Positions 1 to 64,000 of a DNA stretch of 64,000 nt are shown here, piece after piece (position 1 is the first letter of the stretch; each line of letters starts with the position of its first letter). The notes below the pieces were generated by a model. It saw nothing but the letters and a program-made list of their open reading frames with translations, was not told where the DNA came from and made no database searches. Origin of the DNA: Virgibacillus sp. 7505 (GTDB taxonomy: Bacteria; Bacillota; Bacilli; Bacillales; Amphibacillaceae). The translations under genes were made by a program, and so were the position numbers. The stretch spans positions 62,001 to 126,000 of the forward strand of contig NZ_NPBF01000021.1 in assembly GCF_002272135.1 (NCBI RefSeq), in the 5' to 3' direction.

Positions 1-643
1 AGATGATTTAAAGCCTTTCCAGCTTAGAAAAATTCGTATTCTGAATGGGTCTCACACACTCATGGCACAACTAGGCATTTTGATGGGCATTGAAATCGTG
101 AGGGAAGCAGTAACACATAAAGAGATGGCACTTTTTATTAGGAATACGATTATTGAGGAGATAATACCCTCGCTAGATCTTGATCCTATGGAATCTTTAG
201 CATATGGAGAGACTGTGTGGGAACGTTTTCTCAACCCCTTTTTGCAGCATAGACTCTCAGATATATCTCTTAATGCCTGTTCCAAGTTCCAATCGAGGCT
301 CCTGCCTACACTAAAAGCATATGTTAGTAAGAACGGTAGACTGCCGGAAAACATCATGAAATCTCTAGCGGCCATCATCTGCTTCTATAAGGCTGAATTG
401 TTAGATGGAAGATATGTAGGAAATGATTTTAACGGCAAAACCTATATTATCCGTGATAATGAACGAGTTTTGGAATTTTTCCATTCACAATGGAGCCTTC
501 TGCAAAGTCAAGAACAATCGCTTCACACAATGGTGAAAGGAATCTTGCAAAACAAGGAAATATGGGGAGAGAATTTACATGAAATCCCAGGCGTGACTAA
601 AAAAACTGCTGCGTTAGTAGCGGAATTGGAGGGCAAACGATGA
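1..643 (+). CDS. uxaB: Tagaturonate reductase (altronate oxidoreductase), 3' part
   Basis: The gene runs in from the left edge: the frame is open from base 2 and the upstream residues (RKIRILNGSHT) continue the family pattern, so the internal ATG at 62 is not the start. About 214 C-terminal residues are present, corresponding to the C-terminal domain of the mannitol dehydrogenase superfamily. UxaB reduces D-tagaturonate to D-altronate with NADH in cytosolic hexuronate catabolism. The family call rests on the NGSHT motif, the length and the directly overlapping uxaA. Fructuronate reductase (uxuB) is the main alternative, but uxaA as neighbour favours uxaB. Confidence 0.85.
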   Translation, partial: DDLKPFQLRKIRILNGSHTLMAQLGILMGIEIVREAVTHKEMALFIRNTIIEEIIPSLDLDPMESLAYGETVWERFLNPFLQHRLSDISLNACSKFQSRLLPTLKAYVSKNGRLPENIMKSLAAIICFYKAELLDGRYVGNDFNGKTYIIRDNERVLEFFHSQWSLLQSQEQSLHTMVKGILQNKEIWGENLHEIPGVTKKTAALVAELEGKR

Positions 644-2142
644 GCTTAAATGCATCTATTCTATTGCATGAAAACGATGGGGCAGCTGTTGCATTGCGTG
701 ACATCCGCATGGGAGAAACAATTTTGATTGAGGAACTTTCTAAATCCATAAAGGCTACCGAAGACATCGCAAAAGGCCATAAGTTTGCAGTCAGAGAGAT
801 TGCACAAGGAGATAATGTCCTGAAATTCGGTTATTCCATTGGGATAGCTACCGAGCACATCATGGAGGGTTCCTGGATACACACCCACAATGTAAAAACC
901 GGCTTGAATGGATTGCTGGAGTACTCCTATGAACCGGATAGGGCATCCAATCAACCAATAAGGGAGAGCAGTTTTTACTTTGATGGGTATGTTCGGGAAA
1001 ATGGAGAGGCCGGCATTCGGAATGAGATATGGATCATCAACACAGTGGGCTGTATCAACAAAACGTGTGAACATCTGGCTAAAATGGGCGGATCATTATA
1101 TGGAGATCGAATCGATGGTATTTACCACTTTTCCCATCCATATGGATGCTCTCAGCTAGGGGATGATTTAACCTATACCCAAACGTTATTGGCTTCACTG
1201 GCAAATCACCCAAATGCAGCCGGTATTTTGGTGGTCGGTCTTGGCTGTGAAAATAATCAAATCGAAGAGTTCAAAAAGGTAATAGGAAAACAGCCAGCTG
1301 GAAGAATCAAGTTTTTAACATCACAGGAAGTGGACGATGAATTCGAGGTCGGAATGGAGCTGATCGGGGAGCTAGTGGAGTATGCGGAACAATTCAAAAG
1401 ACAGCCTGTTCCGGTTTCAAAATTGAAAATTGGTCTTAAGTGCGGTGGTTCAGATGGGTTATCTGGTATTACTGGCAATCCATTAGCAGGCATGATTTCT
1501 GACTGGATCATCTCTGAAGGAGGGACTTCCATACTGACCGAGGTACCAGAAATGTTCGGTGCAGAAACAATCCTCATGAATCGAGCAGCCAATGAAGAAG
1601 TCTTTCATAAAATTGTTCATCTAATAAACGATTTTAAAGAGTATTTCATAAGACACGGACAGGAAATTTATGAAAATCCCTCTCCAGGCAATAAGAAGGG
1701 CGGCATTACGACACTGGAGGAAAAGTCGCTTGGCTGTACCCAAAAAGGCGGTCATTCGATTGTCCAGGATGTAGTCCCTTATGGGGAAAAAGTCAAAGTG
1801 ACTGGATTGAATCTGGTCCAATCACCAGGTAATGATCTTATTTCTGTCACGGCTCTTGCGGCAGCTGGTGCACATATCGTTCTATTCACTACTGGCAGAG
1901 GAACTCCTTTTGGAGGTCCGGTTCCTACAGTGAAAATCTCCACAAATACAGAGCTTGCACATCGAAAGAAAAACTGGATTGACTTTGATGCGGGCCGGCT
2001 TGTAGACGGAGTGAAAATGGAGGATTTGACTGATGAGCTGATTGAAGACCTTATCGATCTGGCCTCCGGAAAAAGCCGTACGAATAACGAAAAGTTTGAG
2101 TTTAGGGAAATTAGTATCTTTAAAGATGGCGTTACGCTGTGA
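640..2142 (+). CDS. uxaA: Altronate dehydratase
   Basis: A 500-residue protein with the expected UxaA architecture: an N-terminal SAF-type domain of about 100 residues, then the large galactarate/altronate dehydratase domain with conserved stretches such as TVGCINKTCE, HPYGCSQ, GLGCENNQ and LKCGGSDG that hold the metal-binding cysteines and histidines. It dehydrates D-altronate to 2-keto-3-deoxy-D-gluconate. The start ATG overlaps the stop of uxaB by 4 nt (ATGA), indicating translational coupling. Length is normal for the family, with no sign of damage. Confidence 0.93.
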   Translation: MSLNASILLHENDGAAVALRDIRMGETILIEELSKSIKATEDIAKGHKFAVREIAQGDNVLKFGYSIGIATEHIMEGSWIHTHNVKTGLNGLLEYSYEPDRASNQPIRESSFYFDGYVRENGEAGIRNEIWIINTVGCINKTCEHLAKMGGSLYGDRIDGIYHFSHPYGCSQLGDDLTYTQTLLASLANHPNAAGILVVGLGCENNQIEEFKKVIGKQPAGRIKFLTSQEVDDEFEVGMELIGELVEYAEQFKRQPVPVSKLKIGLKCGGSDGLSGITGNPLAGMISDWIISEGGTSILTEVPEMFGAETILMNRAANEEVFHKIVHLINDFKEYFIRHGQEIYENPSPGNKKGGITTLEEKSLGCTQKGGHSIVQDVVPYGEKVKVTGLNLVQSPGNDLISVTALAAAGAHIVLFTTGRGTPFGGPVPTVKISTNTELAHRKKNWIDFDAGRLVDGVKMEDLTDELIEDLIDLASGKSRTNNEKFEFREISIFKDGVTL

Positions 2143-2178
2143 TTCAGGTATCTTATCCTAAACCGGAGGGGAATTATT

Positions 2179-3195
2179 ATGAAAACGATCGTATGCAATA
2201 GTCCCAATCAATTATTAGTGACAGAGAGGAAAAGGCCTGCTGTTAAAGAAGGGGAGGCCTTAGTGAAGATTCATAGGATCGGGGTATGCGGAACGGATAT
2301 ACATGCATACCATGGCAGACAGCCCTTTTTTTCCTATCCAAGAGTTCTGGGACATGAGCTTTCAGGAGAGATTGCTGAATTGAATGAAGAAAACCAAGAC
2401 CTCTCCCTAGGAGATAAAGTGGCAATCATTCCCTATCTGGAATGTGGAGAATGCATAGCTTGCCGAAAGGGAAAACCGAATTGCTGCCGGAACATCCAAG
2501 TGCTTGGTGTCCATACAGATGGTGGCATGCAGGAGTATATTTCGGTACCCACCAGCCATTTGATAAAAATCAATCAATTGTCTTACGATCAGGCTGCTAT
2601 CGTGGAATGTTTGAGTATAGGCGCACATGCTGTCAGTCGGGCTAATATCCAAAGAGATGAATATGTGCTGGTGATTGGGGCAGGTCCAATCGGGTTGGGA
2701 ATCATGCAATATGCAAAGCTCGCTGGAGCAAAAGTCATTGTAATGGATATGAGTATGGAAAGATTGAAATTCTGTCAAAAATGGGCCTCCCCGGATTATA
2801 CAGTAAATGCAAAAGAAAACCCTGAGTATGATATTGCTGAAATCACTAATGGGGATTATCCAACAGCGGTGTTTGATGCGACAGGTAATATTAACTCCAT
2901 GAATAATGCCTATAAATATGCTGCCCATGGAGGAAGCATAATTTATGTAGGCTTGGTACAGGCTGAGCTTCAATTTTCAGATCAGGAATTCCATAAGCGG
3001 GAATTGACCATATACGCAAGTAGAAATGCTACCAAGGAAGATTTCGAAACCGTTATAAATTCCCTGGAAGAAGGAAAAATAGACATTCAACCATTCATTA
3101 CCTGTAATGTATCCCTCGAGTCCCTCCCGGAACGTTTTGAGGAGTTGACTGCACCTGAAACAGGCAACATTAAAATAATGATTGAGTTACCGTAA
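2179..3195 (+). CDS. Zinc-dependent alcohol dehydrogenase, L-galactonate dehydrogenase (LgoD/YjmD)-like
   Basis: A 338-residue MDR-family dehydrogenase. Visible features: catalytic-zinc region GVCGTDIHAYHG followed by GHE, a structural zinc site with four clustered cysteines (CGECIACRKGKPNCC), and a Rossmann nucleotide site VIGAGPIGLG. The segments YPRVLGHE and FSDQEFHKRE-SRNAT resemble, from memory, E. coli LgoD, which oxidises L-galactonate to D-tagaturonate. B. subtilis has a related gene, yjmD, in its hexuronate locus. Next to uxaB-uxaA this activity would feed D-tagaturonate straight into UxaB. An AGGGG ribosome site lies 12-16 nt before the ATG. The substrate is inference; the family is secure. 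Confidence 0.8.
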   Translation: MKTIVCNSPNQLLVTERKRPAVKEGEALVKIHRIGVCGTDIHAYHGRQPFFSYPRVLGHELSGEIAELNEENQDLSLGDKVAIIPYLECGECIACRKGKPNCCRNIQVLGVHTDGGMQEYISVPTSHLIKINQLSYDQAAIVECLSIGAHAVSRANIQRDEYVLVIGAGPIGLGIMQYAKLAGAKVIVMDMSMERLKFCQKWASPDYTVNAKENPEYDIAEITNGDYPTAVFDATGNINSMNNAYKYAAHGGSIIYVGLVQAELQFSDQEFHKRELTIYASRNATKEDFETVINSLEEGKIDIQPFITCNVSLESLPERFEELTAPETGNIKIMIELP

Positions 3196-3198
3196 TAA

Positions 3199-3230
3199 AA
3201 GCTGGGGGATGAACCTCCAGCTTCTTTATA
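3199..3230 (+). terminator. Rho-independent terminator of the uxaBA operon
   Basis: Ten-base-pair stem AAGCTGGGGG / CCTCCAGCTT with one G-U pair and a short loop, starting 3 nt after the dehydrogenase stop, followed by a T-rich stretch (CTTTATATTT). Confidence 0.8.
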
Positions 3231-3371
3231 TTTATAGTAGATATGGCGAACTCCCCATGACCCTAAAGATGAAACAGAATCTTACTCATCAAACCAAGAA
3301 AATGCTTATTCAAAAGTACTGAACATAAAAGGCCATCACAGAATGAGAAGGTAAAAGTAGGAGCAGGATTT

Positions 3372-3432
3372 TTGACATACTAAAAATTTAGATATATGAT
3401 TGACCTATCAACTATTGATGTATCAACTATTT
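3372..3432 (+). promoter_or_regulatory. SigA-type promoter with repeat operator for the MarR operon
   Basis: TTGACA at 3372-3377, 17-nt spacer, TATGAT at 3395-3400. Directly downstream is a perfect inverted repeat ATCAA-CTA-TTGAT (3407-3419), and the unit TATCAACTATT occurs twice, 15 nt apart (3406 and 3421). The repeats cover the expected transcription start, so they are a likely binding site for the MarR protein encoded next (autoregulation is inference). Confidence 0.75.
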
Positions 3433-3449
3433 AGGAAGAGGTTATGACG

Positions 3450-3905
3450 ATGACTGCTTGTTCTGTCCGTCTGCAGATTTTCCTGCAGCTGCAGGCTGTA
3501 AATAAAGAGCTCTGCTCAAAGTTTGAGGCATGCTTAGGCGCCAGCCCATCCCGGGTGGAGATTCTTCATTATTTGCTGCAGCATGAGGAAGTGACCCAAT
3601 CAGCATTACAAAAGGAAGTCAATATCGATGCCGCCGCTGTAACGAGACATTTAAAGCAGCTTGAGGCTGCCGGTACGATTGTGCGCTACAAAAAAGCTGA
3701 TGATCAGCGAGCTACATGGGTGAAGCTGGAGGAGGAAGCAAAGCGTCATATCGAACAATCCTATCAGGAAAAAAGCCAGTTCGTGAATGAGACTCTCGCT
3801 GGCTTTTCGGAAGACGAGCTAGAACATTTCCTGCAAATGCTGAGCAAAGTCAGTGAAAATGTGTCCCGTGTTACAAAGAATCAGCTAGGAGGAGAAAACA
3901 AATGA
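3450..3905 (+). CDS. MarR-family transcriptional regulator
   Basis: A 151-residue winged-helix protein: the recognition region around QSALQKEVNIDAAAVTRHLKQLEAAG and the wing (RYKKADDQRATWVKL) are typical of MarR. I chose the ATG at 3450 because the AGGAAGAGG ribosome site is about 8 nt upstream; an in-frame ATG at 3444 is too close. Cysteines at 4, 22 and 28 in the N-terminal dimerisation region could be thiol sensors, as in quinone-responsive regulators (inference). The stop overlaps the nitroreductase start by 4 nt, so the regulator probably controls its own operon for electrophile or quinone detoxification. Confidence 0.88.
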   Translation: MTACSVRLQIFLQLQAVNKELCSKFEACLGASPSRVEILHYLLQHEEVTQSALQKEVNIDAAAVTRHLKQLEAAGTIVRYKKADDQRATWVKLEEEAKRHIEQSYQEKSQFVNETLAGFSEDELEHFLQMLSKVSENVSRVTKNQLGGENK

Positions 3906-4546
3906 ACGAAACATCCATATATAACAAGGAAGCTTTCTTGCAAATCGTACAGGATCGCCGTTCCATCCGAACGTATGATGAAAACGTGAAAATCAGTAAA
4001 GAAGAAATGTCTGAAATGCTCACTGTAGCAACGAAGGCGCCATCATCAGTCAACTTGCAGCCTTGGCGCTTTGTTGTCATCGAAAGCCCGGAAGCGAAAG
4101 CAAAGCTTGCGCCGCTTGCCCGCTTCAATCAGCAGCAAGTGAAAACTTCTTCTGCAGTAATCGCCGTATTTGCTGATATGAATAATCTTGACTACCTGGA
4201 AGAAATCTATGGAAAAGCAGTAGAGCATGGTCTGATGCCGAAAGAGGTCAAAGATCAGCAAGTGGTCTCTATTCGTAATTTGCTTTCAGGTATTACGGAA
4301 CAGAAAAATAGGGAATCAATCCTTATCGATAGCGGTTTAGTATCCATGCAGCTGATGCTGACTGCAAAGGCATATGGTTATGATACAAATCCGATTGGCG
4401 GATTTGAGAAAGACCAAATTGCTGAAGCATTCGATTTGGATAAAGAACGTTATGTTCCTGTCATGCTGCTTTCTATCGGGAAAGCAGCAGATGCTGGCTA
4501 CAAATCCTATCGTATGCCGGTGGAACAAATTACAGAATGGAAATAA
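3902..4546 (+). CDS. Nitroreductase family protein (FMN-dependent NAD(P)H oxidoreductase)
   Basis: A 214-residue protein with the nitroreductase signature: DRRSIRTYDE at residues ~19-28 (FMN phosphate contacts), APSSVNLQPWRF, and C-terminal GGFEKDQI and MLLSIGK segments. Members reduce quinones, nitroaromatics or disulfides using FMN. It is translationally coupled to the MarR gene (ATGA overlap) and followed after 13 nt by a small monooxygenase, an arrangement comparable to B. subtilis electrophile-stress genes (yodC, mhqN). Ribosome site AGGAGG lies 7 nt upstream. The physiological substrate is unknown. Confidence 0.9.
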   Translation: MNETSIYNKEAFLQIVQDRRSIRTYDENVKISKEEMSEMLTVATKAPSSVNLQPWRFVVIESPEAKAKLAPLARFNQQQVKTSSAVIAVFADMNNLDYLEEIYGKAVEHGLMPKEVKDQQVVSIRNLLSGITEQKNRESILIDSGLVSMQLMLTAKAYGYDTNPIGGFEKDQIAEAFDLDKERYVPVMLLSIGKAADAGYKSYRMPVEQITEWK

Positions 4547-4559
4547 GGAGAGAGAAACT

Positions 4560-4853
4560 ATGATTATCATCCACGCTAGAATGTCAGTCAAACCAGAGAA
4601 GAAAGAAGAATTCCTTCAAGAAATCGAAGCAGTTATGGAAGGAAGCCGTGCAGAAGCAGGTAATAACAGCTACGACCTATTCCAGGATCCAAAAGATGGT
4701 AACAGCTTTGTCATGGTGGAGAATTGGAAGGACATGGAGGCTGTCCAAGCACATAATACAAGCAGCCACTTTCAAAAATTCAGCGCCGCTGCCAAAGAAA
4801 TGCTTAGTGCACCACTGGCAGCAGATGTGTATCAAGGTGAGAAATTGAATTAA
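4560..4853 (+). CDS. Antibiotic biosynthesis monooxygenase (ABM) domain protein
   Basis: A 97-residue single-domain protein of the dimeric alpha-beta barrel ABM family: MIIIHARMSVKPEKKEEF at the start, then NSYDLFQDPKDGNSFVMVENWKD and a HNTSSHFQKF motif typical of YcnE/YgiN-like quinol monooxygenases. The ATG at 4560 is preceded by AAGGAGAGA; the frame is open further upstream but without a ribosome site. Third gene of the MarR operon, likely acting on quinone-type compounds with the nitroreductase (inference from context; B. subtilis pairs ycnD-ycnE similarly). Confidence 0.85.
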   Translation: MIIIHARMSVKPEKKEEFLQEIEAVMEGSRAEAGNNSYDLFQDPKDGNSFVMVENWKDMEAVQAHNTSSHFQKFSAAAKEMLSAPLAADVYQGEKLN

Positions 4854-4855
4854 TC

Positions 4856-4886
4856 AAAAAGGATGACCACAATGGTCATCCTTTTT
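4856..4886. terminator. Bidirectional terminator between the MarR operon and the GNAT gene
   Basis: Perfect 14-bp stem (4856-4869 with 4873-4886), loop CAA, flanked by A-rich and T-rich runs. It serves the plus-strand operon and overlaps the last codons and stop of the convergent minus-strand gene, so it can also end that transcript. Confidence 0.9.
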
Positions 4887-5679
4887 CTTTTATCTTTAAC
4901 GGAAGTATTCTTTCATAAAATTCAATTGGACCTGCTTCGGAGATGATAAATTCACGAAAACCTTGTTCACTTACATCATGGAGAGCAACTAATAGGAGTG
5001 ATCGGCCAAAACCTGAATCCCTGCAGTCTTTTCTTACACCCATCGGCCCAAATACTGCACAGTCCTCACTTTGTTTTCGATAGCAGCAAAAACCAGATAA
5101 TTGATTTTTCTTTCGAACTATAAAGACAACACACTCGTCTTCGAGGAGCATCCGCTGCACTTGTTCACTCCAGCGCCAGCCAAAATGCTCTTTTACAAAT
5201 TCAATGATTTCATCCTCATTTGATAAGGAAGCAGTTTCCACATCTGTTTCAGAAATCAAAGGCATCCTTGGTATAGGCAACGTGACGATCAAGTCTTGCG
5301 TTGTACTTACGAGCTGCAAAATATCCTGCCACGTTCTTGCATCCGGAAGGGAGGAAAGGATGCCTTCTAACACATGGGCTTCCGACATGATTATTTGATT
5401 GTACTTTCTTGCACGTGCTGCTCCGAACTCAATCGCTTCAATTAAATTTTCAGATAGAAGATAACCATTATAAATTGTCACCTTTAATTCTTTATCTAGT
5501 TTATCCAAAGCATCTAACAGCGCATTCTCTGAATTTGATTGAAGCAAATAGTGCGTTACCTCTTTCTGTATAATGCCGTCTTCCTTTAAGTAAGAACCAA
5601 AAAAAGCAGAGCAAGTAATAGGTAAATCGGGTTGCTGTGCTGAATCGAGTATTCTTATCAATCGTTTGGAATATTTCAC
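4876..5679 (-). CDS. GNAT-family acetyltransferase with an N-terminal Clp-N-like helical region
   Basis: A 267-residue protein. The C-terminal half (about 145-265) looks like a GNAT domain: FIVRKKNQLSGFCCY, VFGPMGVRKDCRDSGFGRSLL (acetyl-CoA pyrophosphate loop, R-x-x-G-x-G/A type) and a final ISEAGPIEFYER. The N-terminal half contains AIEFGAARARKYNQIIMSEAHVLEGIL-type helices that resemble a Clp N-terminal repeat (A..A...A..YN...........H.L.GIL). That resemblance is my own reading. The start ATG has GGAGA upstream on the minus strand. Substrate unknown; neighbours give no hint. Confidence 0.7.
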   Translation of the reverse strand: MKYSKRLIRILDSAQQPDLPITCSAFFGSYLKEDGIIQKEVTHYLLQSNSENALLDALDKLDKELKVTIYNGYLLSENLIEAIEFGAARARKYNQIIMSEAHVLEGILSSLPDARTWQDILQLVSTTQDLIVTLPIPRMPLISETDVETASLSNEDEIIEFVKEHFGWRWSEQVQRMLLEDECVVFIVRKKNQLSGFCCYRKQSEDCAVFGPMGVRKDCRDSGFGRSLLLVALHDVSEQGFREFIISEAGPIEFYERILPLKIKEKG

Positions 5680-5979
5680 TCACATTCTCCTTATGTTAAG
5701 AAAAGTATACGGTGATGGTTTTAGAGAGGATTTATAGTGTTTAAGACATTTTATCAAAGGAAACAGCAATAATTGCAACAAGATGAAATAAGAAGATAGA
5801 GAAATTATATATTGCTATGTAGGTAACGTTAAAAGTCTTATTCACCAGGTTTACTGCGTATGACAAACAGTCAATTCTGCACAAACTGCTGGGCTGTATC
5901 ATGTGGAAAGCACTAGCAAAGGATAAAGAAAAAATACTGATGGACAGAAAAAATGCATACACGAAAAAGAGGACGCATT
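5680..5979. other. 300-bp intergenic stretch, no gene supported
   Basis: Between the two minus-strand acetyltransferase genes. It contains the ribosome site of the GNAT gene (AAGGAGAATG on the minus strand near 5690). A 73-codon minus frame and short plus frames have no recognisable family or clear ribosome site. No strong terminator hairpin or promoter stood out. Confidence 0.5.
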
Positions 5980-6753
5980 TTATTGCGGCCCCTGCATGTC
6001 AAATTTAGTTTGTAACAATATCTTATATTCATCCTCGTCAATCGTCTGCTTTTCAGGGACACCGTGCTGCCATTTCGTAAAGGAAGAAGGAGTGAGAATA
6101 TACAGACCATCTGTTGTCCTTCTTGTAAGCAGCGGTGACTTATTGAAAGGGGAAGCAGGATGTGTTTCAATAATCTGCTGCATTTGTTCCAGTTCAGTTA
6201 TGTCGGTAATCTGTTTTTCTACCGAGAAAAAATACCCTATACGCCAATCGTTGTCTCGATCCGCTAATTTTAAATGCAGCGTATAACCTTCATCAGCGGC
6301 CATAATACGGAATTGGCCATTAGCAGTTGCCGTCATTTCGCCTGACATAGGAAGTGGAGCAAGAGGTATATTAGCTCCAAATCCGGCATCGACAATATAT
6401 TCTTCACCATCATGCTTCAAAAGGATGGTGACATGTGTATTACCGGTAGGACTCCAGTCATTTTTATCCTCATCGTAAATACAGGCAGATACTAACATTA
6501 CATCGAATCCGCTATCCTCTAAGAAATGATAAAGAAGCGTATTAAGTTCATAGCAAACGCCGCCTTCGCTGTGAATAAGGATTTTTTCCTGCAGACCTTC
6601 TTTTGATAGAAGACTTTTATGTTTCTCAATAATGCGCAGGTTCTCAAAGGGGATGGACTGAGCAAAACGTTGTAATAGTATAGGAAGAGTCTCAAATGTC
6701 ACTTCGCTATCCATATTGATCCGCTGTTGAAATAAGTTTCTGAATGATTGCAT
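5980..6753 (-). CDS. nat: Arylamine N-acetyltransferase
   Basis: A 257-residue NAT-family protein with the complete cysteine-protease-like triad: C67 in GGVCYELN, H107 in GNTHVTI and D122 in VDAGFG. The N-terminal PFENL motif (residues 35-39) is also typical. NATs transfer acetyl from acetyl-CoA to arylamines, hydrazines and arylhydroxylamines in the cytosol. Ribosome site AGGAGG on the minus strand lies 6-8 nt upstream of the ATG. Length is usual for bacterial NATs (about 250-280). Confidence 0.93.
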   Translation of the reverse strand: MQSFRNLFQQRINMDSEVTFETLPILLQRFAQSIPFENLRIIEKHKSLLSKEGLQEKILIHSEGGVCYELNTLLYHFLEDSGFDVMLVSACIYDEDKNDWSPTGNTHVTILLKHDGEEYIVDAGFGANIPLAPLPMSGEMTATANGQFRIMAADEGYTLHLKLADRDNDWRIGYFFSVEKQITDITELEQMQQIIETHPASPFNKSPLLTRRTTDGLYILTPSSFTKWQHGVPEKQTIDEDEYKILLQTKFDMQGPQ

Positions 6754-6801
6754 CGTATTCCTCCTGACTTAGCTAGTATAAATACTTTGTATCAGAGTTG
6801 C

Positions 6802-6830
6802 TTGCATTGTGCTTTTGTATCCTTTATAAT
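6802..6830 (+). promoter_or_regulatory. SigA-type promoter of the guanidine exporter operon
   Basis: TTGCAT (6802-6807), 17-nt spacer, TATAAT (6825-6830), placed about 20 nt before the guanidine-I riboswitch, as expected for a leader promoter. Confidence 0.8.
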
Positions 6831-6850
6831 GACCAGATGAATATGGCAGA

Positions 6851-6943
6851 TAGTTTTCTAGGGTTCCGCAGTTAATAGCTGGTCTGGTCCGAGAGAAAAC
6901 GCACAGCAATGCTGTGACACGGAAGGATAAAAGCCTGGGAGAT
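6851..6943 (+). promoter_or_regulatory. Guanidine-I (ykkC-yxkD) riboswitch
   Basis: The conserved aptamer words are present in order: CTAGGGTTCCG (6858-6868), GGTCTGGTCCGAGAGA (6881-6896), then CACGG-AAGGATAAAAGCCTGGGAGA (6918-6942). This class senses guanidinium and turns on export or degradation genes. The 3' end of the aptamer is also the left arm of the terminator hairpin, giving the usual transcription-attenuation switch. It precedes the SMR pair, a classical context. Confidence 0.95.
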
Positions 6944-6965
6944 TTCTATCTCCCAGGCTTTTTTT
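6931..6965 (+). terminator. Riboswitch-controlled terminator
   Basis: Thirteen-base-pair perfect stem (6931-6943 with 6948-6960), TTCT loop, then a run of T to 6965. The left arm overlaps the aptamer's last conserved segment, so ligand binding should prevent its formation. Confidence 0.92.
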
Positions 6966-6982
6966 GATTGGAGGAAATGAAC

Positions 6983-7321
6983 ATGACAAAACAGTGGCTT
7001 AGCGTAGTGCTGGCAGGACTGATTGAAGTATTATGGGTTATTGGGTTAAAGCACGCAAATAATGCGCTTGAATGGTTGGGTACGATTGTTTGTATCCTGC
7101 TTAGCTTCTATTTGATGCTGCAGGCGAGCAAACATATGCCTGTCGGTACCGTATACGCAGTATTCGTCGGGATCGGTTCGACCGGTACCGTGATTGTGGA
7201 TATGTTATTCTTCGGCGAACCTTTTAAACTGGCGAAGGTCGCGTTGATTGCAGTTCTTCTCATAGGTGTTATTGGACTTAAGCTGGTAACTGGGGACAAA
7301 CAGACAGAGGAGGGTGCCTGA
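6983..7321 (+). CDS. gdnC: SMR-family guanidinium exporter subunit GdnC (YkkC)
   Basis: A 112-residue four-helix small multidrug resistance protein. The membrane-embedded glutamate sits in LAGLIEVLWVIGLK (helix 1), and later helices show the GIGSTGTV motif. I start at the ATG at 6983, 8 nt after GGAGG; ATG 6977 is too close to the ribosome site. Placement after a guanidine-I riboswitch and pairing with a second SMR gene identify it as a subunit of a heterodimeric Gdx-type guanidinium/H+ antiporter rather than a multidrug pump. Its stop overlaps the next start by 1 nt. Confidence 0.93.
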   Translation: MTKQWLSVVLAGLIEVLWVIGLKHANNALEWLGTIVCILLSFYLMLQASKHMPVGTVYAVFVGIGSTGTVIVDMLFFGEPFKLAKVALIAVLLIGVIGLKLVTGDKQTEEGA

Positions 7322-7635
7322 TGGCTTGGATTGTGCTTATCATAGCAGGTATGTTTGAAGTGCTTGGTGTGACAATGATCAATAAACTAAATGAGAAGCC
7401 CAGCTTCAAGAACATCAGCTTATTCGTTCTCGGATTCGCCGGAAGCTTTGGCTGTTTATCCTATAGCATGTCGTATCTGCCGATGGGGACTGCTTATGCG
7501 ATTTGGACCGGAATAGGAACTGCAGGCGGAGCAGTCGTCGGGATGCTTTTCTTCCAGGAATCGAAGGATTGGAAGAGACTCGTCTGTATTGCGCTGATCT
7601 TGGCTTCAGCTGTAGGATTAAAACTGATTGCTTAA
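7321..7635 (+). CDS. gdnD: SMR-family guanidinium exporter subunit GdnD (YkkD)
   Basis: A 104-residue SMR protein with four predicted helices, the helix-1 glutamate in IAGMFEVLGVTMINK and the GIGTAGG motif in helix 3. It differs in charge distribution from GdnC, as expected for the antiparallel partner in a heterodimer. Starts immediately at the end of gdnC (1-nt overlap), ribosome site GGAGGG within the gdnC end. Exports guanidinium across the cytoplasmic membrane. Confidence 0.93.
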   Translation: MAWIVLIIAGMFEVLGVTMINKLNEKPSFKNISLFVLGFAGSFGCLSYSMSYLPMGTAYAIWTGIGTAGGAVVGMLFFQESKDWKRLVCIALILASAVGLKLIA

Positions 7636-7672
7636 AAGAAGAGCATGTGGAGACATATGCTCTTCTTTTTTT
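7634..7672 (+). terminator. Terminator of gdnCD
   Basis: Stem AAGAAGAGCAT / ATGCTCTTCTT around a 10-nt loop, followed by TTTTTTT up to 7672, beginning at the gdnD stop codon. Confidence 0.9.
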
Positions 7673-7993
7673 AGTACTGACTTTTCATCCGTACTTATTT
7701 ACGTAAAATAATTGTAAAGTTCTTTTTTGCTATAATTCGTCTTAATTTTGCAAAAAACCTCAAATTACCAGTTTATAAGACTATTATAATGGTACTATAT
7801 TATTTCTTTTCCTAAACCGGGATATCTGCCTATAGAGTCTCGGGACTTACCGCTTAATTTCTGGAAATCGTTTCATACTCCGTTGACTTTAAATTTTCCT
7901 TTCTTTAGGATTTATTTTAGAAGGTAATGGGTATACATTTATTGGAATCGTTACAACCTTCTGTAAAATTTAATTAAATGAGGAGCTGAGCAA
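7673..7993 (+). promoter_or_regulatory. Upstream region of the T7SS locus with candidate promoters
   Basis: About 320 AT-rich bases without a gene. Candidate nearest to esxA: TTGGAA (7942-7947), 16-nt spacer, TAAAAT (7964-7969), giving a short leader. Other TATAAT words (around 7733 and at 7785-7790) lack a well-placed -35 box. A GAGGAG ribosome site precedes the esxA ATG. In B. subtilis the orthologous yuk promoter is DegU-dependent; I cannot see a defined DegU site here. Confidence 0.45.
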
Positions 7994-8290
7994 ATGTCAG
8001 GACAAATTCGCATGACCCCTGAGCAGTTACAAAACCATGCAAAGAGATATGGTAAGGGTTCTCAAACAATTGATGACGTTCTTACAGATCTAAGTAATCT
8101 GCAGGTACAACTTCGTTCAGAGTGGGAAGGTAGAGCTTTCGATCGTTTTGATGATCAATTCATCCAATTGAAGCCTAAAGTTCAAGAGTTCTCCCAGCTT
8201 ATGCTAGATATCCAGCAGCAGCTCGAGAAAACAGCTCAAGCAGTACAAGAGCAGGACGAAGCACTATCACAAAACTTCGGATTCAGATAA
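7994..8290 (+). CDS. esxA: WXG100-family type VII secreted protein EsxA (YukE)
   Basis: A 98-residue helical hairpin protein with the WXG motif as W44-E45-G46 in SEWEGRAFDRFDDQF, the expected central position, and no signal peptide. EsxA/YukE is the small secreted component of the T7SSb machine, forming a dimer exported by EssC. It opens the locus, with all core genes following on the same strand. The long hairpin after it suggests that esxA mRNA is kept at a higher level than the downstream genes. The final motif (ALSQNFGF) differs from the Mycobacterium YxxxD signal, as usual in Firmicutes. Confidence 0.95.
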   Translation: MSGQIRMTPEQLQNHAKRYGKGSQTIDDVLTDLSNLQVQLRSEWEGRAFDRFDDQFIQLKPKVQEFSQLMLDIQQQLEKTAQAVQEQDEALSQNFGFR

Positions 8291-8335
8291 GCACCCAAAT
8301 GGCTGCTGTTTGACCGTCGCATGACACGACAGGGT

Positions 8336-8365
8336 GGGCTGCATGACGCATGCGTTATGTAGCCC
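8336..8365 (+). other. Long hairpin between esxA and esaA
   Basis: A 30-nt near-perfect inverted repeat (GGGCTGCAT-G-ACGC / GCGT-T-ATGTAGCCC) 46 nt after esxA. No T-run follows directly (the next bases are AATTACTG and then an A-run), so it is not a standard terminator; it may be a processing or 3'-end stabilising structure that lifts esxA over the machine genes (inference). Confidence 0.6.
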
Positions 8366-8469
8366 AATTACTGTAAAAAAACAAGTTTTGTGTATCATCC
8401 ATCATCACCATAAACGATACTTGAAAACACATACTATACAAACTGGAGACACCAGGAGTTGAGAATACA

Positions 8470-11400
8470 TTGAAAAAGTTTGATAAAAGATGGATTTTAT
8501 TTTTAGTACTTATCGTATTGCTAGCGTCTGGTTTATCTTACTTAACCTTGCACCAGGAAACGACGAAGACCGCGGAACAGCCGCAAACCCAGAATATGTC
8601 GGTTGCACTTGTAAATGAAGACCAAGGTTCTACGTTTAATGGTACCGAGCTTGCTTTCGGGGATGCCTTTGTCAATTCGGTTAGTGAGAATGAGAATCAT
8701 GAGTGGTTCGTTGTAAGTCGGGGAGTTGCGGAAAGCGGCTTGAAGAATAATACATACGATATGATGATCGTAATTCCCAATGACTTTTCGGAGAAATCAC
8801 TCAATATCACTGCTGAAGCACCTGAGCAAGTAGTGCTGCAGTATAAGATCAATGCATCTGAAAATCCGCGTATGAAGGAAGAAGCGGAGAAAACAGCAAG
8901 TGATATCCTGAATGATTTTAACAGAAGAGTCATTGATGTGTATTTTGCCAGCATCATCGGGAATCTGCAGAATGCACAGGATAGCATTGGTCAGATGGTC
9001 AACCGTCAAGCGGCATATACGAATTCCTATAACTCAAATGTGTTCCAGCCATTGTCTGGCTATACCGATCAATTCGGTATGGTAAGAGACAATACCGAAG
9101 TTTCAAAAGAAAGCTTCACAAGTTTCGGTGAGCTACTGGCTTCCTATGAAGATCAGCTAGTTGACGAAACGCAGCTCGGAGAAGACTTCGTCAGCAACCT
9201 GGAAGAAGTGATGAGTTTAAAAGAAACGAATAACACGGAACTTGTAAACTTCCAGGATCAAATCAATCAATTCAGTCAAGGTTTGACGGCTGGGGAAGTC
9301 GACCAGCGACTGGATCAGCTTGTTGCTGCTAATGAAGCAATTAACCGTCAATTCGCAGCAAGTCAGCAGAATGCTGTTGATACAGTTATGAACCGTCCAG
9401 TTACATCATTAAATACGACTAATATCTATTCGGGTTCTGTATCACTACAGCAGCAGCTGCAGGATTCCTCTAGAAGAGTTGCAGCCTTACAGCAGGATAT
9501 TGATGCGTATCTGACGGAAAGTAATGAGCAATTCCGGGCTAAGATTGAGGATAGAATCAGGAATACGATTGAGGAAGAGCTTGATGAAGATCAGTATTTA
9601 AATATCAACGCGCTGTTTGAAGACCCTAATCAAGTTGCTGTTAATAGAATTAACCGAGCTATTGGAAAGCTGCCTTCTTTGAATATTGAAGATTTTCAAA
9701 ATGTAGGCTTGCCTGATAGTACAGTAAATGAGATTACGAATGTCATTGCAATGACAGAAAAATATCAGGATGAAATTAAGAATGTAAACATTGATCGGGA
9801 TCCTTCCCCTATTTTGAAAGATGAATTTGACAGATTGAATGAGAAGCTGACAGGAGAAGGTGTTCAGGTAACAGATAGTGTCAACATTCCTGAAAATAAA
9901 AAAGAAGGTCAGATTTTCCGTTTACAAGTTCCAGAAGGCTTCACTGTCAGTCATTTAGGAATCCAGCTCCCAGGTGAAGCGGAGCAGTCTTACACAGGAG
10001 CAATGGAAAGTGGTGAAGTAAAATTACCAGCCAACCGTGAGGGCGAATTTAAGGTAAATCTCACGCTACGGAAGGAACAAGGAAGCTTCGATGTTTACAA
10101 GCCCATCGATTGGAGCTGGTCTCTAGAGCAGAAGGATTTAGGAGACGTAGATAAACCAGATGATTTGGCTTATGCACCCACAAAAGGAAATCTGCTCGCA
10201 ACGACCCAAATCAAAAAAGACGATAACCAGCCAGCTCAAGAGGATGCGATTACCGAAGATACACCTGCAGAAGATACACCATCTGATGATGGAGAAAATG
10301 ATCAAACTTCGCCTGATGAAGGAAACCAGCCTAATGAAGAAAATGCTGAAACTCCAATAACTCCGCCTGATAATGATCAGGGTGAAAACCCAGGTGATGG
10401 AGGAAACGATCAGCCAAGTGAACCAGGTGAGGGTGAAGAACCAGGAGATCCCAACGAACAGCCAGGCAGTGATAAACCAGATGAAGAAGATAAAGATGAG
10501 CCTGAGAAGCTCTATATCAAAGACAATATCATCGAGCATCAAATCAGTACGCCTGTAGAAGACTTGGATGATACGACTGAGACATTGATTCGCACTGTGA
10601 CAAATACAATCACTGCTTATCAAGAACTTGGCTCACTATACGAAAGTTATTATGGTTTTGGATTGCATGGACTACCAGATAATTTTAGTTCCGCAAGCTT
10701 AAATGATTTGGCTACCAATGACTCCCTGTATTACTTATTTAAGAAAAAAGACATTAAGGATCTTCTTGCTGGCTACATGACAAACCAAATCACTGGCAGC
10801 GTCACAGAACAGCTTCAAACACCAGCGGAAGCATTCCGTAAGCAAGTAGGAGACTACCAGTCGCGGGTGCAGCAAGCTATCGCAGATGCTGATACACTAA
10901 CTGGCCAGGTTGCCGCAACGACTGAGCAAGCAGCGGTCTTGAATGACAATGTCAGCCAGACATTAGAAGATGTAGCAGCATGGCGCGAACAAATGATGAC
11001 GGTACTGGATGGTCAAACAGAAATCCAAACGAATGCTCAGGGTGAGCAGGAAGCTGTCCTGACATTGGGCAGTGAATTCCAGCCGCTTTTGATGTCGAGT
11101 CAGTCATTAGCTGAGCAAGCACAAAGTAATACGAATACAGCAGATCAAGTATACGAAACCTTTGATAGTATCGATACGCAAGCTAGAGAAATCGAAGAGA
11201 GCGGTACAAATCTAGTTAGCGATGCGGAGACGCTTGCTTCCAATCTGACAGACAAGCTGTCGGATGATCAGAACTTCACGGAGAACTTCACGGAAGTGCT
11301 GGCAAACAGCCGAGTCGGTGACAGGCAGAATGAAAATCTATATGATTTCCTTTCCAATCCTGTCCAGACGAGCAATGAAGGTACGATAGCAGCACAAGCC

Positions 11401-12003
11401 GAGACGATTTTCACGCCTTATTATCTAGTGCTGATCAGTTTCATTGTCGTTCTCTTCACGGCTTATGTCATCTCTACGTTGCATATGAGACGAAAACAGG
11501 ATGATCAATTTGCATCAGATATATCACTAATGGTACAGCATGCACCAATCACTATCATTACAGCGGGTATAGGTCTGTTGGAAGGTATCGTCATTGGTAT
11601 TGTATCAAGCTACTATTTGCCAATTGACGATTTGAACAAACTGCAATTGACAGCTGTCATGGCTCTCCTTATCACGGCGATGCTGTTGATAGCGACATAC
11701 TTGTTAAGACAGATGAAAATGATCGGAATGTTCATCCTGCTGGCGATATTCAGTTTGTATCTGTTCTTTACAGATGCGATCGGTACAGCAAGCACAGCAT
11801 TCCCGACAATTGAGAAGTTTTCTCCTCTGCAGTACATGGAAACATTCATGCTTCGTATTGTAGAAGGCTCGGTCAACTATGTTGTTGCGATATTTGCACT
11901 GGTCATCGTAGCGGCTGTAGGTGCCTTAGCCAACCTATTGGTCATTAGCCAATCGGATAAAGGAGTAGATAATGCCGATGACAACCAAACGGAAGCTGGT
12001 TGA
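8470..12003 (+). CDS. esaA: Type VII secretion protein EsaA (YueB)
   Basis: A 1177-residue membrane protein with the EsaA layout: one N-terminal transmembrane helix (about 8-27), a very long extracellular part rich in coiled coil, and a cluster of about five C-terminal helices (about 985-1165). Start is TTG at 8470, 11 nt after AGGAG. Residues ~578-690 form a low-complexity acidic segment rich in D, E, N, P and G that looks like a flexible spacer, probably cell-wall spanning. EsaA projects through the wall and is needed for T7SSb secretion; in B. subtilis the homologue YueB is the phage SPP1 receptor. essA overlaps its 3' end by 32 nt. Confidence 0.93.
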   Translation: MKKFDKRWILFLVLIVLLASGLSYLTLHQETTKTAEQPQTQNMSVALVNEDQGSTFNGTELAFGDAFVNSVSENENHEWFVVSRGVAESGLKNNTYDMMIVIPNDFSEKSLNITAEAPEQVVLQYKINASENPRMKEEAEKTASDILNDFNRRVIDVYFASIIGNLQNAQDSIGQMVNRQAAYTNSYNSNVFQPLSGYTDQFGMVRDNTEVSKESFTSFGELLASYEDQLVDETQLGEDFVSNLEEVMSLKETNNTELVNFQDQINQFSQGLTAGEVDQRLDQLVAANEAINRQFAASQQNAVDTVMNRPVTSLNTTNIYSGSVSLQQQLQDSSRRVAALQQDIDAYLTESNEQFRAKIEDRIRNTIEEELDEDQYLNINALFEDPNQVAVNRINRAIGKLPSLNIEDFQNVGLPDSTVNEITNVIAMTEKYQDEIKNVNIDRDPSPILKDEFDRLNEKLTGEGVQVTDSVNIPENKKEGQIFRLQVPEGFTVSHLGIQLPGEAEQSYTGAMESGEVKLPANREGEFKVNLTLRKEQGSFDVYKPIDWSWSLEQKDLGDVDKPDDLAYAPTKGNLLATTQIKKDDNQPAQEDAITEDTPAEDTPSDDGENDQTSPDEGNQPNEENAETPITPPDNDQGENPGDGGNDQPSEPGEGEEPGDPNEQPGSDKPDEEDKDEPEKLYIKDNIIEHQISTPVEDLDDTTETLIRTVTNTITAYQELGSLYESYYGFGLHGLPDNFSSASLNDLATNDSLYYLFKKKDIKDLLAGYMTNQITGSVTEQLQTPAEAFRKQVGDYQSRVQQAIADADTLTGQVAATTEQAAVLNDNVSQTLEDVAAWREQMMTVLDGQTEIQTNAQGEQEAVLTLGSEFQPLLMSSQSLAEQAQSNTNTADQVYETFDSIDTQAREIEESGTNLVSDAETLASNLTDKLSDDQNFTENFTEVLANSRVGDRQNENLYDFLSNPVQTSNEGTIAAQAETIFTPYYLVLISFIVVLFTAYVISTLHMRRKQDDQFASDISLMVQHAPITIITAGIGLLEGIVIGIVSSYYLPIDDLNKLQLTAVMALLITAMLLIATYLLRQMKMIGMFILLAIFSLYLFFTDAIGTASTAFPTIEKFSPLQYMETFMLRIVEGSVNYVVAIFALVIVAAVGALANLLVISQSDKGVDNADDNQTEAG

Positions 12004-12475
12004 TTTGGCGTTCATATTCACCATTATTCTGCTGATACTTCTACCTATAGAAGTATCAGCAGAATCTAATTCTGATGAAAATGAACGTGGAAGTCTGCAG
12101 ATGCAAATCGACCGTATACAAAAGGAAAAAGATGTTGGGACAGATAACCAGGAAACGGAGAAGGAAAAAGTTTTCCCAGGACTATTCAATGAGGAAACGA
12201 CAGATGAAATTCAGCAAAAAGCGGAAGGCAAAAGAGCGGATGTAGAATCATTGCGAGATAGTGTTTTTACACTGGACATCAATAAGCAATCTTCATTAGA
12301 GGAAGTGCAGGATACATTATTTACCGCAGACTATACCTCTGAAGCTGCCAGTGGTCAGAAGGCAGCGGATCAAGCTGATGCGGATTCCGGTAATGGAGTA
12401 CTTTATTTCCTGATCGGAATAGCGCTCGCGTTATGCATCGGTTTATATATGATGATGCGAAAATTATTAGACTAG
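11972..12475 (+). CDS. essA: Type VII secretion protein EssA
   Basis: A 167-residue protein with an N-terminal hydrophobic segment (about 12-30, possibly cleaved after VSA) and a C-terminal helix (about 141-159) ending in a short positive tail, with a charged extracytoplasmic region between. Size, topology and position between esaA and esaB match EssA (YueC in B. subtilis), an integral component of the T7SSb apparatus with no known enzymatic activity. It overlaps esaA by 32 nt; an AAAGGAG ribosome site is upstream of the ATG. Sequence conservation in this family is low, so the call is partly positional. Confidence 0.85.
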   Translation: MPMTTKRKLVDLAFIFTIILLILLPIEVSAESNSDENERGSLQMQIDRIQKEKDVGTDNQETEKEKVFPGLFNEETTDEIQQKAEGKRADVESLRDSVFTLDINKQSSLEEVQDTLFTADYTSEAASGQKAADQADADSGNGVLYFLIGIALALCIGLYMMMRKLLD

Positions 12476-12485
12476 GAGAAAGACG

Positions 12486-12740
12486 ATGGCCAACACGAAA
12501 CATATTAACGTCACGATGGACTTTCAATCTGTCAGCGGAGAAGGATCTGTCTATGACTTGCGAATCCCCACCCAACTAACGGTGAAGCAGCTGCTTCATC
12601 ACGTGATGGATACATTGCATATCGAAACAAATGACATTCATTCCACGATCAAGATCGTAACCAAGCATCTTGTTCTGGCGGATGATGACTATCTAAGAGA
12701 CTATCCAGTCACAGACGGCGATGTACTAGTAGTCTTATAA
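12486..12740 (+). CDS. esaB: Ubiquitin-like type VII secretion protein EsaB (YukD)
   Basis: An 84-residue cytosolic protein with the YukD ubiquitin-like fold pattern: beta strand HINVTMDFQS, DLRIPTQLTVKQLLHHV, and the C-terminal DDYLRDYPVTDGDVLVVL typical of the family. It ends without a diglycine, so no conjugation is expected. EsaB is an essential accessory factor of T7SSb. Ribosome site AGGAGA precedes the ATG by 8 nt; gene lies 10 nt after essA. Confidence 0.93.
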   Translation: MANTKHINVTMDFQSVSGEGSVYDLRIPTQLTVKQLLHHVMDTLHIETNDIHSTIKIVTKHLVLADDDYLRDYPVTDGDVLVVL

Positions 12741-12783
12741 AGTAAAGAGCCGTGTGTGCCAATTGTGAAGGAGCCAGCAAAAC

Positions 12784-14058
12784 ATGAATGAGAGAAAAAT
12801 AGAATTGGATAATGCTACATATACCCTGCAGCAGGATAAACAAACTATCCGGATAACAATGCCCAAATCACAAACCTCGGTAAAAGATATCCGGCAGCTT
12901 CATTTGATGCACCAACCTTCCGATCAGTTTGTACCTATGGAGGTACAAGAAGAGGAAGATACTTTAGCTTTCATCTACAACACCAATCCCAATCATAAAA
13001 AGTGGTCTGACGTCCAAAAGCTGCGCCAAGATGATAAACTGCGCATTTTGAACAATATTGGCAAACTTGAACGCTTTTTGTCCAGTCGGATCACGTTTTT
13101 CCTTCATCCTGACAATCTCGTCTTCGATGAGAACTTGATGCCGCAAGTGATTCATCGCGGTGTCCGTGAAATCGTACCCCCATTCGATATGCAGTCAGAG
13201 ACATTCCTTAAACAATATAAATGCTTGAGCATCGCCATGTTCTCGAAGAAATATTCATTCGATCAGCTTTATCATGGCTCACTTGAGAATGCAAATGAAT
13301 CAGATTTTGAGAAGAAGATCCAAAAGCTTGAAACGATTGATGCATTAAGACAATTCCTGCAAGAGAGCTATGCAAAGGAACAGAAAAAAACGGAAAAGAC
13401 GATGAGCTTTTTACCGACAAAACGTTTTAGGTTATATAAACGCTTATCCATCATCATGATTATCCTTAGTATTTTGCTGGCAACGCCGCTTGTTTACTTT
13501 GCGCTGATCAAGGACCCTTTCCAAGATAAGCAATTGGAAGCGCACGGTGAGTTCCTAGCGGACAATTACAATGACGTTATTTCAACTTTGGCAGAAGAGG
13601 ATCCGGAAAAGCTGCCGAGCCAGACAAAATATGCACTGGCATATTCCTATATCCAGGTAGAAGCTTTATCTGATGAAGAAAAAGAATCAATTTTAAAAAA
13701 TGTATCCTTGAACAGTGACCAAGATTATCTGCTTTATTGGATCTATAACGGTCGTGGAGAATTCGATACTTCCTTGAATAAAGCCAAGTATATTGATGAT
13801 CCGCAGCTGATTATCTACGGCTTGATCAAGAAAATCGAACAAGTGAAGAACAATCCGGATCTATCGGGTACGGATCGTGACAGACAAGTTGAAGATTTCC
13901 AAAATCAGCTGGATAAATTGCTGGAAGAATATAATATGGATCCACTTGGTGAGGAATCCGGTAGTGAAGCGGCACCTGATCAGGAAGCTGCAACAGAGGA
14001 ACAGCAAAACACTGAGGATCAAAATGCTGATGAGAATAAACAAGAAGAAAAGAAATGA
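12784..14058 (+). CDS. essB: Type VII secretion protein EssB (YukC)
   Basis: A 424-residue protein with a pseudokinase-like cytosolic N-terminal domain (about 1-210), a single transmembrane helix (about 221-243, LSIIMIILSILLATPLVYFAL) and a C-terminal extracytoplasmic helical domain, ending in an acidic Q/E/D-rich tail (about 388-424). EssB anchors the T7SSb core complex and contacts EssC. Ribosome site AAGGAG 10 nt upstream. The order esaB-essB-essC is the standard Bacillus arrangement. Confidence 0.94.
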   Translation: MNERKIELDNATYTLQQDKQTIRITMPKSQTSVKDIRQLHLMHQPSDQFVPMEVQEEEDTLAFIYNTNPNHKKWSDVQKLRQDDKLRILNNIGKLERFLSSRITFFLHPDNLVFDENLMPQVIHRGVREIVPPFDMQSETFLKQYKCLSIAMFSKKYSFDQLYHGSLENANESDFEKKIQKLETIDALRQFLQESYAKEQKKTEKTMSFLPTKRFRLYKRLSIIMIILSILLATPLVYFALIKDPFQDKQLEAHGEFLADNYNDVISTLAEEDPEKLPSQTKYALAYSYIQVEALSDEEKESILKNVSLNSDQDYLLYWIYNGRGEFDTSLNKAKYIDDPQLIIYGLIKKIEQVKNNPDLSGTDRDRQVEDFQNQLDKLLEEYNMDPLGEESGSEAAPDQEAATEEQQNTEDQNADENKQEEKK

Positions 14059-14102
14059 TGTCTTCAGCAATGGATGGAGTGCATAGAGAGGAAGAAGAAT
14101 AG

Positions 14103-17100
14103 ATGGCACATAAAACACTGCTCATAGCATATAAAGATAAACTGCATAAATGCCATTTGCCGGAACAAACCGGTCAGACCGTAATCATCGGGGATAGACG
14201 AAAGAATCAGGTGACGATAGCCGGACTGGCAACTGAATTAGAATTGGAATGGGACGGTCAACAGTTATTCTATCAACAAGAAGAGATTCGTACTGCGAAA
14301 CAAATAGGGGAACTGAAGCTCTATGTGATGGATGCGAATAAATACAACGTCTTTGATATAGCTGGCCAGCAATCTATCGCATTCGGTGAAGCGGCCTACA
14401 ATGATATCAATAAACCGCATTGGAAAGCCGATTTTGTACTTCTGCGTGAAACGGATAGGTCTGGTTTCCGCATAGATCTACAAAGCGGAAGCATGTATCA
14501 TAACTACCGGCTGCTCCAAGATGATGTGCTTGTGGAAGATGGAGATATCCTGTTTGTAGATGGCGTCATGATGACAATCTACACAGATACAATTGAAATC
14601 AACTCAAACGGAAGTTTGGATGCTTCGTTCATGGAACTGATCGGTCAAGAAAAACCCTACGGCGGGGAGTATCCGGACTATCATCGTTCTCCGCGCATCA
14701 TTTACCGGGAACCGGAGGAAAAGCGCACGATTGCCAAACCAGCCAATAAGCCTAGTAAGCCAAGCGAGCAATTGGCGAGGAATATTGTACCGCCGCTTGT
14801 CATGATAGCGGCTTTGGTCGCTATTTCACTGGTTCAGCCACGCGGGATTTTCATCATCGTTATGGTAATCGCCACTTTGGTTACGGTTATCTTCTCCATC
14901 ACGTCTTATGTGAAAAATGTGCGCAAATACAAAGAGGACATGAAACAAAGAGAAGCAACGTATAAGAGTTACCTAAAGAGAAAAACGAAGGAACTATATC
15001 ATGCAAGTGAAGAACAGCGACATGCACTGCATTACCACTATCCTGATGTTCAGAAAATATCTGAGATGGCAGCTGCTACAGAAGCACGTATTTATGAGAA
15101 AACACCTTACCACCACGATTTTTTGAACTTCCGTACAGGGTTAGGGCGCGTGGATACAAGCTTTGAGATTTCGTACAACGAGGAAGAATTCACACAGGAG
15201 CAAGATGATTTGGTAGATGAAGCAAGACATTTACTAGAACAGTTCAAAGAATTGCATGATGTTCCGGTCATAACGTCCCTGACGAAGGGACCGGTCGGTT
15301 ATATCGGGCAGAGAAAGCTTGTTCTGGAGCAGCTCCAGCTATTAGTGATGCAGCTTTCTTTATTCCACAGTTATCATGATTTGCAGTTCGTTACGATTTT
15401 TCCGGAAGAAGAAAAGCAAGAGTGGGATTGGATGCGCTGGCTGCCGCATGCAAGTGTGCGAGACATCAATGTTCGAGGCTTCATTTATCATGAACGTTCC
15501 CGCGACCAAGTACTCCATAGCTTGTATCAAGTGCTGAAAGAGCGGAAGCTGCAAGTAGATGAAAAAAGCAATTCGAATGAGAAGCTTTATTTCTCACCAC
15601 ATTATGTTGTCCTTATTACCGATGAAAAGCTGATATTGGATCATACAATCATGGAATTTTTCAATGAAGATCCAAGTCAATACGGCGTATCGCTAGTCTT
15701 CGTTCAAGATGTGATGCGGGCATTGCCGGAGCATGTGAAAACAGTCATCGATATCCGCGATAGCAATGACGGAAAGATCATCCTGGAAGAAGCTGAGCTC
15801 GTCAACAAAGCATTCAAACCAGATCATTTCCCGGAGGATTTCAACAAAGAAGCTGTCTCTCGGGCTTTGGCGCCATTGAACCATCTCCAAAACCTGAAGA
15901 ATTCCATTCCAGAACAAGTAACGTTCCTGGAGATGTATGGAGTAGAGAAGGTGGAGGAATTAGCGATACAAGCACGCTGGCGCAAAAATGAGACATACAA
16001 GACTCTTGCTGTACCACTTGGACTGCGAGGAAAAGAAGATATTGTCCAACTTAATCTTCATGAGAAAGCACATGGTCCGCACGGATTGGTAGCGGGTACG
16101 ACAGGATCTGGTAAATCGGAAATTATCCAGTCGTATATTCTTTCGCTTGCTGTAAACTTCCATCCTTATGAAGTAGCATTCCTCCTGATTGACTATAAAG
16201 GAGGGGGAATGGCAAATCTGTTCCGCAACCTGCCTCATTTGATGGGGACGATCACCAACTTGGATCGTGCACAATCAATGCGTGCTTTAGCTTCCATTAA
16301 AGCAGAGCTGCAAAAAAGACAGCGTCTGTTTGGCGAGTATAACGTCAACCATATTAACCAATATCAGAAGCTATTTAAACAAGGAAAAGCAGCTGAACCA
16401 ATGCCGCATTTATTCCTTATTTCAGATGAGTTCGCCGAGCTGAAGTCCGAACAGCCTGAGTTTATGAAGGAACTTGTTTCTACGGCCCGTATCGGTCGTT
16501 CCTTGGGTATCCACTTGATTCTTGCGACACAGAAGCCAAGCGGTGTAGTGGATGATCAAATTTGGTCCAACTCCAAGTTCAAGCTGGCATTGAAGGTACA
16601 GAATGCAAGCGATTCGAATGAAATTATCAAAACACCTGATGCAGCAGAAATCACACTGCCCGGCCGTGCTTATTTGCAAGTTGGAAACAATGAAATCTAT
16701 GAACTGTTCCAGAGTGCATGGAGCGGAGCAGACTATATTCCGGATAAAAACGATGAAGACCATGTGGATCTTACCATCTACAGCATCAATGATCTGGGGC
16801 AATATGACATCTTAACGGAAGATTTAAGCGGACTGGAGAAGAAGGAATCTATTGAAAAGATTCCGTCAGAGCTTGATGCCATCATTGATCATATTGCGGA
16901 TTACACAGAACAGCAGCGTATTGAACCTTTAGCACGTCCATGGCTGCCGCCTCTGCCAGAAAAGATTTTCGGGCCGGAACTTCACCCAGTTTCATTCCGC
17001 GATGCATGGAAAGAACCGAAAAAGCCTTTGGAGCTGATGATTGGTTTACTCGACCAGCCGGAAATGCAGCAGCAGATCCCATTGACGCTAAATCTATCCA

Positions 17101-18536
17101 AAGACGGACATATTGCTGTATTTGCGAGTCCAGGTTATGGGAAATCGACATTCCTGCAGACAGTTGTCATGGATTTGGCGAGACAGCATAACCCGGAACA
17201 GCTTCATGTATATTTACTCGATTTTGGTACAAACGGATTGTTGCCTCTGAAGAATCTGCCGCATGTAGCCGATACGTTCCTCGTCGATCAAGTCGAGAAA
17301 GTAGGCAAATTAATCCGAATGCTGAATGGGGTCATGAAGCAGCGTAAACAAAAGCTGAGCCAGTACAGTGTGGCGAACATAGGCTTGTTCGAAAAAGCAA
17401 GCGGGGAGACTGTACCGAATATCTGTATTGTGATTGATAACTATGAGTCTGTCAGAGACAGTGATTTCGGTGACGATTTCGAGAAGGTAATCACACAGAT
17501 TGCCCGGGAAGGTGCCAGCATCGGAATTCATCTGATTATCAGTGCCGGGCGCCAAAGTGCGATGCGCATGCCTTTGCTGTCCAATATCAAGACACAAATC
17601 GCTTTGTACCTGATCGAGTCCAACGAAGCAAGATCGATTGTTGGGCGCACCGATATAGAAATTGAAGAAATCGCAGGCCGAGGTCTTGTGAAAATGGAGG
17701 AACCAGCATTATTCCAGACCATGCTGCCTGAACACGGGGAAGAAGCATTGGAAATCCTTGATCGGATTCAAGACTTAGCGAAAGACATGAACGAAGTATG
17801 GGATGGAGACTATCCGGATGCTATCCCGATGATGCCAGAAGGTGTCGTCGACTTCCAGGAATTCAAAGAACAGCGTCGTACCAAACGGATATTGGAAGAG
17901 AAGAAAGTGCCGCTTGGGCTTGATTTTGAAGAAGTATTGCCTGTTGCCTATAATCCGGCGCAATATGATCACATGACAGTTATCAGCGACCGGAAAGATG
18001 GATTGGATCGTATGATCAGATCTGTCGCGAAGAACGTTACGTTACTGAAAGATGTGTATCAAACGATGCTTATTGATACAGCAGATCAGGATATGGCTGA
18101 CGTAGGGAAAGACATGCATGCTTATGTGTCTGAATCAATTGGTATATCAACTATCAAAAATGAGCTCATAAATGAAATAAAACAACGTAATTCAGATGGA
18201 ATTTCGGAACCAAAATGGCTCGTACAAATAGCAGACCTGCAGGACTTCACGGAACGTGCAGGATTTACTCTTGAAGAGGCTACTCTCATGATGGAACGCG
18301 GCAGCAAAGCAGGCATACATTTCATCATTTGCAGCGATTACAACTATCTTGGAATGAGCTATGAGCAAGTACCAAAGTACCTTCGCAACCAAGCTATTTT
18401 CGGTCTTGTGGGCATGCGCTTAGGCGATCAGGATATCTTCAAACAGCCTTTTATCCGCCAGGAGAAATATCCTGAACCGTACGAATGCTATGTAGCCTTG
18501 GATCATCAGCATGTGAAAGTGAAAATACCGGAGTAG
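14103..18536 (+). CDS. essC: Type VII secretion ATPase EssC (YukBA)
   Basis: A 1477-residue FtsK/SpoIIIE-family motor. Order: two N-terminal FHA-like domains (about 1-190), two transmembrane helices (about 228-268), then three ATPase modules. Module 1 has Walker A GTTGSGKS (~665-672) and Walker B-like LFLISDEFAEL; module 2 has Walker A ASPGYGKST (~1008-1016); module 3 (from ~1280) has VISDRKDG in place of a P-loop and is probably non-catalytic. EssC drives substrate export and its C-terminal module usually determines which LXG cargo is accepted. The LXG module starts 12 nt after the stop. Ribosome site GAGGAAG upstream. Single unbroken frame. Confidence 0.95.
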   Translation: MAHKTLLIAYKDKLHKCHLPEQTGQTVIIGDRRKNQVTIAGLATELELEWDGQQLFYQQEEIRTAKQIGELKLYVMDANKYNVFDIAGQQSIAFGEAAYNDINKPHWKADFVLLRETDRSGFRIDLQSGSMYHNYRLLQDDVLVEDGDILFVDGVMMTIYTDTIEINSNGSLDASFMELIGQEKPYGGEYPDYHRSPRIIYREPEEKRTIAKPANKPSKPSEQLARNIVPPLVMIAALVAISLVQPRGIFIIVMVIATLVTVIFSITSYVKNVRKYKEDMKQREATYKSYLKRKTKELYHASEEQRHALHYHYPDVQKISEMAAATEARIYEKTPYHHDFLNFRTGLGRVDTSFEISYNEEEFTQEQDDLVDEARHLLEQFKELHDVPVITSLTKGPVGYIGQRKLVLEQLQLLVMQLSLFHSYHDLQFVTIFPEEEKQEWDWMRWLPHASVRDINVRGFIYHERSRDQVLHSLYQVLKERKLQVDEKSNSNEKLYFSPHYVVLITDEKLILDHTIMEFFNEDPSQYGVSLVFVQDVMRALPEHVKTVIDIRDSNDGKIILEEAELVNKAFKPDHFPEDFNKEAVSRALAPLNHLQNLKNSIPEQVTFLEMYGVEKVEELAIQARWRKNETYKTLAVPLGLRGKEDIVQLNLHEKAHGPHGLVAGTTGSGKSEIIQSYILSLAVNFHPYEVAFLLIDYKGGGMANLFRNLPHLMGTITNLDRAQSMRALASIKAELQKRQRLFGEYNVNHINQYQKLFKQGKAAEPMPHLFLISDEFAELKSEQPEFMKELVSTARIGRSLGIHLILATQKPSGVVDDQIWSNSKFKLALKVQNASDSNEIIKTPDAAEITLPGRAYLQVGNNEIYELFQSAWSGADYIPDKNDEDHVDLTIYSINDLGQYDILTEDLSGLEKKESIEKIPSELDAIIDHIADYTEQQRIEPLARPWLPPLPEKIFGPELHPVSFRDAWKEPKKPLELMIGLLDQPEMQQQIPLTLNLSKDGHIAVFASPGYGKSTFLQTVVMDLARQHNPEQLHVYLLDFGTNGLLPLKNLPHVADTFLVDQVEKVGKLIRMLNGVMKQRKQKLSQYSVANIGLFEKASGETVPNICIVIDNYESVRDSDFGDDFEKVITQIAREGASIGIHLIISAGRQSAMRMPLLSNIKTQIALYLIESNEARSIVGRTDIEIEEIAGRGLVKMEEPALFQTMLPEHGEEALEILDRIQDLAKDMNEVWDGDYPDAIPMMPEGVVDFQEFKEQRRTKRILEEKKVPLGLDFEEVLPVAYNPAQYDHMTVISDRKDGLDRMIRSVAKNVTLLKDVYQTMLIDTADQDMADVGKDMHAYVSESIGISTIKNELINEIKQRNSDGISEPKWLVQIADLQDFTERAGFTLEEATLMMERGSKAGIHFIICSDYNYLGMSYEQVPKYLRNQAIFGLVGMRLGDQDIFKQPFIRQEKYPEPYECYVALDHQHVKVKIPE

Positions 18537-18548
18537 GAGGATATTTCT

Positions 18549-18968
18549 TTGAGTAAGAATCTGAGCATTTTGCAATCACGAAAACGATCTTTGCTGAATG
18601 GAATCAGTGATGCAAGAAGCCAAGCAAATATGTGGGGCGATAAAATCAGTCGCCTCCAGGAGGCTTCTAACAGTCTTCAAGCAGATATCACTGCACTCGA
18701 AGCAGACAAAAGTAAAATTGACTCCTTTGAAATAGACAAAAAGCGCTGGAAGGGGAAAGAAGAAACCCGCTTTTCTGATGCTTATGCGGAATATAAAGAA
18801 CAAGTTCAGCTTTTTGTTAAAAAAACAAAGCAAGCGAAAGAAACAATTGATGATGAAATAGTCCGCTTCGAAGCAAATCGTGCCAGCTGTCTTGTAAGTG
18901 TGGAGAACCTGTCCATGTCTTTGAGCAACGTGGAAGGAAGAATTAGACAGGAAATGGAGAAGGAGTAA
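18549..18968 (+). CDS. DUF5082 (YwqH)-like coiled-coil protein, LXG partner
   Basis: A 139-residue, highly charged, all-helical protein with long heptad-like stretches (residues ~30-65 and ~85-135), no signal peptide and no membrane helix. Start TTG at 18549 with GGAGG 8 nt upstream. Length, position and helical pattern match the DUF5082 proteins (B. subtilis YwqH) that precede LXG toxin genes. By analogy with the LXG-associated helical proteins described in streptococci it could bind the LXG domain and form the export-competent complex. Family assignment is from memory of the order ywqH-ywqI-ywqJ. Confidence 0.75.
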   Translation: MSKNLSILQSRKRSLLNGISDARSQANMWGDKISRLQEASNSLQADITALEADKSKIDSFEIDKKRWKGKEETRFSDAYAEYKEQVQLFVKKTKQAKETIDDEIVRFEANRASCLVSVENLSMSLSNVEGRIRQEMEKE

Positions 18969-18972
18969 TGAT

Positions 18973-19242
18973 ATGGCGAAAGAAGTAGCTATAAATATGG
19001 AAGTCTTTGAATCCAATGTCAGCAGTTTAAAAGCATCGGCAGAAGCTTTACTTTTTAGCCAGCATAAAAGTTATACGCTGGAAAAAACAAATATTGCGCC
19101 ATTTACGAAAGATCTAGAACAAATGATAAAAGCTATTGAACTTTTGGATAGATATAAGACATTATTGATACAAGATATCCAAACTTTGAAAGAGGTAGGA
19201 GAAACAATGCGGGACACTGATGAGCAGCAAGGAAAGAAATAA
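18973..19242 (+). CDS. DUF5344 (YwqI)-like small helical protein, LXG partner
   Basis: An 89-residue helical protein starting KEVAINMEVFESNVSSLKAS, WXG100-like in size but without a W-x-G motif. This matches DUF5344 proteins (B. subtilis YwqI, YxiC), which sit between DUF5082 and LXG genes. Four nucleotides separate it from the preceding gene; GGAG ribosome site overlaps that gene's end. Probable role: second helical partner of the LXG domain in T7SS targeting (inference from context). Confidence 0.75.
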   Translation: MAKEVAINMEVFESNVSSLKASAEALLFSQHKSYTLEKTNIAPFTKDLEQMIKAIELLDRYKTLLIQDIQTLKEVGETMRDTDEQQGKK

Positions 19243-19284
19243 TACAACAGTCCGCTGAATAAATTGTTCGTGGAGGGTTGAGTA

Positions 19285-20775
19285 ATGGGATATAAAGTGG
19301 ATATGAGTGAGGTTAATCGCTTTTCGGAGGATTTATCCAATATTTCAAGTAATATTAAAGATGGTTTAGAAAAGTTAAATTCAGATATTGATAAAATTAC
19401 TAAGATGGAGTCCTTTAGAGGAAAAGCAGCGGATAACGCAAAAAGTTATTATACTAATGTACATGGAATGACTATCAAGTTGTTTCAGGATTTATGGAGT
19501 GAATTAGAGGTAAATTTAACCACTCATATAGAGACTTTTGCTACTGTCGTGGATACTGATAAAGCGGCTATCATTGAAAATGACTATCTTACAGACACTA
19601 CTAAGGAATTAGGTACTCAACACGCTAAGTTAGAAACAGAGGAATCTTCCATTCATAAAACAATCAATGGAATCTTGGATATTTGCAGCGTGGATAAACC
19701 ACAGTTGAGGGAATCCACAATACAAAAAGAAGAATCTGAAGAGGTCACAAAGAATACAAACGAGAATCTGGAAAATTATCAATCTGCCAATTACGGTGAC
19801 ATTGGTGCGTTGGATAAAGTAATCGATCAAATAGGTAACGCCATGACGGAAGCAGGGAAGAAATCCGGAACTGAACGTTTTGAAAAAGGTGCTGATTCTG
19901 CCTTTACGAATGTTATGACTGCGTTAAACAAGGCAACTACAAGTATTGCATATGTGAAGGATGGTCTATCTGGAGTTACCACCAATAAGCCTGTAATGCA
20001 AGCTGCAAAAGAGCTTGGGCTATCGGTAACACGTTCAGTTGATAAGAGTACAGGTAAACCAATTTATCGCATCTATGCAACGGAAGAAGCGCTAAAAAAA
20101 TTAGGTGTAGAGCCAGATTACCATGCGAGGCAGCAGTTGAAACATAAACAGTCTGGTATTGCAAAAGAAAATTGGCGCTATGAGATGAAAGTAAGATATA
20201 AACAAAAGGCAACGTTAATGTATTATGATAAAAAAACAGGTAAGCATGTATGGTCTACTATAGGAAAGCCATTGGTGGAAAAATATCCGTTGCTCAATGT
20301 GTGGAAAAAGAAAGCACCCTTCAGAGAAAGATATGGATCTTTTAAGCAGGAATGGAGTAAAGGATTTAAAGGCGGGATCAAAGATACTTTTAATGTTAAA
20401 TCATTAGTCAGTGATCTGGATAATAGCGCTAAAGGTATTTCTAAAACTGCTGGTAAAGCAATAGCACCTCTTGGAGTCGGTCTTGGTTACTACACAAATT
20501 ATAATGATGCTAAAAAGGATGGTCTTCAAGGAACTGAGGCTCATATAAGAGCTGTCGAGGATACTGCTATAGACACTGCTATAAGTACTGGTGTTCAAGC
20601 TGCGTTTACAGCTGCGGGTACTGCTTTTATTCCAATTCCTGGTGTAGGGACTGCAGTAGGGATAGGTCTTGGAGTTTTGGCAAACTGGGCTATCAGCAGA
20701 GAGTGGAAAAACGGCAAATCTCTAACTGGTATGGTTAAAGACGGGTTTCATAAGGTTAAAGGATGGTTTAAGTAG
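19285..20775 (+). CDS. LXG-domain type VII secretion effector with C-terminal glycine zipper
   Basis: A 496-residue protein. Residues 1 to ~205 form the LXG helical domain (VDMSEVNRFSEDLSN start, signature SFRGKAADNAKSYY near residue 45-60). A linker and a lysine-rich middle (about 240-380) follow. The C-terminus (about 390-485) has two hydrophobic stretches and a glycine zipper G455-xxx-G459-xxx-G463 within IPGVGTAVGIGLGVLANW. This resembles the pore-forming LXG toxin TelE of Streptococcus gallolyticus rather than nuclease LXG toxins; no HNH, deaminase or NADase motif is visible. GGAGG ribosome site upstream. The region is more AT-rich than the T7SS core. Pore formation is inference. Confidence 0.8.
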   Translation: MGYKVDMSEVNRFSEDLSNISSNIKDGLEKLNSDIDKITKMESFRGKAADNAKSYYTNVHGMTIKLFQDLWSELEVNLTTHIETFATVVDTDKAAIIENDYLTDTTKELGTQHAKLETEESSIHKTINGILDICSVDKPQLRESTIQKEESEEVTKNTNENLENYQSANYGDIGALDKVIDQIGNAMTEAGKKSGTERFEKGADSAFTNVMTALNKATTSIAYVKDGLSGVTTNKPVMQAAKELGLSVTRSVDKSTGKPIYRIYATEEALKKLGVEPDYHARQQLKHKQSGIAKENWRYEMKVRYKQKATLMYYDKKTGKHVWSTIGKPLVEKYPLLNVWKKKAPFRERYGSFKQEWSKGFKGGIKDTFNVKSLVSDLDNSAKGISKTAGKAIAPLGVGLGYYTNYNDAKKDGLQGTEAHIRAVEDTAIDTAISTGVQAAFTAAGTAFIPIPGVGTAVGIGLGVLANWAISREWKNGKSLTGMVKDGFHKVKGWFK

Positions 20776-20790
20776 TAGGGGGTAGTAAAT

Positions 20791-21597
20791 ATGAGAAACC
20801 GAAAATTAGGCGAGAAGGACTTTTGGGCTCTGAGAAATTCGCTTGATTCAAGACAGAGTATATCGTCCCTTGGAGTAATATTAATTGTTTCAATCTTTAT
20901 TAATGCTATATTATTTTTGATTGTATACTTGGTAGTATCTGATTACTCAACATATCCAAATGTAGAAAGTATTTTCAAAGTACATCTATATATAACAGTG
21001 ACATTAAGTCTGTTGAGTTTGATTTTTGGATTGCCAACTGTTTATAAACGTTTCGAGAAAATACAATATTTAATTTCTATAATTGTATCTCAAAATACAT
21101 TTGGAGCATTTCCGCTTTTATTAGCATTATTTGCATTTGGAAATGTATATGGAGTTACACAAAACAATTTATTAACGATAACCAAACTAGCATTATTTGC
21201 AGGAGTATTAGTTTTTTTAATCACCAGCATTCGTTTATTTCTTCTATTAAAGCGAGGAGAATACAGAGCTGATTCATCAAAAGACAAGGTGAGAAATAAG
21301 TGGGAACATTTTGTGAGCGGCAATCTACCTATTTTTATTGCGATAGGAGTAGGTATTGTATTTATAATACAATTCTTATTTAGGGTTATCCCTTTAGGGG
21401 ATTTTGATATCATAATTATGGGTACGCTCAGTATTCTTATCTATTTGACAATGCTTTTTGTACTGCCAGAGCAGCTTGTAATGTTGTATTGTAAAATTCG
21501 CTATGAGAGCTTTAATCACAACCGCAAAGGGAATTTAAAACCATTTGGATTTAAAACTCCTCAGAAAAAGAAAAAAAAGAATTATAAGGTCAGATAA
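20791..21597 (+). CDS. Polytopic membrane protein, candidate immunity protein for the LXG effector
   Basis: A 268-residue protein with about six transmembrane helices (roughly 25-50, 63-84, 93-116, 126-152, 179-200, 207-226) and a basic cytosolic tail with a run of lysines. I do not recognise a family. It starts 15 nt after the effector stop, with a GGGGG ribosome site. Immunity to membrane-damaging LXG toxins is usually a membrane protein encoded directly downstream, which fits here. The gene is strikingly AT-rich. An alternative is a general membrane transporter of the module. Confidence 0.6.
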   Translation: MRNRKLGEKDFWALRNSLDSRQSISSLGVILIVSIFINAILFLIVYLVVSDYSTYPNVESIFKVHLYITVTLSLLSLIFGLPTVYKRFEKIQYLISIIVSQNTFGAFPLLLALFAFGNVYGVTQNNLLTITKLALFAGVLVFLITSIRLFLLLKRGEYRADSSKDKVRNKWEHFVSGNLPIFIAIGVGIVFIIQFLFRVIPLGDFDIIIMGTLSILIYLTMLFVLPEQLVMLYCKIRYESFNHNRKGNLKPFGFKTPQKKKKKNYKVR

Positions 21598-21618
21598 GGA
21601 ATTTAGGGAGATGTTCAT

Positions 21619-22074
21619 ATGAATGTAGAAACAAAGGAACTCTATTTTTCGAATGTATTAATATATGAAAATATAATGTTACGAGAAGACTGGCAAGAAG
21701 GTGTGGTTATTTTGGAAAACTTCACCTTGAGCGAGGATATCTACAGGAATGGACCGGTTTTCTTTTCTGTGAAATCAGTTGACAATGAGCCCAAGTTCGG
21801 ACAATTTAAGTATTATTTACCAATAAATGAAAGGGCTGAATTTGAGAAACATCCGAATTTTCGATTTGTTCCAGAGTATGAAGTTGGAAAGGCGTTGGTT
21901 TTAAGACAGGCGTCAGAAGAAATAGATTTCCAAACAGCGTACTCCAAAGTTAAGGATTATGCAAATTCAAAAGGTATAGAATTGGAAGACATATACTACT
22001 GCTTCCTACTAGAGGTGTATGAGGACATAATAATAGATGTTTATGTACCTATAAAGCGAGGCGATTCCAATTGA
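21619..22074 (+). CDS. DUF5085-like protein (first of two)
   Basis: A 151-residue soluble protein beginning VETKELYFSNVLIYENIML and containing YRNGPVFFSVKS; from memory this pattern belongs to DUF5085, a family frequently found beside LXG genes in Bacillus and Listeria with a GyrI-like fold. No signal peptide or membrane helix. AGGGAG ribosome site 9 nt before the ATG. Function unknown: immunity, chaperone or regulation are all possible. Confidence 0.6.
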   Translation: MNVETKELYFSNVLIYENIMLREDWQEGVVILENFTLSEDIYRNGPVFFSVKSVDNEPKFGQFKYYLPINERAEFEKHPNFRFVPEYEVGKALVLRQASEEIDFQTAYSKVKDYANSKGIELEDIYYCFLLEVYEDIIIDVYVPIKRGDSN

Positions 22075-22547
22075 TAACCAACCACAAGTTTTCTTATCGC
22101 AATGTAGCTTCTAAATATTACGAGTTCCGACCTCAAGATATCAATAAAGCGATGGATGATTTTAGGCGTACTTTAGAAGGCTGTGGTCTGCATTTGTCTG
22201 GAAATATGTTCTTTTCCATATTAAGTGATCCTCAAAGTGAGATTATGATTGCAGAAATTTTCTTGTCAATAGAGGAAGATTCAATAAAAGGTCTAGTTTC
22301 TTCAGAGGAAGAGATTAGATTTCGTAGTTATTTCACTATAAGCCCAATGGTGATGACGAGAATAATGAAGGATTTTGATTTTGAATCTCAAAAAAAATAC
22401 TGGGAACTAGTAAGATATTTGCAAGTGAATCAATTAGAGCAAGCTACTCCATTATTTGTTGAGTTTAAGAACAGTCTATCTGGAATTGATTATGTGGAAA
22501 TGAGTATTGGGTATAAGTTAAACGCAGATAACATTAGAATTGGTTGA
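22071..22547 (+). CDS. DUF5085-like protein (second of two)
   Basis: A 158-residue soluble protein, translationally coupled to the preceding gene: its TTG start overlaps the TGA stop (TTGA). The layout FSYRNVASKYYEF followed by a helix and SGNMFFSILSDP parallels the FSNV...NGPVFFSVKS layout of its neighbour, so the two are probably diverged paralogues. Last gene of the LXG module before a strong terminator. Function unknown. Confidence 0.6.
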   Translation: MITNHKFSYRNVASKYYEFRPQDINKAMDDFRRTLEGCGLHLSGNMFFSILSDPQSEIMIAEIFLSIEEDSIKGLVSSEEEIRFRSYFTISPMVMTRIMKDFDFESQKKYWELVRYLQVNQLEQATPLFVEFKNSLSGIDYVEMSIGYKLNADNIRIG

Positions 22548-22563
22548 ATATGGTATTATATAA

Positions 22564-22592
22564 AAAGGAGCATGCCCCCGGCATGCTCCTTT
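22564..22592. terminator. Bidirectional terminator closing the LXG module
   Basis: Thirteen-base-pair stem AAAGGAGCATGCC / GGCATGCTCCTTT with a CCC loop; A-run on the left and T-run on the right. It ends the plus-strand T7SS/LXG transcript and also the convergent SRAP gene, whose stop touches it. Confidence 0.9.
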
Positions 22593-23254
22593 CACAATGG
22601 ATTAATCAATTCCTCACTATTATTCCTCGGCGAATTAACAAGCGTAGAAACAGGGTAAGCCGTCAATTCCTCGGAATAAGGCTTCAATAAATCCTGCAAT
22701 TTATCTGGGTCTTGCTGTTCCCGATCAAGCCATTTGTCTTGAGAGGCAGCTGACAGTATAACCGGCATTCGGTTATGGATCTGCTGCATGAAGCTGTTTG
22801 CTTCGGTTGTGATGATGGTGCAGGTGAAGATGTTGCTTCCATCTTCATCCTGCCATTTCTCCCATAGACCTGCGAATGTGAGTGGGTTTTTATCTTTGCG
22901 CTGGATGCGCATAGGCTGTTTCTTTCCGTCTTCGGTTTTCCATTCGTAGAAGCTGTCAGCGGGAATGAGGCAGCGCTGTTTCTGAAATGCTTTCTTGAAG
23001 CTGCGTTTTTCCAGCAGTGTTTCGGATCGGGCATTGATCATTTTGCTGCCGATCTTCTTATCTGGTGCCCAAGGCGGGATGAGTCCCCAGCGCAGGGTTC
23101 CCAGCCGTCGTTTCTTTCCGTCATGAATGACTGCTGCAATTTGCTGCGTTGGTGCGATATTGTAGCTTGGTTCGAGTGCTTCCATCTCTGAGACAGCATC
23201 ATAGGTTCGCAGGAGCTCTTCCCAGGGAGTGAGTAATGTAAATCTGCCGCACAT
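22592..23254 (-). CDS. SOS response-associated peptidase, SRAP (YedK/HMCES) family
   Basis: A 220-residue SRAP protein. The start must be the ATG at 23254, because the mature N-terminus is the invariant catalytic Cys2 (MCGRF); an open frame extends upstream but is not used. Other family residues: INARSET, the PADSFYEWK glutamate, and HNRMPVIL histidine. SRAP proteins form a covalent thiazolidine link to abasic sites in single-stranded DNA, shielding them during replication. B. subtilis relatives are YoaM and YoqW. AGGAGAG ribosome site upstream on the minus strand. Monocistronic and convergent with the LXG module. Confidence 0.94.
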   Translation of the reverse strand: MCGRFTLLTPWEELLRTYDAVSEMEALEPSYNIAPTQQIAAVIHDGKKRRLGTLRWGLIPPWAPDKKIGSKMINARSETLLEKRSFKKAFQKQRCLIPADSFYEWKTEDGKKQPMRIQRKDKNPLTFAGLWEKWQDEDGSNIFTCTIITTEANSFMQQIHNRMPVILSAASQDKWLDREQQDPDKLQDLLKPYSEELTAYPVSTLVNSPRNNSEELINPL

Positions 23255-23295
23255 CTTCATCTCTCCTTTTTTCTCCATTATAACCCTTCTGCTGT

Positions 23296-24033
23296 TTACT
23301 GAAACGACTTGGAAACGATGATACATAGCGCAATGGCGGCAAGCATGACTGCAGCAAACATCCAATCTGTCCAACTAGTATGATACGTACGGTAAAATGT
23401 GCGGTCTCTTTCTCCTGTGAAGCCTTTGGATTCCATGGCTATGGCTGTCCGTTCAGCTTTGCGGATCGCGCTGGCCAGCAGGGGAATCGTGTACTGTTTG
23501 TATCGGCTGATTCTGCTTGTTTTCGTTTTGGCTCCCCGAATAAGATGCGCAGAGCGGATCGTCGTCAATTCATCTTTTAATAAAGGCAAAAAGCGATAGC
23601 CAGCTAAAATGCCGTATGCCAGTTTCGGTGAAACGCGACATTGCTGAATAAGACTTAAGATGAACGCCACTTTGTCTGTTGTCAGGACAAATAGCAAGGA
23701 CAGCGTGCTATAGCTGAATACACGGATAGCTAAAGCTAGCGCATCCTGCACGGTTTCTCTCGGCAGATCCCAGAAGAGGAACTGCTGTGTGATGGAAGGA
23801 TTCTCCGGTGTTTTTGCAAATAGCAGCGTTGATACGAGCATGCCGACTGCGAAAAGGGTGAAAGGGAGCAGATATAGAAGATACTTCTTGATTTGCACCT
23901 TTCCAAACAGTAATGTAACGGCAATCGTCCAGCCAATGTATAAAAGCAGTGCCAATGGATCAAAGAGGAAAGCAATGACGATTGCTGCTATCGTCACTGT
24001 TCCGGCTTTGACGCTGGGATTGATTTTATGCAT
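23296..24033 (-). CDS. ykoC: ECF transporter transmembrane subunit YkoC (EcfT type)
   Basis: A 245-residue integral membrane protein of the CbiQ/EcfT family, with about five to six helices and the two cytoplasmic coupling motifs in the C-terminal part (region with IRGAKTK and SAIRKAERTAIAMESKGF, the A-R-x-x/ESRGF-like coupling helix). Start chosen at 24033, where AGGAGGACA precedes the ATG; the gene overlaps the end of ykoD by 8 nt. With YkoD and YkoE it forms the hydroxymethylpyrimidine/thiamine uptake system. Last gene of the TPP-regulated operon. Confidence 0.9.
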   Translation of the reverse strand: MHKINPSVKAGTVTIAAIVIAFLFDPLALLLYIGWTIAVTLLFGKVQIKKYLLYLLPFTLFAVGMLVSTLLFAKTPENPSITQQFLFWDLPRETVQDALALAIRVFSYSTLSLLFVLTTDKVAFILSLIQQCRVSPKLAYGILAGYRFLPLLKDELTTIRSAHLIRGAKTKTSRISRYKQYTIPLLASAIRKAERTAIAMESKGFTGERDRTFYRTYHTSWTDWMFAAVMLAAIALCIIVSKSFQ

Positions 24034-25633
24034 AGAGACTGTCCTCCTGTGTCCGCTTATTATAAGCTTCTTTTGCGGGAAGGGAGAGTCCATAGTCTGA
24101 CAGATCTTTTCTCTTCCAAATTCCTGCAGGCTGGTCATCTGCTACTATACGCCCTTGATCCACAATCAACACGCGCGAAGCAAAACGATCGACCAGTTCC
24201 ATATCATGTGTAATCATGACAATGGTGCACCCGCGTTGATGATGTCTCCAGATTAGATCCATCAGTACTTCAGTAGTATGGCTGTCTTGGCCGAATGTCG
24301 GTTCATCAAGCACGAGCAGGTGAGGCTTTTGAACAAGCATGGTCGATACACTGAGCCGTCGTTTTTGACCTTGGCTCAAGGTGAATGGATGCTTATCGGC
24401 TTGTGCAGCTAACTGGATATCCTCTAAGACCCTCTGAATTTCATCCGCGTTTGCTGCCTGTCCGAAGGCAATTTCATTCCAAACAGAGTCTGTAAGAAAC
24501 TGATGCTCAGGATTTTGAAATACATAACCGATTTGCTGGTAGAGTTCATTTGTTTTCCAACGACGTAACTTCTTTCCGAGAACTTCGATATCTCCGGCTG
24601 TGGGCTTCAGCAATCCAGTAATTTGCCGGGAAAGAAGTGTCTTTCCGCTGCCGTTTTTACCTGTAATAGCCAGGAATTCTCCTTGCTGAATATCAAGATT
24701 AGGGATATCCAGTAAGACTTTTTCTTTATGTTGAAAGATAGCATTTTCCACTTGAATTATACATTCCTTGGTATGCATAACCTCTGGTGTTTTAGTCTGA
24801 AACTGCAAACCATGAGGGAGAAGGTCAACAGTAAGCGGCCAAGGCTTTGGAAGCTGCGCTTGCTTGGCAAGCAGAACTGCTTCTGGCAGCCAAATGCCGC
24901 GCTGCTGCAGCTCCTCGTCATAGAGATTGACTGCCTGACTCAAATCTCCGTCAAAGAATAAAGAGCCATCTCGCTCCAATAGCATTGTCCGGTTAATAAT
25001 TGGCAGCCAATAGTCAATATTGTGCTCTATGATAAAAAGAGTGATATCCTGCTGTTCTTTTAACTTACGTATTGTTTCGACAAGGTCTTTGCTCGCAGCC
25101 GGATCCAGGTTGGCCGTCGGTTCATCTAAAATAAGCATGCGAGGCTCGAGAGCCAAAACTGCAGCCAGTGCAAGCTTTTGTTTCTGTCCGCCGGATAGGG
25201 TGTGAATTTGATCTTTTCTCCTATGCTGTAAACCTACAAGGGAAAGGACACGATCGATTTCTGAATCCATCAAATCAGGGGCCATTTTTTTATTTTCTAA
25301 GCCGAAAGCAATCTCGTCTTCTACGGTTAGCATGCAGAACTGTGTTTCGGGGTCCTGAAATACAGTACCAACCTCTAAGTTGATTTTCCCACTTTTGAAA
25401 TCCTCGATCTTGGATCCAGCGAAGGAGATACTGCCGCTCATCTTTCCATCAAGTTCTTTTGGATACAACCCGTTCAAACAGTATGTGAGTGTGCTCTTAC
25501 CGGATCCGCTTGGTCCAAGCAGGAGTATGCTGTCTCCTTCCCGGACCGTAAAACTCAAATCAGATAAGGTAGGATTGCTTTCTTCCTCAAATGTCACGGT
25601 AAGCTGGTTTACTTCCAGAAGGGGTTGTTTCAT
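24026..25633 (-). CDS. ykoD: ECF transporter duplicated ATPase YkoD
   Basis: A 535-residue protein with two complete ABC ATPase domains: first Walker A GPSGSGKST (~40-48), signature LSGGQKQKL and Walker B LILDEPTA; second Walker A GKNGSGKT (~320-330), signature LSQGQKRRL and LLVLDEPTFG. Double ATPases of this kind power ECF transporters. Starts in a 4-nt overlap with ykoE. Energises uptake of thiamine precursor with YkoE and YkoC. Confidence 0.94.
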   Translation of the reverse strand: MKQPLLEVNQLTVTFEEESNPTLSDLSFTVREGDSILLLGPSGSGKSTLTYCLNGLYPKELDGKMSGSISFAGSKIEDFKSGKINLEVGTVFQDPETQFCMLTVEDEIAFGLENKKMAPDLMDSEIDRVLSLVGLQHRRKDQIHTLSGGQKQKLALAAVLALEPRMLILDEPTANLDPAASKDLVETIRKLKEQQDITLFIIEHNIDYWLPIINRTMLLERDGSLFFDGDLSQAVNLYDEELQQRGIWLPEAVLLAKQAQLPKPWPLTVDLLPHGLQFQTKTPEVMHTKECIIQVENAIFQHKEKVLLDIPNLDIQQGEFLAITGKNGSGKTLLSRQITGLLKPTAGDIEVLGKKLRRWKTNELYQQIGYVFQNPEHQFLTDSVWNEIAFGQAANADEIQRVLEDIQLAAQADKHPFTLSQGQKRRLSVSTMLVQKPHLLVLDEPTFGQDSHTTEVLMDLIWRHHQRGCTIVMITHDMELVDRFASRVLIVDQGRIVADDQPAGIWKRKDLSDYGLSLPAKEAYNKRTQEDSLYA

Positions 25634-26208
25634 CCTGCTTTTCGCTGGCGATAAGTTTTGCCAAGAGGAAAGCTAGTCAATGTTCCTGTTTTCGCCAGCG
25701 CCTCACTGATTGCTTTGCCGATCAAGCCGCTTATGACAGCTCCGCTGATGATCCGGACAACAAGCATAAGCACAACGTAAGAAGGGTCGAGAGCCACAAA
25801 GCCGCCGCGGAAATAACCCCAGATGAAACTTGTGATGGCAGCTCCAACACCAGCACCCATCAATACAAGTACATGATAAGAGCGATAGCGTGTCATAGCA
25901 AATGCTGCTTCAGCACCGAGTCCCTGCACAATAGCAGAAAGGATGACAATTGGTCCAACGCTGCTTCCGATCAGCACTTCAACAACTCCTGCTATTGTTT
26001 CCGATACAAGGGCAACTCCGGGTTTTTGAATGATATACGCTGCAACGATGGAGACGAGGAACCATACCCCGAAGATGATATCGGTTCCGATTGGTCCGAC
26101 AAGTCCCATCATGACGACGTTGACCGGAAGGAATAAGAGATAAACAATACCGAACACGACAGCGAGTGCTGCCATGACGACGATATCTTTCATGCGCCAG
26201 CTTTTCAT
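25630..26208 (-). CDS. ykoE: Thiamine-precursor ECF substrate-binding membrane protein YkoE
   Basis: A 192-residue hydrophobic protein with about six helices, matching the YkoE family S-component (start KSWRMKDIVVMAALAVVFG; WGYFRGG motif). It binds hydroxymethylpyrimidine or thiamine derivatives. Placement after a TPP riboswitch and ykoF and before ykoD fixes the identity. ATGA overlap with ykoF. Confidence 0.93.
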   Translation of the reverse strand: MKSWRMKDIVVMAALAVVFGIVYLLFLPVNVVMMGLVGPIGTDIIFGVWFLVSIVAAYIIQKPGVALVSETIAGVVEVLIGSSVGPIVILSAIVQGLGAEAAFAMTRYRSYHVLVLMGAGVGAAITSFIWGYFRGGFVALDPSYVVLMLVVRIISGAVISGLIGKAISEALAKTGTLTSFPLGKTYRQRKAG

Positions 26209-26813
26209 TTGACTACACCCTTAGCAGACGGGCTATTCGCAGACATTGTCACCGTCATAACTGTATGGGATGATCCGGACGCCTCAGTCTCAGTGAAAAC
26301 ATGCTCCAAACCATCGAAGACGTCAACAGCATTGCCATCAAGACGAGTAGAGTAATGGGACTTGGAAACAGTGATCCCTCGAGTGCGCATATTCTCTATC
26401 TGAGTATAGATGGTATCCATATAATTTCCGCCGCCTAAAGGATAAAGCGAGAATTTGGATGCTGTCTCAAGCTTTATATCTTTAACATTCGGAAGGTTCA
26501 GCTTCGTTTCATCCTCAGCCATATAAACATCCCCAGTAGAATCTCCAGGACAGCCGATGGAATATGTACCATTGAACACAACATGATCGCCATCTTTGGC
26601 TGCTGCCAGGAAAATAGCAGAGGTGACATCGAATACATGCGGTATTCTCCCGCGCACTAGCGTAGTGACATCGTCCGTCTCAATCCATACTTTCGACGTA
26701 TCCACGGTTCTTAGTGCCTCTAATATAATTTCTTTGAACCTGTCGGCCATTGGATAAACCGAAAAACTGCAACCGGCAATCCGACTGATCCCGCAATGAT
26801 TTTGAATTTCCAT
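26205..26813 (-). CDS. ykoF: Thiamine/HMP-binding protein YkoF
   Basis: A 202-residue protein with two repeated ferredoxin-like modules (HCGISRIAGCSFSVYPMAD... and FSLYPLGGGNYMDTIY...), the typical YkoF/Ykof-family duplication that binds thiamine. Two adjacent ATGs follow AGGAGG; the second (26813) has the better 7-nt spacing. Opens the TPP-controlled ykoFEDC operon; likely a cytosolic thiamine or HMP binding protein assisting transport. Confidence 0.93.
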   Translation of the reverse strand: MEIQNHCGISRIAGCSFSVYPMADRFKEIILEALRTVDTSKVWIETDDVTTLVRGRIPHVFDVTSAIFLAAAKDGDHVVFNGTYSIGCPGDSTGDVYMAEDETKLNLPNVKDIKLETASKFSLYPLGGGNYMDTIYTQIENMRTRGITVSKSHYSTRLDGNAVDVFDGLEHVFTETEASGSSHTVMTVTMSANSPSAKGVVK

Positions 26814-26840
26814 CATGATTCCTCCTATTTTTTTGCATAT

Positions 26841-26871
26841 AAAAAGCGACGGCACCATAGGGCGCAGTCGC
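26841..26871 (-). terminator. Terminator of the ykoF leader
   Basis: On the minus strand GCGACTGCGCC / GGTGCCGTCGC (one mismatch, one G-U pair), CTAT loop, followed by TTTTTATAT, between the TPP aptamer and the ykoF ribosome site. Probable ligand-stabilised terminator. Confidence 0.82.
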
Positions 26872-26899
26872 AGAATATACAAAAGTAACAGGACAATTC

Positions 26900-26995
26900 T
26901 GGCTGCACTTCCCCACGCTGGTATTATCCAGATCGAGTTCTAAGGGTCAGAATCACTTGATTCCTCTCAGCCGTTACCAGCTCCCCCAGTGCGTC
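26900..26995 (-). promoter_or_regulatory. TPP riboswitch (thi-box) of ykoFEDC
   Basis: Read on the minus strand it contains CTGGGGGAGC, GGCTGAGAGGAATC, GACCCTT-GAAC, GATCTGGATAATACCAGCG and GTGGGGAAGTGC in the TPP aptamer order, with P1 formed by GCACT/AGTGC. High TPP should repress the operon through the terminator downstream. Confidence 0.97.
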
Positions 26996-27167
26996 GCAAG
27001 CTTATGCAATTGATACGTCTATAGTAAAAAAGATAGCTCGATTTGTAAAGGATTTCTTGCTGAAACATTCTGATTTATAGAGTGGTGACAGTGCAAAGTG
27101 AGGTGAGAAGAAAGGATTATCCCGCAACATATAAGGGAAGTAGAAAAGAAAAAATGGAGGGAAAAAC

Positions 27168-28112
27168 ATGGAGAAGCACGCTTTTTCAGGTACTGCATGG
27201 GAGTGGCTTCAGTTAGATGAGAAGAAGGATTTAGAGAAAAAAGACGAGCTAAACGCGTACACCATACATATTCCATGGGTAAAACATATACATTCTTCCG
27301 ACACGAATAGTCTGCAGATGGAGACGACAAATCAGGACTCTCTGGCTCTTTGGGGCTCGCTCATATACGTTCAGGAAGCAGACAAGAAGGAAGAAAAGCA
27401 TCTTTTTCACTTTTTTGTAAAGGAGACCACGCTGCTGACAACTGCACTTGATTTTAAGCTGCTGCCGACTACAAACCAAGATGATATTCTCGCTAAAATG
27501 CAAAATGCGAACAATGCGATTGAAGGATTTATGATTCTCCTGGGAGAAATCATTTCAGCATTTTTACATAAAATCGATCAATATGAAGTCAGATTGAAGG
27601 ACTTGCTTTGGCAGGTAAAAGAGAATAATGATACAAAGCTGCTTAACAAAATTGCTGAAAATCGGCATGAGATATTAGTATGGAAGAACTTTTTGATTCC
27701 GTTCATAGAGGTTAAAACTGGTGTAGTCGAAGCATTTGGGGAGAAATATACAGAGAACATCTATTTTAAACGAACACATTATCGTTTTGAACGCTGTGAG
27801 AATCTTGTTCGGGCGTATGAAGAGGAAATCAGAGGATTGATTGATTTTGAAGATGTCGTCTCTTCTTTCAGGGGCAATGAGATTATGAAGACACTGACTG
27901 TTATGACTGTCCTTTTTACACCAGTCATGGCGCTTGGCGCATTATGGGGCATGAACTTTGATAATATGCCAGAATTGAAGTGGAAGTTCGGGTATGCAGG
28001 AGCCCTCATCTTAATACTACTTTCTACTCTTCTGGTTTACTGGTTCTTGAAGGCGAAGGGCTGGACAGGAGATATGCTGAAATCCAAGAAAAAGCAAAAA
28101 TACGTCGATTAA
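27168..28112 (+). CDS. corA: CorA-family magnesium/divalent cation channel
   Basis: A 314-residue protein with the CorA plan: large cytosolic N-terminal domain, long stalk helix, and two C-terminal helices with the GMNF signature (WGMNFDNMPEL) in the pore loop. The tail is short and lysine-rich. GGAGG ribosome site 10 nt before the ATG. Divergent from the ykoF operon. CorA proteins form pentameric Mg2+ channels; this resembles the YfjQ-type of Bacillus. No M-box leader was seen. Confidence 0.9.
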   Translation: MEKHAFSGTAWEWLQLDEKKDLEKKDELNAYTIHIPWVKHIHSSDTNSLQMETTNQDSLALWGSLIYVQEADKKEEKHLFHFFVKETTLLTTALDFKLLPTTNQDDILAKMQNANNAIEGFMILLGEIISAFLHKIDQYEVRLKDLLWQVKENNDTKLLNKIAENRHEILVWKNFLIPFIEVKTGVVEAFGEKYTENIYFKRTHYRFERCENLVRAYEEEIRGLIDFEDVVSSFRGNEIMKTLTVMTVLFTPVMALGALWGMNFDNMPELKWKFGYAGALILILLSTLLVYWFLKAKGWTGDMLKSKKKQKYVD

Positions 28113-28202
28113 AAGTGGCAGAATATTACCTGAAGGTATTTTTTCATCACATTAATCACAATTTAAACCTAACACACTTCAAAGTGAAAGTTGGGTTTTT
28201 AA

Positions 28203-29468
28203 ATGGACTTAAAGACAATACAATCGATTAAAAAATACGCAATACCATTAACTGGGGAAGCGGAATTAAGTATCGTAACTGAAAGGACCGGCAATGCAAA
28301 ATTTGTTTTGCTTGGAGAAGCGTCGCATGGTACATCTGAGTTCTATACCGTACGTGCGGAGATAACCAAAAAGCTGATCATGGAGAAAGGTTTTGCTTTT
28401 GTGGCGGTAGAAGGTGACTGGCCTGCTTGTCAGGCTGTAAACCGCTACATCAAAGGCTATGATACAGAAAGCCAATCAGCTCGGGAGGTCCTTAGCAGCT
28501 TTAATCGATGGCCGACGTGGATGTGGGCGAATGAAGAAATTCTTGATTTGATTGAGTGGATGAAGACATACAATGAAAATCACGATGTGCAGCCGAAAGT
28601 TGGCTTCTATGGAATAGACATGTACAGTCTTTGGGAATCCATGGAGGAAGTGATTTCGTACTTAACGAAGATTGATTCCCCTGACGTCGAAATTGCCAAA
28701 AAAGCATTTACTTGTTTTGAACCATTCAACAGAGACAATCAGGAATATGCTGTTTCTGCTGGTCTATATTCTGAAGGCTGTATTGATGAGGTTGCAAAGC
28801 TATTAGCAACGATTCAAAAAAAGAAAGATCAGTATCCATGTGAAGAGGAGCTCCGTCTTAACCTGGAGGTAAATGCGCTCATAGCTTATAATGCCGAGCA
28901 TTATTACCGCTCGATGGTCGTTCGAGATGAAGAATCATGGAATATAAGGGATACACATATGGTGCATGCTCTGAACAAGGTTATGAAGTTTTATGGCTCA
29001 AAAGCTAAGGCGATTGTCTGGGAGCATAATACACATGTTGGAGACGCCAGAGCCACTGACATGGCGCATAATGGAATGGTCAATGTCGGCGAGCTTATAC
29101 GGCAGCAAAATGCTCAGGAAGATGTGTATATCATCGGATTCGGTACGAACAGAGGAACAGTAATAGCTGCGGATGAATGGGGAGTCAATCATGATGTGAA
29201 GATTGTTCCAAAAGCAATTGGGGGATCATGGGAGGACCTCATGCATAGAGCCGGCGCATTTGATAAAATGCTCTTTTTCGATACAGAGAATAAACATTTA
29301 TTCCAGCAGAAGATCGGACATCGCGCGATAGGTGTAGTGTATCGACCGGAGTTTGAACAGTTCGGTAATTATGTGCCTTCTCATATGTCACAGCGGTATG
29401 ATGGGTTCATCTATATTGATGAAACGAGCGCTTTAAGGCCTTTGGCAGTTGAGAGAGTTTTGCTTTAA
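28203..29468 (+). CDS. Erythromycin esterase-like protein
   Basis: A 421-residue protein of the erythromycin esterase/succinoglycan-biosynthesis superfamily: LLGEASHGTSEFY near residue 35-47 with the catalytic histidine, VAVEGDWPACQAVNRYI, GFYGIDMYSLWESM, and KAIVWEHNTHVGDARAT near the middle. B. subtilis relative is YbfO. True macrolide hydrolysis is proven only for Ere enzymes; chromosomal Bacillus members mostly have no known substrate, so resistance should not be assumed. The ribosome site is weak (GAAAGTTGGG). Confidence 0.88.
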   Translation: MDLKTIQSIKKYAIPLTGEAELSIVTERTGNAKFVLLGEASHGTSEFYTVRAEITKKLIMEKGFAFVAVEGDWPACQAVNRYIKGYDTESQSAREVLSSFNRWPTWMWANEEILDLIEWMKTYNENHDVQPKVGFYGIDMYSLWESMEEVISYLTKIDSPDVEIAKKAFTCFEPFNRDNQEYAVSAGLYSEGCIDEVAKLLATIQKKKDQYPCEEELRLNLEVNALIAYNAEHYYRSMVVRDEESWNIRDTHMVHALNKVMKFYGSKAKAIVWEHNTHVGDARATDMAHNGMVNVGELIRQQNAQEDVYIIGFGTNRGTVIAADEWGVNHDVKIVPKAIGGSWEDLMHRAGAFDKMLFFDTENKHLFQQKIGHRAIGVVYRPEFEQFGNYVPSHMSQRYDGFIYIDETSALRPLAVERVLL

Positions 29469-29487
29469 AGTTAAAATTTATTTTTCC

Positions 29488-29519
29488 GAGGAGCCGTTAT
29501 ATATTTCGGCTCCTCTTTT
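29488..29519 (+). terminator. Terminator after the esterase-like gene
   Basis: Stem GAGGAGCCG / CGGCTCCTC with a 10-nt AT loop and a TTTTA tail. Confidence 0.88.
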
Positions 29520-29574
29520 AAGCTGTAAAAATCATGTTTGAACTGCTTAATAAGATATAAAGAAGAAGTCCGAA

Positions 29575-30327
29575 TTAATGCACGCCTAGGTAATCCAAAG
29601 CATCTTTTACTGTAGACATAGTTGGTGATGATAACAAGCTGATATCCATTTCAACTGCTTCTATCGCAAGCTCTGGTCTCATGCCGGTAAAGATAGACTT
29701 TATACCAAGCATAGAGAGAACGTGATTAATCTTGAAGAGATAATCTGTTACAACTTTGTCTAATTGCAAGATACCTGAGAAATCAATAATCAAAGAGTGC
29801 ACATTCTGTTGTTTCGCTTTAATGGGAACAAGATTCAAAAGATGTTTTGCCCGCTCCTCGTCAATTGAACCAACTAAAGGAAGAATGGCTATTCCGTTTA
29901 AAAGAGGCACGAGAGTAGCTGAAAGTTCATTGATTTGATTCATCAATTCTTTGCTTTTTCTCTCAGTTAGTTTTTTCTCAGAGATATCTCTTACATAAGT
30001 TTGAATGGCTTTCGTATCCTCAATTAAGACCGGGTGACAATATAACTCCACATCTGCAGTTGTACCGTCCAGTTTGAAGATGGATTCCTCTATCACTTCT
30101 GCAGGCTTAGCATAAGCCGACTGAATTCTTTTTCGAATCGCTGATTTAGAACTCTCATGAAAAATATCTAACGGGCTTGCTCCAATGATATCTTCTCTTT
30201 TTCCGTTAAAGAATAATTCAGCCGCATGGTTAACATAAATGATCTTTAGATCTGTATGAACGATTAAGGGATCCAATGAATACTCAATAACTTCGCGGTA
30301 ATTAATCTTCGATATGTCTTCACTCAT
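29575..30327 (-). CDS. PAS-STAS domain protein (RsbR/YtvA-like regulator)
   Basis: A 250-residue protein: PAS domain (about 8-115; IIYVNHAAELFFNGKREDIIG), short coiled linker, then a STAS domain (about 135-248; SLIIDFSGILQLDKVVTDYL and IFTGMRPELAIEAVEM). The plan resembles YtvA, but the LOV NCRFLQ motif and its flavin-binding cysteine are absent, so it should not be a blue-light sensor. In RsbR proteins two STAS threonines are phosphorylated; here the first position (LDKVV) holds lysine, while the TGMRPE threonine is kept. Likely modulates stressosome signalling. AGGAGGGG ribosome site. Confidence 0.85.
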   Translation of the reverse strand: MSEDISKINYREVIEYSLDPLIVHTDLKIIYVNHAAELFFNGKREDIIGASPLDIFHESSKSAIRKRIQSAYAKPAEVIEESIFKLDGTTADVELYCHPVLIEDTKAIQTYVRDISEKKLTERKSKELMNQINELSATLVPLLNGIAILPLVGSIDEERAKHLLNLVPIKAKQQNVHSLIIDFSGILQLDKVVTDYLFKINHVLSMLGIKSIFTGMRPELAIEAVEMDISLLSSPTMSTVKDALDYLGVH

Positions 30328-30442
30328 TATTATCCCCTCCTAGAGAAAGTATAGAGAACTTTGAGTCCGTTAACAAGTCAAGTAGTTTTTGCCTTGGGTT
30401 CACAAAGAGTATTATTGTGGATTGTCATTTCATTTAATAGAA

Positions 30443-30485
30443 AAAGATTGCAGAGAATCAAGAAGTTCTCTGCAATCTTTTTTAT
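30443..30485 (-). terminator. Terminator of the thiosulfate-uptake operon
   Basis: Fifteen-base-pair perfect stem (30443-30457 with 30466-30480) beside the TusA-like stop codon; on the minus strand it is followed by TTCTATT and on the plus strand by a T-run, so it can act in both directions. Confidence 0.88.
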
Positions 30486-30706
30486 TTCTTTTTAATTGTA
30501 ATAGTCCAAGCAGCTTCGCCTAATTGTTCATATGCCGTCACTTCATGACCTGCCTCGGCAGCCCAGCGTGGGATGGATTCAGTACCTTGTGTACAGTCAA
30601 ATTGAACTTCCAGCTCATCGCCTGTTTGAATTTCTTTCATTGCTTCTTTTGCTTCTACTAGCGGGAATGGACACACCATCCCCATTACTTCCAATGTTTT
30701 TTTCAT
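30482..30706 (-). CDS. TusA/SirA-like sulfur carrier (TsuB/YeeD-type)
   Basis: A 74-residue TusA-fold protein with the CPxP motif (MVCPFPLVEAK, cysteine near residue 12) that carries sulfur as a persulfide. It directly follows the YeeE/YedE transporter gene, the arrangement known for the thiosulfate uptake pair TsuA-TsuB. AGGAGTG ribosome site. Function as thiosulfate uptake partner is inference from family and neighbour. Confidence 0.9.
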   Translation of the reverse strand: MKKTLEVMGMVCPFPLVEAKEAMKEIQTGDELEVQFDCTQGTESIPRWAAEAGHEVTAYEQLGEAAWTITIKKK

Positions 30707-30721
30707 TCTTATACACTCCTT

Positions 30722-31783
30722 TTAAGCAGTCGCTGCTTGTGTGGTTTGACTAGCCTTTTTTCGTGGACGTACAAATACAAAGTATGACGCAGTCCATGTA
30801 CCTAACATCATGAACCCTAGAGATATCCATCCTTGCCATGTCATCATTGCAGTCATAACTAGACCATTCCCAATCGAACAGCCTCCGGCTAAAGCTGCTC
30901 CAAAGCCCATCATTAATCCGCCGCTAAAACTATTGATCGTCGTTTTAAGGTCAGGCAGCCTGAATCTGAATTCACCACTCATTTTTGCAGCAAATATAGA
31001 ACCTAAGAAAATACCGAGTACAAGGAATACGCCCCAATTGATAAAGCTTAGTTCCCCTGTAACTAAGTATTGCAGAATATTAGCAGAAGGAGTCGTAATT
31101 CCTAATCCGGCAATCCGACCGGTAGCGACACTTAAAGGCCAAGCAAGTATAGCGATGAGGCCGATAAGAATTGCAGTGACAAATGGATGCCAGCGTTTTT
31201 CAAAAAGAATGTGTGCAAGACCGGTTTTCTTTGGTTTTAACCCGGGAATTTTGACTGTTGGTTTCCTTAGAGTGCGGAAAACAACAAACCCGACAATCAC
31301 GACAAGAATAGCTATTAAAACCCAGTTATTCAAACCAAATGTTGCGGCAATTGAGTTAGACTCTACCTGTACTTCTTTTACTGCTGTGTCCAGTGGCAGC
31401 AAAACGCCTGTTTTCATCATGGCAGCTACAAGCATATAGCCAGCCAATGCAATCCAGCTGCCGATTAATCCTTCTCCTGCGCGATACCAAGTACCTGTGG
31501 CACATCCGCCAGCAAAGATAATACCGATACCGAAAATAAAGGATCCAATAATTACAGCAACAATCGGCAGTGAACCAGCATTAAATTCGAATAATCCTAA
31601 ACTGATCAATGTATAAACACCAACGCTTTGGATAGCTATTGCAATTAATAGCGCGTAAAACATGCGATTATCTTTTGATAAATACATATCACGAAAGCCG
31701 CCTGTTAAACAAAAACGACCACGTTGCATAACAAATCCAAGCAACGCCCCGCATAGTAAACCTGTTAAGATCATTTGAAGCAT
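30722..31783 (-). CDS. YeeE/YedE-family thiosulfate (sulfur compound) transporter
   Basis: A 353-residue membrane protein with about nine to ten helices and three conserved cysteine motifs: GRFCLTGGFRDMY near the start, FAGGCATGTWYRAGEG and GGCSIGNGLV, typical of TsuA (YeeE). Those cysteines relay thiosulfate through the channel. Start placed at ATG 31783 where AGAGAGGTG precedes it; an upstream in-frame start lacks a ribosome site. Operon with the TusA-like gene, 15 nt apart. Confidence 0.9.
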   Translation of the reverse strand: MLQMILTGLLCGALLGFVMQRGRFCLTGGFRDMYLSKDNRMFYALLIAIAIQSVGVYTLISLGLFEFNAGSLPIVAVIIGSFIFGIGIIFAGGCATGTWYRAGEGLIGSWIALAGYMLVAAMMKTGVLLPLDTAVKEVQVESNSIAATFGLNNWVLIAILVVIVGFVVFRTLRKPTVKIPGLKPKKTGLAHILFEKRWHPFVTAILIGLIAILAWPLSVATGRIAGLGITTPSANILQYLVTGELSFINWGVFLVLGIFLGSIFAAKMSGEFRFRLPDLKTTINSFSGGLMMGFGAALAGGCSIGNGLVMTAMMTWQGWISLGFMMLGTWTASYFVFVRPRKKASQTTQAATA

Positions 31784-32045
31784 GGAAGCACCTCTCTTAT
31801 TCCGAGTATTTCTATAGGTTTTATAATAATGTTTAGCCACTTCGGAATCAACCCTTAATTTTTTATTCTGAAATTTATTCGTAAAACAAATGAAACGAAC
31901 AAGGATACACGTAGAATCAATCAGCTTTACTACGGGGTCTGTTTGATGTGATGAATATGCATCATATCCACGATTGGTTAATTTGAATTGGGTATTTTTG
32001 TAAGGTTATATCTATGATAAAGTTTGCTTATGGAGGGGGATTATT

Positions 32046-32483
32046 GTGAAGCAAATCATTTTTCTATTGTTATTGATCTTTATAGCAGGTTGTGAGACAG
32101 AGCTTGAGCCAAGTAAGTATGCAGATGAGTTGACGTCTGCAAAGGACGTACTGCTCGAAATAGAAGCTGATAACACAGAAACGGAAGATGGTTTTAAATT
32201 TCGTATAAAAAACAATAGTGAATTTCCCATTGCTATAGGTCGTGCATATGTACTTGAAAAGTATGATAAGAAGAAAGAAGAATGGTTACAGATACCACTT
32301 AAAGACAATGTGGGTTTTCAAGAGGATGGCATAATCATTGATCCTGGTTCTGAATCCAGTTTTTTTGCATCATTCGATGCTTTCAATTACAGCTTTCCAA
32401 AGGGTGATTACCGCATAATAAAGGTTCTGTCTTCAGAAGGAGATGGGATTTTATTGTATGATGATTTCAAAATTGATAGATAA
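32046..32483 (+). CDS. Small lipoprotein, unknown function
   Basis: A 145-residue protein with a short N-terminal hydrophobic segment and lipobox FIAGC, so the mature N-terminus is a lipid-modified cysteine at residue 16. Start codon GTG at 32046 with GGAGGGG 8 nt upstream. The remainder, LLEIEADNTETEDGFKFRI then NNSEFPIAIG and FPKGDYRIIK, has the alternating pattern of an immunoglobulin-like beta sandwich. Function unknown. The epimerase gene follows after 16 nt, probably co-transcribed. Confidence 0.82.
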   Translation: MKQIIFLLLLIFIAGCETELEPSKYADELTSAKDVLLEIEADNTETEDGFKFRIKNNSEFPIAIGRAYVLEKYDKKKEEWLQIPLKDNVGFQEDGIIIDPGSESSFFASFDAFNYSFPKGDYRIIKVLSSEGDGILLYDDFKIDR

Positions 32484-32499
32484 GCGAGGAGTAATAAAT

Positions 32500-33390
32500 A
32501 TGAGAAAAGTGGTCATAGCTGGAGGAACAGGATTTATCGGGGAATTCTTTCAAAAGAGATTTCAGGAATTAGGTTATGAGGTCAGTATTATCTCAAGGCA
32601 AAAACAACACATCCACTGGGATGATAAATTATCCATTCAAGAAACATTGGATGATGCTGAACTTCTCATAAACCTTGCTGGGAAATCTGTTAATTGCCGA
32701 TACAATGGAACGAATAAGCAGGAAATAATGAATTCCAGGATTACTACTACTAAGATATTGGGTGAGGCTGTCCAGTCCTGCAGCAATCCTCCTGAACTTT
32801 GGATTAATAGCAGTACGGCCACCATCTATCGTCATGCGGAAGATCGTCCGATGACAGAAGCTGATGGAGAAATTGGTTCAGGGTTCTCAGTCGATGTTGC
32901 CACGAAATGGGAGGATGCATTCTTTTCGTTTAGGTTGTCCGAAACAAGGCAGGTCGCTTTGCGCATTGCTATTGTTCTAGGTAAAGATGGAGGAGTCATG
33001 ACCCCGTATCGGAATTTGGTTCGTTTCGGATTGGGAGGGATACAAGGCTCGGGAAAGCAGATGTTTAGCTGGATACATATCGAAGATTTATTTCAAATCA
33101 TACTTTTCTTAAGAGAAAAGAAACACCTGAGCGGCGTTTTCAATTGTTCTGCACCGCAACCTGTTACAAACCGAGAATTGATGCATACACTGAGAAAGGA
33201 ATTGAATACTCCATTGGGCTTGCCTGCTCCTAAATGGATGCTGGAGATAGGATCCGTTTTCATTCGGACTGAAACAGAGTTGGTTCTGAAGAGCCGTTGG
33301 GTTATACCTGACCGTTTGGAACGTGAAGGGTATAACTTCAGGTTTAAAACACTTGGCCATACTTTACAAGACATTCTGCTTCATGAATAG
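32500..33390 (+). CDS. TIGR01777-family NAD(P)-dependent epimerase (YfhF/SDR39U1-like)
   Basis: A 296-residue atypical SDR: Rossmann motif AGGTGFIG near the N-terminus, NLAGKSVNCRYN, WINSSTATIYRHAEDRPMTE and the C-terminal DUF1731-like segment (APKWMLEIGSVFIRTETELVLKS). The start is ATG 32500 behind CGAGGAG; the upstream frame lies inside the lipoprotein gene. Bacillus homologue is YfhF. Substrate unknown. Confidence 0.92.
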   Translation: MRKVVIAGGTGFIGEFFQKRFQELGYEVSIISRQKQHIHWDDKLSIQETLDDAELLINLAGKSVNCRYNGTNKQEIMNSRITTTKILGEAVQSCSNPPELWINSSTATIYRHAEDRPMTEADGEIGSGFSVDVATKWEDAFFSFRLSETRQVALRIAIVLGKDGGVMTPYRNLVRFGLGGIQGSGKQMFSWIHIEDLFQIILFLREKKHLSGVFNCSAPQPVTNRELMHTLRKELNTPLGLPAPKWMLEIGSVFIRTETELVLKSRWVIPDRLEREGYNFRFKTLGHTLQDILLHE

Positions 33391-33452
33391 ACCGGAAGAA
33401 TGCATAGTATTCTAATGTTTATTCCGTGTTGACGATGTATACTGATTTGCTG

Positions 33453-33484
33453 AAAGAACTTCTGCAGAGGTTCTTTTATTTTTC
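33453..33484 (+). terminator. Terminator after the epimerase gene
   Basis: Self-complementary AAGAACTTCTGCAGAGGTTCTT (one G-U pair each side of the TGCA centre) followed by TTATTTTT. Confidence 0.75.
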
Positions 33485-33533
33485 GACTGCTAAATAATAT
33501 GGTAGATAATTCGGGATAATGGTACCTATTAAA

Positions 33534-33547
33534 TGTAAGCGCTTTAA
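33534..33547 (+). promoter_or_regulatory. cre-like site upstream of the GH30 gene
   Basis: TGTAAGCGCTTTAA matches the CcpA-binding cre consensus (TGWNANCGNTNWCA) at all but the two last positions. It lies 63 nt before the start of a secreted glycosidase, a typical target for carbon catabolite repression. Confidence 0.7.
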
Positions 33548-33609
33548 TATTATGATGAATGAAGATAGAGTAAGGCTTATAACAGCAATTGAAGGGAAGG
33601 ATTAAGACA

Positions 33610-35523
33610 ATGCGTGTTATAAAAAGATCGTCGAAACCATTTTTCATTGTTCTTATTACTGTTCTTATCATTTCAATGAATCCAGGCTTTACGCTTGCCA
33701 AATCTAAGCAAGAAGAAGTGAAGGTATGGTTCAGCTCGGAAAATGCTCCAGCTGACAGAAGCTGGTACGAGGGACCGAAAGAAATCACGTATAAGCTGGA
33801 TCAGCAGCCGTCTATCGACATAACAGAAGAAAAGGAAATTGACGGGACGACGATTTTTGTAGACCCAGACAAACAGTACCAGGAGATGCTTGGAGTTGGT
33901 ACTTCTTTAGAGGAATCATCGATCTACAATTTGTCAAAAATGGCACCAGGTAAGCGGAAGCAAGCGCTGAAAGATCTGTTTGATCCGAAGAAAGGAATAG
34001 GGATGGATGTTATCCGGATTACGATTGGCACTTCGGATTTTACCGCACAAGATGCATTTTATACCTATAATGATATTCCTATTACGGAGACGGATTATGA
34101 TTTAAGCGAGTTTTCCATTCAGCGTGATATCAATTTAAATATTGTCTCGACGCTAAAGGAAGCATTACAGATCAATCCAGACATCAGAATATTTGCCTCA
34201 CCATGGAGCCCGCCTGCTTGGATGAAAACAAATAAAAGCTTGATAGGCGGACGGTTAAAAGATGGGAATACAGAAGTACTTGCAGCTTATTATCGGAAAT
34301 TTGTCCAATCATATGAAGCACAGGGAATTCCAATATATGCGATGACTATGCAAAATGAACCACTGCTTGAGATCGATTATCCTAGTATGTACATGCCGCC
34401 GGAACAGCAAAGGGAACTGGCAGTTTTACTCCGAAATGAACTGGATGCCCATCACTTAGATACAAAACTATGGACATTTGATCATAATTTCAGTGAAGCT
34501 TGGGATTACGTTTCAACCGTTTTCGAGGACGGAACGGCAGATAAATCAATAGCAGGAATCGCATTTCACGATTATGCTGGTGAACCTAAAGCAATGGGAG
34601 AAATTAGCCGAGCTTTTCCGGATAAAAGCATTCATCTTACCGAAAGATCTGTCTGGGGTACTGCTGGAGCAGACCGAATTGCCCAGTACTTCAGAAACGG
34701 TGCAGCAAGCTACAATGCATGGGTAACGATGCTTGATAGTGACATAAGCACTCACCATTGGATTGGTACACCTGATCCAACAATGTTGATTCAAAATGCA
34801 GATAAAGTAAATAAGTACTGGAAAATACCGATTTACTATATGACTGGAAATTACTCGAAGTTTGTAGATCGCGGTGCGAAGCGGATTGACAGTAACTACG
34901 GATCTCGTGATTCGGTTACAAATGTTTCTTTCCTTAATCCTGACGACTCTATCGTAACATTGGTTATCAACCAGACTGACAAAGCCCAAAAGTTTCGAGT
35001 TGTATCAGAAGGCAAGCAATTTACTGCGGCATTGCCGGCAGGAACGGTAGGGACCTATGAGTGGCGTCGTCCTTCTCCTCAGGAGGACGTTAACCTGATT
35101 GAAAACAGCAGCTTTGAAACAGGAACATTAAATCAGTGGATGGAATGGAATAACGGTGTTTCAGCACACAAAGCGGATGCAGATGAACCTTTTACCGGAG
35201 TTTACAAACTTACGCACTGGCACTCGGATGCTTATCAACAGCGGACTGCACAAACGGTAGAAAACATACCAGATGGAACCTATGAGGCAAGCGTTTGGGT
35301 TCGCTCAGGTGGTGGCCAGAACAAGCTTCACTTCTATGCAACAGATTACGGCGAAACTAAGAAAATAACTGAAATAGGCTCAAGAGAGGTAACAAATTAT
35401 ACAAAGTACAAAATCGATGATATTCGGGTCTCAAATGGACAGCTTGAAATTGGAGTATGTTCTGACGCAAAAGCCGGTAATTGGGCTGCATTCGACAGGT
35501 TCGAACTAATACAAAAGAAATAA
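33610..35523 (+). CDS. Secreted GH30-family glycosidase (glucosylceramidase/beta-1,6-glucanase-like) with C-terminal carbohydrate-binding domain
   Basis: A 637-residue exoenzyme. Start is ATG 33610, 9 nt after GGGAAGG. Signal peptide about 1-31 (basic start, FFIVLITVLIISM core, cleavage near TLA). The GH30 (beta/alpha)8 domain covers about 80-470: acid/base E250 in MQNEP, nucleophile E345 in HLTERSVWG, plus IFASPWSPPAWMK. Residues ~495-637 (NLIENSSFETGTLNQW to FDRFEL) look like a CBM4/9-type beta sandwich. Likely degrades external beta-glucans or related glycans; a cre-like site is upstream. Substrate not resolvable. Confidence 0.9.
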   Translation: MRVIKRSSKPFFIVLITVLIISMNPGFTLAKSKQEEVKVWFSSENAPADRSWYEGPKEITYKLDQQPSIDITEEKEIDGTTIFVDPDKQYQEMLGVGTSLEESSIYNLSKMAPGKRKQALKDLFDPKKGIGMDVIRITIGTSDFTAQDAFYTYNDIPITETDYDLSEFSIQRDINLNIVSTLKEALQINPDIRIFASPWSPPAWMKTNKSLIGGRLKDGNTEVLAAYYRKFVQSYEAQGIPIYAMTMQNEPLLEIDYPSMYMPPEQQRELAVLLRNELDAHHLDTKLWTFDHNFSEAWDYVSTVFEDGTADKSIAGIAFHDYAGEPKAMGEISRAFPDKSIHLTERSVWGTAGADRIAQYFRNGAASYNAWVTMLDSDISTHHWIGTPDPTMLIQNADKVNKYWKIPIYYMTGNYSKFVDRGAKRIDSNYGSRDSVTNVSFLNPDDSIVTLVINQTDKAQKFRVVSEGKQFTAALPAGTVGTYEWRRPSPQEDVNLIENSSFETGTLNQWMEWNNGVSAHKADADEPFTGVYKLTHWHSDAYQQRTAQTVENIPDGTYEASVWVRSGGGQNKLHFYATDYGETKKITEIGSREVTNYTKYKIDDIRVSNGQLEIGVCSDAKAGNWAAFDRFELIQKK

Positions 35524-35537
35524 ACAAGTAATCCATT

Positions 35538-35568
35538 AAAGGACTGCTTTTAAAGCAGTCCTTTTTAT
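35538..35568 (+). terminator. Terminator of the GH30 gene
   Basis: Thirteen-base-pair stem AAAGGACTGCTTT / AAAGCAGTCCTTT with a one-base loop region and T-tail. Confidence 0.92.
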
Positions 35569-35757
35569 CTTCAATAGATATTAGATGGCAGTTTAATTGC
35601 TTATTTGTGTCCTCTTGTATTACTTTACCTTCTCATAGGGAAAATAAATTAAACAAGGAATTCAACAAAGACATGCAGAAAAAGTAGTTATGTAATGTTT
35701 GGTATTGCTCTAGTATTTTGTCACCGTTTAATTATCTACAAACTGGGAGGGTCTTCT

Positions 35758-36243
35758 TTGCAATTATTTTTTAAATATAACTGGATGGTTAGAGAAGAAT
35801 GGTATCAATGGTGTGAAGAGTTGAATGAAGAAGAACTGCTACTAGACCGCACGGGTGGAAAGGGAAGTATATTACATACACTTTTCCATATAGTTGATGT
35901 CGAATGGAGCTGGATACGTCTCATACAAGACAAAACCGACTTCCAGGACAGTTTCGATGCTTATAAGAGCTTGAAAAAGGTTCGAGAATTAAACGCTGAT
36001 CTTCATTTAGAAGTAGAAAGCTTTGTTAACAAATGGGATGCTAATATGGAGGGACGTATATTTTACGATACCTTATCAGATGGAAGAGTTTTGACGGATA
36101 CTTGGGGTGAAGTCATGCGACATATTATTGCTCATGAAATTCATCATATTGGGCAATTATCAATATGGGCAAGGGAAATCGGAAAAAGCCCAGTTTCTGC
36201 AAACTTCATAGGGCGAGGTCTTACTTCTTACTTCAATAAATAA
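35758..36243 (+). CDS. DinB/YfiT-like metal-dependent protein
   Basis: A 161-residue four-helix DinB-superfamily protein. The three metal-binding histidines are recognisable: LFHIVDVEWSW and the HIIAHEIHHIGQ helix. Start is probably TTG 35758, 7 nt after GGGAGGG; the frame is open upstream without a ribosome site. Members include thiol transferases such as bacillithiol transferases; no specific activity can be assigned. Monocistronic. Confidence 0.85.
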   Translation: MQLFFKYNWMVREEWYQWCEELNEEELLLDRTGGKGSILHTLFHIVDVEWSWIRLIQDKTDFQDSFDAYKSLKKVRELNADLHLEVESFVNKWDANMEGRIFYDTLSDGRVLTDTWGEVMRHIIAHEIHHIGQLSIWAREIGKSPVSANFIGRGLTSYFNK

Positions 36244-36332
36244 CATTGCATGTAATGGCTTTCGAAAAGTTATGTGTAGATGGCGCAAGTACCTACTTAA
36301 CTAGCAGTAGACTTTAAATATTTTTAAAATGG

Positions 36333-36375
36333 ACCTGCTGGTGAACTATTCTATTCACCAGCAGGTGCATTTTTG
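36333..36375 (+). terminator. Terminator after the DinB gene
   Basis: Perfect 13-bp stem ACCTGCTGGTGAA / TTCACCAGCAGGT, 8-nt loop, then GCATTTTTG. Confidence 0.88.
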
Positions 36376-36466
36376 TTTGCCAAAACGCTTATGTCCAGCT
36401 TCCTTTTTAGCTGCATCAATAAATGGAATTATATGTTAAAGTTATTTGGGGGAGTTATCTTAATAA

Positions 36467-36863
36467 ATGCGTGCAGGATTTGGAATCAGGTTTTTCGCTA
36501 GTATCATCGACATGTTTATTCTTATTATTCCTATCAGTATCCTGCTCTACTTTATACAGGGATTTTCTATTGAATGGTCAGATGGCTACTTATTGGATAT
36601 GTTATATATTTGACAGTACTTCCTGTTCTATGGAAAGGATATGTCATTGGAAAGCGGCTAATGGGAATTAAAATCAAACGAACAGACGGAGGAGATGTCA
36701 CGTTTACCAACATGATTCTTCGAGAGGTCGTAGGCAATGGACTGCTGATATTAGTTACTTAGGTATATCCTTACTGATTAGTGCTGTTATGGTGCTTGTA
36801 ATGGAGGATAGGCGTGGACTCCAAGATTTGATAGGCGGTACATATGTAATACACACACGATGA
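36467..36863 (+). pseudogene. RDD-family membrane protein, frameshifted
   Basis: Three consecutive reading frames together give one RDD protein of about 130 residues: frame A from ATG 36467 (MRAGFGIRFFASIIDMFIL, first helix), frame B from about 36575 (GYVIGKRLMGIKIKRTDGG, the conserved central loop) and frame C from about 36765 to TGA 36863 (RRGLQDLIGGTYVI, the conserved end). Frame changes are needed near 36590-36610 and 36740-36760. GGGGGAG upstream is a usable ribosome site. Either a decayed gene or two sequencing errors. Confidence 0.75.
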
Positions 36864-36923
36864 CATGAAACTTTTCCTTCCTTTATACCGTATAATCATT
36901 ACGACATCAAAAGGAGGAACAGC

Positions 36924-38627
36924 ATGATCTTTTTAATTGCTTTCGCCAGTCTTGCTGGCTTTATCCTGATCGCTCTGGCTGACTTGGCAGCTGGAGGAGG
37001 AAAGGCAAAGCTCCAGCAATACGTGGCAACAGGTATTGCTGCTTACATCGTACTAGTCATTATCATCTATTTCGTGTTACCAGCGTTCATAATCCAAAAT
37101 ATCCTTTGGCTGAACGCAATCGGTATTTTCTTTTCTGCTTTTCCGCTTCTTGCAAGCAAAAAAGCAGAAAAGAAATCGAAAAATGCAGGTGTTTCACTTG
37201 CGGCAATACTATTAGCAGTTATTATTATCGGAGCAGTTGTTTGTGTGATTGCTAATTTTGCAGTTTATCAGTCTACGTATGACCACGTAGTTAAATCAAC
37301 AGAGGAAGAAGCAAAACCGCTTGATGAAGATAAGACACCTATAGCAATTGCACCTAGCTCAGTCCGGAACAAAATGAACAAGAAGATGAGCGTAGTACCG
37401 GATACACAGCTCTATCATCTCGGCAGCCTTCAGACGCAAACTGTTGGCGGGACGAATGAATACATCGCGCCAGTGGAATTTGACGGTTTCTTCAAATGGC
37501 TGAAAGGCGGAGAGACTTCCGGCTACTTTGTCATTGACGCGACAGATCTTGGGGCACAGCCTGAATTTGTAGAAAATAAATTATCTTATGTACCATCGGC
37601 ATACTTCCATAAAGATTTGCAGCGGATTATTTACTCCCGTTACCCTTCCTACATTCAGGAGGGAGACGCACGCTTGGAAGTCGATGAAGAAGGAAAAGCA
37701 TGGTACGTCCAGACTGTCTACCAGCCGAAACTTCTCACTAAGAAAGCGAATGGCGATGATATTCAGGTTGTCGTTGTGAACCCTTACAATGGACAATCAA
37801 AAATTTATGACGCTGATCAAGCGCCTGATTTTATTGAGAACACAATATCACCAGAAATGGCCAGTAAGCTTAATACGTATTATGGCGAATACAGCGGCGG
37901 TTTTTGGAACCGACACTTTGGGAAAGCCGGCGTGAAGATTCCGAACAACAACGGAACGGAGCATGGCGTGACAGCTGTATTCGCTGAAGATGGCAGCATT
38001 CAGTATTTCACCGATTTCAAATCACCGAAAGAAAATATCGACTCTGCCCTTGGCTACACAATGGTCGATGGCCGGACAGGGGAAGTGACATTCTTCGGTG
38101 GTGAGAAGAACAATGGCATCATGGATTCCTCTGGTGCTGTGCAAGTGGTGGAAAAGGAATACCCTGAAAAAAAATGGGAAGGGAAAATGCCCGTACTCTA
38201 CAATATAGACGGTAATCCGACCTGGGTGATCAGTGTGCTCGATTCCAATGGTATCTTCAAGCAGTATGCATACGTCCGGGCAGCAGATTCTGACTATGTT
38301 GTGTTTGGAGATAATGCTAAAAGTACGTTAGAGGCGTATCGACTCCAGCTTAGTACAGATACAAGTACAGCAGAATCCACAGGAGACGCTCCTGTCCAGC
38401 AAGTGAGCGGGGAAGTGAACCGACTCTATATTTCCTCGGACAATGCCGGGGCGAAAACAATTCAATTCTTGCTGAAGGACCAGGATGTTATCTACAGCAT
38501 TAACTCCACTGATGCGCCATATGCAATCTTCCTAAAAGAAGGAGATCAAGTCAGCTTTGAGGCTGCCATGCAGGATGGTGCAACATCCGCCACCATTGAG
38601 CAGATTACGATTGACGGATTAAATTAA
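36924..38627 (+). CDS. Large membrane-anchored protein of unknown function
   Basis: A 567-residue protein. Residues 1-125 carry about four helices (roughly 2-22, 33-55, 57-75, 90-115); the rest is a long extracytoplasmic region. Visible elements include GFFKWLKGGETSGYFVIDATD, YVPSAYFHKDLQRIIY and, at the C-terminus (about 485-560), an OB-like strand pattern VSGEVNRLYISSDN...FLKEGDQVSFEA. I do not recognise a named family with confidence. AAAGGAGGA ribosome site; own terminator, so probably monocistronic. Confidence 0.8.
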   Translation: MIFLIAFASLAGFILIALADLAAGGGKAKLQQYVATGIAAYIVLVIIIYFVLPAFIIQNILWLNAIGIFFSAFPLLASKKAEKKSKNAGVSLAAILLAVIIIGAVVCVIANFAVYQSTYDHVVKSTEEEAKPLDEDKTPIAIAPSSVRNKMNKKMSVVPDTQLYHLGSLQTQTVGGTNEYIAPVEFDGFFKWLKGGETSGYFVIDATDLGAQPEFVENKLSYVPSAYFHKDLQRIIYSRYPSYIQEGDARLEVDEEGKAWYVQTVYQPKLLTKKANGDDIQVVVVNPYNGQSKIYDADQAPDFIENTISPEMASKLNTYYGEYSGGFWNRHFGKAGVKIPNNNGTEHGVTAVFAEDGSIQYFTDFKSPKENIDSALGYTMVDGRTGEVTFFGGEKNNGIMDSSGAVQVVEKEYPEKKWEGKMPVLYNIDGNPTWVISVLDSNGIFKQYAYVRAADSDYVVFGDNAKSTLEAYRLQLSTDTSTAESTGDAPVQQVSGEVNRLYISSDNAGAKTIQFLLKDQDVIYSINSTDAPYAIFLKEGDQVSFEAAMQDGATSATIEQITIDGLN

Positions 38628-38635
38628 CTTATCTT

Positions 38636-38667
38636 AGCCAGCTTTCATCTAGAAAGCTGGCTTTTTT
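38636..38667 (+). terminator. Terminator after the large membrane protein gene
   Basis: Stem AGCCAGCTTTC / GAAAGCTGGCT, 5-nt loop, TTTTT tail. Confidence 0.92.
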
Positions 38668-38700
38668 AAAAAAAAGCAGGATTGAAAGAGGAGTGCTGTT

Positions 38701-38910
38701 ATGATTAAAGAGATAGAAACTCCAGAGATGAAAAGAGAACGATTGAGACAAGAAGAATTAAAAATAAATCCAGCAGGAATTGTCAGTGATGCGTTCAACA
38801 GAGTTGAAAATGGAAACCTTGCTGATTTGGCAGGCGGTATAGGATGGAAAGTAATTGGAGTCATTCTGCTTATCCTGATTGGCTTCCTTGCATTTATATT
38901 TTTAAGTTAA
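38701..38910 (+). CDS. DUF6366-like small membrane protein
   Basis: A 69-residue protein: charged N-terminus (ETPEMKRERLRQEELKINPAG), AFNRVENGNLADLAGG, then one C-terminal helix (about 48-68). From memory this matches DUF6366 proteins of Bacillaceae. GAAAGAGGAG ribosome site upstream. Predicted single-pass membrane protein, no known function. Confidence 0.8.
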   Translation: MIKEIETPEMKRERLRQEELKINPAGIVSDAFNRVENGNLADLAGGIGWKVIGVILLILIGFLAFIFLS

Positions 38911-38936
38911 AAAGACCTCTTTTGGAGGTCTTTTTT
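38911..38936 (+). terminator. Terminator after the DUF6366-like gene
   Basis: Stem AAAGACCTC / GAGGTCTTT (with TTTTG loop) followed by T-run. Confidence 0.9.
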
Positions 38937-39027
38937 GATGCTTATTTTCATTTTGTATTAATTCGATTTGTTTCATGATCTTCCAGTTAGGGGTATAAGA
39001 TAGAAAAAAGAGAAAGAGGCGGAACCT

Positions 39028-39918
39028 GTGCGGGCAATGCTTATTATAAATCCTTCATCAGGGAAGGAAAAAGCGATGCAATATGAGGAACAAGCTGTAG
39101 GACTACTTGGCAAGCGGCACGAACAAGTGGTAGTAAGATATACCGAAAAAGAGGGGGATGCAACCGAATTTGCTGCTTCTGCTTGTGATGGTACATATGA
39201 AACGCTGCTTGCGATGGGCGGGGACGGCACGATAAACGAATGTATCAATGGGTTGGCCGAAAAGGAACAGCAGCCCAATTTTGCTTTTGTTCCGCTCGGC
39301 ACAGTGAATGACTTTGCTCGTGCTTTGCAAATACCACGAAAACCGGAGCAGGCACTAGCATTACTCGAGGACTACCACTTAAAAGCAGTAGACATTGGTA
39401 AATTAGGTAATCGTTACTTTATGAACGTTTTAGCTGTAGGGGTAATTGCCGAAGCGGTATATGATGTCACACCGGAGGAGAAAAGCAAATATGGCCATTT
39501 TGCTTACCTGTTGGAAGGAGCAAAAGCATTCCGAGACAAGACACCCTTCCGCATCAGTGTCCATACAGGTGAAAAGGAAGCTTATAATGATAAAGCATAT
39601 ATGATGCTTATTGCACTAACAAATTCCGTAGCCGGTTTCGAAAAGTTTGCCGAACAAGCTGAAGTGGATGATCATTTGTTTCATGTCTTCCTTTTAAATG
39701 ATTTGTCCATTACAAAAGCGGTCAAGCTGATACCTGATATTTTTAAAGGGAATTTGGCTGTCAATGAGCAAGTTTCCTACTTTCAAGCGGATGAAATAAG
39801 CGTTTCTTCCGATATGGAGCTTGTGGTCAATATAGATGGAGATGAAGGGGAACCGCTGCCTTTTGAAGCCAAAGTTTTACCCGGGGAAATTCGTGTCGTC
39901 GTACCAAAAGAGACATAA
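39028..39918 (+). CDS. Diacylglycerol kinase-like lipid kinase (DgkB/YegS family)
   Basis: A 296-residue protein with the lipid kinase catalytic signature: NPSSGKEK near the N-terminus, the GGDGTINE nucleotide loop (about 70-77) and FVPLGTVNDFARAL. The C-terminal beta-sandwich domain ends NIDGDEGEPLPFE. Start GTG 39028 with AGAGGCGGA upstream; ATG 39037 is a possible alternative. Likely phosphorylates diacylglycerol or a related lipid at the inner membrane face. Confidence 0.92.
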   Translation: MRAMLIINPSSGKEKAMQYEEQAVGLLGKRHEQVVVRYTEKEGDATEFAASACDGTYETLLAMGGDGTINECINGLAEKEQQPNFAFVPLGTVNDFARALQIPRKPEQALALLEDYHLKAVDIGKLGNRYFMNVLAVGVIAEAVYDVTPEEKSKYGHFAYLLEGAKAFRDKTPFRISVHTGEKEAYNDKAYMMLIALTNSVAGFEKFAEQAEVDDHLFHVFLLNDLSITKAVKLIPDIFKGNLAVNEQVSYFQADEISVSSDMELVVNIDGDEGEPLPFEAKVLPGEIRVVVPKET

Positions 39919-39919
39919 A

Positions 39920-39946
39920 AAACCTCGCCTTTTTTAAGGCGAGGTT
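39920..39946. terminator. Bidirectional terminator between lipid kinase and LCP genes
   Basis: Stem AACCTCGCC / GGCGAGGTT with an AT loop and A/T runs; overlaps the end of the convergent LCP gene. Confidence 0.88.
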
Positions 39947-40974
39947 GTAGAAGTGGAAGTGGTATTATCAAGAGCAGGAAGCTCTAACTGATCACGCATC
40001 GTCTGCGTAGCATTAGCCAATGATGTTGCATCAGGAAGGAAAGCGTAGGCGCTATAACCAGGGACAATTCCGTTTCCGCCTTGGCCTTCGAGCTTCAGGC
40101 TTTCTACTGTTAATTTATTGTTCACACCGTAAGAAATGAAGCTCTTCATCTCATCGAACGTCATATTTGTCTGCATATTGCTGCCCACTGCATCCAAAAG
40201 ACTGGAATATTTAAGAACGGAACTCATGTCTGTCGCTTTATCCATCATTGCTTCAATGATTTGCTGCTGACGTTCACTGCGGGCAAAGTCACTATCTTGC
40301 TTCCTTGTCCTGGCAAGTGCAAGTGCTTCTTCCCCGTTCAGCGTCTGGACACCTGGCTGTAGGTGGATGGCACCTTTTTCATCTTTGGAGTTCATTTCTT
40401 CCAGTTCATAAGGTACATCAACTGAAATACCATCTAGTGCTTCGACAACGCTGATGAATGCCTCGAAGTTTACATCGATATAATAGTCTACTGGAACCTG
40501 CGTCAGTTCTTCGACTGCTTCCACAGTTGCTGTAGGACCGCCGTTATACGATCCATTTATTTTCGTGTTGCGTTCTAGATAAGGTACGTAGGTATACGTA
40601 TCACGCGGAATGCTAAGCATTTTAATGCTTTTATCATCTTTATTGAAGGTAGCGAGAATCATCGTATCGGAGCGTTTACCGATATTGTCCTGTTCCCGTT
40701 TTTGGCTTGAATCAGATCCAATGAACAAGACGCTGACGCTATCTTCGGCAGGATCTACTGCACTGTCGCGAAGGGATGATTTGTCCCGGCCATCATCTAC
40801 GAAAGAATCATTGGCCAAATTACCAGCTTTTACATAAAGATAACCAGCATATGCTGCCGGAATGAGAATCAAAAGTAATACAATTATAAATATATTGCGG
40901 ATAACGCGCTTCTTGCGGGATTTCTTCCGCTTTTTCTGTGAGCGGCGCAACTCCTGTTTATCGTCTTTTGCCAT
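39934..40974 (-). CDS. LytR-CpsA-Psr (LCP) family wall-polymer ligase
   Basis: A 346-residue membrane-anchored enzyme: strongly basic cytosolic tail (about 1-23), one helix (about 25-46), then the LCP domain with SVLFIGSDSSQ, RSDTMILATFNKDDKSIKMLSIPRDTYTYV, KINGSYNGGPTATVEAVEEL and LARTRKQDSDFARSERQQQ, which hold the phosphate-binding arginines and aspartates. LCP proteins attach teichoic acids or capsule to peptidoglycan (TagTUV in B. subtilis). AAAGGAG ribosome site upstream. Ends in an S/T-rich tail. Confidence 0.93.
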   Translation of the reverse strand: MAKDDKQELRRSQKKRKKSRKKRVIRNIFIIVLLLILIPAAYAGYLYVKAGNLANDSFVDDGRDKSSLRDSAVDPAEDSVSVLFIGSDSSQKREQDNIGKRSDTMILATFNKDDKSIKMLSIPRDTYTYVPYLERNTKINGSYNGGPTATVEAVEELTQVPVDYYIDVNFEAFISVVEALDGISVDVPYELEEMNSKDEKGAIHLQPGVQTLNGEEALALARTRKQDSDFARSERQQQIIEAMMDKATDMSSVLKYSSLLDAVGSNMQTNMTFDEMKSFISYGVNNKLTVESLKLEGQGGNGIVPGYSAYAFLPDATSLANATQTMRDQLELPALDNTTSTSTTSP

Positions 40975-41142
40975 ATATATGTTTCTCCTTTAATCTGCTA
41001 ATCTAGAATTTTGTCAAAATATGTTTGAATATCCCCAGAGTCTACTATATCATATCATTCGCCATCAAGGGGTATGATTCTATATGATGGAGGAAACAAC
41101 CAATAAAGCAGGTGGATAGAATGAAGTTGCATAGCATCGACG

Positions 41143-41442
41143 ATGGAAGGTTATATCAGTACGAATAGACTTGCTGTCTTATTCATATCCTCACCAGGCT
41201 GCAGCGTCTATCAGGCCTTGCTGCCACGAATAGAAGACGTGCTGCAGAACCATCGGCAAGTAGAGTTAGGGTATACAGATAGCAGTGAAGTGAAGGAAGT
41301 GACGGGGAAATACCTTGCATTTGGCGCTCCGACTATACTCGTATTTGCAGAAGGGAAAGAACAGATCAGAGAAGGTCGGTTTATTCGGATGGAAGATTTC
41401 GAGGCTAGAGTGGAAAGACTCATTTCGCTGACAAATTATTAA
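41143..41442 (+). CDS. Thioredoxin-like protein, probably disrupted at the 5' end
   Basis: A 99-residue thioredoxin-fold protein (AVLFISSPGCSVYQALLPRIE, then YLAFGAPTILVFAEGKEQ). The usual CxxC is CSVY here: the second cysteine is missing. The ATG at 41143 has no ribosome site, whereas ATG 41121 in another frame has AGGTGG at a good distance and reads KLHSIDD before running into a stop; joining both by a one-base shift near 41140 would restore a normal N-terminus. So a frameshift is likely (or sequence error). Possibly a decaying gene. Confidence 0.65.
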   Translation: MEGYISTNRLAVLFISSPGCSVYQALLPRIEDVLQNHRQVELGYTDSSEVKEVTGKYLAFGAPTILVFAEGKEQIREGRFIRMEDFEARVERLISLTNY

Positions 41443-41526
41443 GAATTTGTAAAGAAACGTACTTCTTGAAACTAACATGGTATCATTTGCGTAAATAGAC
41501 AAGTTGTTATTTAGGGAGGGAAATCT

Positions 41527-41742
41527 ATGTTCAAGAAATTCATCCGTAAAATACAGGAATCCGCCGGTGGGAGCAGCCATCGCCGCGGGAGAAGATATGA
41601 TTCCAGCGGCCATCGAGGACGTCGCTATGACTCTAGTGGTTATCGAGGACGCCGTGGCTCTAGCGGCAGCAGCGGCTACGGTCGCAACCGTTATGGCGGC
41701 AGCAGCCGGTACAAGCGCCGTGGATATGGAAGCAGCAGTTAA
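41527..41742 (+). CDS. Small basic RGG-like low-complexity protein
   Basis: A 71-residue protein, helical only in the first 12 residues (FKKFIRKIQES), then almost entirely R, G, S and Y with imperfect repeats (HRRGRRYDSSG, HRGRRYDSSG, YRGRRGSSG). AGGGAGGG ribosome site 7 nt before the ATG makes it credible over the longer overlapping frame starting at 41504. Such RGG/RYS segments bind nucleic acids or phase-separate in other systems; here no function is known. It is convergent with the kinase gene, the two ends overlapping by 4 nt. Confidence 0.7.
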   Translation: MFKKFIRKIQESAGGSSHRRGRRYDSSGHRGRRYDSSGYRGRRGSSGSSGYGRNRYGGSSRYKRRGYGSSS

Positions 41743-41757
41743 TCTGCTGCTTCTTTT
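41729..41757. terminator. Terminator at the convergent ends of the RGG-like and kinase genes
   Basis: Stem AAGCAGCAG / CTGCTGCTT around TTAAT, followed by CTTTTGCTTTT. It lies over the stop codons of both genes. Confidence 0.75.
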
Positions 41758-42527
41758 GCTTTTCTCAAGGAATCAATCGCTTCAAACACAGAAGGGAAAG
41801 GTTCCTTGATGCCTAATAATCTTTCGAGCGCATGCTTGCATGCGGGTGACAAAGTGAGCTCTTCCGTCCAAGGGAGGGCTTTTTTAGTTGTTTTTTCAAA
41901 TGTGGTGTACAAAAGATAAAGCAGGATGTCACCTAAGTCAAACAGATCCTGTTCCAGACGACTCTGCTCCTCAGAATTCCTTGTACTTCTGAATTGTTTC
42001 GCTAGTCCAAAGTCGATGAGATAAGCATGTCCACCGGCAAGCATGACATTCGGTATTCGGATATCACCATGGTAGATACGATGTGTATGCAGGTGGTCTA
42101 CAACTTGAGCTATATCGATTGTCACTGCAAGTGCTTCTTTTTCGTTATATTGCTTTTTTGTTTCAAAGATATGCTGCTCCAGATTTTCACCAGAAACAAA
42201 ATCCATGACGAAAAAATAACCATTCTCTGTATGAAAAAAGGAGCTGGCAGCCGGAATGGAAGGGTGCTTGAGTTTGCTGAGCAACTCATATTCCTGCTGG
42301 AACATGCGGAAATATTTCTTCCGGCCCTGACGGCTGCGCCGAAGCTGTTTCACTGTACATGTCTTCTGCTGGATGCTATCAACGCACAGATAAGTAGTAC
42401 CATAGCTGCCGGAACCAAGTTTACGGATGACGCGGTATCTCTCGGCGATATACGCTCCTTTTGGATATTTTTTATCGACAAGGTAGCGATGCAATAATCG
42501 AAATGGTCTGAAGACCTGATATAACAT
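41739..42527 (-). CDS. Serine/threonine protein kinase-like protein
   Basis: A 262-residue single-domain protein kinase without membrane anchor. Glycine loop GSGSYGTTY (38-46), putative ATP lysine K60 (CTVKQLR), catalytic loop H153-G-D155-I-R157-x-x-N160 and D172-FG. The HRD arginine is glycine and the usual lysine two after the aspartate is arginine, so activity may be reduced or atypical. Start placed at ATG 42527 with GGGGA upstream. Bacillus has similar orphan kinases (YbdM, YrzF). Confidence 0.88.
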   Translation of the reverse strand: MLYQVFRPFRLLHRYLVDKKYPKGAYIAERYRVIRKLGSGSYGTTYLCVDSIQQKTCTVKQLRRSRQGRKKYFRMFQQEYELLSKLKHPSIPAASSFFHTENGYFFVMDFVSGENLEQHIFETKKQYNEKEALAVTIDIAQVVDHLHTHRIYHGDIRIPNVMLAGGHAYLIDFGLAKQFRSTRNSEEQSRLEQDLFDLGDILLYLLYTTFEKTTKKALPWTEELTLSPACKHALERLLGIKEPFPSVFEAIDSLRKAKEAAD

Positions 42528-42575
42528 GTGAATTCCCCGATCTTTTTTCTTTAAGTATATAGACTTGTCTCCGGG

Positions 42576-42631
42576 TTGCAAAGTATGTTGTCAGAATATA
42601 TAATAATATTAAAGTGATATCACTTTAATAT
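42576..42631 (+). promoter_or_regulatory. Promoter and 26-bp perfect palindrome of the SPFH-RHH operon
   Basis: TTGCAA (42576-42581), 17-nt spacer, TATAAT (42599-42604). From 42606 to 42631 runs a perfect 26-bp palindrome with the core AAAGTGAT/ATCACTTT, placed exactly over the expected transcription start. It has the geometry of a strong repressor operator. The ribbon-helix-helix protein encoded in the same operon is a candidate ligand (inference); a GntR- or PadR-type regulator encoded elsewhere is equally possible. Confidence 0.85.
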
Positions 42632-42652
42632 GAAAATGTAGGAGTGACGTGT

Positions 42653-43492
42653 ATGAAAGAAAAGCAAGCTGCTGCTTTAAATGGTTTCCTCGGGGTGCTG
42701 ATCATCCTTGCTTGTGCGGGTGCGGGCATCTTCAGTTTGACACAGGAGGGTGTCGTTTTAGCAGTCATTCTCTTTCTTGTTGCTGTATTGCTGGTAACCG
42801 GAATCGTGATTGTACCTCCTAATCAAGCCTACGTTGTAACATTTTTCGGTAAGTATATCGGTACAATTCGTGCCAATGGTTTATTCCTGACTATCCCTCT
42901 TACTACGAGACAGCGAATCACTTTGCGTATTCGTAACTTCAACTCCAAGACACTAAAAGTAAACGACATAGAAGGGAATCCAATTGAAATAGCTGCAGTG
43001 ATTGTGTATCGTGTAGTAGATACAGCAAAAGCAGCATTCAATGTAGATGATTACGAAGAATTCGTCGCTATTCAAAGTGAAGCAGCAATCCGTCATATCG
43101 CTTCAAATTATCCCTATGACAATTTCAACGAATCCGGTTATTCTCTGCGTGAGAATGGGGATGAAATTACTGGTAAACTGCAGGCAGAATTGGAAGCGCG
43201 TCTGAATGAAGCAGGCGTGGAGGTGATGGAAGCACGTTTCACGCATCTTGCTTACTCAACAGAAATTGCCCAAGCGATGCTGCAGCGCCAGCAGGCGGCA
43301 GCAATCATTGCTGCCCGCAAAATGATTGTGGAAGGTGCAGTCGGTATGTCGATGGATGCTGTGGAAGCATTGAATGAAGGCGATTTGGAACTGGATCCAG
43401 AGCGCAAGGCGCAGATGGTGAACAATCTGATGGTGGCCATTGTTTCCGATCGCGGGACACAGCCCGTCGTGAACAATGGATCACTATATTAA
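42653..43492 (+). CDS. SPFH/band-7 domain membrane protein
   Basis: A 279-residue protein: two N-terminal helices (about 10-50), then an SPFH domain ([26 protein letters not shown] to about 190) and a coiled region with [20 protein letters not shown], ending in a disordered tail. Start is ATG 42653, 8 nt after AGGAG. Related to slipin/flotillin-like proteins that organise membrane microdomains. Followed after 12 nt by a 54-codon RHH gene, a pair I believe is recurrent in Firmicutes. Confidence 0.9.
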
Positions 43493-43504
43493 AGCAGGGG
43501 TCTT

Positions 43505-43669
43505 ATGGCAAAAAAGAAGAGTTTTCCGTTGCGCATCAACCAGGATATCTATGATATGGTGCAGAAATGGGCAGACGATGATTTTCGCAGTGTGAATGCT
43601 CAAATTGAATATTTACTTCGTGAGCAGCTGAAGCAAGCTGGCAGACTGAAGCCGGAAAAAGAAAAATAG
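43505..43669 (+). CDS. Arc-type ribbon-helix-helix DNA-binding protein
   Basis: A 54-residue gene too short for most gene lists: start ATG 43505 behind AGGGG, stop TAG 43667-43669. Sequence opens AKKKSFPLRINQDIYDMVQKW (strand plus helix A), then SVNAQIEYLLREQLKQAG (helix B), the classical Arc/MetJ fold with a basic end. Ribbon-helix-helix dimers bind palindromes, and a 26-bp palindrome sits at the operon promoter, suggesting autoregulation. An antitoxin role is not supported, as no toxin-like gene is adjacent. Confidence 0.85.
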   Translation: MAKKKSFPLRINQDIYDMVQKWADDDFRSVNAQIEYLLREQLKQAGRLKPEKEK

Positions 43670-43700
43670 AGCAGGAAGCAAAAGGCTTCCTGCTCTTTCT
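43668..43700. terminator. Bidirectional terminator between the SPFH-RHH operon and the ilv-leu cluster
   Basis: Twelve-base-pair perfect stem AGAGCAGGAAGC / GCTTCCTGCTCT; T-rich on both outer sides (TTTCT plus-ward, ATTTTTC minus-ward). It ends the ilv-leu operon. Confidence 0.9.
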
Positions 43701-44641
43701 TATGCCATGCTGTTGGCGGGGAGATGCATAGTAAGTGCGTGCAGCTCAGACAGCTTATGAAGATCGAAGTTCCCACCGCTGATGACGATTCCGCAATGTT
43801 CGGAACGTATACTTTGATGATGGCGCATCAGTCCTGCAAAGCCAGCGGCGCCGGCACCTTCAGCAAGCGTCTTATGCCTTTCTAGCAGCTGTAAGACACC
43901 AGCAGCGATATCACGCTCTGAAACAGTGATAATATCATCCACATATTGCTGTATCAGCGGCAATGTCACCTTGCCAGGCTCATTGACAGCAATCCCTTCC
44001 GCAATTGTGGTGCAAGGGAGGGATGGTATCAAATGTTTGTGGAACGCATGGTAGGTTGCGCACACAGCTTCTGTTTGCACACCGATGATGCGAATAGAAG
44101 GCTTGATCTGTTTGGCAGCAAAAGCGATACCGCTTATCAGGCCGCCTCCTCCTACCGGAACGATGAGCGTGTCGAGTTCAGGCTGATCGGCCAGCATTTC
44201 TACGGCAATCGTGCCCTGTCCAGCGATAATATCGATGTCATCGAAAGGATGGATGAAAGTACCTCCAGAATGCTGCTGTTCCTTTTGGGCAGCAAATAGT
44301 GCCTCCTGGAAAGTTTCACCGGCTAACTCAACCGTTGCACCATAGCTTTTAGTTGCTTCTACTTTCGGCTTCGGAGTATGGATTGGCATATAGATTTTAG
44401 CTGGAATTGCGCGTTTTGCTGCTGCAAGAGCGACACCTTGTGCGTGGTTGCCAGCAGAAGCAGCAAGAACACCGCGCTTTGCGTCGTCTTCACTCATGCT
44501 GCCAATTTTAAAAATGGCCCCGCGTGCTTTAAAGGCACCTGTCTTCTGCTGGTTCTCCATCTTCAGATATACGTTCCTGCCCATCATTTTGTCCAATGAA
44601 GTGGATGTCCTGATTGGCGTGTGATGTACCAAATCCTTCAA
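43700..44641 (-). CDS. ilvA: Threonine dehydratase without ACT domain
   Basis: A PLP-dependent threonine ammonia-lyase making 2-oxobutanoate for isoleucine synthesis: PLP lysine in [20 protein letters not shown], the PLP phosphate loop [11 protein letters not shown] and SGGNFD near the end. The regulatory ACT domain of classical IlvA is missing, so isoleucine feedback should be absent. The only standard start in this frame is TTG 44641, which lacks a ribosome site and removes the first helix. An upstream in-frame ATT (44687-44689), 9 nt after AAAGGAG, would restore it (329 residues). Last gene of the ilv-leu cluster. Confidence 0.9.
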
Positions 44642-44703
44642 ATAAGCTGTTGCTGCTTGTATCTTTTTCTGACTTAAGCAATCCCCAATGCCTTCACACT
44701 CCT

Positions 44704-45285
44704 TTAATGTGTTTGTTCAAATTGTGTTATCTGATCAGCATAACTTAACGTAATGCCGATCTCGTCTAGTCCATTTAAAAGCATATGTTTATTATAGGCA
44801 GGAATGTCAAAGCCTGCCTCAAAACCTAGCTTATCATATACTTTCTGTTTTTCCAGGTCTATTGTCAGTGTATAAGCATTCTTTTCTGCCTGATCGAGCA
44901 AATAGTCTACTTGTTCCTCGGGAAGACGGATAGCAAGTATCCCGTTTTTAGTTGTATTGTTGTAGAAGATATCGGCAAAACTCGGCGCAATGATCACCTT
45001 GAAACCATAGTCCAAAAGAGCCCAAGGAGCATGCTCGCGTGACGAGCCGCAGCCAAAGTTGTCACCGCCGACCAAAACAGATGCACCTTCATATTTCGGC
45101 TGATTCAAGGAGAAGTCTGTGCGCGGCTTGTCATTTTCATCGAAACGCCAGTTATAAAAGAGAAATTGCCCGAAACCTGCTCGTTCAATGCGCTTTAAAA
45201 ATTGCTTTGGTATGATCTGGTCAGTGTCGACGTTACGTTTTGGCAACGGGTAGACAAGACCATTATGCGTTTTGATAGGTTCCAT
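44704..45285 (-). CDS. leuD: 3-isopropylmalate dehydratase small subunit
   Basis: A 193-residue LeuD: NVDTDQIIPKQFLKRI near the N-terminus, GDNFGCGSSREHAPWAL and APSFADIFYNN, the swivelling domain signatures. With LeuC it isomerises 2- to 3-isopropylmalate. Starts 12 nt after leuC, AGGAGG ribosome site; full length. Confidence 0.97.
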   Translation of the reverse strand: MEPIKTHNGLVYPLPKRNVDTDQIIPKQFLKRIERAGFGQFLFYNWRFDENDKPRTDFSLNQPKYEGASVLVGGDNFGCGSSREHAPWALLDYGFKVIIAPSFADIFYNNTTKNGILAIRLPEEQVDYLLDQAEKNAYTLTIDLEKQKVYDKLGFEAGFDIPAYNKHMLLNGLDEIGITLSYADQITQFEQTH

Positions 45286-45297
45286 TTTCTATCCTCC

Positions 45298-46713
45298 TTA
45301 CACAGTTGGTGCGACTACCTGTCGGACATCGACAAATCGCCCCTCGATTGCTGCCGCCGCAGCCATTTCCGGGCTGGCCAAATGCGTGCGGGCTCCAGCA
45401 CCTTGACGCCCCTCGAAATTTCGATTCGACGTAGAAGCACAGCGTTCGCCTGCGGGCACTACATCTTCATTCATTGCCAGGCACATACTGCAGCCAGCAT
45501 CACGCCACTCGAATCCTGCATCTTGGAAAATTTGGTCCAAGCCCTCTTGTTCTGCCTGCATCTTGACTGTGAAAGAGCCGGGAACGACCATCGCACGGAC
45601 AGAAGGGTGGACCTTCCTTCCTTTGACGACACTTGCTGCTTTACGCAGGTCTGTAATCCGCGAATTCGTACAGGAGCCGATGAATACATGCTGGATCTCA
45701 ATGGAAGTCAGCTGTTGGTTTGCCTCCAAGCCCATATAAGCAAGGGCCTGTTCGACAGAAGCTCTTTCATCCCTATCCTCGATAAGTGCCGGGTCTGGTA
45801 CGCTTGCAGATATCGGCAGACACATACCAGGGTTTGTTCCCCATGTGACCTGCGGTTCTATTTCTGATGCATCCAAATATACGGTATGGTCATAAACAGC
45901 GCCATCGTCAGTAGCAAGGTTTCTCCACTCAGAGACAGCAGCATCAAAATCAGAACTTTCGGGTGCATATCTTCTGCCGCGCAAATATTCGAACGTCGTC
46001 TCATCCGGGCTGATCAGACCGGCTCTTGCACCAGCTTCTATGGACATGTTACAAACGGTCATCCGTTCCTCCATTGATAATTCTTGGATAGCTTTGCCGG
46101 TATATTCCAGCACATAGCCGGTTCCGAATTTGACACCGAATTTACCAATGATGGCCAGGATCAAGTCCTTCGCAGTCACGCCAGTTCCTAATGATCCTTC
46201 AATATGCACATTAAGCGTCTTTGGTTTGTTTTGCCAAAGTGTCTGAGTAGCAAGCACATGTTCTACCTCACTCGTACCAATTCCGAATGCCAGAGCACCG
46301 AATGCACCGTGGGTGGAAGTATGACTGTCGCCGCATACTATTGTTTTACCAGGCTGCGTCAAACCAAGCTGCGGGCCAATGACATGCACGATACCTTGAT
46401 CAGGATGGTCAATGTCAGCTAGGCGGATTCCAAATTCGGCACAATTCGTACGCAGCGTTTCCATTTGTTTTCGTGCAACTTCATCACGAATCAGCGGACG
46501 GTGGATTGTCGGTACATTGTGATCAACTGTTGCATAGGTGCGTTCTGGCTGCCGTACTTTGCGACCTGCCAGGCGCAGACCTTCAAAAGCCTGCGGAGAT
46601 GTTACCTCGTGCACAAGGTGCAAATCAATATACAAAAGATCCGGCTTATCCGTTTCCTGTACAACAGTGTGCTTTTCCCAGATTTTTTCGATAATTGTCT
46701 TTGGTTGCTTCAT
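45298..46713 (-). CDS. leuC: 3-isopropylmalate dehydratase large subunit
   Basis: A 471-residue aconitase-family protein. The [4Fe-4S] cysteines are seen in IGSCTNSR (about 350) and in [11 protein letters not shown] (about 408-411). [21 protein letters not shown] is the conserved active-site segment. Partner of LeuD in leucine synthesis; sits 18 nt after leuB. Confidence 0.97.
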
Positions 46714-46730
46714 TGTTCTCAGGTCCTTTC

Positions 46731-47816
46731 TTAAGAACTCACTTTTGCTGTCGTCAGCTGTTCGATGACAAGAGAGGTCATTTCTTTCGTACCGACGATT
46801 TTCTCTGTATCCACCTGCATATCGGTTGTTCCGTATCCGTTTTGCAGTACATCATCTACAGCTGCTTCCACAGCGTCGGCTTCTCTTTCCATTCCGAATG
46901 AATACCGAAGCAGCATGGCTGCTGAAAGAATTGCTCCAAGCGGATTGGCAATATCCTTGCCGGCTATATCCGGAGCGGAGCCATGCACTGGCTCATACAA
47001 ACCGAGCTGATCCTCACGCAGGCTGGCAGAAGGGAGGAGACCCAGAGACCCGGTAAGCACGGATGCTTCATCGCTCAGGATATCGCCGAATAGGTTCTCG
47101 GTGACAATAACATCGAAATAGGTTGGGTTTGTAATGAGCTTCATAGCAGTAGAATCCACGAGCATATGCTCAACCGTTACTTCTGGATAGTCTTTGCTCT
47201 TTTCATCAACGATTTCACGCCATAGTTTGCTGGATTCGAGTACATTTGCTTTATCGACGGAAGCTAGACGTTTATTACGGAGCATTGCGCTCTGGAAACC
47301 TGTATCGACAATCCGTTCGATTTCGCTTTTTTCATAATGCAAGGTGTCGACAACGATTTGACCATCTTCACGGCGTTCGCTTGGAAGCCCGAAATAAAGT
47401 CCTCCGGTCAGCTCCCTTACAATCAATAAATCGCTGCCTTCAACGATTTCCTGCTTGAGCGGAGAACTAGCAAGCAAGGAAGGAAAGGTTTTGACGGGAC
47501 GCAGATTTGCAAATAGACCCAGGCCCTTGCGCAGCTGGAGCAGCCCTTTTTCGGGCCGCAGATGAGGAGGCTGCTGATCCCATTTTGGTCCTCCTACAGC
47601 ACCTAGTAAAATGGCATCTGATTCTTTACAAGCTTGAAGGGTGTCTGCTGGCAGAGGTTCCCCGAATACATCTATGGCTGCACCGCCAATCGTCTTACTT
47701 GTGAAACTGAAGTTGTGGGAAAAGATGTCGGCCACTTGCTGCAGGACGGAAGCCGCAGCTTCTGTTACAGCAGGACCAATTCCATCTCCCGGAAGCAGTA
47801 CGATGTTTTTATGCAT
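46731..47816 (-). CDS. leuB: 3-isopropylmalate dehydrogenase
   Basis: A 361-residue protein with [31 protein letters not shown] and the [25 protein letters not shown] motif that holds metal-binding aspartates. Oxidatively decarboxylates 3-isopropylmalate to 2-oxoisocaproate using NAD+. Start ATG 47816 with GGAGAG 8 nt upstream. Confidence 0.97.
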
Positions 47817-47840
47817 AGTTAACACTCTCCAGGTCAGGGT

Positions 47841-50950
<3,110 letters not shown>

Positions 50951-50954
<4 letters not shown>

Positions 50955-52684
50955 CGACTCACTCCAATCATTTCATGCAGTCCTTTTCCTGGTGCAATCA
51001 TCGGGAACACATTCTCCTGACGCAGCACACGACAGTCAATTACAACTGGTTCGTCAGATTGAAGCAGGGAAGGAAGCTCTGCCACTAACTGCTCTTGTGT
51101 TTCCAAGCGGACTCCTTTTATGCTGTAGCTATCAGCCAACTTGATGAAATCCGGCTGGATATCCAGCAGCGACTCGGAATAACGCTCTTGGTAAAAGAAT
51201 TCCTGCCACTGCCTGACCATGCCGAGACTTTGGTTGTTGACTATCAGTATCTTCACCGGCAGTTTTCGCTCTTGCAGGACGGATAGCTCCTGCATGGTCA
51301 TCTGGAATCCGCCATCCCCGACTACGCTGATGACTGTACTGTCGGGACTTGCCAGCTGGGCCCCGATTGCAGCAGGGAAGCCAAATCCCATTGTGCCGAG
51401 TCCGCCAGAGGTCACCCAGCGATTGGGCTGGTCAAAACTGTAATATTGTGCGGCCCACATTTGATGCTGCCCGACATCGGTCGTGACGATGGCATTTCCT
51501 TTCGTTGCTTTATGAACGGCCTGCATGACCAATTGCGGAATGAGATCCTGTGCAGGGTTGTTGAACCATAGCGGATAATCTTCTTTGTACTGCTGCAGAT
51601 GATTTCTCCATGTCTGGATGTCTGGAATATCTGCTTCTGCTTTTTGAAGTTCTTCCAGTGCAGCCTTGGCATCAGACACGACAGGAATGCTGGTAGGTAT
51701 GATTTTCCCGATTTCTGCCGGATCGATATCGATATGTGCGATTGTTGCTTGCGGGGCAAAATGCGCCAGGTTGCCTGTAAGGCGATCATCGAATCTGGCA
51801 CCTATGTTAATTAGCAAATCGCATTCGTATAGGGCACGGTTGGCTGCGTATGTCCCGTGCATGCCTGCCATACCAAGGAATTCCGGTTCACTGGCTGGAA
51901 AGGCACCTAGTCCAAGCAGGGTAGAGGTGACAGGCAGCTGGAAACGCTTTGCGAATGCTAGGACTTCTTTCGACGCTTTTGCATGCAGGATGCCTGCTCC
52001 TGTCAGCAAAATAGGGCGTTTCGCAGTCGATATGGCATGGATAAGCTTTTTGATTTGATTGTTATTTGGCTTCAATGTCGGTTGATAGCCTGGAAGGTGA
52101 ATAGGTTCCTCAGCAGCAGCTCTTTGGTAAACCTCACCCGAGATGTCCTTTGGAATGTCGATTACTACAGGTCCTGGCCGTCCAGTTGTGGCGATATAAA
52201 ACGCTTCTTTAATAATGCGCGGCATATCTTCCTGCCTTTGGACTTGGTAGTTGTGCTTTGTAATAGGAGTGGTGATTCCCATCACATCTGATTCTTGGAA
52301 AGCATCTGTTCCGATGACACTTCTGCCTACTTGGCCGGTGAATACGACAAGAGGCAGGGAATCCATCATTGCATCGGCAATTCCAGTTATAAGGTTTGTC
52401 GCACCAGGTCCAGAAGTCGCAATCACAACCCCGGGCTTTCCGGAAACACGTGCATATCCTTCTGCGGCATGTATCGCTCCTTGTTCATGTCGAGTCAAGA
52501 TGTGCTGGAACTGAGGTTCTGCGCGATACAAGGCATCATAGATCGGGAGTACAGCTCCCCCTGGATAGCCGAAAATAGTATCAACACCTGCTGCTTGCAG
52601 TGCCTCTACAAATAAATCAGCACCCGTTTTTGGAACTTCGGCAGCAGGATTTCTTTCTTGTACGGCTTGAGCCTTCACCTTCAT
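50951..52684 (-). CDS. ilvB: Acetolactate synthase large (catalytic) subunit
   Basis: A 577-residue ThDP enzyme: catalytic glutamate region [31 protein letters not shown]/central domain, and ThDP-binding [12 protein letters not shown] to [12 protein letters not shown]. Start ATG 52684 behind GGAGGG; the open frame upstream is T-box leader. Condenses pyruvate with pyruvate or 2-oxobutanoate. First gene after the T-box. Confidence 0.97.
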
Positions 52685-52712
52685 GGTTATATCCCTCCAA
52701 TAGATTTTGTTA

Positions 52713-53000
52713 TATAAAAAAAGCCTCTTTTCTCCATTCAAGCAATCTTGCAAGAAATGGGGAAAAAAGACTTTGCTTTTCTCGGTACCACCCAAGTTCA
52801 CAGCTTCCTTACGGTAAACTGCCTCATGGAGCTGCATTTGCCAGCTCCGTTTTGGTAACAGGTGCTGTACACCTGGCTCAGCCTACTGTAATTCAGCTTC
52901 GCGCTCAGGGAAGAGAGATGACGGATTATATTGCCAGGCTTCCAGCGTCCCTGGCTCTCTGTGAATATAATGCTTCCGTCTCTATGGTCCCGTCTTCGGT
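52713..53000 (-). promoter_or_regulatory. T-box riboswitch (probably leucine) with terminator upstream of ilvB
   Basis: On the minus strand a long stem I region is followed by the T-box word GAACTTGGGTGGTACCGAG (52781-52798), which belongs to the antiterminator that pairs with the uncharged tRNA acceptor end. The terminator stem is about 52716-52765 with a T-run at 52713-52722. In the stem I region ATCTCTCTTCCC contains a CTC triplet at a plausible specifier position, which would mean tRNA-Leu as in B. subtilis ilv-leu; I cannot fold it to be sure. It fills the 320-bp gap between ilvD and ilvB. Confidence 0.9.
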
Positions 53001-53004
53001 TTGA

Positions 53005-54672
53005 TTATATTTTCATGACCCCGCCAGTGTTAGCTGAGGTTACGAGCTTTGCATATTTTGCTAAGTAACCAGATTTGATTTTAGGTTCGGGCTGTTTCCA
53101 ATTCTGTCGGCGTGTCTCCAGTACATCTTCATCCACAAGTAATTCAATGCTGCGTGCTTCCAGATCGATCAAAATTGGATCACCATTCTCAACAAATGCT
53201 ATTGGTCCGCCTTCAGCTGCCTCCGGAGAGATATGACCGGCAGAAATGCCTCGGGTCGCACCTGAGAAACGGCCATCTGTTATCAAAGCGACTTCTTTAG
53301 CTAAACCGCGTCCCGCAATAGCAGAAGTAGGGGAGAGCATCTCGGGCATCCCTGGTCCGCCTTTGGGTCCTTCATAACGGATGACGACGACATGTCCTGC
53401 CTGCACGGTTCCGTTCGTGATGCCTTCCTGTGCCTCATCCTGTGAGTCAAAAACAATTGCCTCACCGAGGAATTTCTTGATGGAAGGATCAACAGCTCCG
53501 ACTTTTATGACACTGCCGTCGGGTGCAAGGTTACCGTACAGAATACTTAAACCTCCAACTGGACTGTAGGGATTATCCAATGGACGAATAACCTCTTTAT
53601 TTAAGATCTCGTAGTCTTCCACATTCTCAGCTATTGTCTTACCAGTGATGGTAATACGCTCCTTATGAAGAAGGCCATCGATCTTGCATAACTCGTTGAT
53701 GATTGCACTGACTCCTCCGGCTAGGTGGACGTCATGCATGGAATAATCTGAAGCTGGACTGATTTTGGAAAGGTAAGGAACCTTCTCCGCAATTTTATTT
53801 ATGTCTGCCAGATCATAATCAATGCCGGCTTCATGGGCGATGGCGATTGTATGAAGAACTGTATTCGTTGAACCGCCCATAGCCATATCCAAAGCAAACG
53901 CATTATCAAAGGTTTCCTTTGTCATAATGTCCCGCGGACGGATATCCTCTTTAACAAGCCGGATCAGGTGTCTGGCAGCTTCATAGATCAGTTCATGCCG
54001 TTCGTCGGATGTGGCTAGCAGTGTTCCGTTTCCGGGAACTGTCATGCCGAGCATCTCCATTAAGCTGTTCATAGAGTTTGCTGTGAACATACCGGAGCAG
54101 GATCCGCAAGTCGGACAAGCAAGCTGCTCGATTGTTGCTAATTCCTGTTCGGTCATCGTACCGTTTTGCACGGCACCTACACCTTCGAACATGGACACGA
54201 GATTCAATGGTTTCCCTTCTGGACTTACACCAGCTTCCATTGGACCTCCCGAAACAAAGACAGAAGGGACATTCGTCCTTGCCGATGCCATCAGCATACC
54301 CGGTGTGATTTTATCGCAATTCGGTATATAGAAGACGCCGTCGAACCAATGCGCCTGTATAACTGTTTCTGCACTGTCTGCAATGATTTCCCTGCTCGGC
54401 AAGCTGTAACGCATTCCGATATGGCCCATTGCGATGCCGTCATCTACACCAATCGTATTGAATTCGAAGGGGATACCGCCTGCTTGGCGAATTGCGTCCT
54501 TTACTACTTCGGCGAATTTGTTTAGATGCATGTGTCCTGGAATGATATCGATGTAAGAGTTGCAAACACCGATGAACGGTTTTCCTAAGTCAGACGTTTT
54601 AACACCGGTCGCATGCAGCAAACTGCGGTGCGGAGCGCGGTCAATCCCTGTTTTGATCATGTCACTACGCAT
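53005..54672 (-). CDS. ilvD: Dihydroxy-acid dehydratase
   Basis: A 555-residue IlvD with [48 protein letters not shown] (Fe-S cysteine region) and the GRFSGATRG-like [20 protein letters not shown]. Third common step of branched-chain synthesis. Start ATG 54672 behind GGGAGGTG; upstream in-frame ATGs have no ribosome site. It precedes the T-box, so its expression does not need antitermination. Confidence 0.96.
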
Positions 54673-54747
54673 AGGATCAAAACACCTCCCAGTTGCAAAA
54701 GTTCTTTTTCTCTTTACATATTGGATGCTCATAAATTGATTGAATTG

Positions 54748-54876
54748 AATAATTTGAAAATTCATTTATTTGATTAATTGTCAGTTATCATAACGCCTAA
54801 CACAAGCTAGGTCAACAGCTTATTGGATAAATTTTCAGATTCTTTAAATCATTCAAACTACTTGTAAGCGCTACCA
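54748..54876 (-). promoter_or_regulatory. ilvD promoter with cre-like and CodY-like sites
   Basis: On the minus strand: TTGACC (54810-54815), 17-nt spacer, TATGAT (54787-54792). A cre-like TGTAAGCGCTACCA (54863-54876) is centred about 90 nt upstream of the expected start, the same distance from which CcpA activates ilvB in B. subtilis. Two sequences match the CodY consensus AATTTTCWGAAAATT at 12 of 15 positions: 54748-54762 (just downstream of the start) and 54830-54844 (upstream). From 54877 to 55086 nothing else stands out. Confidence 0.72.
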
Positions 54877-55086
54877 ATACAGTGATGCAGGGGTTATTGT
54901 CAGATAATCTGGCAGAAAACTTTTTTATAGCTCTTGATTAATGAAAACAGCGGACTTGTACAATTCTGGAAAACTTATAGGAATATAGGTCAAACAAGGG
55001 TTCATGTAGCTTTTTGTTTGAATAGTTAGGAGAGAAATTATGTGGATTTGAATTCTTTTATTATTTGAAGGAGGCAGAATTAAACG

Positions 55087-56268
<1,182 letters not shown>

Positions 56269-56274
56269 TAGAAC

Positions 56275-56313
56275 CAAGACCATAGCATCTAAAGCTATGG
56301 TCTTGATTTTTTT
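56275..56313 (+). terminator. Terminator after the collagen-like gene
   Basis: Perfect 12-bp stem CAAGACCATAGC / GCTATGGTCTTG, 7-nt loop, ATTTTTTTA tail. Confidence 0.92.
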
Positions 56314-56346
56314 ATTGCAATGCCGAAAAATAGCGAACACTAAAAC

Positions 56347-56375
56347 TTTTCAGTCAATAACTCGGAGCGTATAAT
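56347..56375 (+). promoter_or_regulatory. Candidate promoter of pepF
   Basis: TTTTCA (56347-56352), 17-nt spacer, TATAAT (56370-56375), shortly before the AAGGAGG site of the peptidase gene. Confidence 0.6.
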
Positions 56376-56402
56376 AGAAAGGTAGTTTAAGGAGGTATAC
56401 AT

Positions 56403-58196
56403 ATGACGAATAAATATGGACAAATATGGGATTTGGATGCGATATTCCCTGGGGGCAGTAACTCAGCCGCGCTAGCGGAATTCGCAGAGAAAGCAGATCA
56501 AGCTTTACAAGATTGGAAACAGGCTTTGGAAGCCTTCCAAGTTCCTGATCAGGCTGAAGATACTGCTGGCTTGGTGCGTATCGTAGCGGAGTGGGAAACT
56601 TCTGCTAAACATGTATTCGAGGTTGTTGCATTCGTTGAATGTCTCGTAGCACAGGATGTTACAGACAAAAAAGCAAAGCAATGGTCTGGGAAGAAAGATG
56701 AACTTATGGCTGCCTACAGCGGAACGCTTACTGGTGTAGATCAAGTTATTACACGAGTGCCGCAGCAGACGTGGGAACAGATGCTTGAGCAGCCGGAATT
56801 GATAGATTATGCATTTGTGCTTGATGAGCGCAGAAAAGAGGCTGCTGAAAAGCTGTCGCCTGAACAGGAAGTATTGCTGAATGATTTGGCGATTGATGGC
56901 TACCATGGCTGGGGAGGTATGTACGATACGATTGTCGGCAGCATCCAAGTGCCATTGAAAATCGATGGAGAAGAGAAATCCTATTCTGTTGGTCAAGCTG
57001 CCAATAAATTGGATGCTCCAGATCGCCAAGTAAGACAGCATGTATTCGCTAGAATGCAGGAAGCTTGGACAGAAAAAGAAGATTTCTTTGCTGAAACGCT
57101 TAATCATCTAGCAGGTTTCCGTCTTCAGACATACAAGCATCGAAAATGGGACAGTGTGCTGAAAGAGCCGTTAGCTTATAACCGTATGTCTCAAGAAACA
57201 CTGGATGCTATGTGGGGAGCGATCACGGATGAGAAGGATTCATTCGTCAAATACCTGCAGCGCAAAGCGGAAATCCTCGGGCTGGAAAAATTGAGCTGGT
57301 ATGATATCGATGCACCGCTCTCCTCTGCGACAAAACATGTATCATATGACGAAGCTGCTGATTTCATCGTGAAGAATTTCCGGAAATATAGCAGCCAAAT
57401 GGCAGATTTCTCCCAGCAAGCATTCGAAAAGCGTTGGATTGAAGCAGAAGACCGCAATAGCAAACGCCCTGGTGGCTTCTGTACCAGCTTCCCGGACAAA
57501 AAGGAAAGCCGGATTTTCATGACGTTCAGTGGCACTGCTTCCAATGTATCTACGCTAGCGCATGAGTTAGGTCATGCCTATCACAGCTACGCAATGAATG
57601 ATGTGGAACAGTTGAACCAGGAATATGCAATGAACGTGGCTGAGACAGCTTCGACATTGGCTGAATTGATTGTTTCCGATGCTGCAGTAAGAGAAGCAGC
57701 GACGAAAGAAGAGAAAATCGCATTGATTGAGGAGAAGATCCAGCGCAGTATTGCTTTCTTCATGAATATCCATGCGCGATTCTTGTTTGAGACGAGATTC
57801 TATAGAGAACGTAAAAACGGATTAGTATCCGCTGCTCGATTGCGCGAGTTGATGGTTGAGGCTCAGAAAGAAGCATATAATGACCAGCTTGATGAGTATG
57901 ATCCGACATTTTGGGCATCCAAGCTGCATTTCTATGCAACGGATGTGCCGTTCTATAACTTCCCGTATACGTTCGGTTACTTGTTCAGTACGGGAATCTA
58001 TGCAAAAGCTGCTGAGAATCCGCAAGACTTCGAGCGTTCCTACAATGCTTTGCTTGAGGACACAGGCCGGATGACGGTAGAAGACTTGGCGATGAAGCAT
58101 TTGCAGGAAGACTTGACCGATAAGGCATTCTGGCTTAAAGCTATTGAAGTTTGCAAGCAGGACATCGAGGAATTTTTGAGGTTGACTGCAGAATAA
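56403..58196 (+). CDS. pepF: M3-family oligoendopeptidase F
   Basis: A 597-residue cytosolic zinc peptidase. H387-E-L-G-H391 (in LAHELGHAYHSY) is the HEXXH motif and the third ligand is expected in NVAETASTLAEL. N-terminal oligopeptidase F domain about 115-180. Cleaves oligopeptides of roughly 6-18 residues. AAGGAGG ribosome site; single gene with its own terminator. Confidence 0.95.
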   Translation: MTNKYGQIWDLDAIFPGGSNSAALAEFAEKADQALQDWKQALEAFQVPDQAEDTAGLVRIVAEWETSAKHVFEVVAFVECLVAQDVTDKKAKQWSGKKDELMAAYSGTLTGVDQVITRVPQQTWEQMLEQPELIDYAFVLDERRKEAAEKLSPEQEVLLNDLAIDGYHGWGGMYDTIVGSIQVPLKIDGEEKSYSVGQAANKLDAPDRQVRQHVFARMQEAWTEKEDFFAETLNHLAGFRLQTYKHRKWDSVLKEPLAYNRMSQETLDAMWGAITDEKDSFVKYLQRKAEILGLEKLSWYDIDAPLSSATKHVSYDEAADFIVKNFRKYSSQMADFSQQAFEKRWIEAEDRNSKRPGGFCTSFPDKKESRIFMTFSGTASNVSTLAHELGHAYHSYAMNDVEQLNQEYAMNVAETASTLAELIVSDAAVREAATKEEKIALIEEKIQRSIAFFMNIHARFLFETRFYRERKNGLVSAARLRELMVEAQKEAYNDQLDEYDPTFWASKLHFYATDVPFYNFPYTFGYLFSTGIYAKAAENPQDFERSYNALLEDTGRMTVEDLAMKHLQEDLTDKAFWLKAIEVCKQDIEEFLRLTAE

Positions 58197-58202
58197 CGAA
58201 GG

Positions 58203-58231
58203 AAGACCACTCACAGGAGTGGTCTTTTTTT
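58203..58231 (+). terminator. Terminator of pepF
   Basis: Stem AGACCACTC / GAGTGGTCT with ACAG loop and seven T. Confidence 0.92.
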
Positions 58232-58315
58232 ATGACAAATGTCATCTTTTCTTATGACATTACTTCCTTACTCCTTGCAGTCTGTCTTGATATTCTGATA
58301 GCAGGAGGTGGGGTG

Positions 58316-59161
58316 ATGCTAAAGATAGATCATATCAGTAAATCATTTAATGGGCAGTTGGTACTAAGAGATATCACATTTCAAATGACAGAGGGTGAGA
58401 GTATTCTCCTGTTGGGCGCGAATGGAGCTGGCAAGTCTACGCTAATAAAAATTGTTTTACAAATGCTGAAACAAGATCGAGGAAGTATGAATTGGGAAGG
58501 CAAAAGACCTCATATTGGATACGTACCACAATCACCTTCTATGATCGGGAATTTAACGCTCTATCAATTTGTTTCATATATGCTCTCTTTGCATGGTAAG
58601 AGAAAGCAGATCCAGGAAGTATTACGAGATACAGGATTAGAATCCAAAAAGAAGGTGCTGGCAGAAAATTTAAGTACTGGTCAGATGAAGCGTCTATTAT
58701 TCCAGCTAGCTGTTGCAGTTAAGCCAAAACTTCTAATTATGGACGAACCGACAGCTGGTATGGATCTGGAAGCTAAACGGAAATTTCGCAGGCAGTTGTC
58801 TAATGTACGCTCGAATGGAATGAGTGTATTAATAACGACTCATATTTTATCAGAAGCAGAAGAGCTAGCGGAACGATTGTTGTATCTGGAGGATGGCGTT
58901 ATAAAAGTAGACCGTCCTATAAAAGAAATTAAGATGGACAGAAAGTCAATTAGCTTCCGAACGGATTCCAAGAATAAAAGAATACTGGTCTCGATGGGTT
59001 ATATCCAGAAGGATGGATTATATCGAAAGCTAACGGAGGATGCGGATAATGAACTGGAATTGCTGATCCAGAAAAGTATAAAATTTTCACAGCTTGAGAT
59101 AATAGGCGATACTCTCGAGCAGTATGTAGAAGGCCTGGAAAGAGATGAAGGCGGTATATGA
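58316..59161 (+). CDS. ABC transporter ATP-binding protein (YvfR-like)
   Basis: A 281-residue ATPase: Walker A GANGAGKST (about 35-43), signature LSTGQMKRL, Walker B LLIMDEPTAGMD and switch histidine in ITTHILSEAEEL. Start ATG 58316, 8 nt after GGAGG; longer frames reach into pepF and are not plausible. Overlaps the permease start by 4 nt. The order ATPase, permease, histidine kinase, regulator equals yvfRSTU of B. subtilis. Confidence 0.92.
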   Translation: MLKIDHISKSFNGQLVLRDITFQMTEGESILLLGANGAGKSTLIKIVLQMLKQDRGSMNWEGKRPHIGYVPQSPSMIGNLTLYQFVSYMLSLHGKRKQIQEVLRDTGLESKKKVLAENLSTGQMKRLLFQLAVAVKPKLLIMDEPTAGMDLEAKRKFRRQLSNVRSNGMSVLITTHILSEAEELAERLLYLEDGVIKVDRPIKEIKMDRKSISFRTDSKNKRILVSMGYIQKDGLYRKLTEDADNELELLIQKSIKFSQLEIIGDTLEQYVEGLERDEGGI

Positions 59162-59892
59162 AAGCTATTATTCAAACGGTAGTGATGGAAGTCCAAAGAA
59201 TGATAAAAAATAAATACTTTCTCTGTTTCTCTTTATTTATGCCTTTCGTCTTTTATACGTTGTTCACTTATATTAATAGAGGTTCAACTGTCGACGGAAT
59301 AGACTTTGATTATTATTTTCTCATATCCATGACCTGCTACAGTTTGGTAGTGACTTCTGTGCAAACATTTGGCATTCAAATTATGTATGATAGAAGGCAA
59401 ACTTGGATGGACTATTTGTTTACCCATCCGCTTACACCACCACAGTATTTCATTTCCCGTATTATAACGCAGCTTTTACTGAACGCAGTCATTGTTTCGT
59501 TGTTTTTCTTAATTATAAATGCATGGAAACAATTCAATCGTCCTTTGGAAGAATGGATAATAACAAGTATATGGCTGCTGGCTGGTTCAATTCTATTTCT
59601 AACAATCGGAATCTTAATTGCTCAGACGAAAAAGGTTGAGACTGCATCTGTGACAGCTAATGTAGTAGTGTTGGGACTAGCTATTTTAGGTGGTCTCTGG
59701 ATGCCTCTGCAAACATTTCCAGACTGGGTACAAATGATTGGAGAGTGGCTGCCATCATACTTGTTTGCATTGGGTGCGCGGAATATAGCCTCAGGAGAGG
59801 GTATTGAACTTTTCAATATCATAATCCTCACCTGTTATTTTTTGGTATTATTTATAGGAGCGATAATTTTGCAGTACAGGCAAAGGAGCTGA
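59158..59892 (+). CDS. ABC-2 type transporter permease (YvfS-like)
   Basis: A 244-residue permease with about six helices (around 20-42, 55-78, 100-125, 138-162, 170-190, 218-240). Probably a small exporter subunit working with the preceding ATPase; substrate unknown (lipid, peptide or drug). Coupled to the ATPase gene by ATGA. Confidence 0.9.
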   Translation: MKAIIQTVVMEVQRMIKNKYFLCFSLFMPFVFYTLFTYINRGSTVDGIDFDYYFLISMTCYSLVVTSVQTFGIQIMYDRRQTWMDYLFTHPLTPPQYFISRIITQLLLNAVIVSLFFLIINAWKQFNRPLEEWIITSIWLLAGSILFLTIGILIAQTKKVETASVTANVVVLGLAILGGLWMPLQTFPDWVQMIGEWLPSYLFALGARNIASGEGIELFNIIILTCYFLVLFIGAIILQYRQRS

Positions 59893-59896
59893 CTAC

Positions 59897-61042
59897 GTGA
59901 AGAGATTCCGACTGTTTCCGGAAGAAGATGGCTATATACCTCATCTTTGGCTTGCCTATTATTATTTCACATTATTATATTTGATTGGAGAGCAAGGTTT
60001 TCGATTCTGGTTCCCTCTCTTAGTAATGATTATCATCTTTTTTTGTTATAGGGAGATCTATTGGCGGCCGGAAAGGACTTTTTCTTCAGCAATCATCTTA
60101 ACTATACTAGTTGCATATTTAGTTTTTTTTATTGAACAGGCTTTTTTCTACTTGCTTTTGTATGCGATTAATATGCTTTATGTACTGAAAAGTCCAGCAA
60201 AATTTTGGATTGGATATATGACAGTTAATGCAGTAACAGGCATCATGCTTTTCACGGATATATATGGGATTCATGATTGGACCTGGGGATTTATTTCTCC
60301 TGGTATCCTGATTAGTCTCATTACACCAGCAGTTTGGAAAGTTCAAGAAAAGTGGTACCGCAAATGGGAAGCAGTCAATGAGGAGCTTACTGACACAAAA
60401 AAGCAAGTGGAAGAATTGATCAAGGAGCGTGAACGGGATAGGATTGCACGTGACTTGCATGATACGGTAGGACAAACGCTATCCACAATCTCAGTAAAAA
60501 GTGACATCTCAAAAAAACTATTATTCCAGAACCCGGGGAGGGCAGAACAAGAATTGCATGATATCCAGCAGTTGTCTCGATCCTTGCTTCAGGAAATGCG
60601 TGAAATTGTCAGCGATATGCGTCTTGTTTCCTTGCAGGAGGAGTACGAGGCAGCGCAGCTTAGATTAAAAGAAGCTGGAATTGCTCCTGAATTGGAACAA
60701 CAACTATCTTCAATAGAAGACAGTTCAAAGGAAACCATGCTTGCCTATATACTCAAAGAAGCTGTCACCAATGTCATACGTCATAGTAACGCCACGTTCT
60801 GTAAGATCCGAGTTATACAAACTAAAAACGTTCTGCATTTACAGGTAGAGGACAATGGCGGCTATGATAATACGCTCGCAGAAGAAGGAAACGGCTTGGA
60901 TGGAATTAGAAAACGAGTCAGCTTAATGATGGGGGAAGCCCATTTTCATGAGCGGCCAAATGGCGGCTTGCACCTGATAGTAAAAGTTCCTATGCAAACC
61001 GAAGGAGGAAACAGTAATGATTCGTATGCTGTTGGCGGATGA
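59897..61042 (+). CDS. DesK-type sensor histidine kinase (YvfT-like)
   Basis: A 381-residue protein: five or more N-terminal helices (about 20-145), a coiled linker, HisKA_3 domain with H188 in RDRIARDLHDTVGQ, and an HATPase domain (EAVTNVIRHSNAT, DNGGYDN, GNGLDGIRKRV). Start GTG 59897 behind AAAGGAG. Membrane-sensing topology similar to DesK; likely senses the substrate or effect of the adjacent ABC system. Confidence 0.93.
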   Translation: MKRFRLFPEEDGYIPHLWLAYYYFTLLYLIGEQGFRFWFPLLVMIIIFFCYREIYWRPERTFSSAIILTILVAYLVFFIEQAFFYLLLYAINMLYVLKSPAKFWIGYMTVNAVTGIMLFTDIYGIHDWTWGFISPGILISLITPAVWKVQEKWYRKWEAVNEELTDTKKQVEELIKERERDRIARDLHDTVGQTLSTISVKSDISKKLLFQNPGRAEQELHDIQQLSRSLLQEMREIVSDMRLVSLQEEYEAAQLRLKEAGIAPELEQQLSSIEDSSKETMLAYILKEAVTNVIRHSNATFCKIRVIQTKNVLHLQVEDNGGYDNTLAEEGNGLDGIRKRVSLMMGEAHFHERPNGGLHLIVKVPMQTEGGNSNDSYAVGG

Positions 61043-61625
61043 CCAGAATATGCTTCGAGGTGCCATGGCTGCGATGCTCGATTTAGAGGAAGATTTCGTT
61101 GTCACTAATCAAGCTGCCAATGGTGAGGAAGTCTTGCAAGCACTTGAAACGCAAACTTTCGATTTATTAATCCTCGATATTGAAATGCCAAAATTTAATG
61201 GCTTGGAAGTGGTCAAACAATTGCGGCAAAACAGTCGCATAGAGAAGGTTTTGATGCTGACGACCTTTTCTACGGCTGCTTATGTGAAAGAAGCTATGAA
61301 GCTGAAGGTTGAGGGTTATTTGCTGAAGGATACACCTAGTGATCAGCTTGCGCATGCTGTAAGAGATATTGTGTATCATGGACGCGCGGTAATTAGTCCA
61401 GAGATTACTTACCAATTCGTACAAGGCATCGATAACCCATTAAGTGAACGTGAAAAGGAAATTCTCCACCTTGCGGAAAAAGGGTTTTCCACAAAGCAAA
61501 TTGCAGCTGAACTATTTTTATCACCAGGAACTGTCCGGAACTATTTCTCGGAACTACTGGATAAACTAGGAGCCCAGAACCGTTCACATGCAGTCTACAT
61601 AGCGAAAGAAAAGGAATACATATAA
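61017..61625 (+). CDS. NarL/FixJ-type response regulator (YvfU/DesR-like)
   Basis: A 202-residue regulator: receiver domain with acidic D8-D9, phosphorylated D54 (ILDIEMPKFNGLEV) and K near 106, then a LuxR-type HTH (LSEREKEILHLAEKGFSTKQIAAEL, SPGTVRNYFSELLDKLG). Overlaps the kinase gene by 26 nt; GGAGGAAA ribosome site lies in the kinase end. Probably controls the ABC genes upstream. Confidence 0.95.
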   Translation: MIRMLLADDQNMLRGAMAAMLDLEEDFVVTNQAANGEEVLQALETQTFDLLILDIEMPKFNGLEVVKQLRQNSRIEKVLMLTTFSTAAYVKEAMKLKVEGYLLKDTPSDQLAHAVRDIVYHGRAVISPEITYQFVQGIDNPLSEREKEILHLAEKGFSTKQIAAELFLSPGTVRNYFSELLDKLGAQNRSHAVYIAKEKEYI

Positions 61626-61627
61626 AA

Positions 61628-61660
61628 AAACACAGCTCCCGTAAGGAACTGTGTTTCTGT
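61628..61660. terminator. Bidirectional terminator between response regulator and peptide transporter
   Basis: Stem AAACACAGCTCC / GGAACTGTGTTT with one mismatch and GTAA-containing loop, A-run before and T-rich after. Confidence 0.8.
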
Positions 61661-61663
61661 AAT

Positions 61664-63040
61664 TTAGTCTCTTGCATCTAGCATGGACTGAAGTTTTTTG
61701 GAAATCGTTAGCAGGATGATACCTACTACAATCGCTGCTGCACCGATTACACTGAATATCTCCACATAACCGAGTGTTGCTGTTAATGCAGCAAGCTGTC
61801 CGCCGATAATATTAGCGATACCTGATGCTGCCATCCAGACACCCATCAATAGTGAAGCAATCTTGATAGGTGCTACTTTACTTACCATTGATAGTCCTAC
61901 TGGTGACAGACAAAGCTCACCGATAGTATGGAACAGATAGGTAAAGATGATGAACAGGATATTAGCTTTATGAACTATATCTGTTTCGTCACTGCCAGTA
62001 TACAATACTGCAGGAACTAGGATCATGAATCCTATTCCCAAAAGAATCATACCGAGTGACATTTTCGTCGTAGTGCGCAAATCACCGCGTTTTGATTTAC
62101 TAAGTTTCAACCAAATAGCAGATATGATTGGTGCAAGGATGACAATGAACAATGGGTTCACAGATTGGAACCAGGATACAGGTATTGTATAACCTCCAAC
62201 ATTTCTATCAATGAAGTCCCTTGTATAAAGTGTTAGGGAAGTACCTGCTTGTTCGAAACCGGCCCAGAAGAAGATAACAAAGACAAACAGAATCAATACT
62301 GCGCCAGTGCGTTTCTTTTCTGCTTTTGTCATTTTTGCTGCTGGAGCACCTTTTGGAGTGATATTAGTTCGAGCAGGTTTTGTCCCAATATCGCCTAAAT
62401 AGCGTTTACCCAACAAGCTGAAAATCAGCTGACCGATAACCATACCAATGGAAGAAGCCAAAAAGGCCCATTTAAAGCCAAAGTGTTCAATACCATCAGC
62501 ATCTACTGAGTGGAATAAATCTTCTGCAAGGAAACCAGCAATTAATGGGGAGAAAAATGCTCCCAAGTTGATTCCCATGTAGAAAATTGTGAAGGCGGCA
62601 TCCTTCCGTTTATCTCTAGGGTCATACAGATCACCTACATAGGTGGAGATATTCGGTTTGAAGAATCCATTACCAATAATCAAGAAAAGTATTCCTATAT
62701 ATAGACCTAATTGGCTGTTGAATAGAAATATTATGAAATCTCCGATTGCCATTGTAATACCACCGATAGTGATGGCTGTTCGAAGTCCTATGAATTTATC
62801 GGTTAAATAACCGCCGATAATTGGTGTAAAGTAAATAACTCCTCCATACAAACTATAAATGAATGCAGCATGTTGAGTGCTCATGCCTAAGCCACCGCTT
62901 ATTACTGCAGCAGTAAGGTAAAGCATTAATACAGAACGCATTCCATAATAGCTATATCTTTCCCACAATTCAGTGAAGAAGAGAAGATACAATCCCTTTG
63001 GATGCTTCTTCCCTTGTGGGATTGTAGCTGGTGTATCCAT
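61664..63040 (-). CDS. dtpT: POT/PTR-family di-/tripeptide transporter
   Basis: A 458-residue MFS-type proton-coupled oligopeptide transporter with 12-14 helices. ELWERYSYYGMRSVL is the ExxERFxYYG motif of the family (helix 1); NIGAFFSPL-like GINLGAFFSPLIAG and FYMGINLG are further POT signatures. Start ATG 63040 behind GGGAGG. B. subtilis homologue is YclF (DtpT). Confidence 0.93.
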   Translation of the reverse strand: MDTPATIPQGKKHPKGLYLLFFTELWERYSYYGMRSVLMLYLTAAVISGGLGMSTQHAAFIYSLYGGVIYFTPIIGGYLTDKFIGLRTAITIGGITMAIGDFIIFLFNSQLGLYIGILFLIIGNGFFKPNISTYVGDLYDPRDKRKDAAFTIFYMGINLGAFFSPLIAGFLAEDLFHSVDADGIEHFGFKWAFLASSIGMVIGQLIFSLLGKRYLGDIGTKPARTNITPKGAPAAKMTKAEKKRTGAVLILFVFVIFFWAGFEQAGTSLTLYTRDFIDRNVGGYTIPVSWFQSVNPLFIVILAPIISAIWLKLSKSKRGDLRTTTKMSLGMILLGIGFMILVPAVLYTGSDETDIVHKANILFIIFTYLFHTIGELCLSPVGLSMVSKVAPIKIASLLMGVWMAASGIANIIGGQLAALTATLGYVEIFSVIGAAAIVVGIILLTISKKLQSMLDARD

Positions 63041-63189
63041 TTTAAATCCTCCCTTTTTAAAGAACATTGTCCATTATACGTCATAGTTTTTCTCGAATTC
63101 AAACAATTTCGTTAGATGAAGTAAAAGTAATAAAATTGCTAAAATTTGCACTTGGGTAATATTTCACTTATAGGAAATATTATTAATTA

Positions 63190-63218
63190 TTGCTAACGCT
63201 GTCATTTTTCTATATAAT
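63190..63218 (+). promoter_or_regulatory. SigA-type promoter of thiT
   Basis: TTGCTA (63190-63195), 17-nt spacer, TATAAT (63213-63218), about 30 nt before the TPP aptamer. Confidence 0.8.
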
Positions 63219-63250
63219 AGATGGACAACAGAAAACAAAACGGTACAAAA

Positions 63251-63341
63251 AAGCCTGCAGGGGGAGCCATTTCGGCTGAGATGGACGTATGTTCAGACCC
63301 TTCGAACCTGTGAGTTAGCACTCGCGTAGGGATGTAGCTTC
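63251..63341 (+). promoter_or_regulatory. TPP riboswitch (thi-box) of thiT
   Basis: Aptamer words in order: CAGGGGGAGCC, CGGCTGAGATGG, CAGACCCTTCGAACCTG, GAGTTAGCACTCGCGTAGGGATG. P1 is formed by AAGCCTGCA with TGTAGCTT. Confidence 0.96.
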
Positions 63342-63351
63342 TTTGATGGGG

Positions 63352-63403
63352 AAACAATGCACATTGGGCCATCGGAAGGATCCCGCTGCAGCATTGTTTT
63401 TTT
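63352..63403 (+). terminator. Riboswitch-controlled terminator of thiT
   Basis: AAACAATGC (63352-63360) pairs with GCATTGTTT (63391-63399) around a 30-nt insert that can fold further, then a T-run to 63403. Positioned between aptamer and gene. Confidence 0.82.
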
Positions 63404-63431
63404 GTTGCATTCTTTATTAGGGGAGAAAAAT

Positions 63432-63998
63432 ATGCAATCAAGAAGCAGGGTTTTATTTTTAGTAGAGGTGGCAATATTCGCCGCACTTGCATTCGTATTG
63501 GACTTATTTTCATTTAAAGCATGGGCGCAGGGAGGGAGTATCTCCTTGCAGATGGTCCCAATTTTCTTAATGGCGTTTCGGTGGGGATGGAAAGGCGGAC
63601 TTACAACAGGATTAGTAGTAGGGCTGCTGCAATTAGTTACCGGTCCTTATATAATACATGTTGTCCAGGGTTTTATGGACTATCCTCTAGCCTTCACTCT
63701 AGTTGGGCTGGCAGCTGTCACAGCTGGATCCGCTCGTAAGGCTGCAAAAGAAAATAACCGCACAAAGCTTGTAGGGATGTTGATCATCGGAACATTGATT
63801 GGCAGTATAGGTCGGTTTGCAGCACATTTTGTAGGTGGAATGGTCTTCTTCGGATCTGCAGCTGCACCAGGACAAACTGTTTGGGCTTACTCGCTTATAT
63901 ACAACGGCTCTTACCTGCTGCCAAGCTTTATAGCCAGCATTATAGTTATTCTCATTCTCGTTTTGGCTCAGCCAAAACTTATCTTACCGAAAAAATAA
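63432..63998 (+). CDS. thiT: ECF thiamine transporter S-component ThiT (YuaJ)
   Basis: A 188-residue protein with about six helices. The thiamine-binding region is recognisable: SFKAWAQGGSISLQMVPIFLMAFRWGWKGG and the C-terminal half YNGSYLLPSF. ThiT binds thiamine with nanomolar affinity and works with the shared ECF module encoded elsewhere. Start ATG 63432 behind GGGGAG; the longer frame upstream lies in the leader. The stop falls 2 nt before the window end. Confidence 0.95.
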   Translation: MQSRSRVLFLVEVAIFAALAFVLDLFSFKAWAQGGSISLQMVPIFLMAFRWGWKGGLTTGLVVGLLQLVTGPYIIHVVQGFMDYPLAFTLVGLAAVTAGSARKAAKENNRTKLVGMLIIGTLIGSIGRFAAHFVGGMVFFGSAAAPGQTVWAYSLIYNGSYLLPSFIASIIVILILVLAQPKLILPKK

Positions 63999-64000
63999 GA

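Follow-up and report, generated by a model that had tools for sequence, protein, structure and literature searches.

Which gene encodes the weapon, and which genes protect its producer, in the cluster that lies directly 3′ of the secretion ATPase gene essC in Virgibacillus sp. 7505? We analysed a stretch of 64,000 nucleotides from this bacterium, a relative of Terribacillus (hereafter the window), in which a sequence-only reading had placed an LXG effector beside a membrane protein proposed as its immunity protein. Our own reading, to which we assign a probability of roughly 0.77, is that the locus, like those of TelE and EsxX, forms an antibacterial cargo module of a type VIIb system; in it, two DUF5085 proteins would guard the cytoplasm and a six-helix membrane protein of 268 aa, here termed M268, would guard against toxin arriving from outside. 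The activity of the toxin, its neutralisation by the DUF5085 pair and M268, and the side on which each of them acts are points that we infer by analogy with TelE and EsxX.

Layout of the cargo module

The essC gene (14103–18536, + strand; TIGR03928, 1927 bits) borders the module with its 3′ end and is directly followed by six ORFs on the same strand. The first two encode helical LXG-associated proteins, namely a YwqH-like/DUF5082 protein (18549–18968; PF16888, 1.5e-21), the counterpart of LapX4, and a TIGR04197/DUF5344 targeting protein (18973–19242; TIGR04197, 6.7e-11; DUF5344, 1.9e-5, 25.5 bits with the cut-off at 27), the counterpart of LapX3/Lap1. Then come the 496-aa LXG effector (19285–20775; PF04740, 3.3e-20), M268 (20791–21597) and the two DUF5085 genes (21619–22074 and 22071–22547), so that ORFs and family matches agree with the gene order read earlier. 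The FxxxD export motif expected in the targeting protein is absent from it, its usual site being occupied by M79xxxD83. D83 is kept in 63 of 63 aligned members of this family and M79 in 43 of 63, and FxxxD occurs within the last 45 residues in 3 of 64 relatives.

Between the module and a convergent gene lies a terminator-like hairpin (22564–22592), which had been described as a strong terminator. The hairpin itself is real (−21.9 kcal/mol, z −5.7, folded on the + strand), but the + strand T tract is merely TTT and a terminator pattern scan enters the element for the − strand only; it therefore probably also serves the convergent gene.

The effector and its glycine zipper

The effector is composed of an LXG domain (residues 5–185, with the FxG motif F44-R-G46), a middle part and a C-terminal toxin domain. 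Its LXG domain matches the solved LXG domain 8gmh_B at 2e-5, and such a domain is present in all 29 effectors scanned (that of the window and 28 relatives). The three glycines singled out earlier, G455, G459 and G463, do lie inside a hydrophobic C-terminal segment (G455-xxx-G459-xxx-G463, 20647–20673, + strand), where they form a (G/A/S)xxxGxxxG pattern. They are kept in 47 of 47 related modules, a conservation that is in part built in, as these modules were selected by C-terminal profile, although other columns vary widely. Among 29 hand-chosen full-length relatives, with identity down to 16%, the only invariant columns are D132 and the same three glycines.

A profile of the toxin C-terminus, built from relatives of the window effector, also matches LXG toxins encoded beside DUF5079/DUF5080 genes (L175, 7e-17; L176, 3e-14; L206, 4e-15); these toxins, from genomes taken to be Staphylococcus, served as the known members in the comparison. 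By profile, then, the effector is a relative of the glycine-zipper LXG toxins of the TelE/EsxX type.

The earlier impression that the effector carries no nuclease or NADase signature held: of 37 families, the 25 listed include no enzyme family for the window effector or its 28 relatives. This bears on the idea that the toxin is an enzyme, with its activity in the middle part (about residues 200–380) and the zipper as a mere translocation or membrane anchor. The middle part has no assigned role and co-varies with M268 (r 0.80). Yet it holds no catalytic-looking invariant set among the 29 effectors, in which only D132 and the three glycines of the zipper never change, and shorter proteins (L080, L090–L092) keep the zipper domain together with the same neighbours. 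We regard an enzymatic toxin as very improbable.

A DUF5085 pair as the likely cytoplasmic immunity

The two DUF5085 proteins occupy the positions of ExiA and ExiB. The first scores just below the gathering cut-off (29.7 bits against 30; PF16895, 1e-6) and the second well above it (63 bits against 30; 5.5e-17). The model of the second (pLDDT 92.6) has a duplicated beta-alpha-beta-beta, GyrI-like (duplicated SHS2) fold, and its Foldseek matches include CTR107, EcmrR, BmrR and GyrI (best E 1e-6).

Published work assigns the neutralisation of TelE, which causes membrane damage, and of EsxX, which depolarises the membrane, to soluble DUF5085 proteins that act in the cytoplasm, TipE and ExiAB, respectively (PMC10434224, PMC12744356). 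The two DUF5085 genes of the window, to which the sequence-only reading had given no role, are therefore likely to encode a cytoplasmic immunity pair, and by the same analogy they are better-grounded immunity genes than M268. The sequence-only reading had named a membrane protein as the antidote to TelE, a statement at odds with the published account: TipE is soluble, and Gallo_0563, the six-pass protein adjoining telE, is described there as giving E. coli no protection when the toxin is produced intracellularly (PMC10434224).

M268, a six-helix membrane protein

The AF2 model of M268 comprises six long, confident helices (pLDDT 88.2, pTM 0.83), in keeping with the six-helix neighbour noted before, and the loop charges are compatible with both ends being cytoplasmic. 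Sequence variability peaks in two of the three outer loops (entropy 3.1 and 3.2; other segments, 1.7 to 2.3), although short loops are variable in the majority of membrane proteins.

Pfam families gave no match in the window protein. For 45 M268 relatives, 25 of 38 families were listed; these do not include DUF5079 or DUF5080, and each is found in 2 of the relatives at most. By hhalign, no relation of M268 to DUF5079 or DUF5080 was detectable (probabilities 1.3 and 1.4; decoys, 0.1), the alignments of these two families being shallow (4 and 5 rows), and the same holds for the pair of membrane proteins encoded in another LXG locus, L212. Foldseek against the PDB returned nothing under E 0.7, and a second look by VIA over 372 aligned chains found none at Z of at least 8, results that carry little weight either way for a helical bundle. 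Plasmids and phages searched with the window protein, and viral contigs by alignment, yielded no match. The family counts 133 copies of at least 225 aa; it appears to be undescribed and present in many related bacteria, and we noticed no paper on it in the open-licence literature, where no paper came up on type VII secretion in Terribacillus or on LXG proteins in Virgibacillus either.

Given that no relation to DUF5079/DUF5080 is detectable, the role of M268 as a candidate membrane immunity protein rests on its position and associations. On these grounds it is the positional counterpart of ExiC and probably forms a second, outside-facing layer against incoming toxin, not a substitute for TipE.

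Association of M268 with toxin and DUF5085 genes

A full-length zipper toxin is encoded in 62 of the 89 unique M268-family loci (47 of the 66 named ones), and 60 of these 62 also hold DUF5085. M268 genes are thus found mostly with an LXG gene, not mostly without one. At least two DUF5085 frames are present in 59 of 62 loci with the zipper toxin versus 8 of 27 without (Fisher p 2e-10). Conversely, all 25 DUF5085-bearing genomes among 200 relatives carry M268 (23 by plain search; G103 and G115 by profile). There are exceptions on both sides, toxin without DUF5085 in L106 and L133, and DUF5085 without zipper toxin in L140, L131 and others.

The membrane family does not always follow a zipper LXG gene, as 27 of the 89 loci lack the full-length toxin. 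Nineteen of these 27 also lack a DUF5085 frame of at least 100 aa; 14 of the 19 retain at least one M268 frame of at least 200 aa, some of them as arrays, 5 hold M268 fragments only, and L162 and L163, also within the 19, are distant M268 relatives. Six M268 copies, one of them split and the other five 256–287 aa long, make up the array of Virgibacillus senegalensis (L100), whose 16.8 kb contain neither an LXG nor a zipper match; one copy is 88% identical to that beside the toxin of Sediminibacillus terrae. Toxin-free orphan copies of M268 thus occur.

These loci bear on whether the DUF5085 pair might be the whole immunity system, M268 being otherwise engaged, for instance in assisting the toxin in its secretion, folding or membrane release. 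Such a division of labour would fit the rescue of E. coli from TelE by TipE alone, the six-pass neighbour giving none (PMC10434224), and the place of M268 between toxin and DUF5085 in most intact modules (in L104 DUF5085 lies ahead of the toxin). However, a secretion helper would hardly be retained without cargo, as M268 is in the 19 loci, and EsxX is reported to require a separate outside immunity (PMC12744356). We therefore consider it unlikely that DUF5085 acts alone, and prefer M268 as the outer layer.

A somewhat less unlikely possibility, still improbable in our view, is that M268 cannot function without a partner, a second membrane protein whose gene lies elsewhere. ExiC and ExiD are described as protective only together (PMC12744356), and that M268 stands alone here counts against our proposal. 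Of the 59 loci that combine the toxin and M268 with a DUF5085 pair, 25 contain several M268 copies or fragments, and in 10 a further polytopic frame lies no more than 1.5 kb past the last DUF5085 gene; in 28, by contrast, M268 is single and the 1.5 kb downstream hold no additional polytopic frame, and in the window the convergent gene directly follows.

Two Terribacillus genomes of one species share 98% identity in the EssC C-terminus versus 55% in the toxin C-terminus and 47% in M268, a contrast that reads as an allelic swap; the DUF5085 proteins (79% and 74%) and the LXG domain (63%) differ as well. When the window is compared with T. halophilus, M268 (85% identity) is better conserved than the second DUF5085 protein (74%). 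Toxin and M268 distances initially suggested very strong co-evolution, which proved to be driven by one outlier, L173; once it is removed, the correlation is moderate (Pearson 0.69, Spearman 0.38, partial 0.54 given EssC and the LXG domain). The same partial correlation for the DUF5085 proteins (0.50 and 0.41) is not far behind, and the toxin's own middle part reached 0.56 in this analysis.

In a class-wide sample, DUF5085 was found in 17 of 398 genomes. In a breakdown that leaves out G312, 10 have a toxin found by the zipper profile, L212 an LXG gene bearing only a GxxxG-type pattern, L211 M268 with no toxin, three a lone DUF5085-like gene (L216 near a contig end), and L217 a weak match that our own profiles did not confirm. 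One more lone gene occurs among the relatives (L174). The lone genes and non-zipper loci rule out that every DUF5085 gene is part of a zipper module.

Discussion

We propose that the effector is brought to EssC by the two small helical proteins, which would attach to its LXG domain, and that the zipper-bearing C-terminal domain would insert into the rival's cytoplasmic membrane, oligomerise and depolarise it. The zipper might also act from inside the producer; therefore, the two DUF5085 proteins may work as partners, the second keeping the zipper in a groove from which it would be stripped on secretion. M268, seated in the producer's membrane, would block insertion or assembly of toxin from outside, its specificity probably lying in the variable outer loops. 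Of the earlier suggestion of a Bacillaceae counterpart with a different immunity protein, the zipper LXG toxin and the six-helix candidate stand, but the likelier cytoplasmic immunity is the DUF5085 pair, M268 being probably a second layer.

The DUF5085 pair is of a known kind, and the apparent novelty is the M268 family. A broader view, which we consider as likely as not, is that M268 is a membrane-immunity lineage separate from ExiCD that evolved against the same zipper toxins, works as a single protein recognising them through hypervariable outer loops, and is traded among Bacillaceae as mosaic orphan arrays that record the toxins of rivals met. EsxX set the precedent that one toxin may need two immunity layers, one per membrane side; the same layout in many Bacillaceae with another membrane family would, if true, make the two-layer rule general and the outer layer replaceable. 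The 133 M268 copies offer a natural set for reading how membrane proteins recognize a pore-forming toxin, and the orphan arrays a protection spectrum testable strain against strain.

Among known systems, TspA–TsaI of S. aureus resembles, by description, the proposed module in combining a membrane-depolarising type VIIb toxin with one membrane immunity protein. Unlike our proposal, TspA is toxic only from outside, and a cytoplasmic immunity protein is unneeded (PMC12744356). TelE–TipE of Streptococcus gallolyticus is likened, also by description, through its C-terminal zipper LXG toxin, DUF5085 immunity and a six-pass protein directly downstream (PMC10434224). Closest in layout is EsxX–ExiABCD of Staphylococcus aureus ST398, where intracellular toxin is countered by ExiAB, the DUF5085 pair, and external toxin by ExiCD, the membrane pair, exiAB being reported together with esxX and exiCD also standing alone (PMC12744356). 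Its locus has one DUF5344 and one DUF5082 gene between essC and toxin, and the window order (Lap, Lap, LXG, polytopic, DUF5085, DUF5085) is the same, except that the Lap genes are reversed and exiD is absent. The single membrane protein of the cargo module differs in having no detectable similarity to DUF5079 (ExiC) or DUF5080 (ExiD), and the ExiCD-type layer was reported only from Staphylococcaceae (PMC12744356). Common to both are a zipper LXG toxin after essC, two Lap proteins, a polytopic protein adjoining the toxin, a DUF5085 pair and orphan membrane immunity genes, and M268 is like ExiC in its six predicted transmembrane helices, its place directly downstream of the toxin and its orphan copies.

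Results

The six plus-strand genes that the sequence-only reading had placed after essC are present, bordered upstream by essC itself (14103-18536, plus strand) and downstream by a convergent gene at 22592. Two LXG-associated helical proteins (Lap proteins), the first matching DUF5082 (18549-18968) and the second TIGR04197/DUF5344 (18973-19242), precede an LXG protein of 496 residues (19285-20775), a polytopic protein of 268 residues without a Pfam family (20791-21597; M268, a name also used here for its family) and two DUF5085 proteins, with a hairpin at the module's end. The GC content, 44.7% in essC, is only 30.9% in M268 and 33-35% in the two DUF5085 genes, a drop as in exchanged cargo.

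The LXG protein carries its FxG motif at F44-R-G46, and its residues 4-185 match the solved LXG domain 8gmh_B. Across 29 chosen effectors, with identity down to 16%, the invariant residues are the zipper glycines G455, G459 and G463 together with D132, and no others; all 29 carry the LXG domain in a family scan, and the families listed (25 of 37) include no enzyme toxin family. In the second Lap protein, M79xxxD83 stands at the place of FxxxD, the motif described for LXG partner proteins (PMC9600955); D83 is kept in all 63 aligned relatives of the Lap1-type protein, and the position of the motif's Phe is hydrophobic, mostly Met.

A zipper-toxin profile, seeded with the last 160 residues of the window toxin and compiled from loci in relatives of the window, also matches the LXG toxins of locus stretches (L numbers) bearing DUF5079 or DUF5080 (L175, 7e-17; L176, 3e-14; L206, 4e-15), an LXG toxin in L207 (3e-9) and a zipper protein without LXG in L208 (5e-14). 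Moreover, some proteins that do not match our LXG profile, 391-408 residues long, also bear the zipper domain (L080:11303-12478, L090:10388-11575, L091:8496-9722 and L092:10356-11531), and behind them M268 and a DUF5085 pair follow as in the window; for the L080 copy, the one queried, Pfam likewise gave no LXG match. The host genome holds three more LXG genes on other contigs (C5:189556, C6:22527 and C6:33706).

Modelled from an alignment of 45 relatives, M268 has a short helix at its N-terminus followed by six long ones (pLDDT 88.2, pTM 0.83). Since positive net charge, averaged over 128 relatives, lies on loops 2-3 (+1.6) and 4-5 (+4.6) and on the C-terminal tail (+2.8), with none on loops 1-2 (0.0), 3-4 (-0.9) and 5-6 (-0.9), both termini should be inside; the most variable segments of these 128 proteins are two of the three predicted outer loops. 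No Pfam family matches the window's M268, and any one listed Pfam or NCBIfam family is matched by at most 2 of 45 relatives (for Pfam, among 25 of 38 families listed). Because there is no such match and the probability in profile comparisons was 1.3 against a DUF5079-like and 1.4 against a DUF5080-like alignment (decoys, 0.1), these comparisons do not support identity of M268 with ExiC or ExiD, the DUF5079 and DUF5080 proteins of the EsxX system.

Among 200 relatives, a plain search found M268 in 31 genomes; DUF5085 is present in 25 and LXG in 66. The 31 genomes include 23 of the 25 with DUF5085, and in the other two a profile detects M268 adjoining DUF5085 (L173, L094). A scan of named genomes returned 66 M268 loci, 47 with a full-length zipper toxin (directly upstream of M268 in 43), four with a toxin fragment, one with another LXG protein and 14 with none, six of which (L123, L124, L135, L139, L144 and L161) may be truncated, as their stretches are shorter than 11 kb. 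Once double entries were dropped, 89 M268 loci were left. At least two DUF5085 frames of at least 100 aa occur in 59 of the 62 toxin-bearing loci (one frame in 1, none in 2) and in 8 of the 27 toxin-less ones (none in 19), giving a Fisher p of 2e-10, or 1.3e-10 minus three loci fetched via DUF5085, values that overstate independence because the 89 loci are related to each other. Among the 19 loci with neither toxin nor such a frame, 14 retain an M268 frame of at least 200 aa and 5 hold M268 only as fragments; two of the 19 (L077 and L177) contain a DUF5085 fragment.

A second, zipper-less LXG protein follows the module in L110, L111, L113, L121 and L153, and no M268 was seen behind it in these stretches, of which L111 ends soon after. 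Nor does M268 follow second LXG proteins that match the zipper profile in L075, L109, L112 and L160, and these four loci speak against a strict rule of zipper toxin followed by M268. In Virgibacillus chiguensis (L131, same as L082), an LXG protein of a different glycine-rich type and a protein of 181 residues that has four hydrophobic segments lie between the Lap genes and a set of M268 and DUF5085 genes, as though new cargo had entered ahead of old immunity genes.

Some M268 genes form orphan arrays. Virgibacillus senegalensis carries five copies, each 256-287 aa long, together with a sixth that is broken into a 216-aa and a 48-aa frame (L100), with no LXG or zipper match in the 16.8 kb of this stretch and one LXG match somewhere in the genome (G102). 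One of these copies is 88% identical to the toxin-adjoining copy of Sediminibacillus terrae, and another is 98% identical to an extra copy there. In multi-copy loci, the nearest relative lies in another genome for 56 of 80 copies and in the same locus for 24, a pattern that resembles a mosaic more than local duplication, although part of it reflects shared descent, as some genomes are closely related.

Within the window's genus, which we take to be Terribacillus, EssC is encoded in all ten genomes searched, five being 93-97%, one 89% and three 84% identical to the window's. The window-type module follows essC in four (the window and genomes G573, G006 and G008). T. saccharophilus (G001) lacks the LXG gene and the second small protein but has retained the first, along with M268 and the DUF5085 genes (L070:9137-11314, same as L140; the first DUF5085 as 53- and 127-aa frames). 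Another module occupies this place in the remaining five (L230-L234), with cargo proteins of 586, 586, 588, 638 and 685 residues that do not match our LXG profile. These proteins start with MDVxYRSxQW; several small proteins, about 100-235 aa long, precede them, and variable small genes follow. Beyond the module, the window shares its convergent gene with eight of nine further stretches; the ninth, L233, does not include it.

Between the window and G573 (one species as given), the EssC C-terminus is 98% and the Lap proteins are 88 and 90% identical; the toxin shows 63% identity in the LXG domain, 50% in the middle part and 55% at the C-terminus, M268 47% and the DUF5085 proteins 79 and 74%. 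Against T. halophilus (G006), the values are 94% for EssC, 80% for the LXG domain, 93% for the toxin C-terminus, 85% for M268, and 89 and 74% for the DUF5085 proteins. The toxin end and M268 shift in the same direction in both contrasts. Over 33 modules, toxin and M268 distances correlate moderately (Pearson 0.69, Spearman 0.38). Controlling for EssC and the LXG domain leaves a partial correlation of 0.54, a little higher than those of the DUF5085 proteins (0.50 and 0.41); LXG-domain distances track EssC (0.86).

The second DUF5085 protein was modelled confidently (pLDDT 92.6) and shows two beta-alpha-beta-beta units; its best solved-structure matches are mostly GyrI-like (CTR107 with rhodamine, EcmrR, BmrR and GyrI). 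Lone DUF5085-like genes without a zipper-profile match or M268 lie at L215:7853-8329, L218:7971-8444, L174:9516-9995 and L216:7542-8015, some followed by a protein of 741-745 residues with five or six hydrophobic segments.

Discussion

As far as our literature searches show, what is new is the M268 membrane family, along with how widely it is spread and its orphan arrays. In the working that we consider most likely, the toxin would be targeted through its FxG motif and helical partners. By analogy with studied relatives, we infer that DUF5085 probably holds the toxin prior to secretion, that the zipper would enter the membranes of rivals and that M268 probably protects the outer face of the producer.

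The precedent first invoked for this module, TelE neutralised by a membrane protein, needs correction: PMC10434224 instead gives TipE as the immunity protein, a soluble member of DUF5085 for which binding to the zipper region is predicted, and states that the six-pass protein adjoining telE did not protect E. coli. Another parallel is EsxX-ExiABCD (PMC12744356). EsxX is described there as toxic from either membrane side; the DUF5085 pair ExiAB protects from inside, where a groove of ExiB holds the zipper, and protection from outside comes from two six-helix proteins, ExiC and ExiD, acting together. Like that system, the window module has two DUF5085 genes, the modelled GyrI-like fold of the second being the one named for ExiA and ExiB, and M268 occupies the same place in its locus as ExiC. 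Finally, the soluble immunity of EsxX is reported to stay with the toxin and its membrane immunity to be found also alone; similarly, DUF5085 is tied to the zipper toxin here, and M268 is also solitary.
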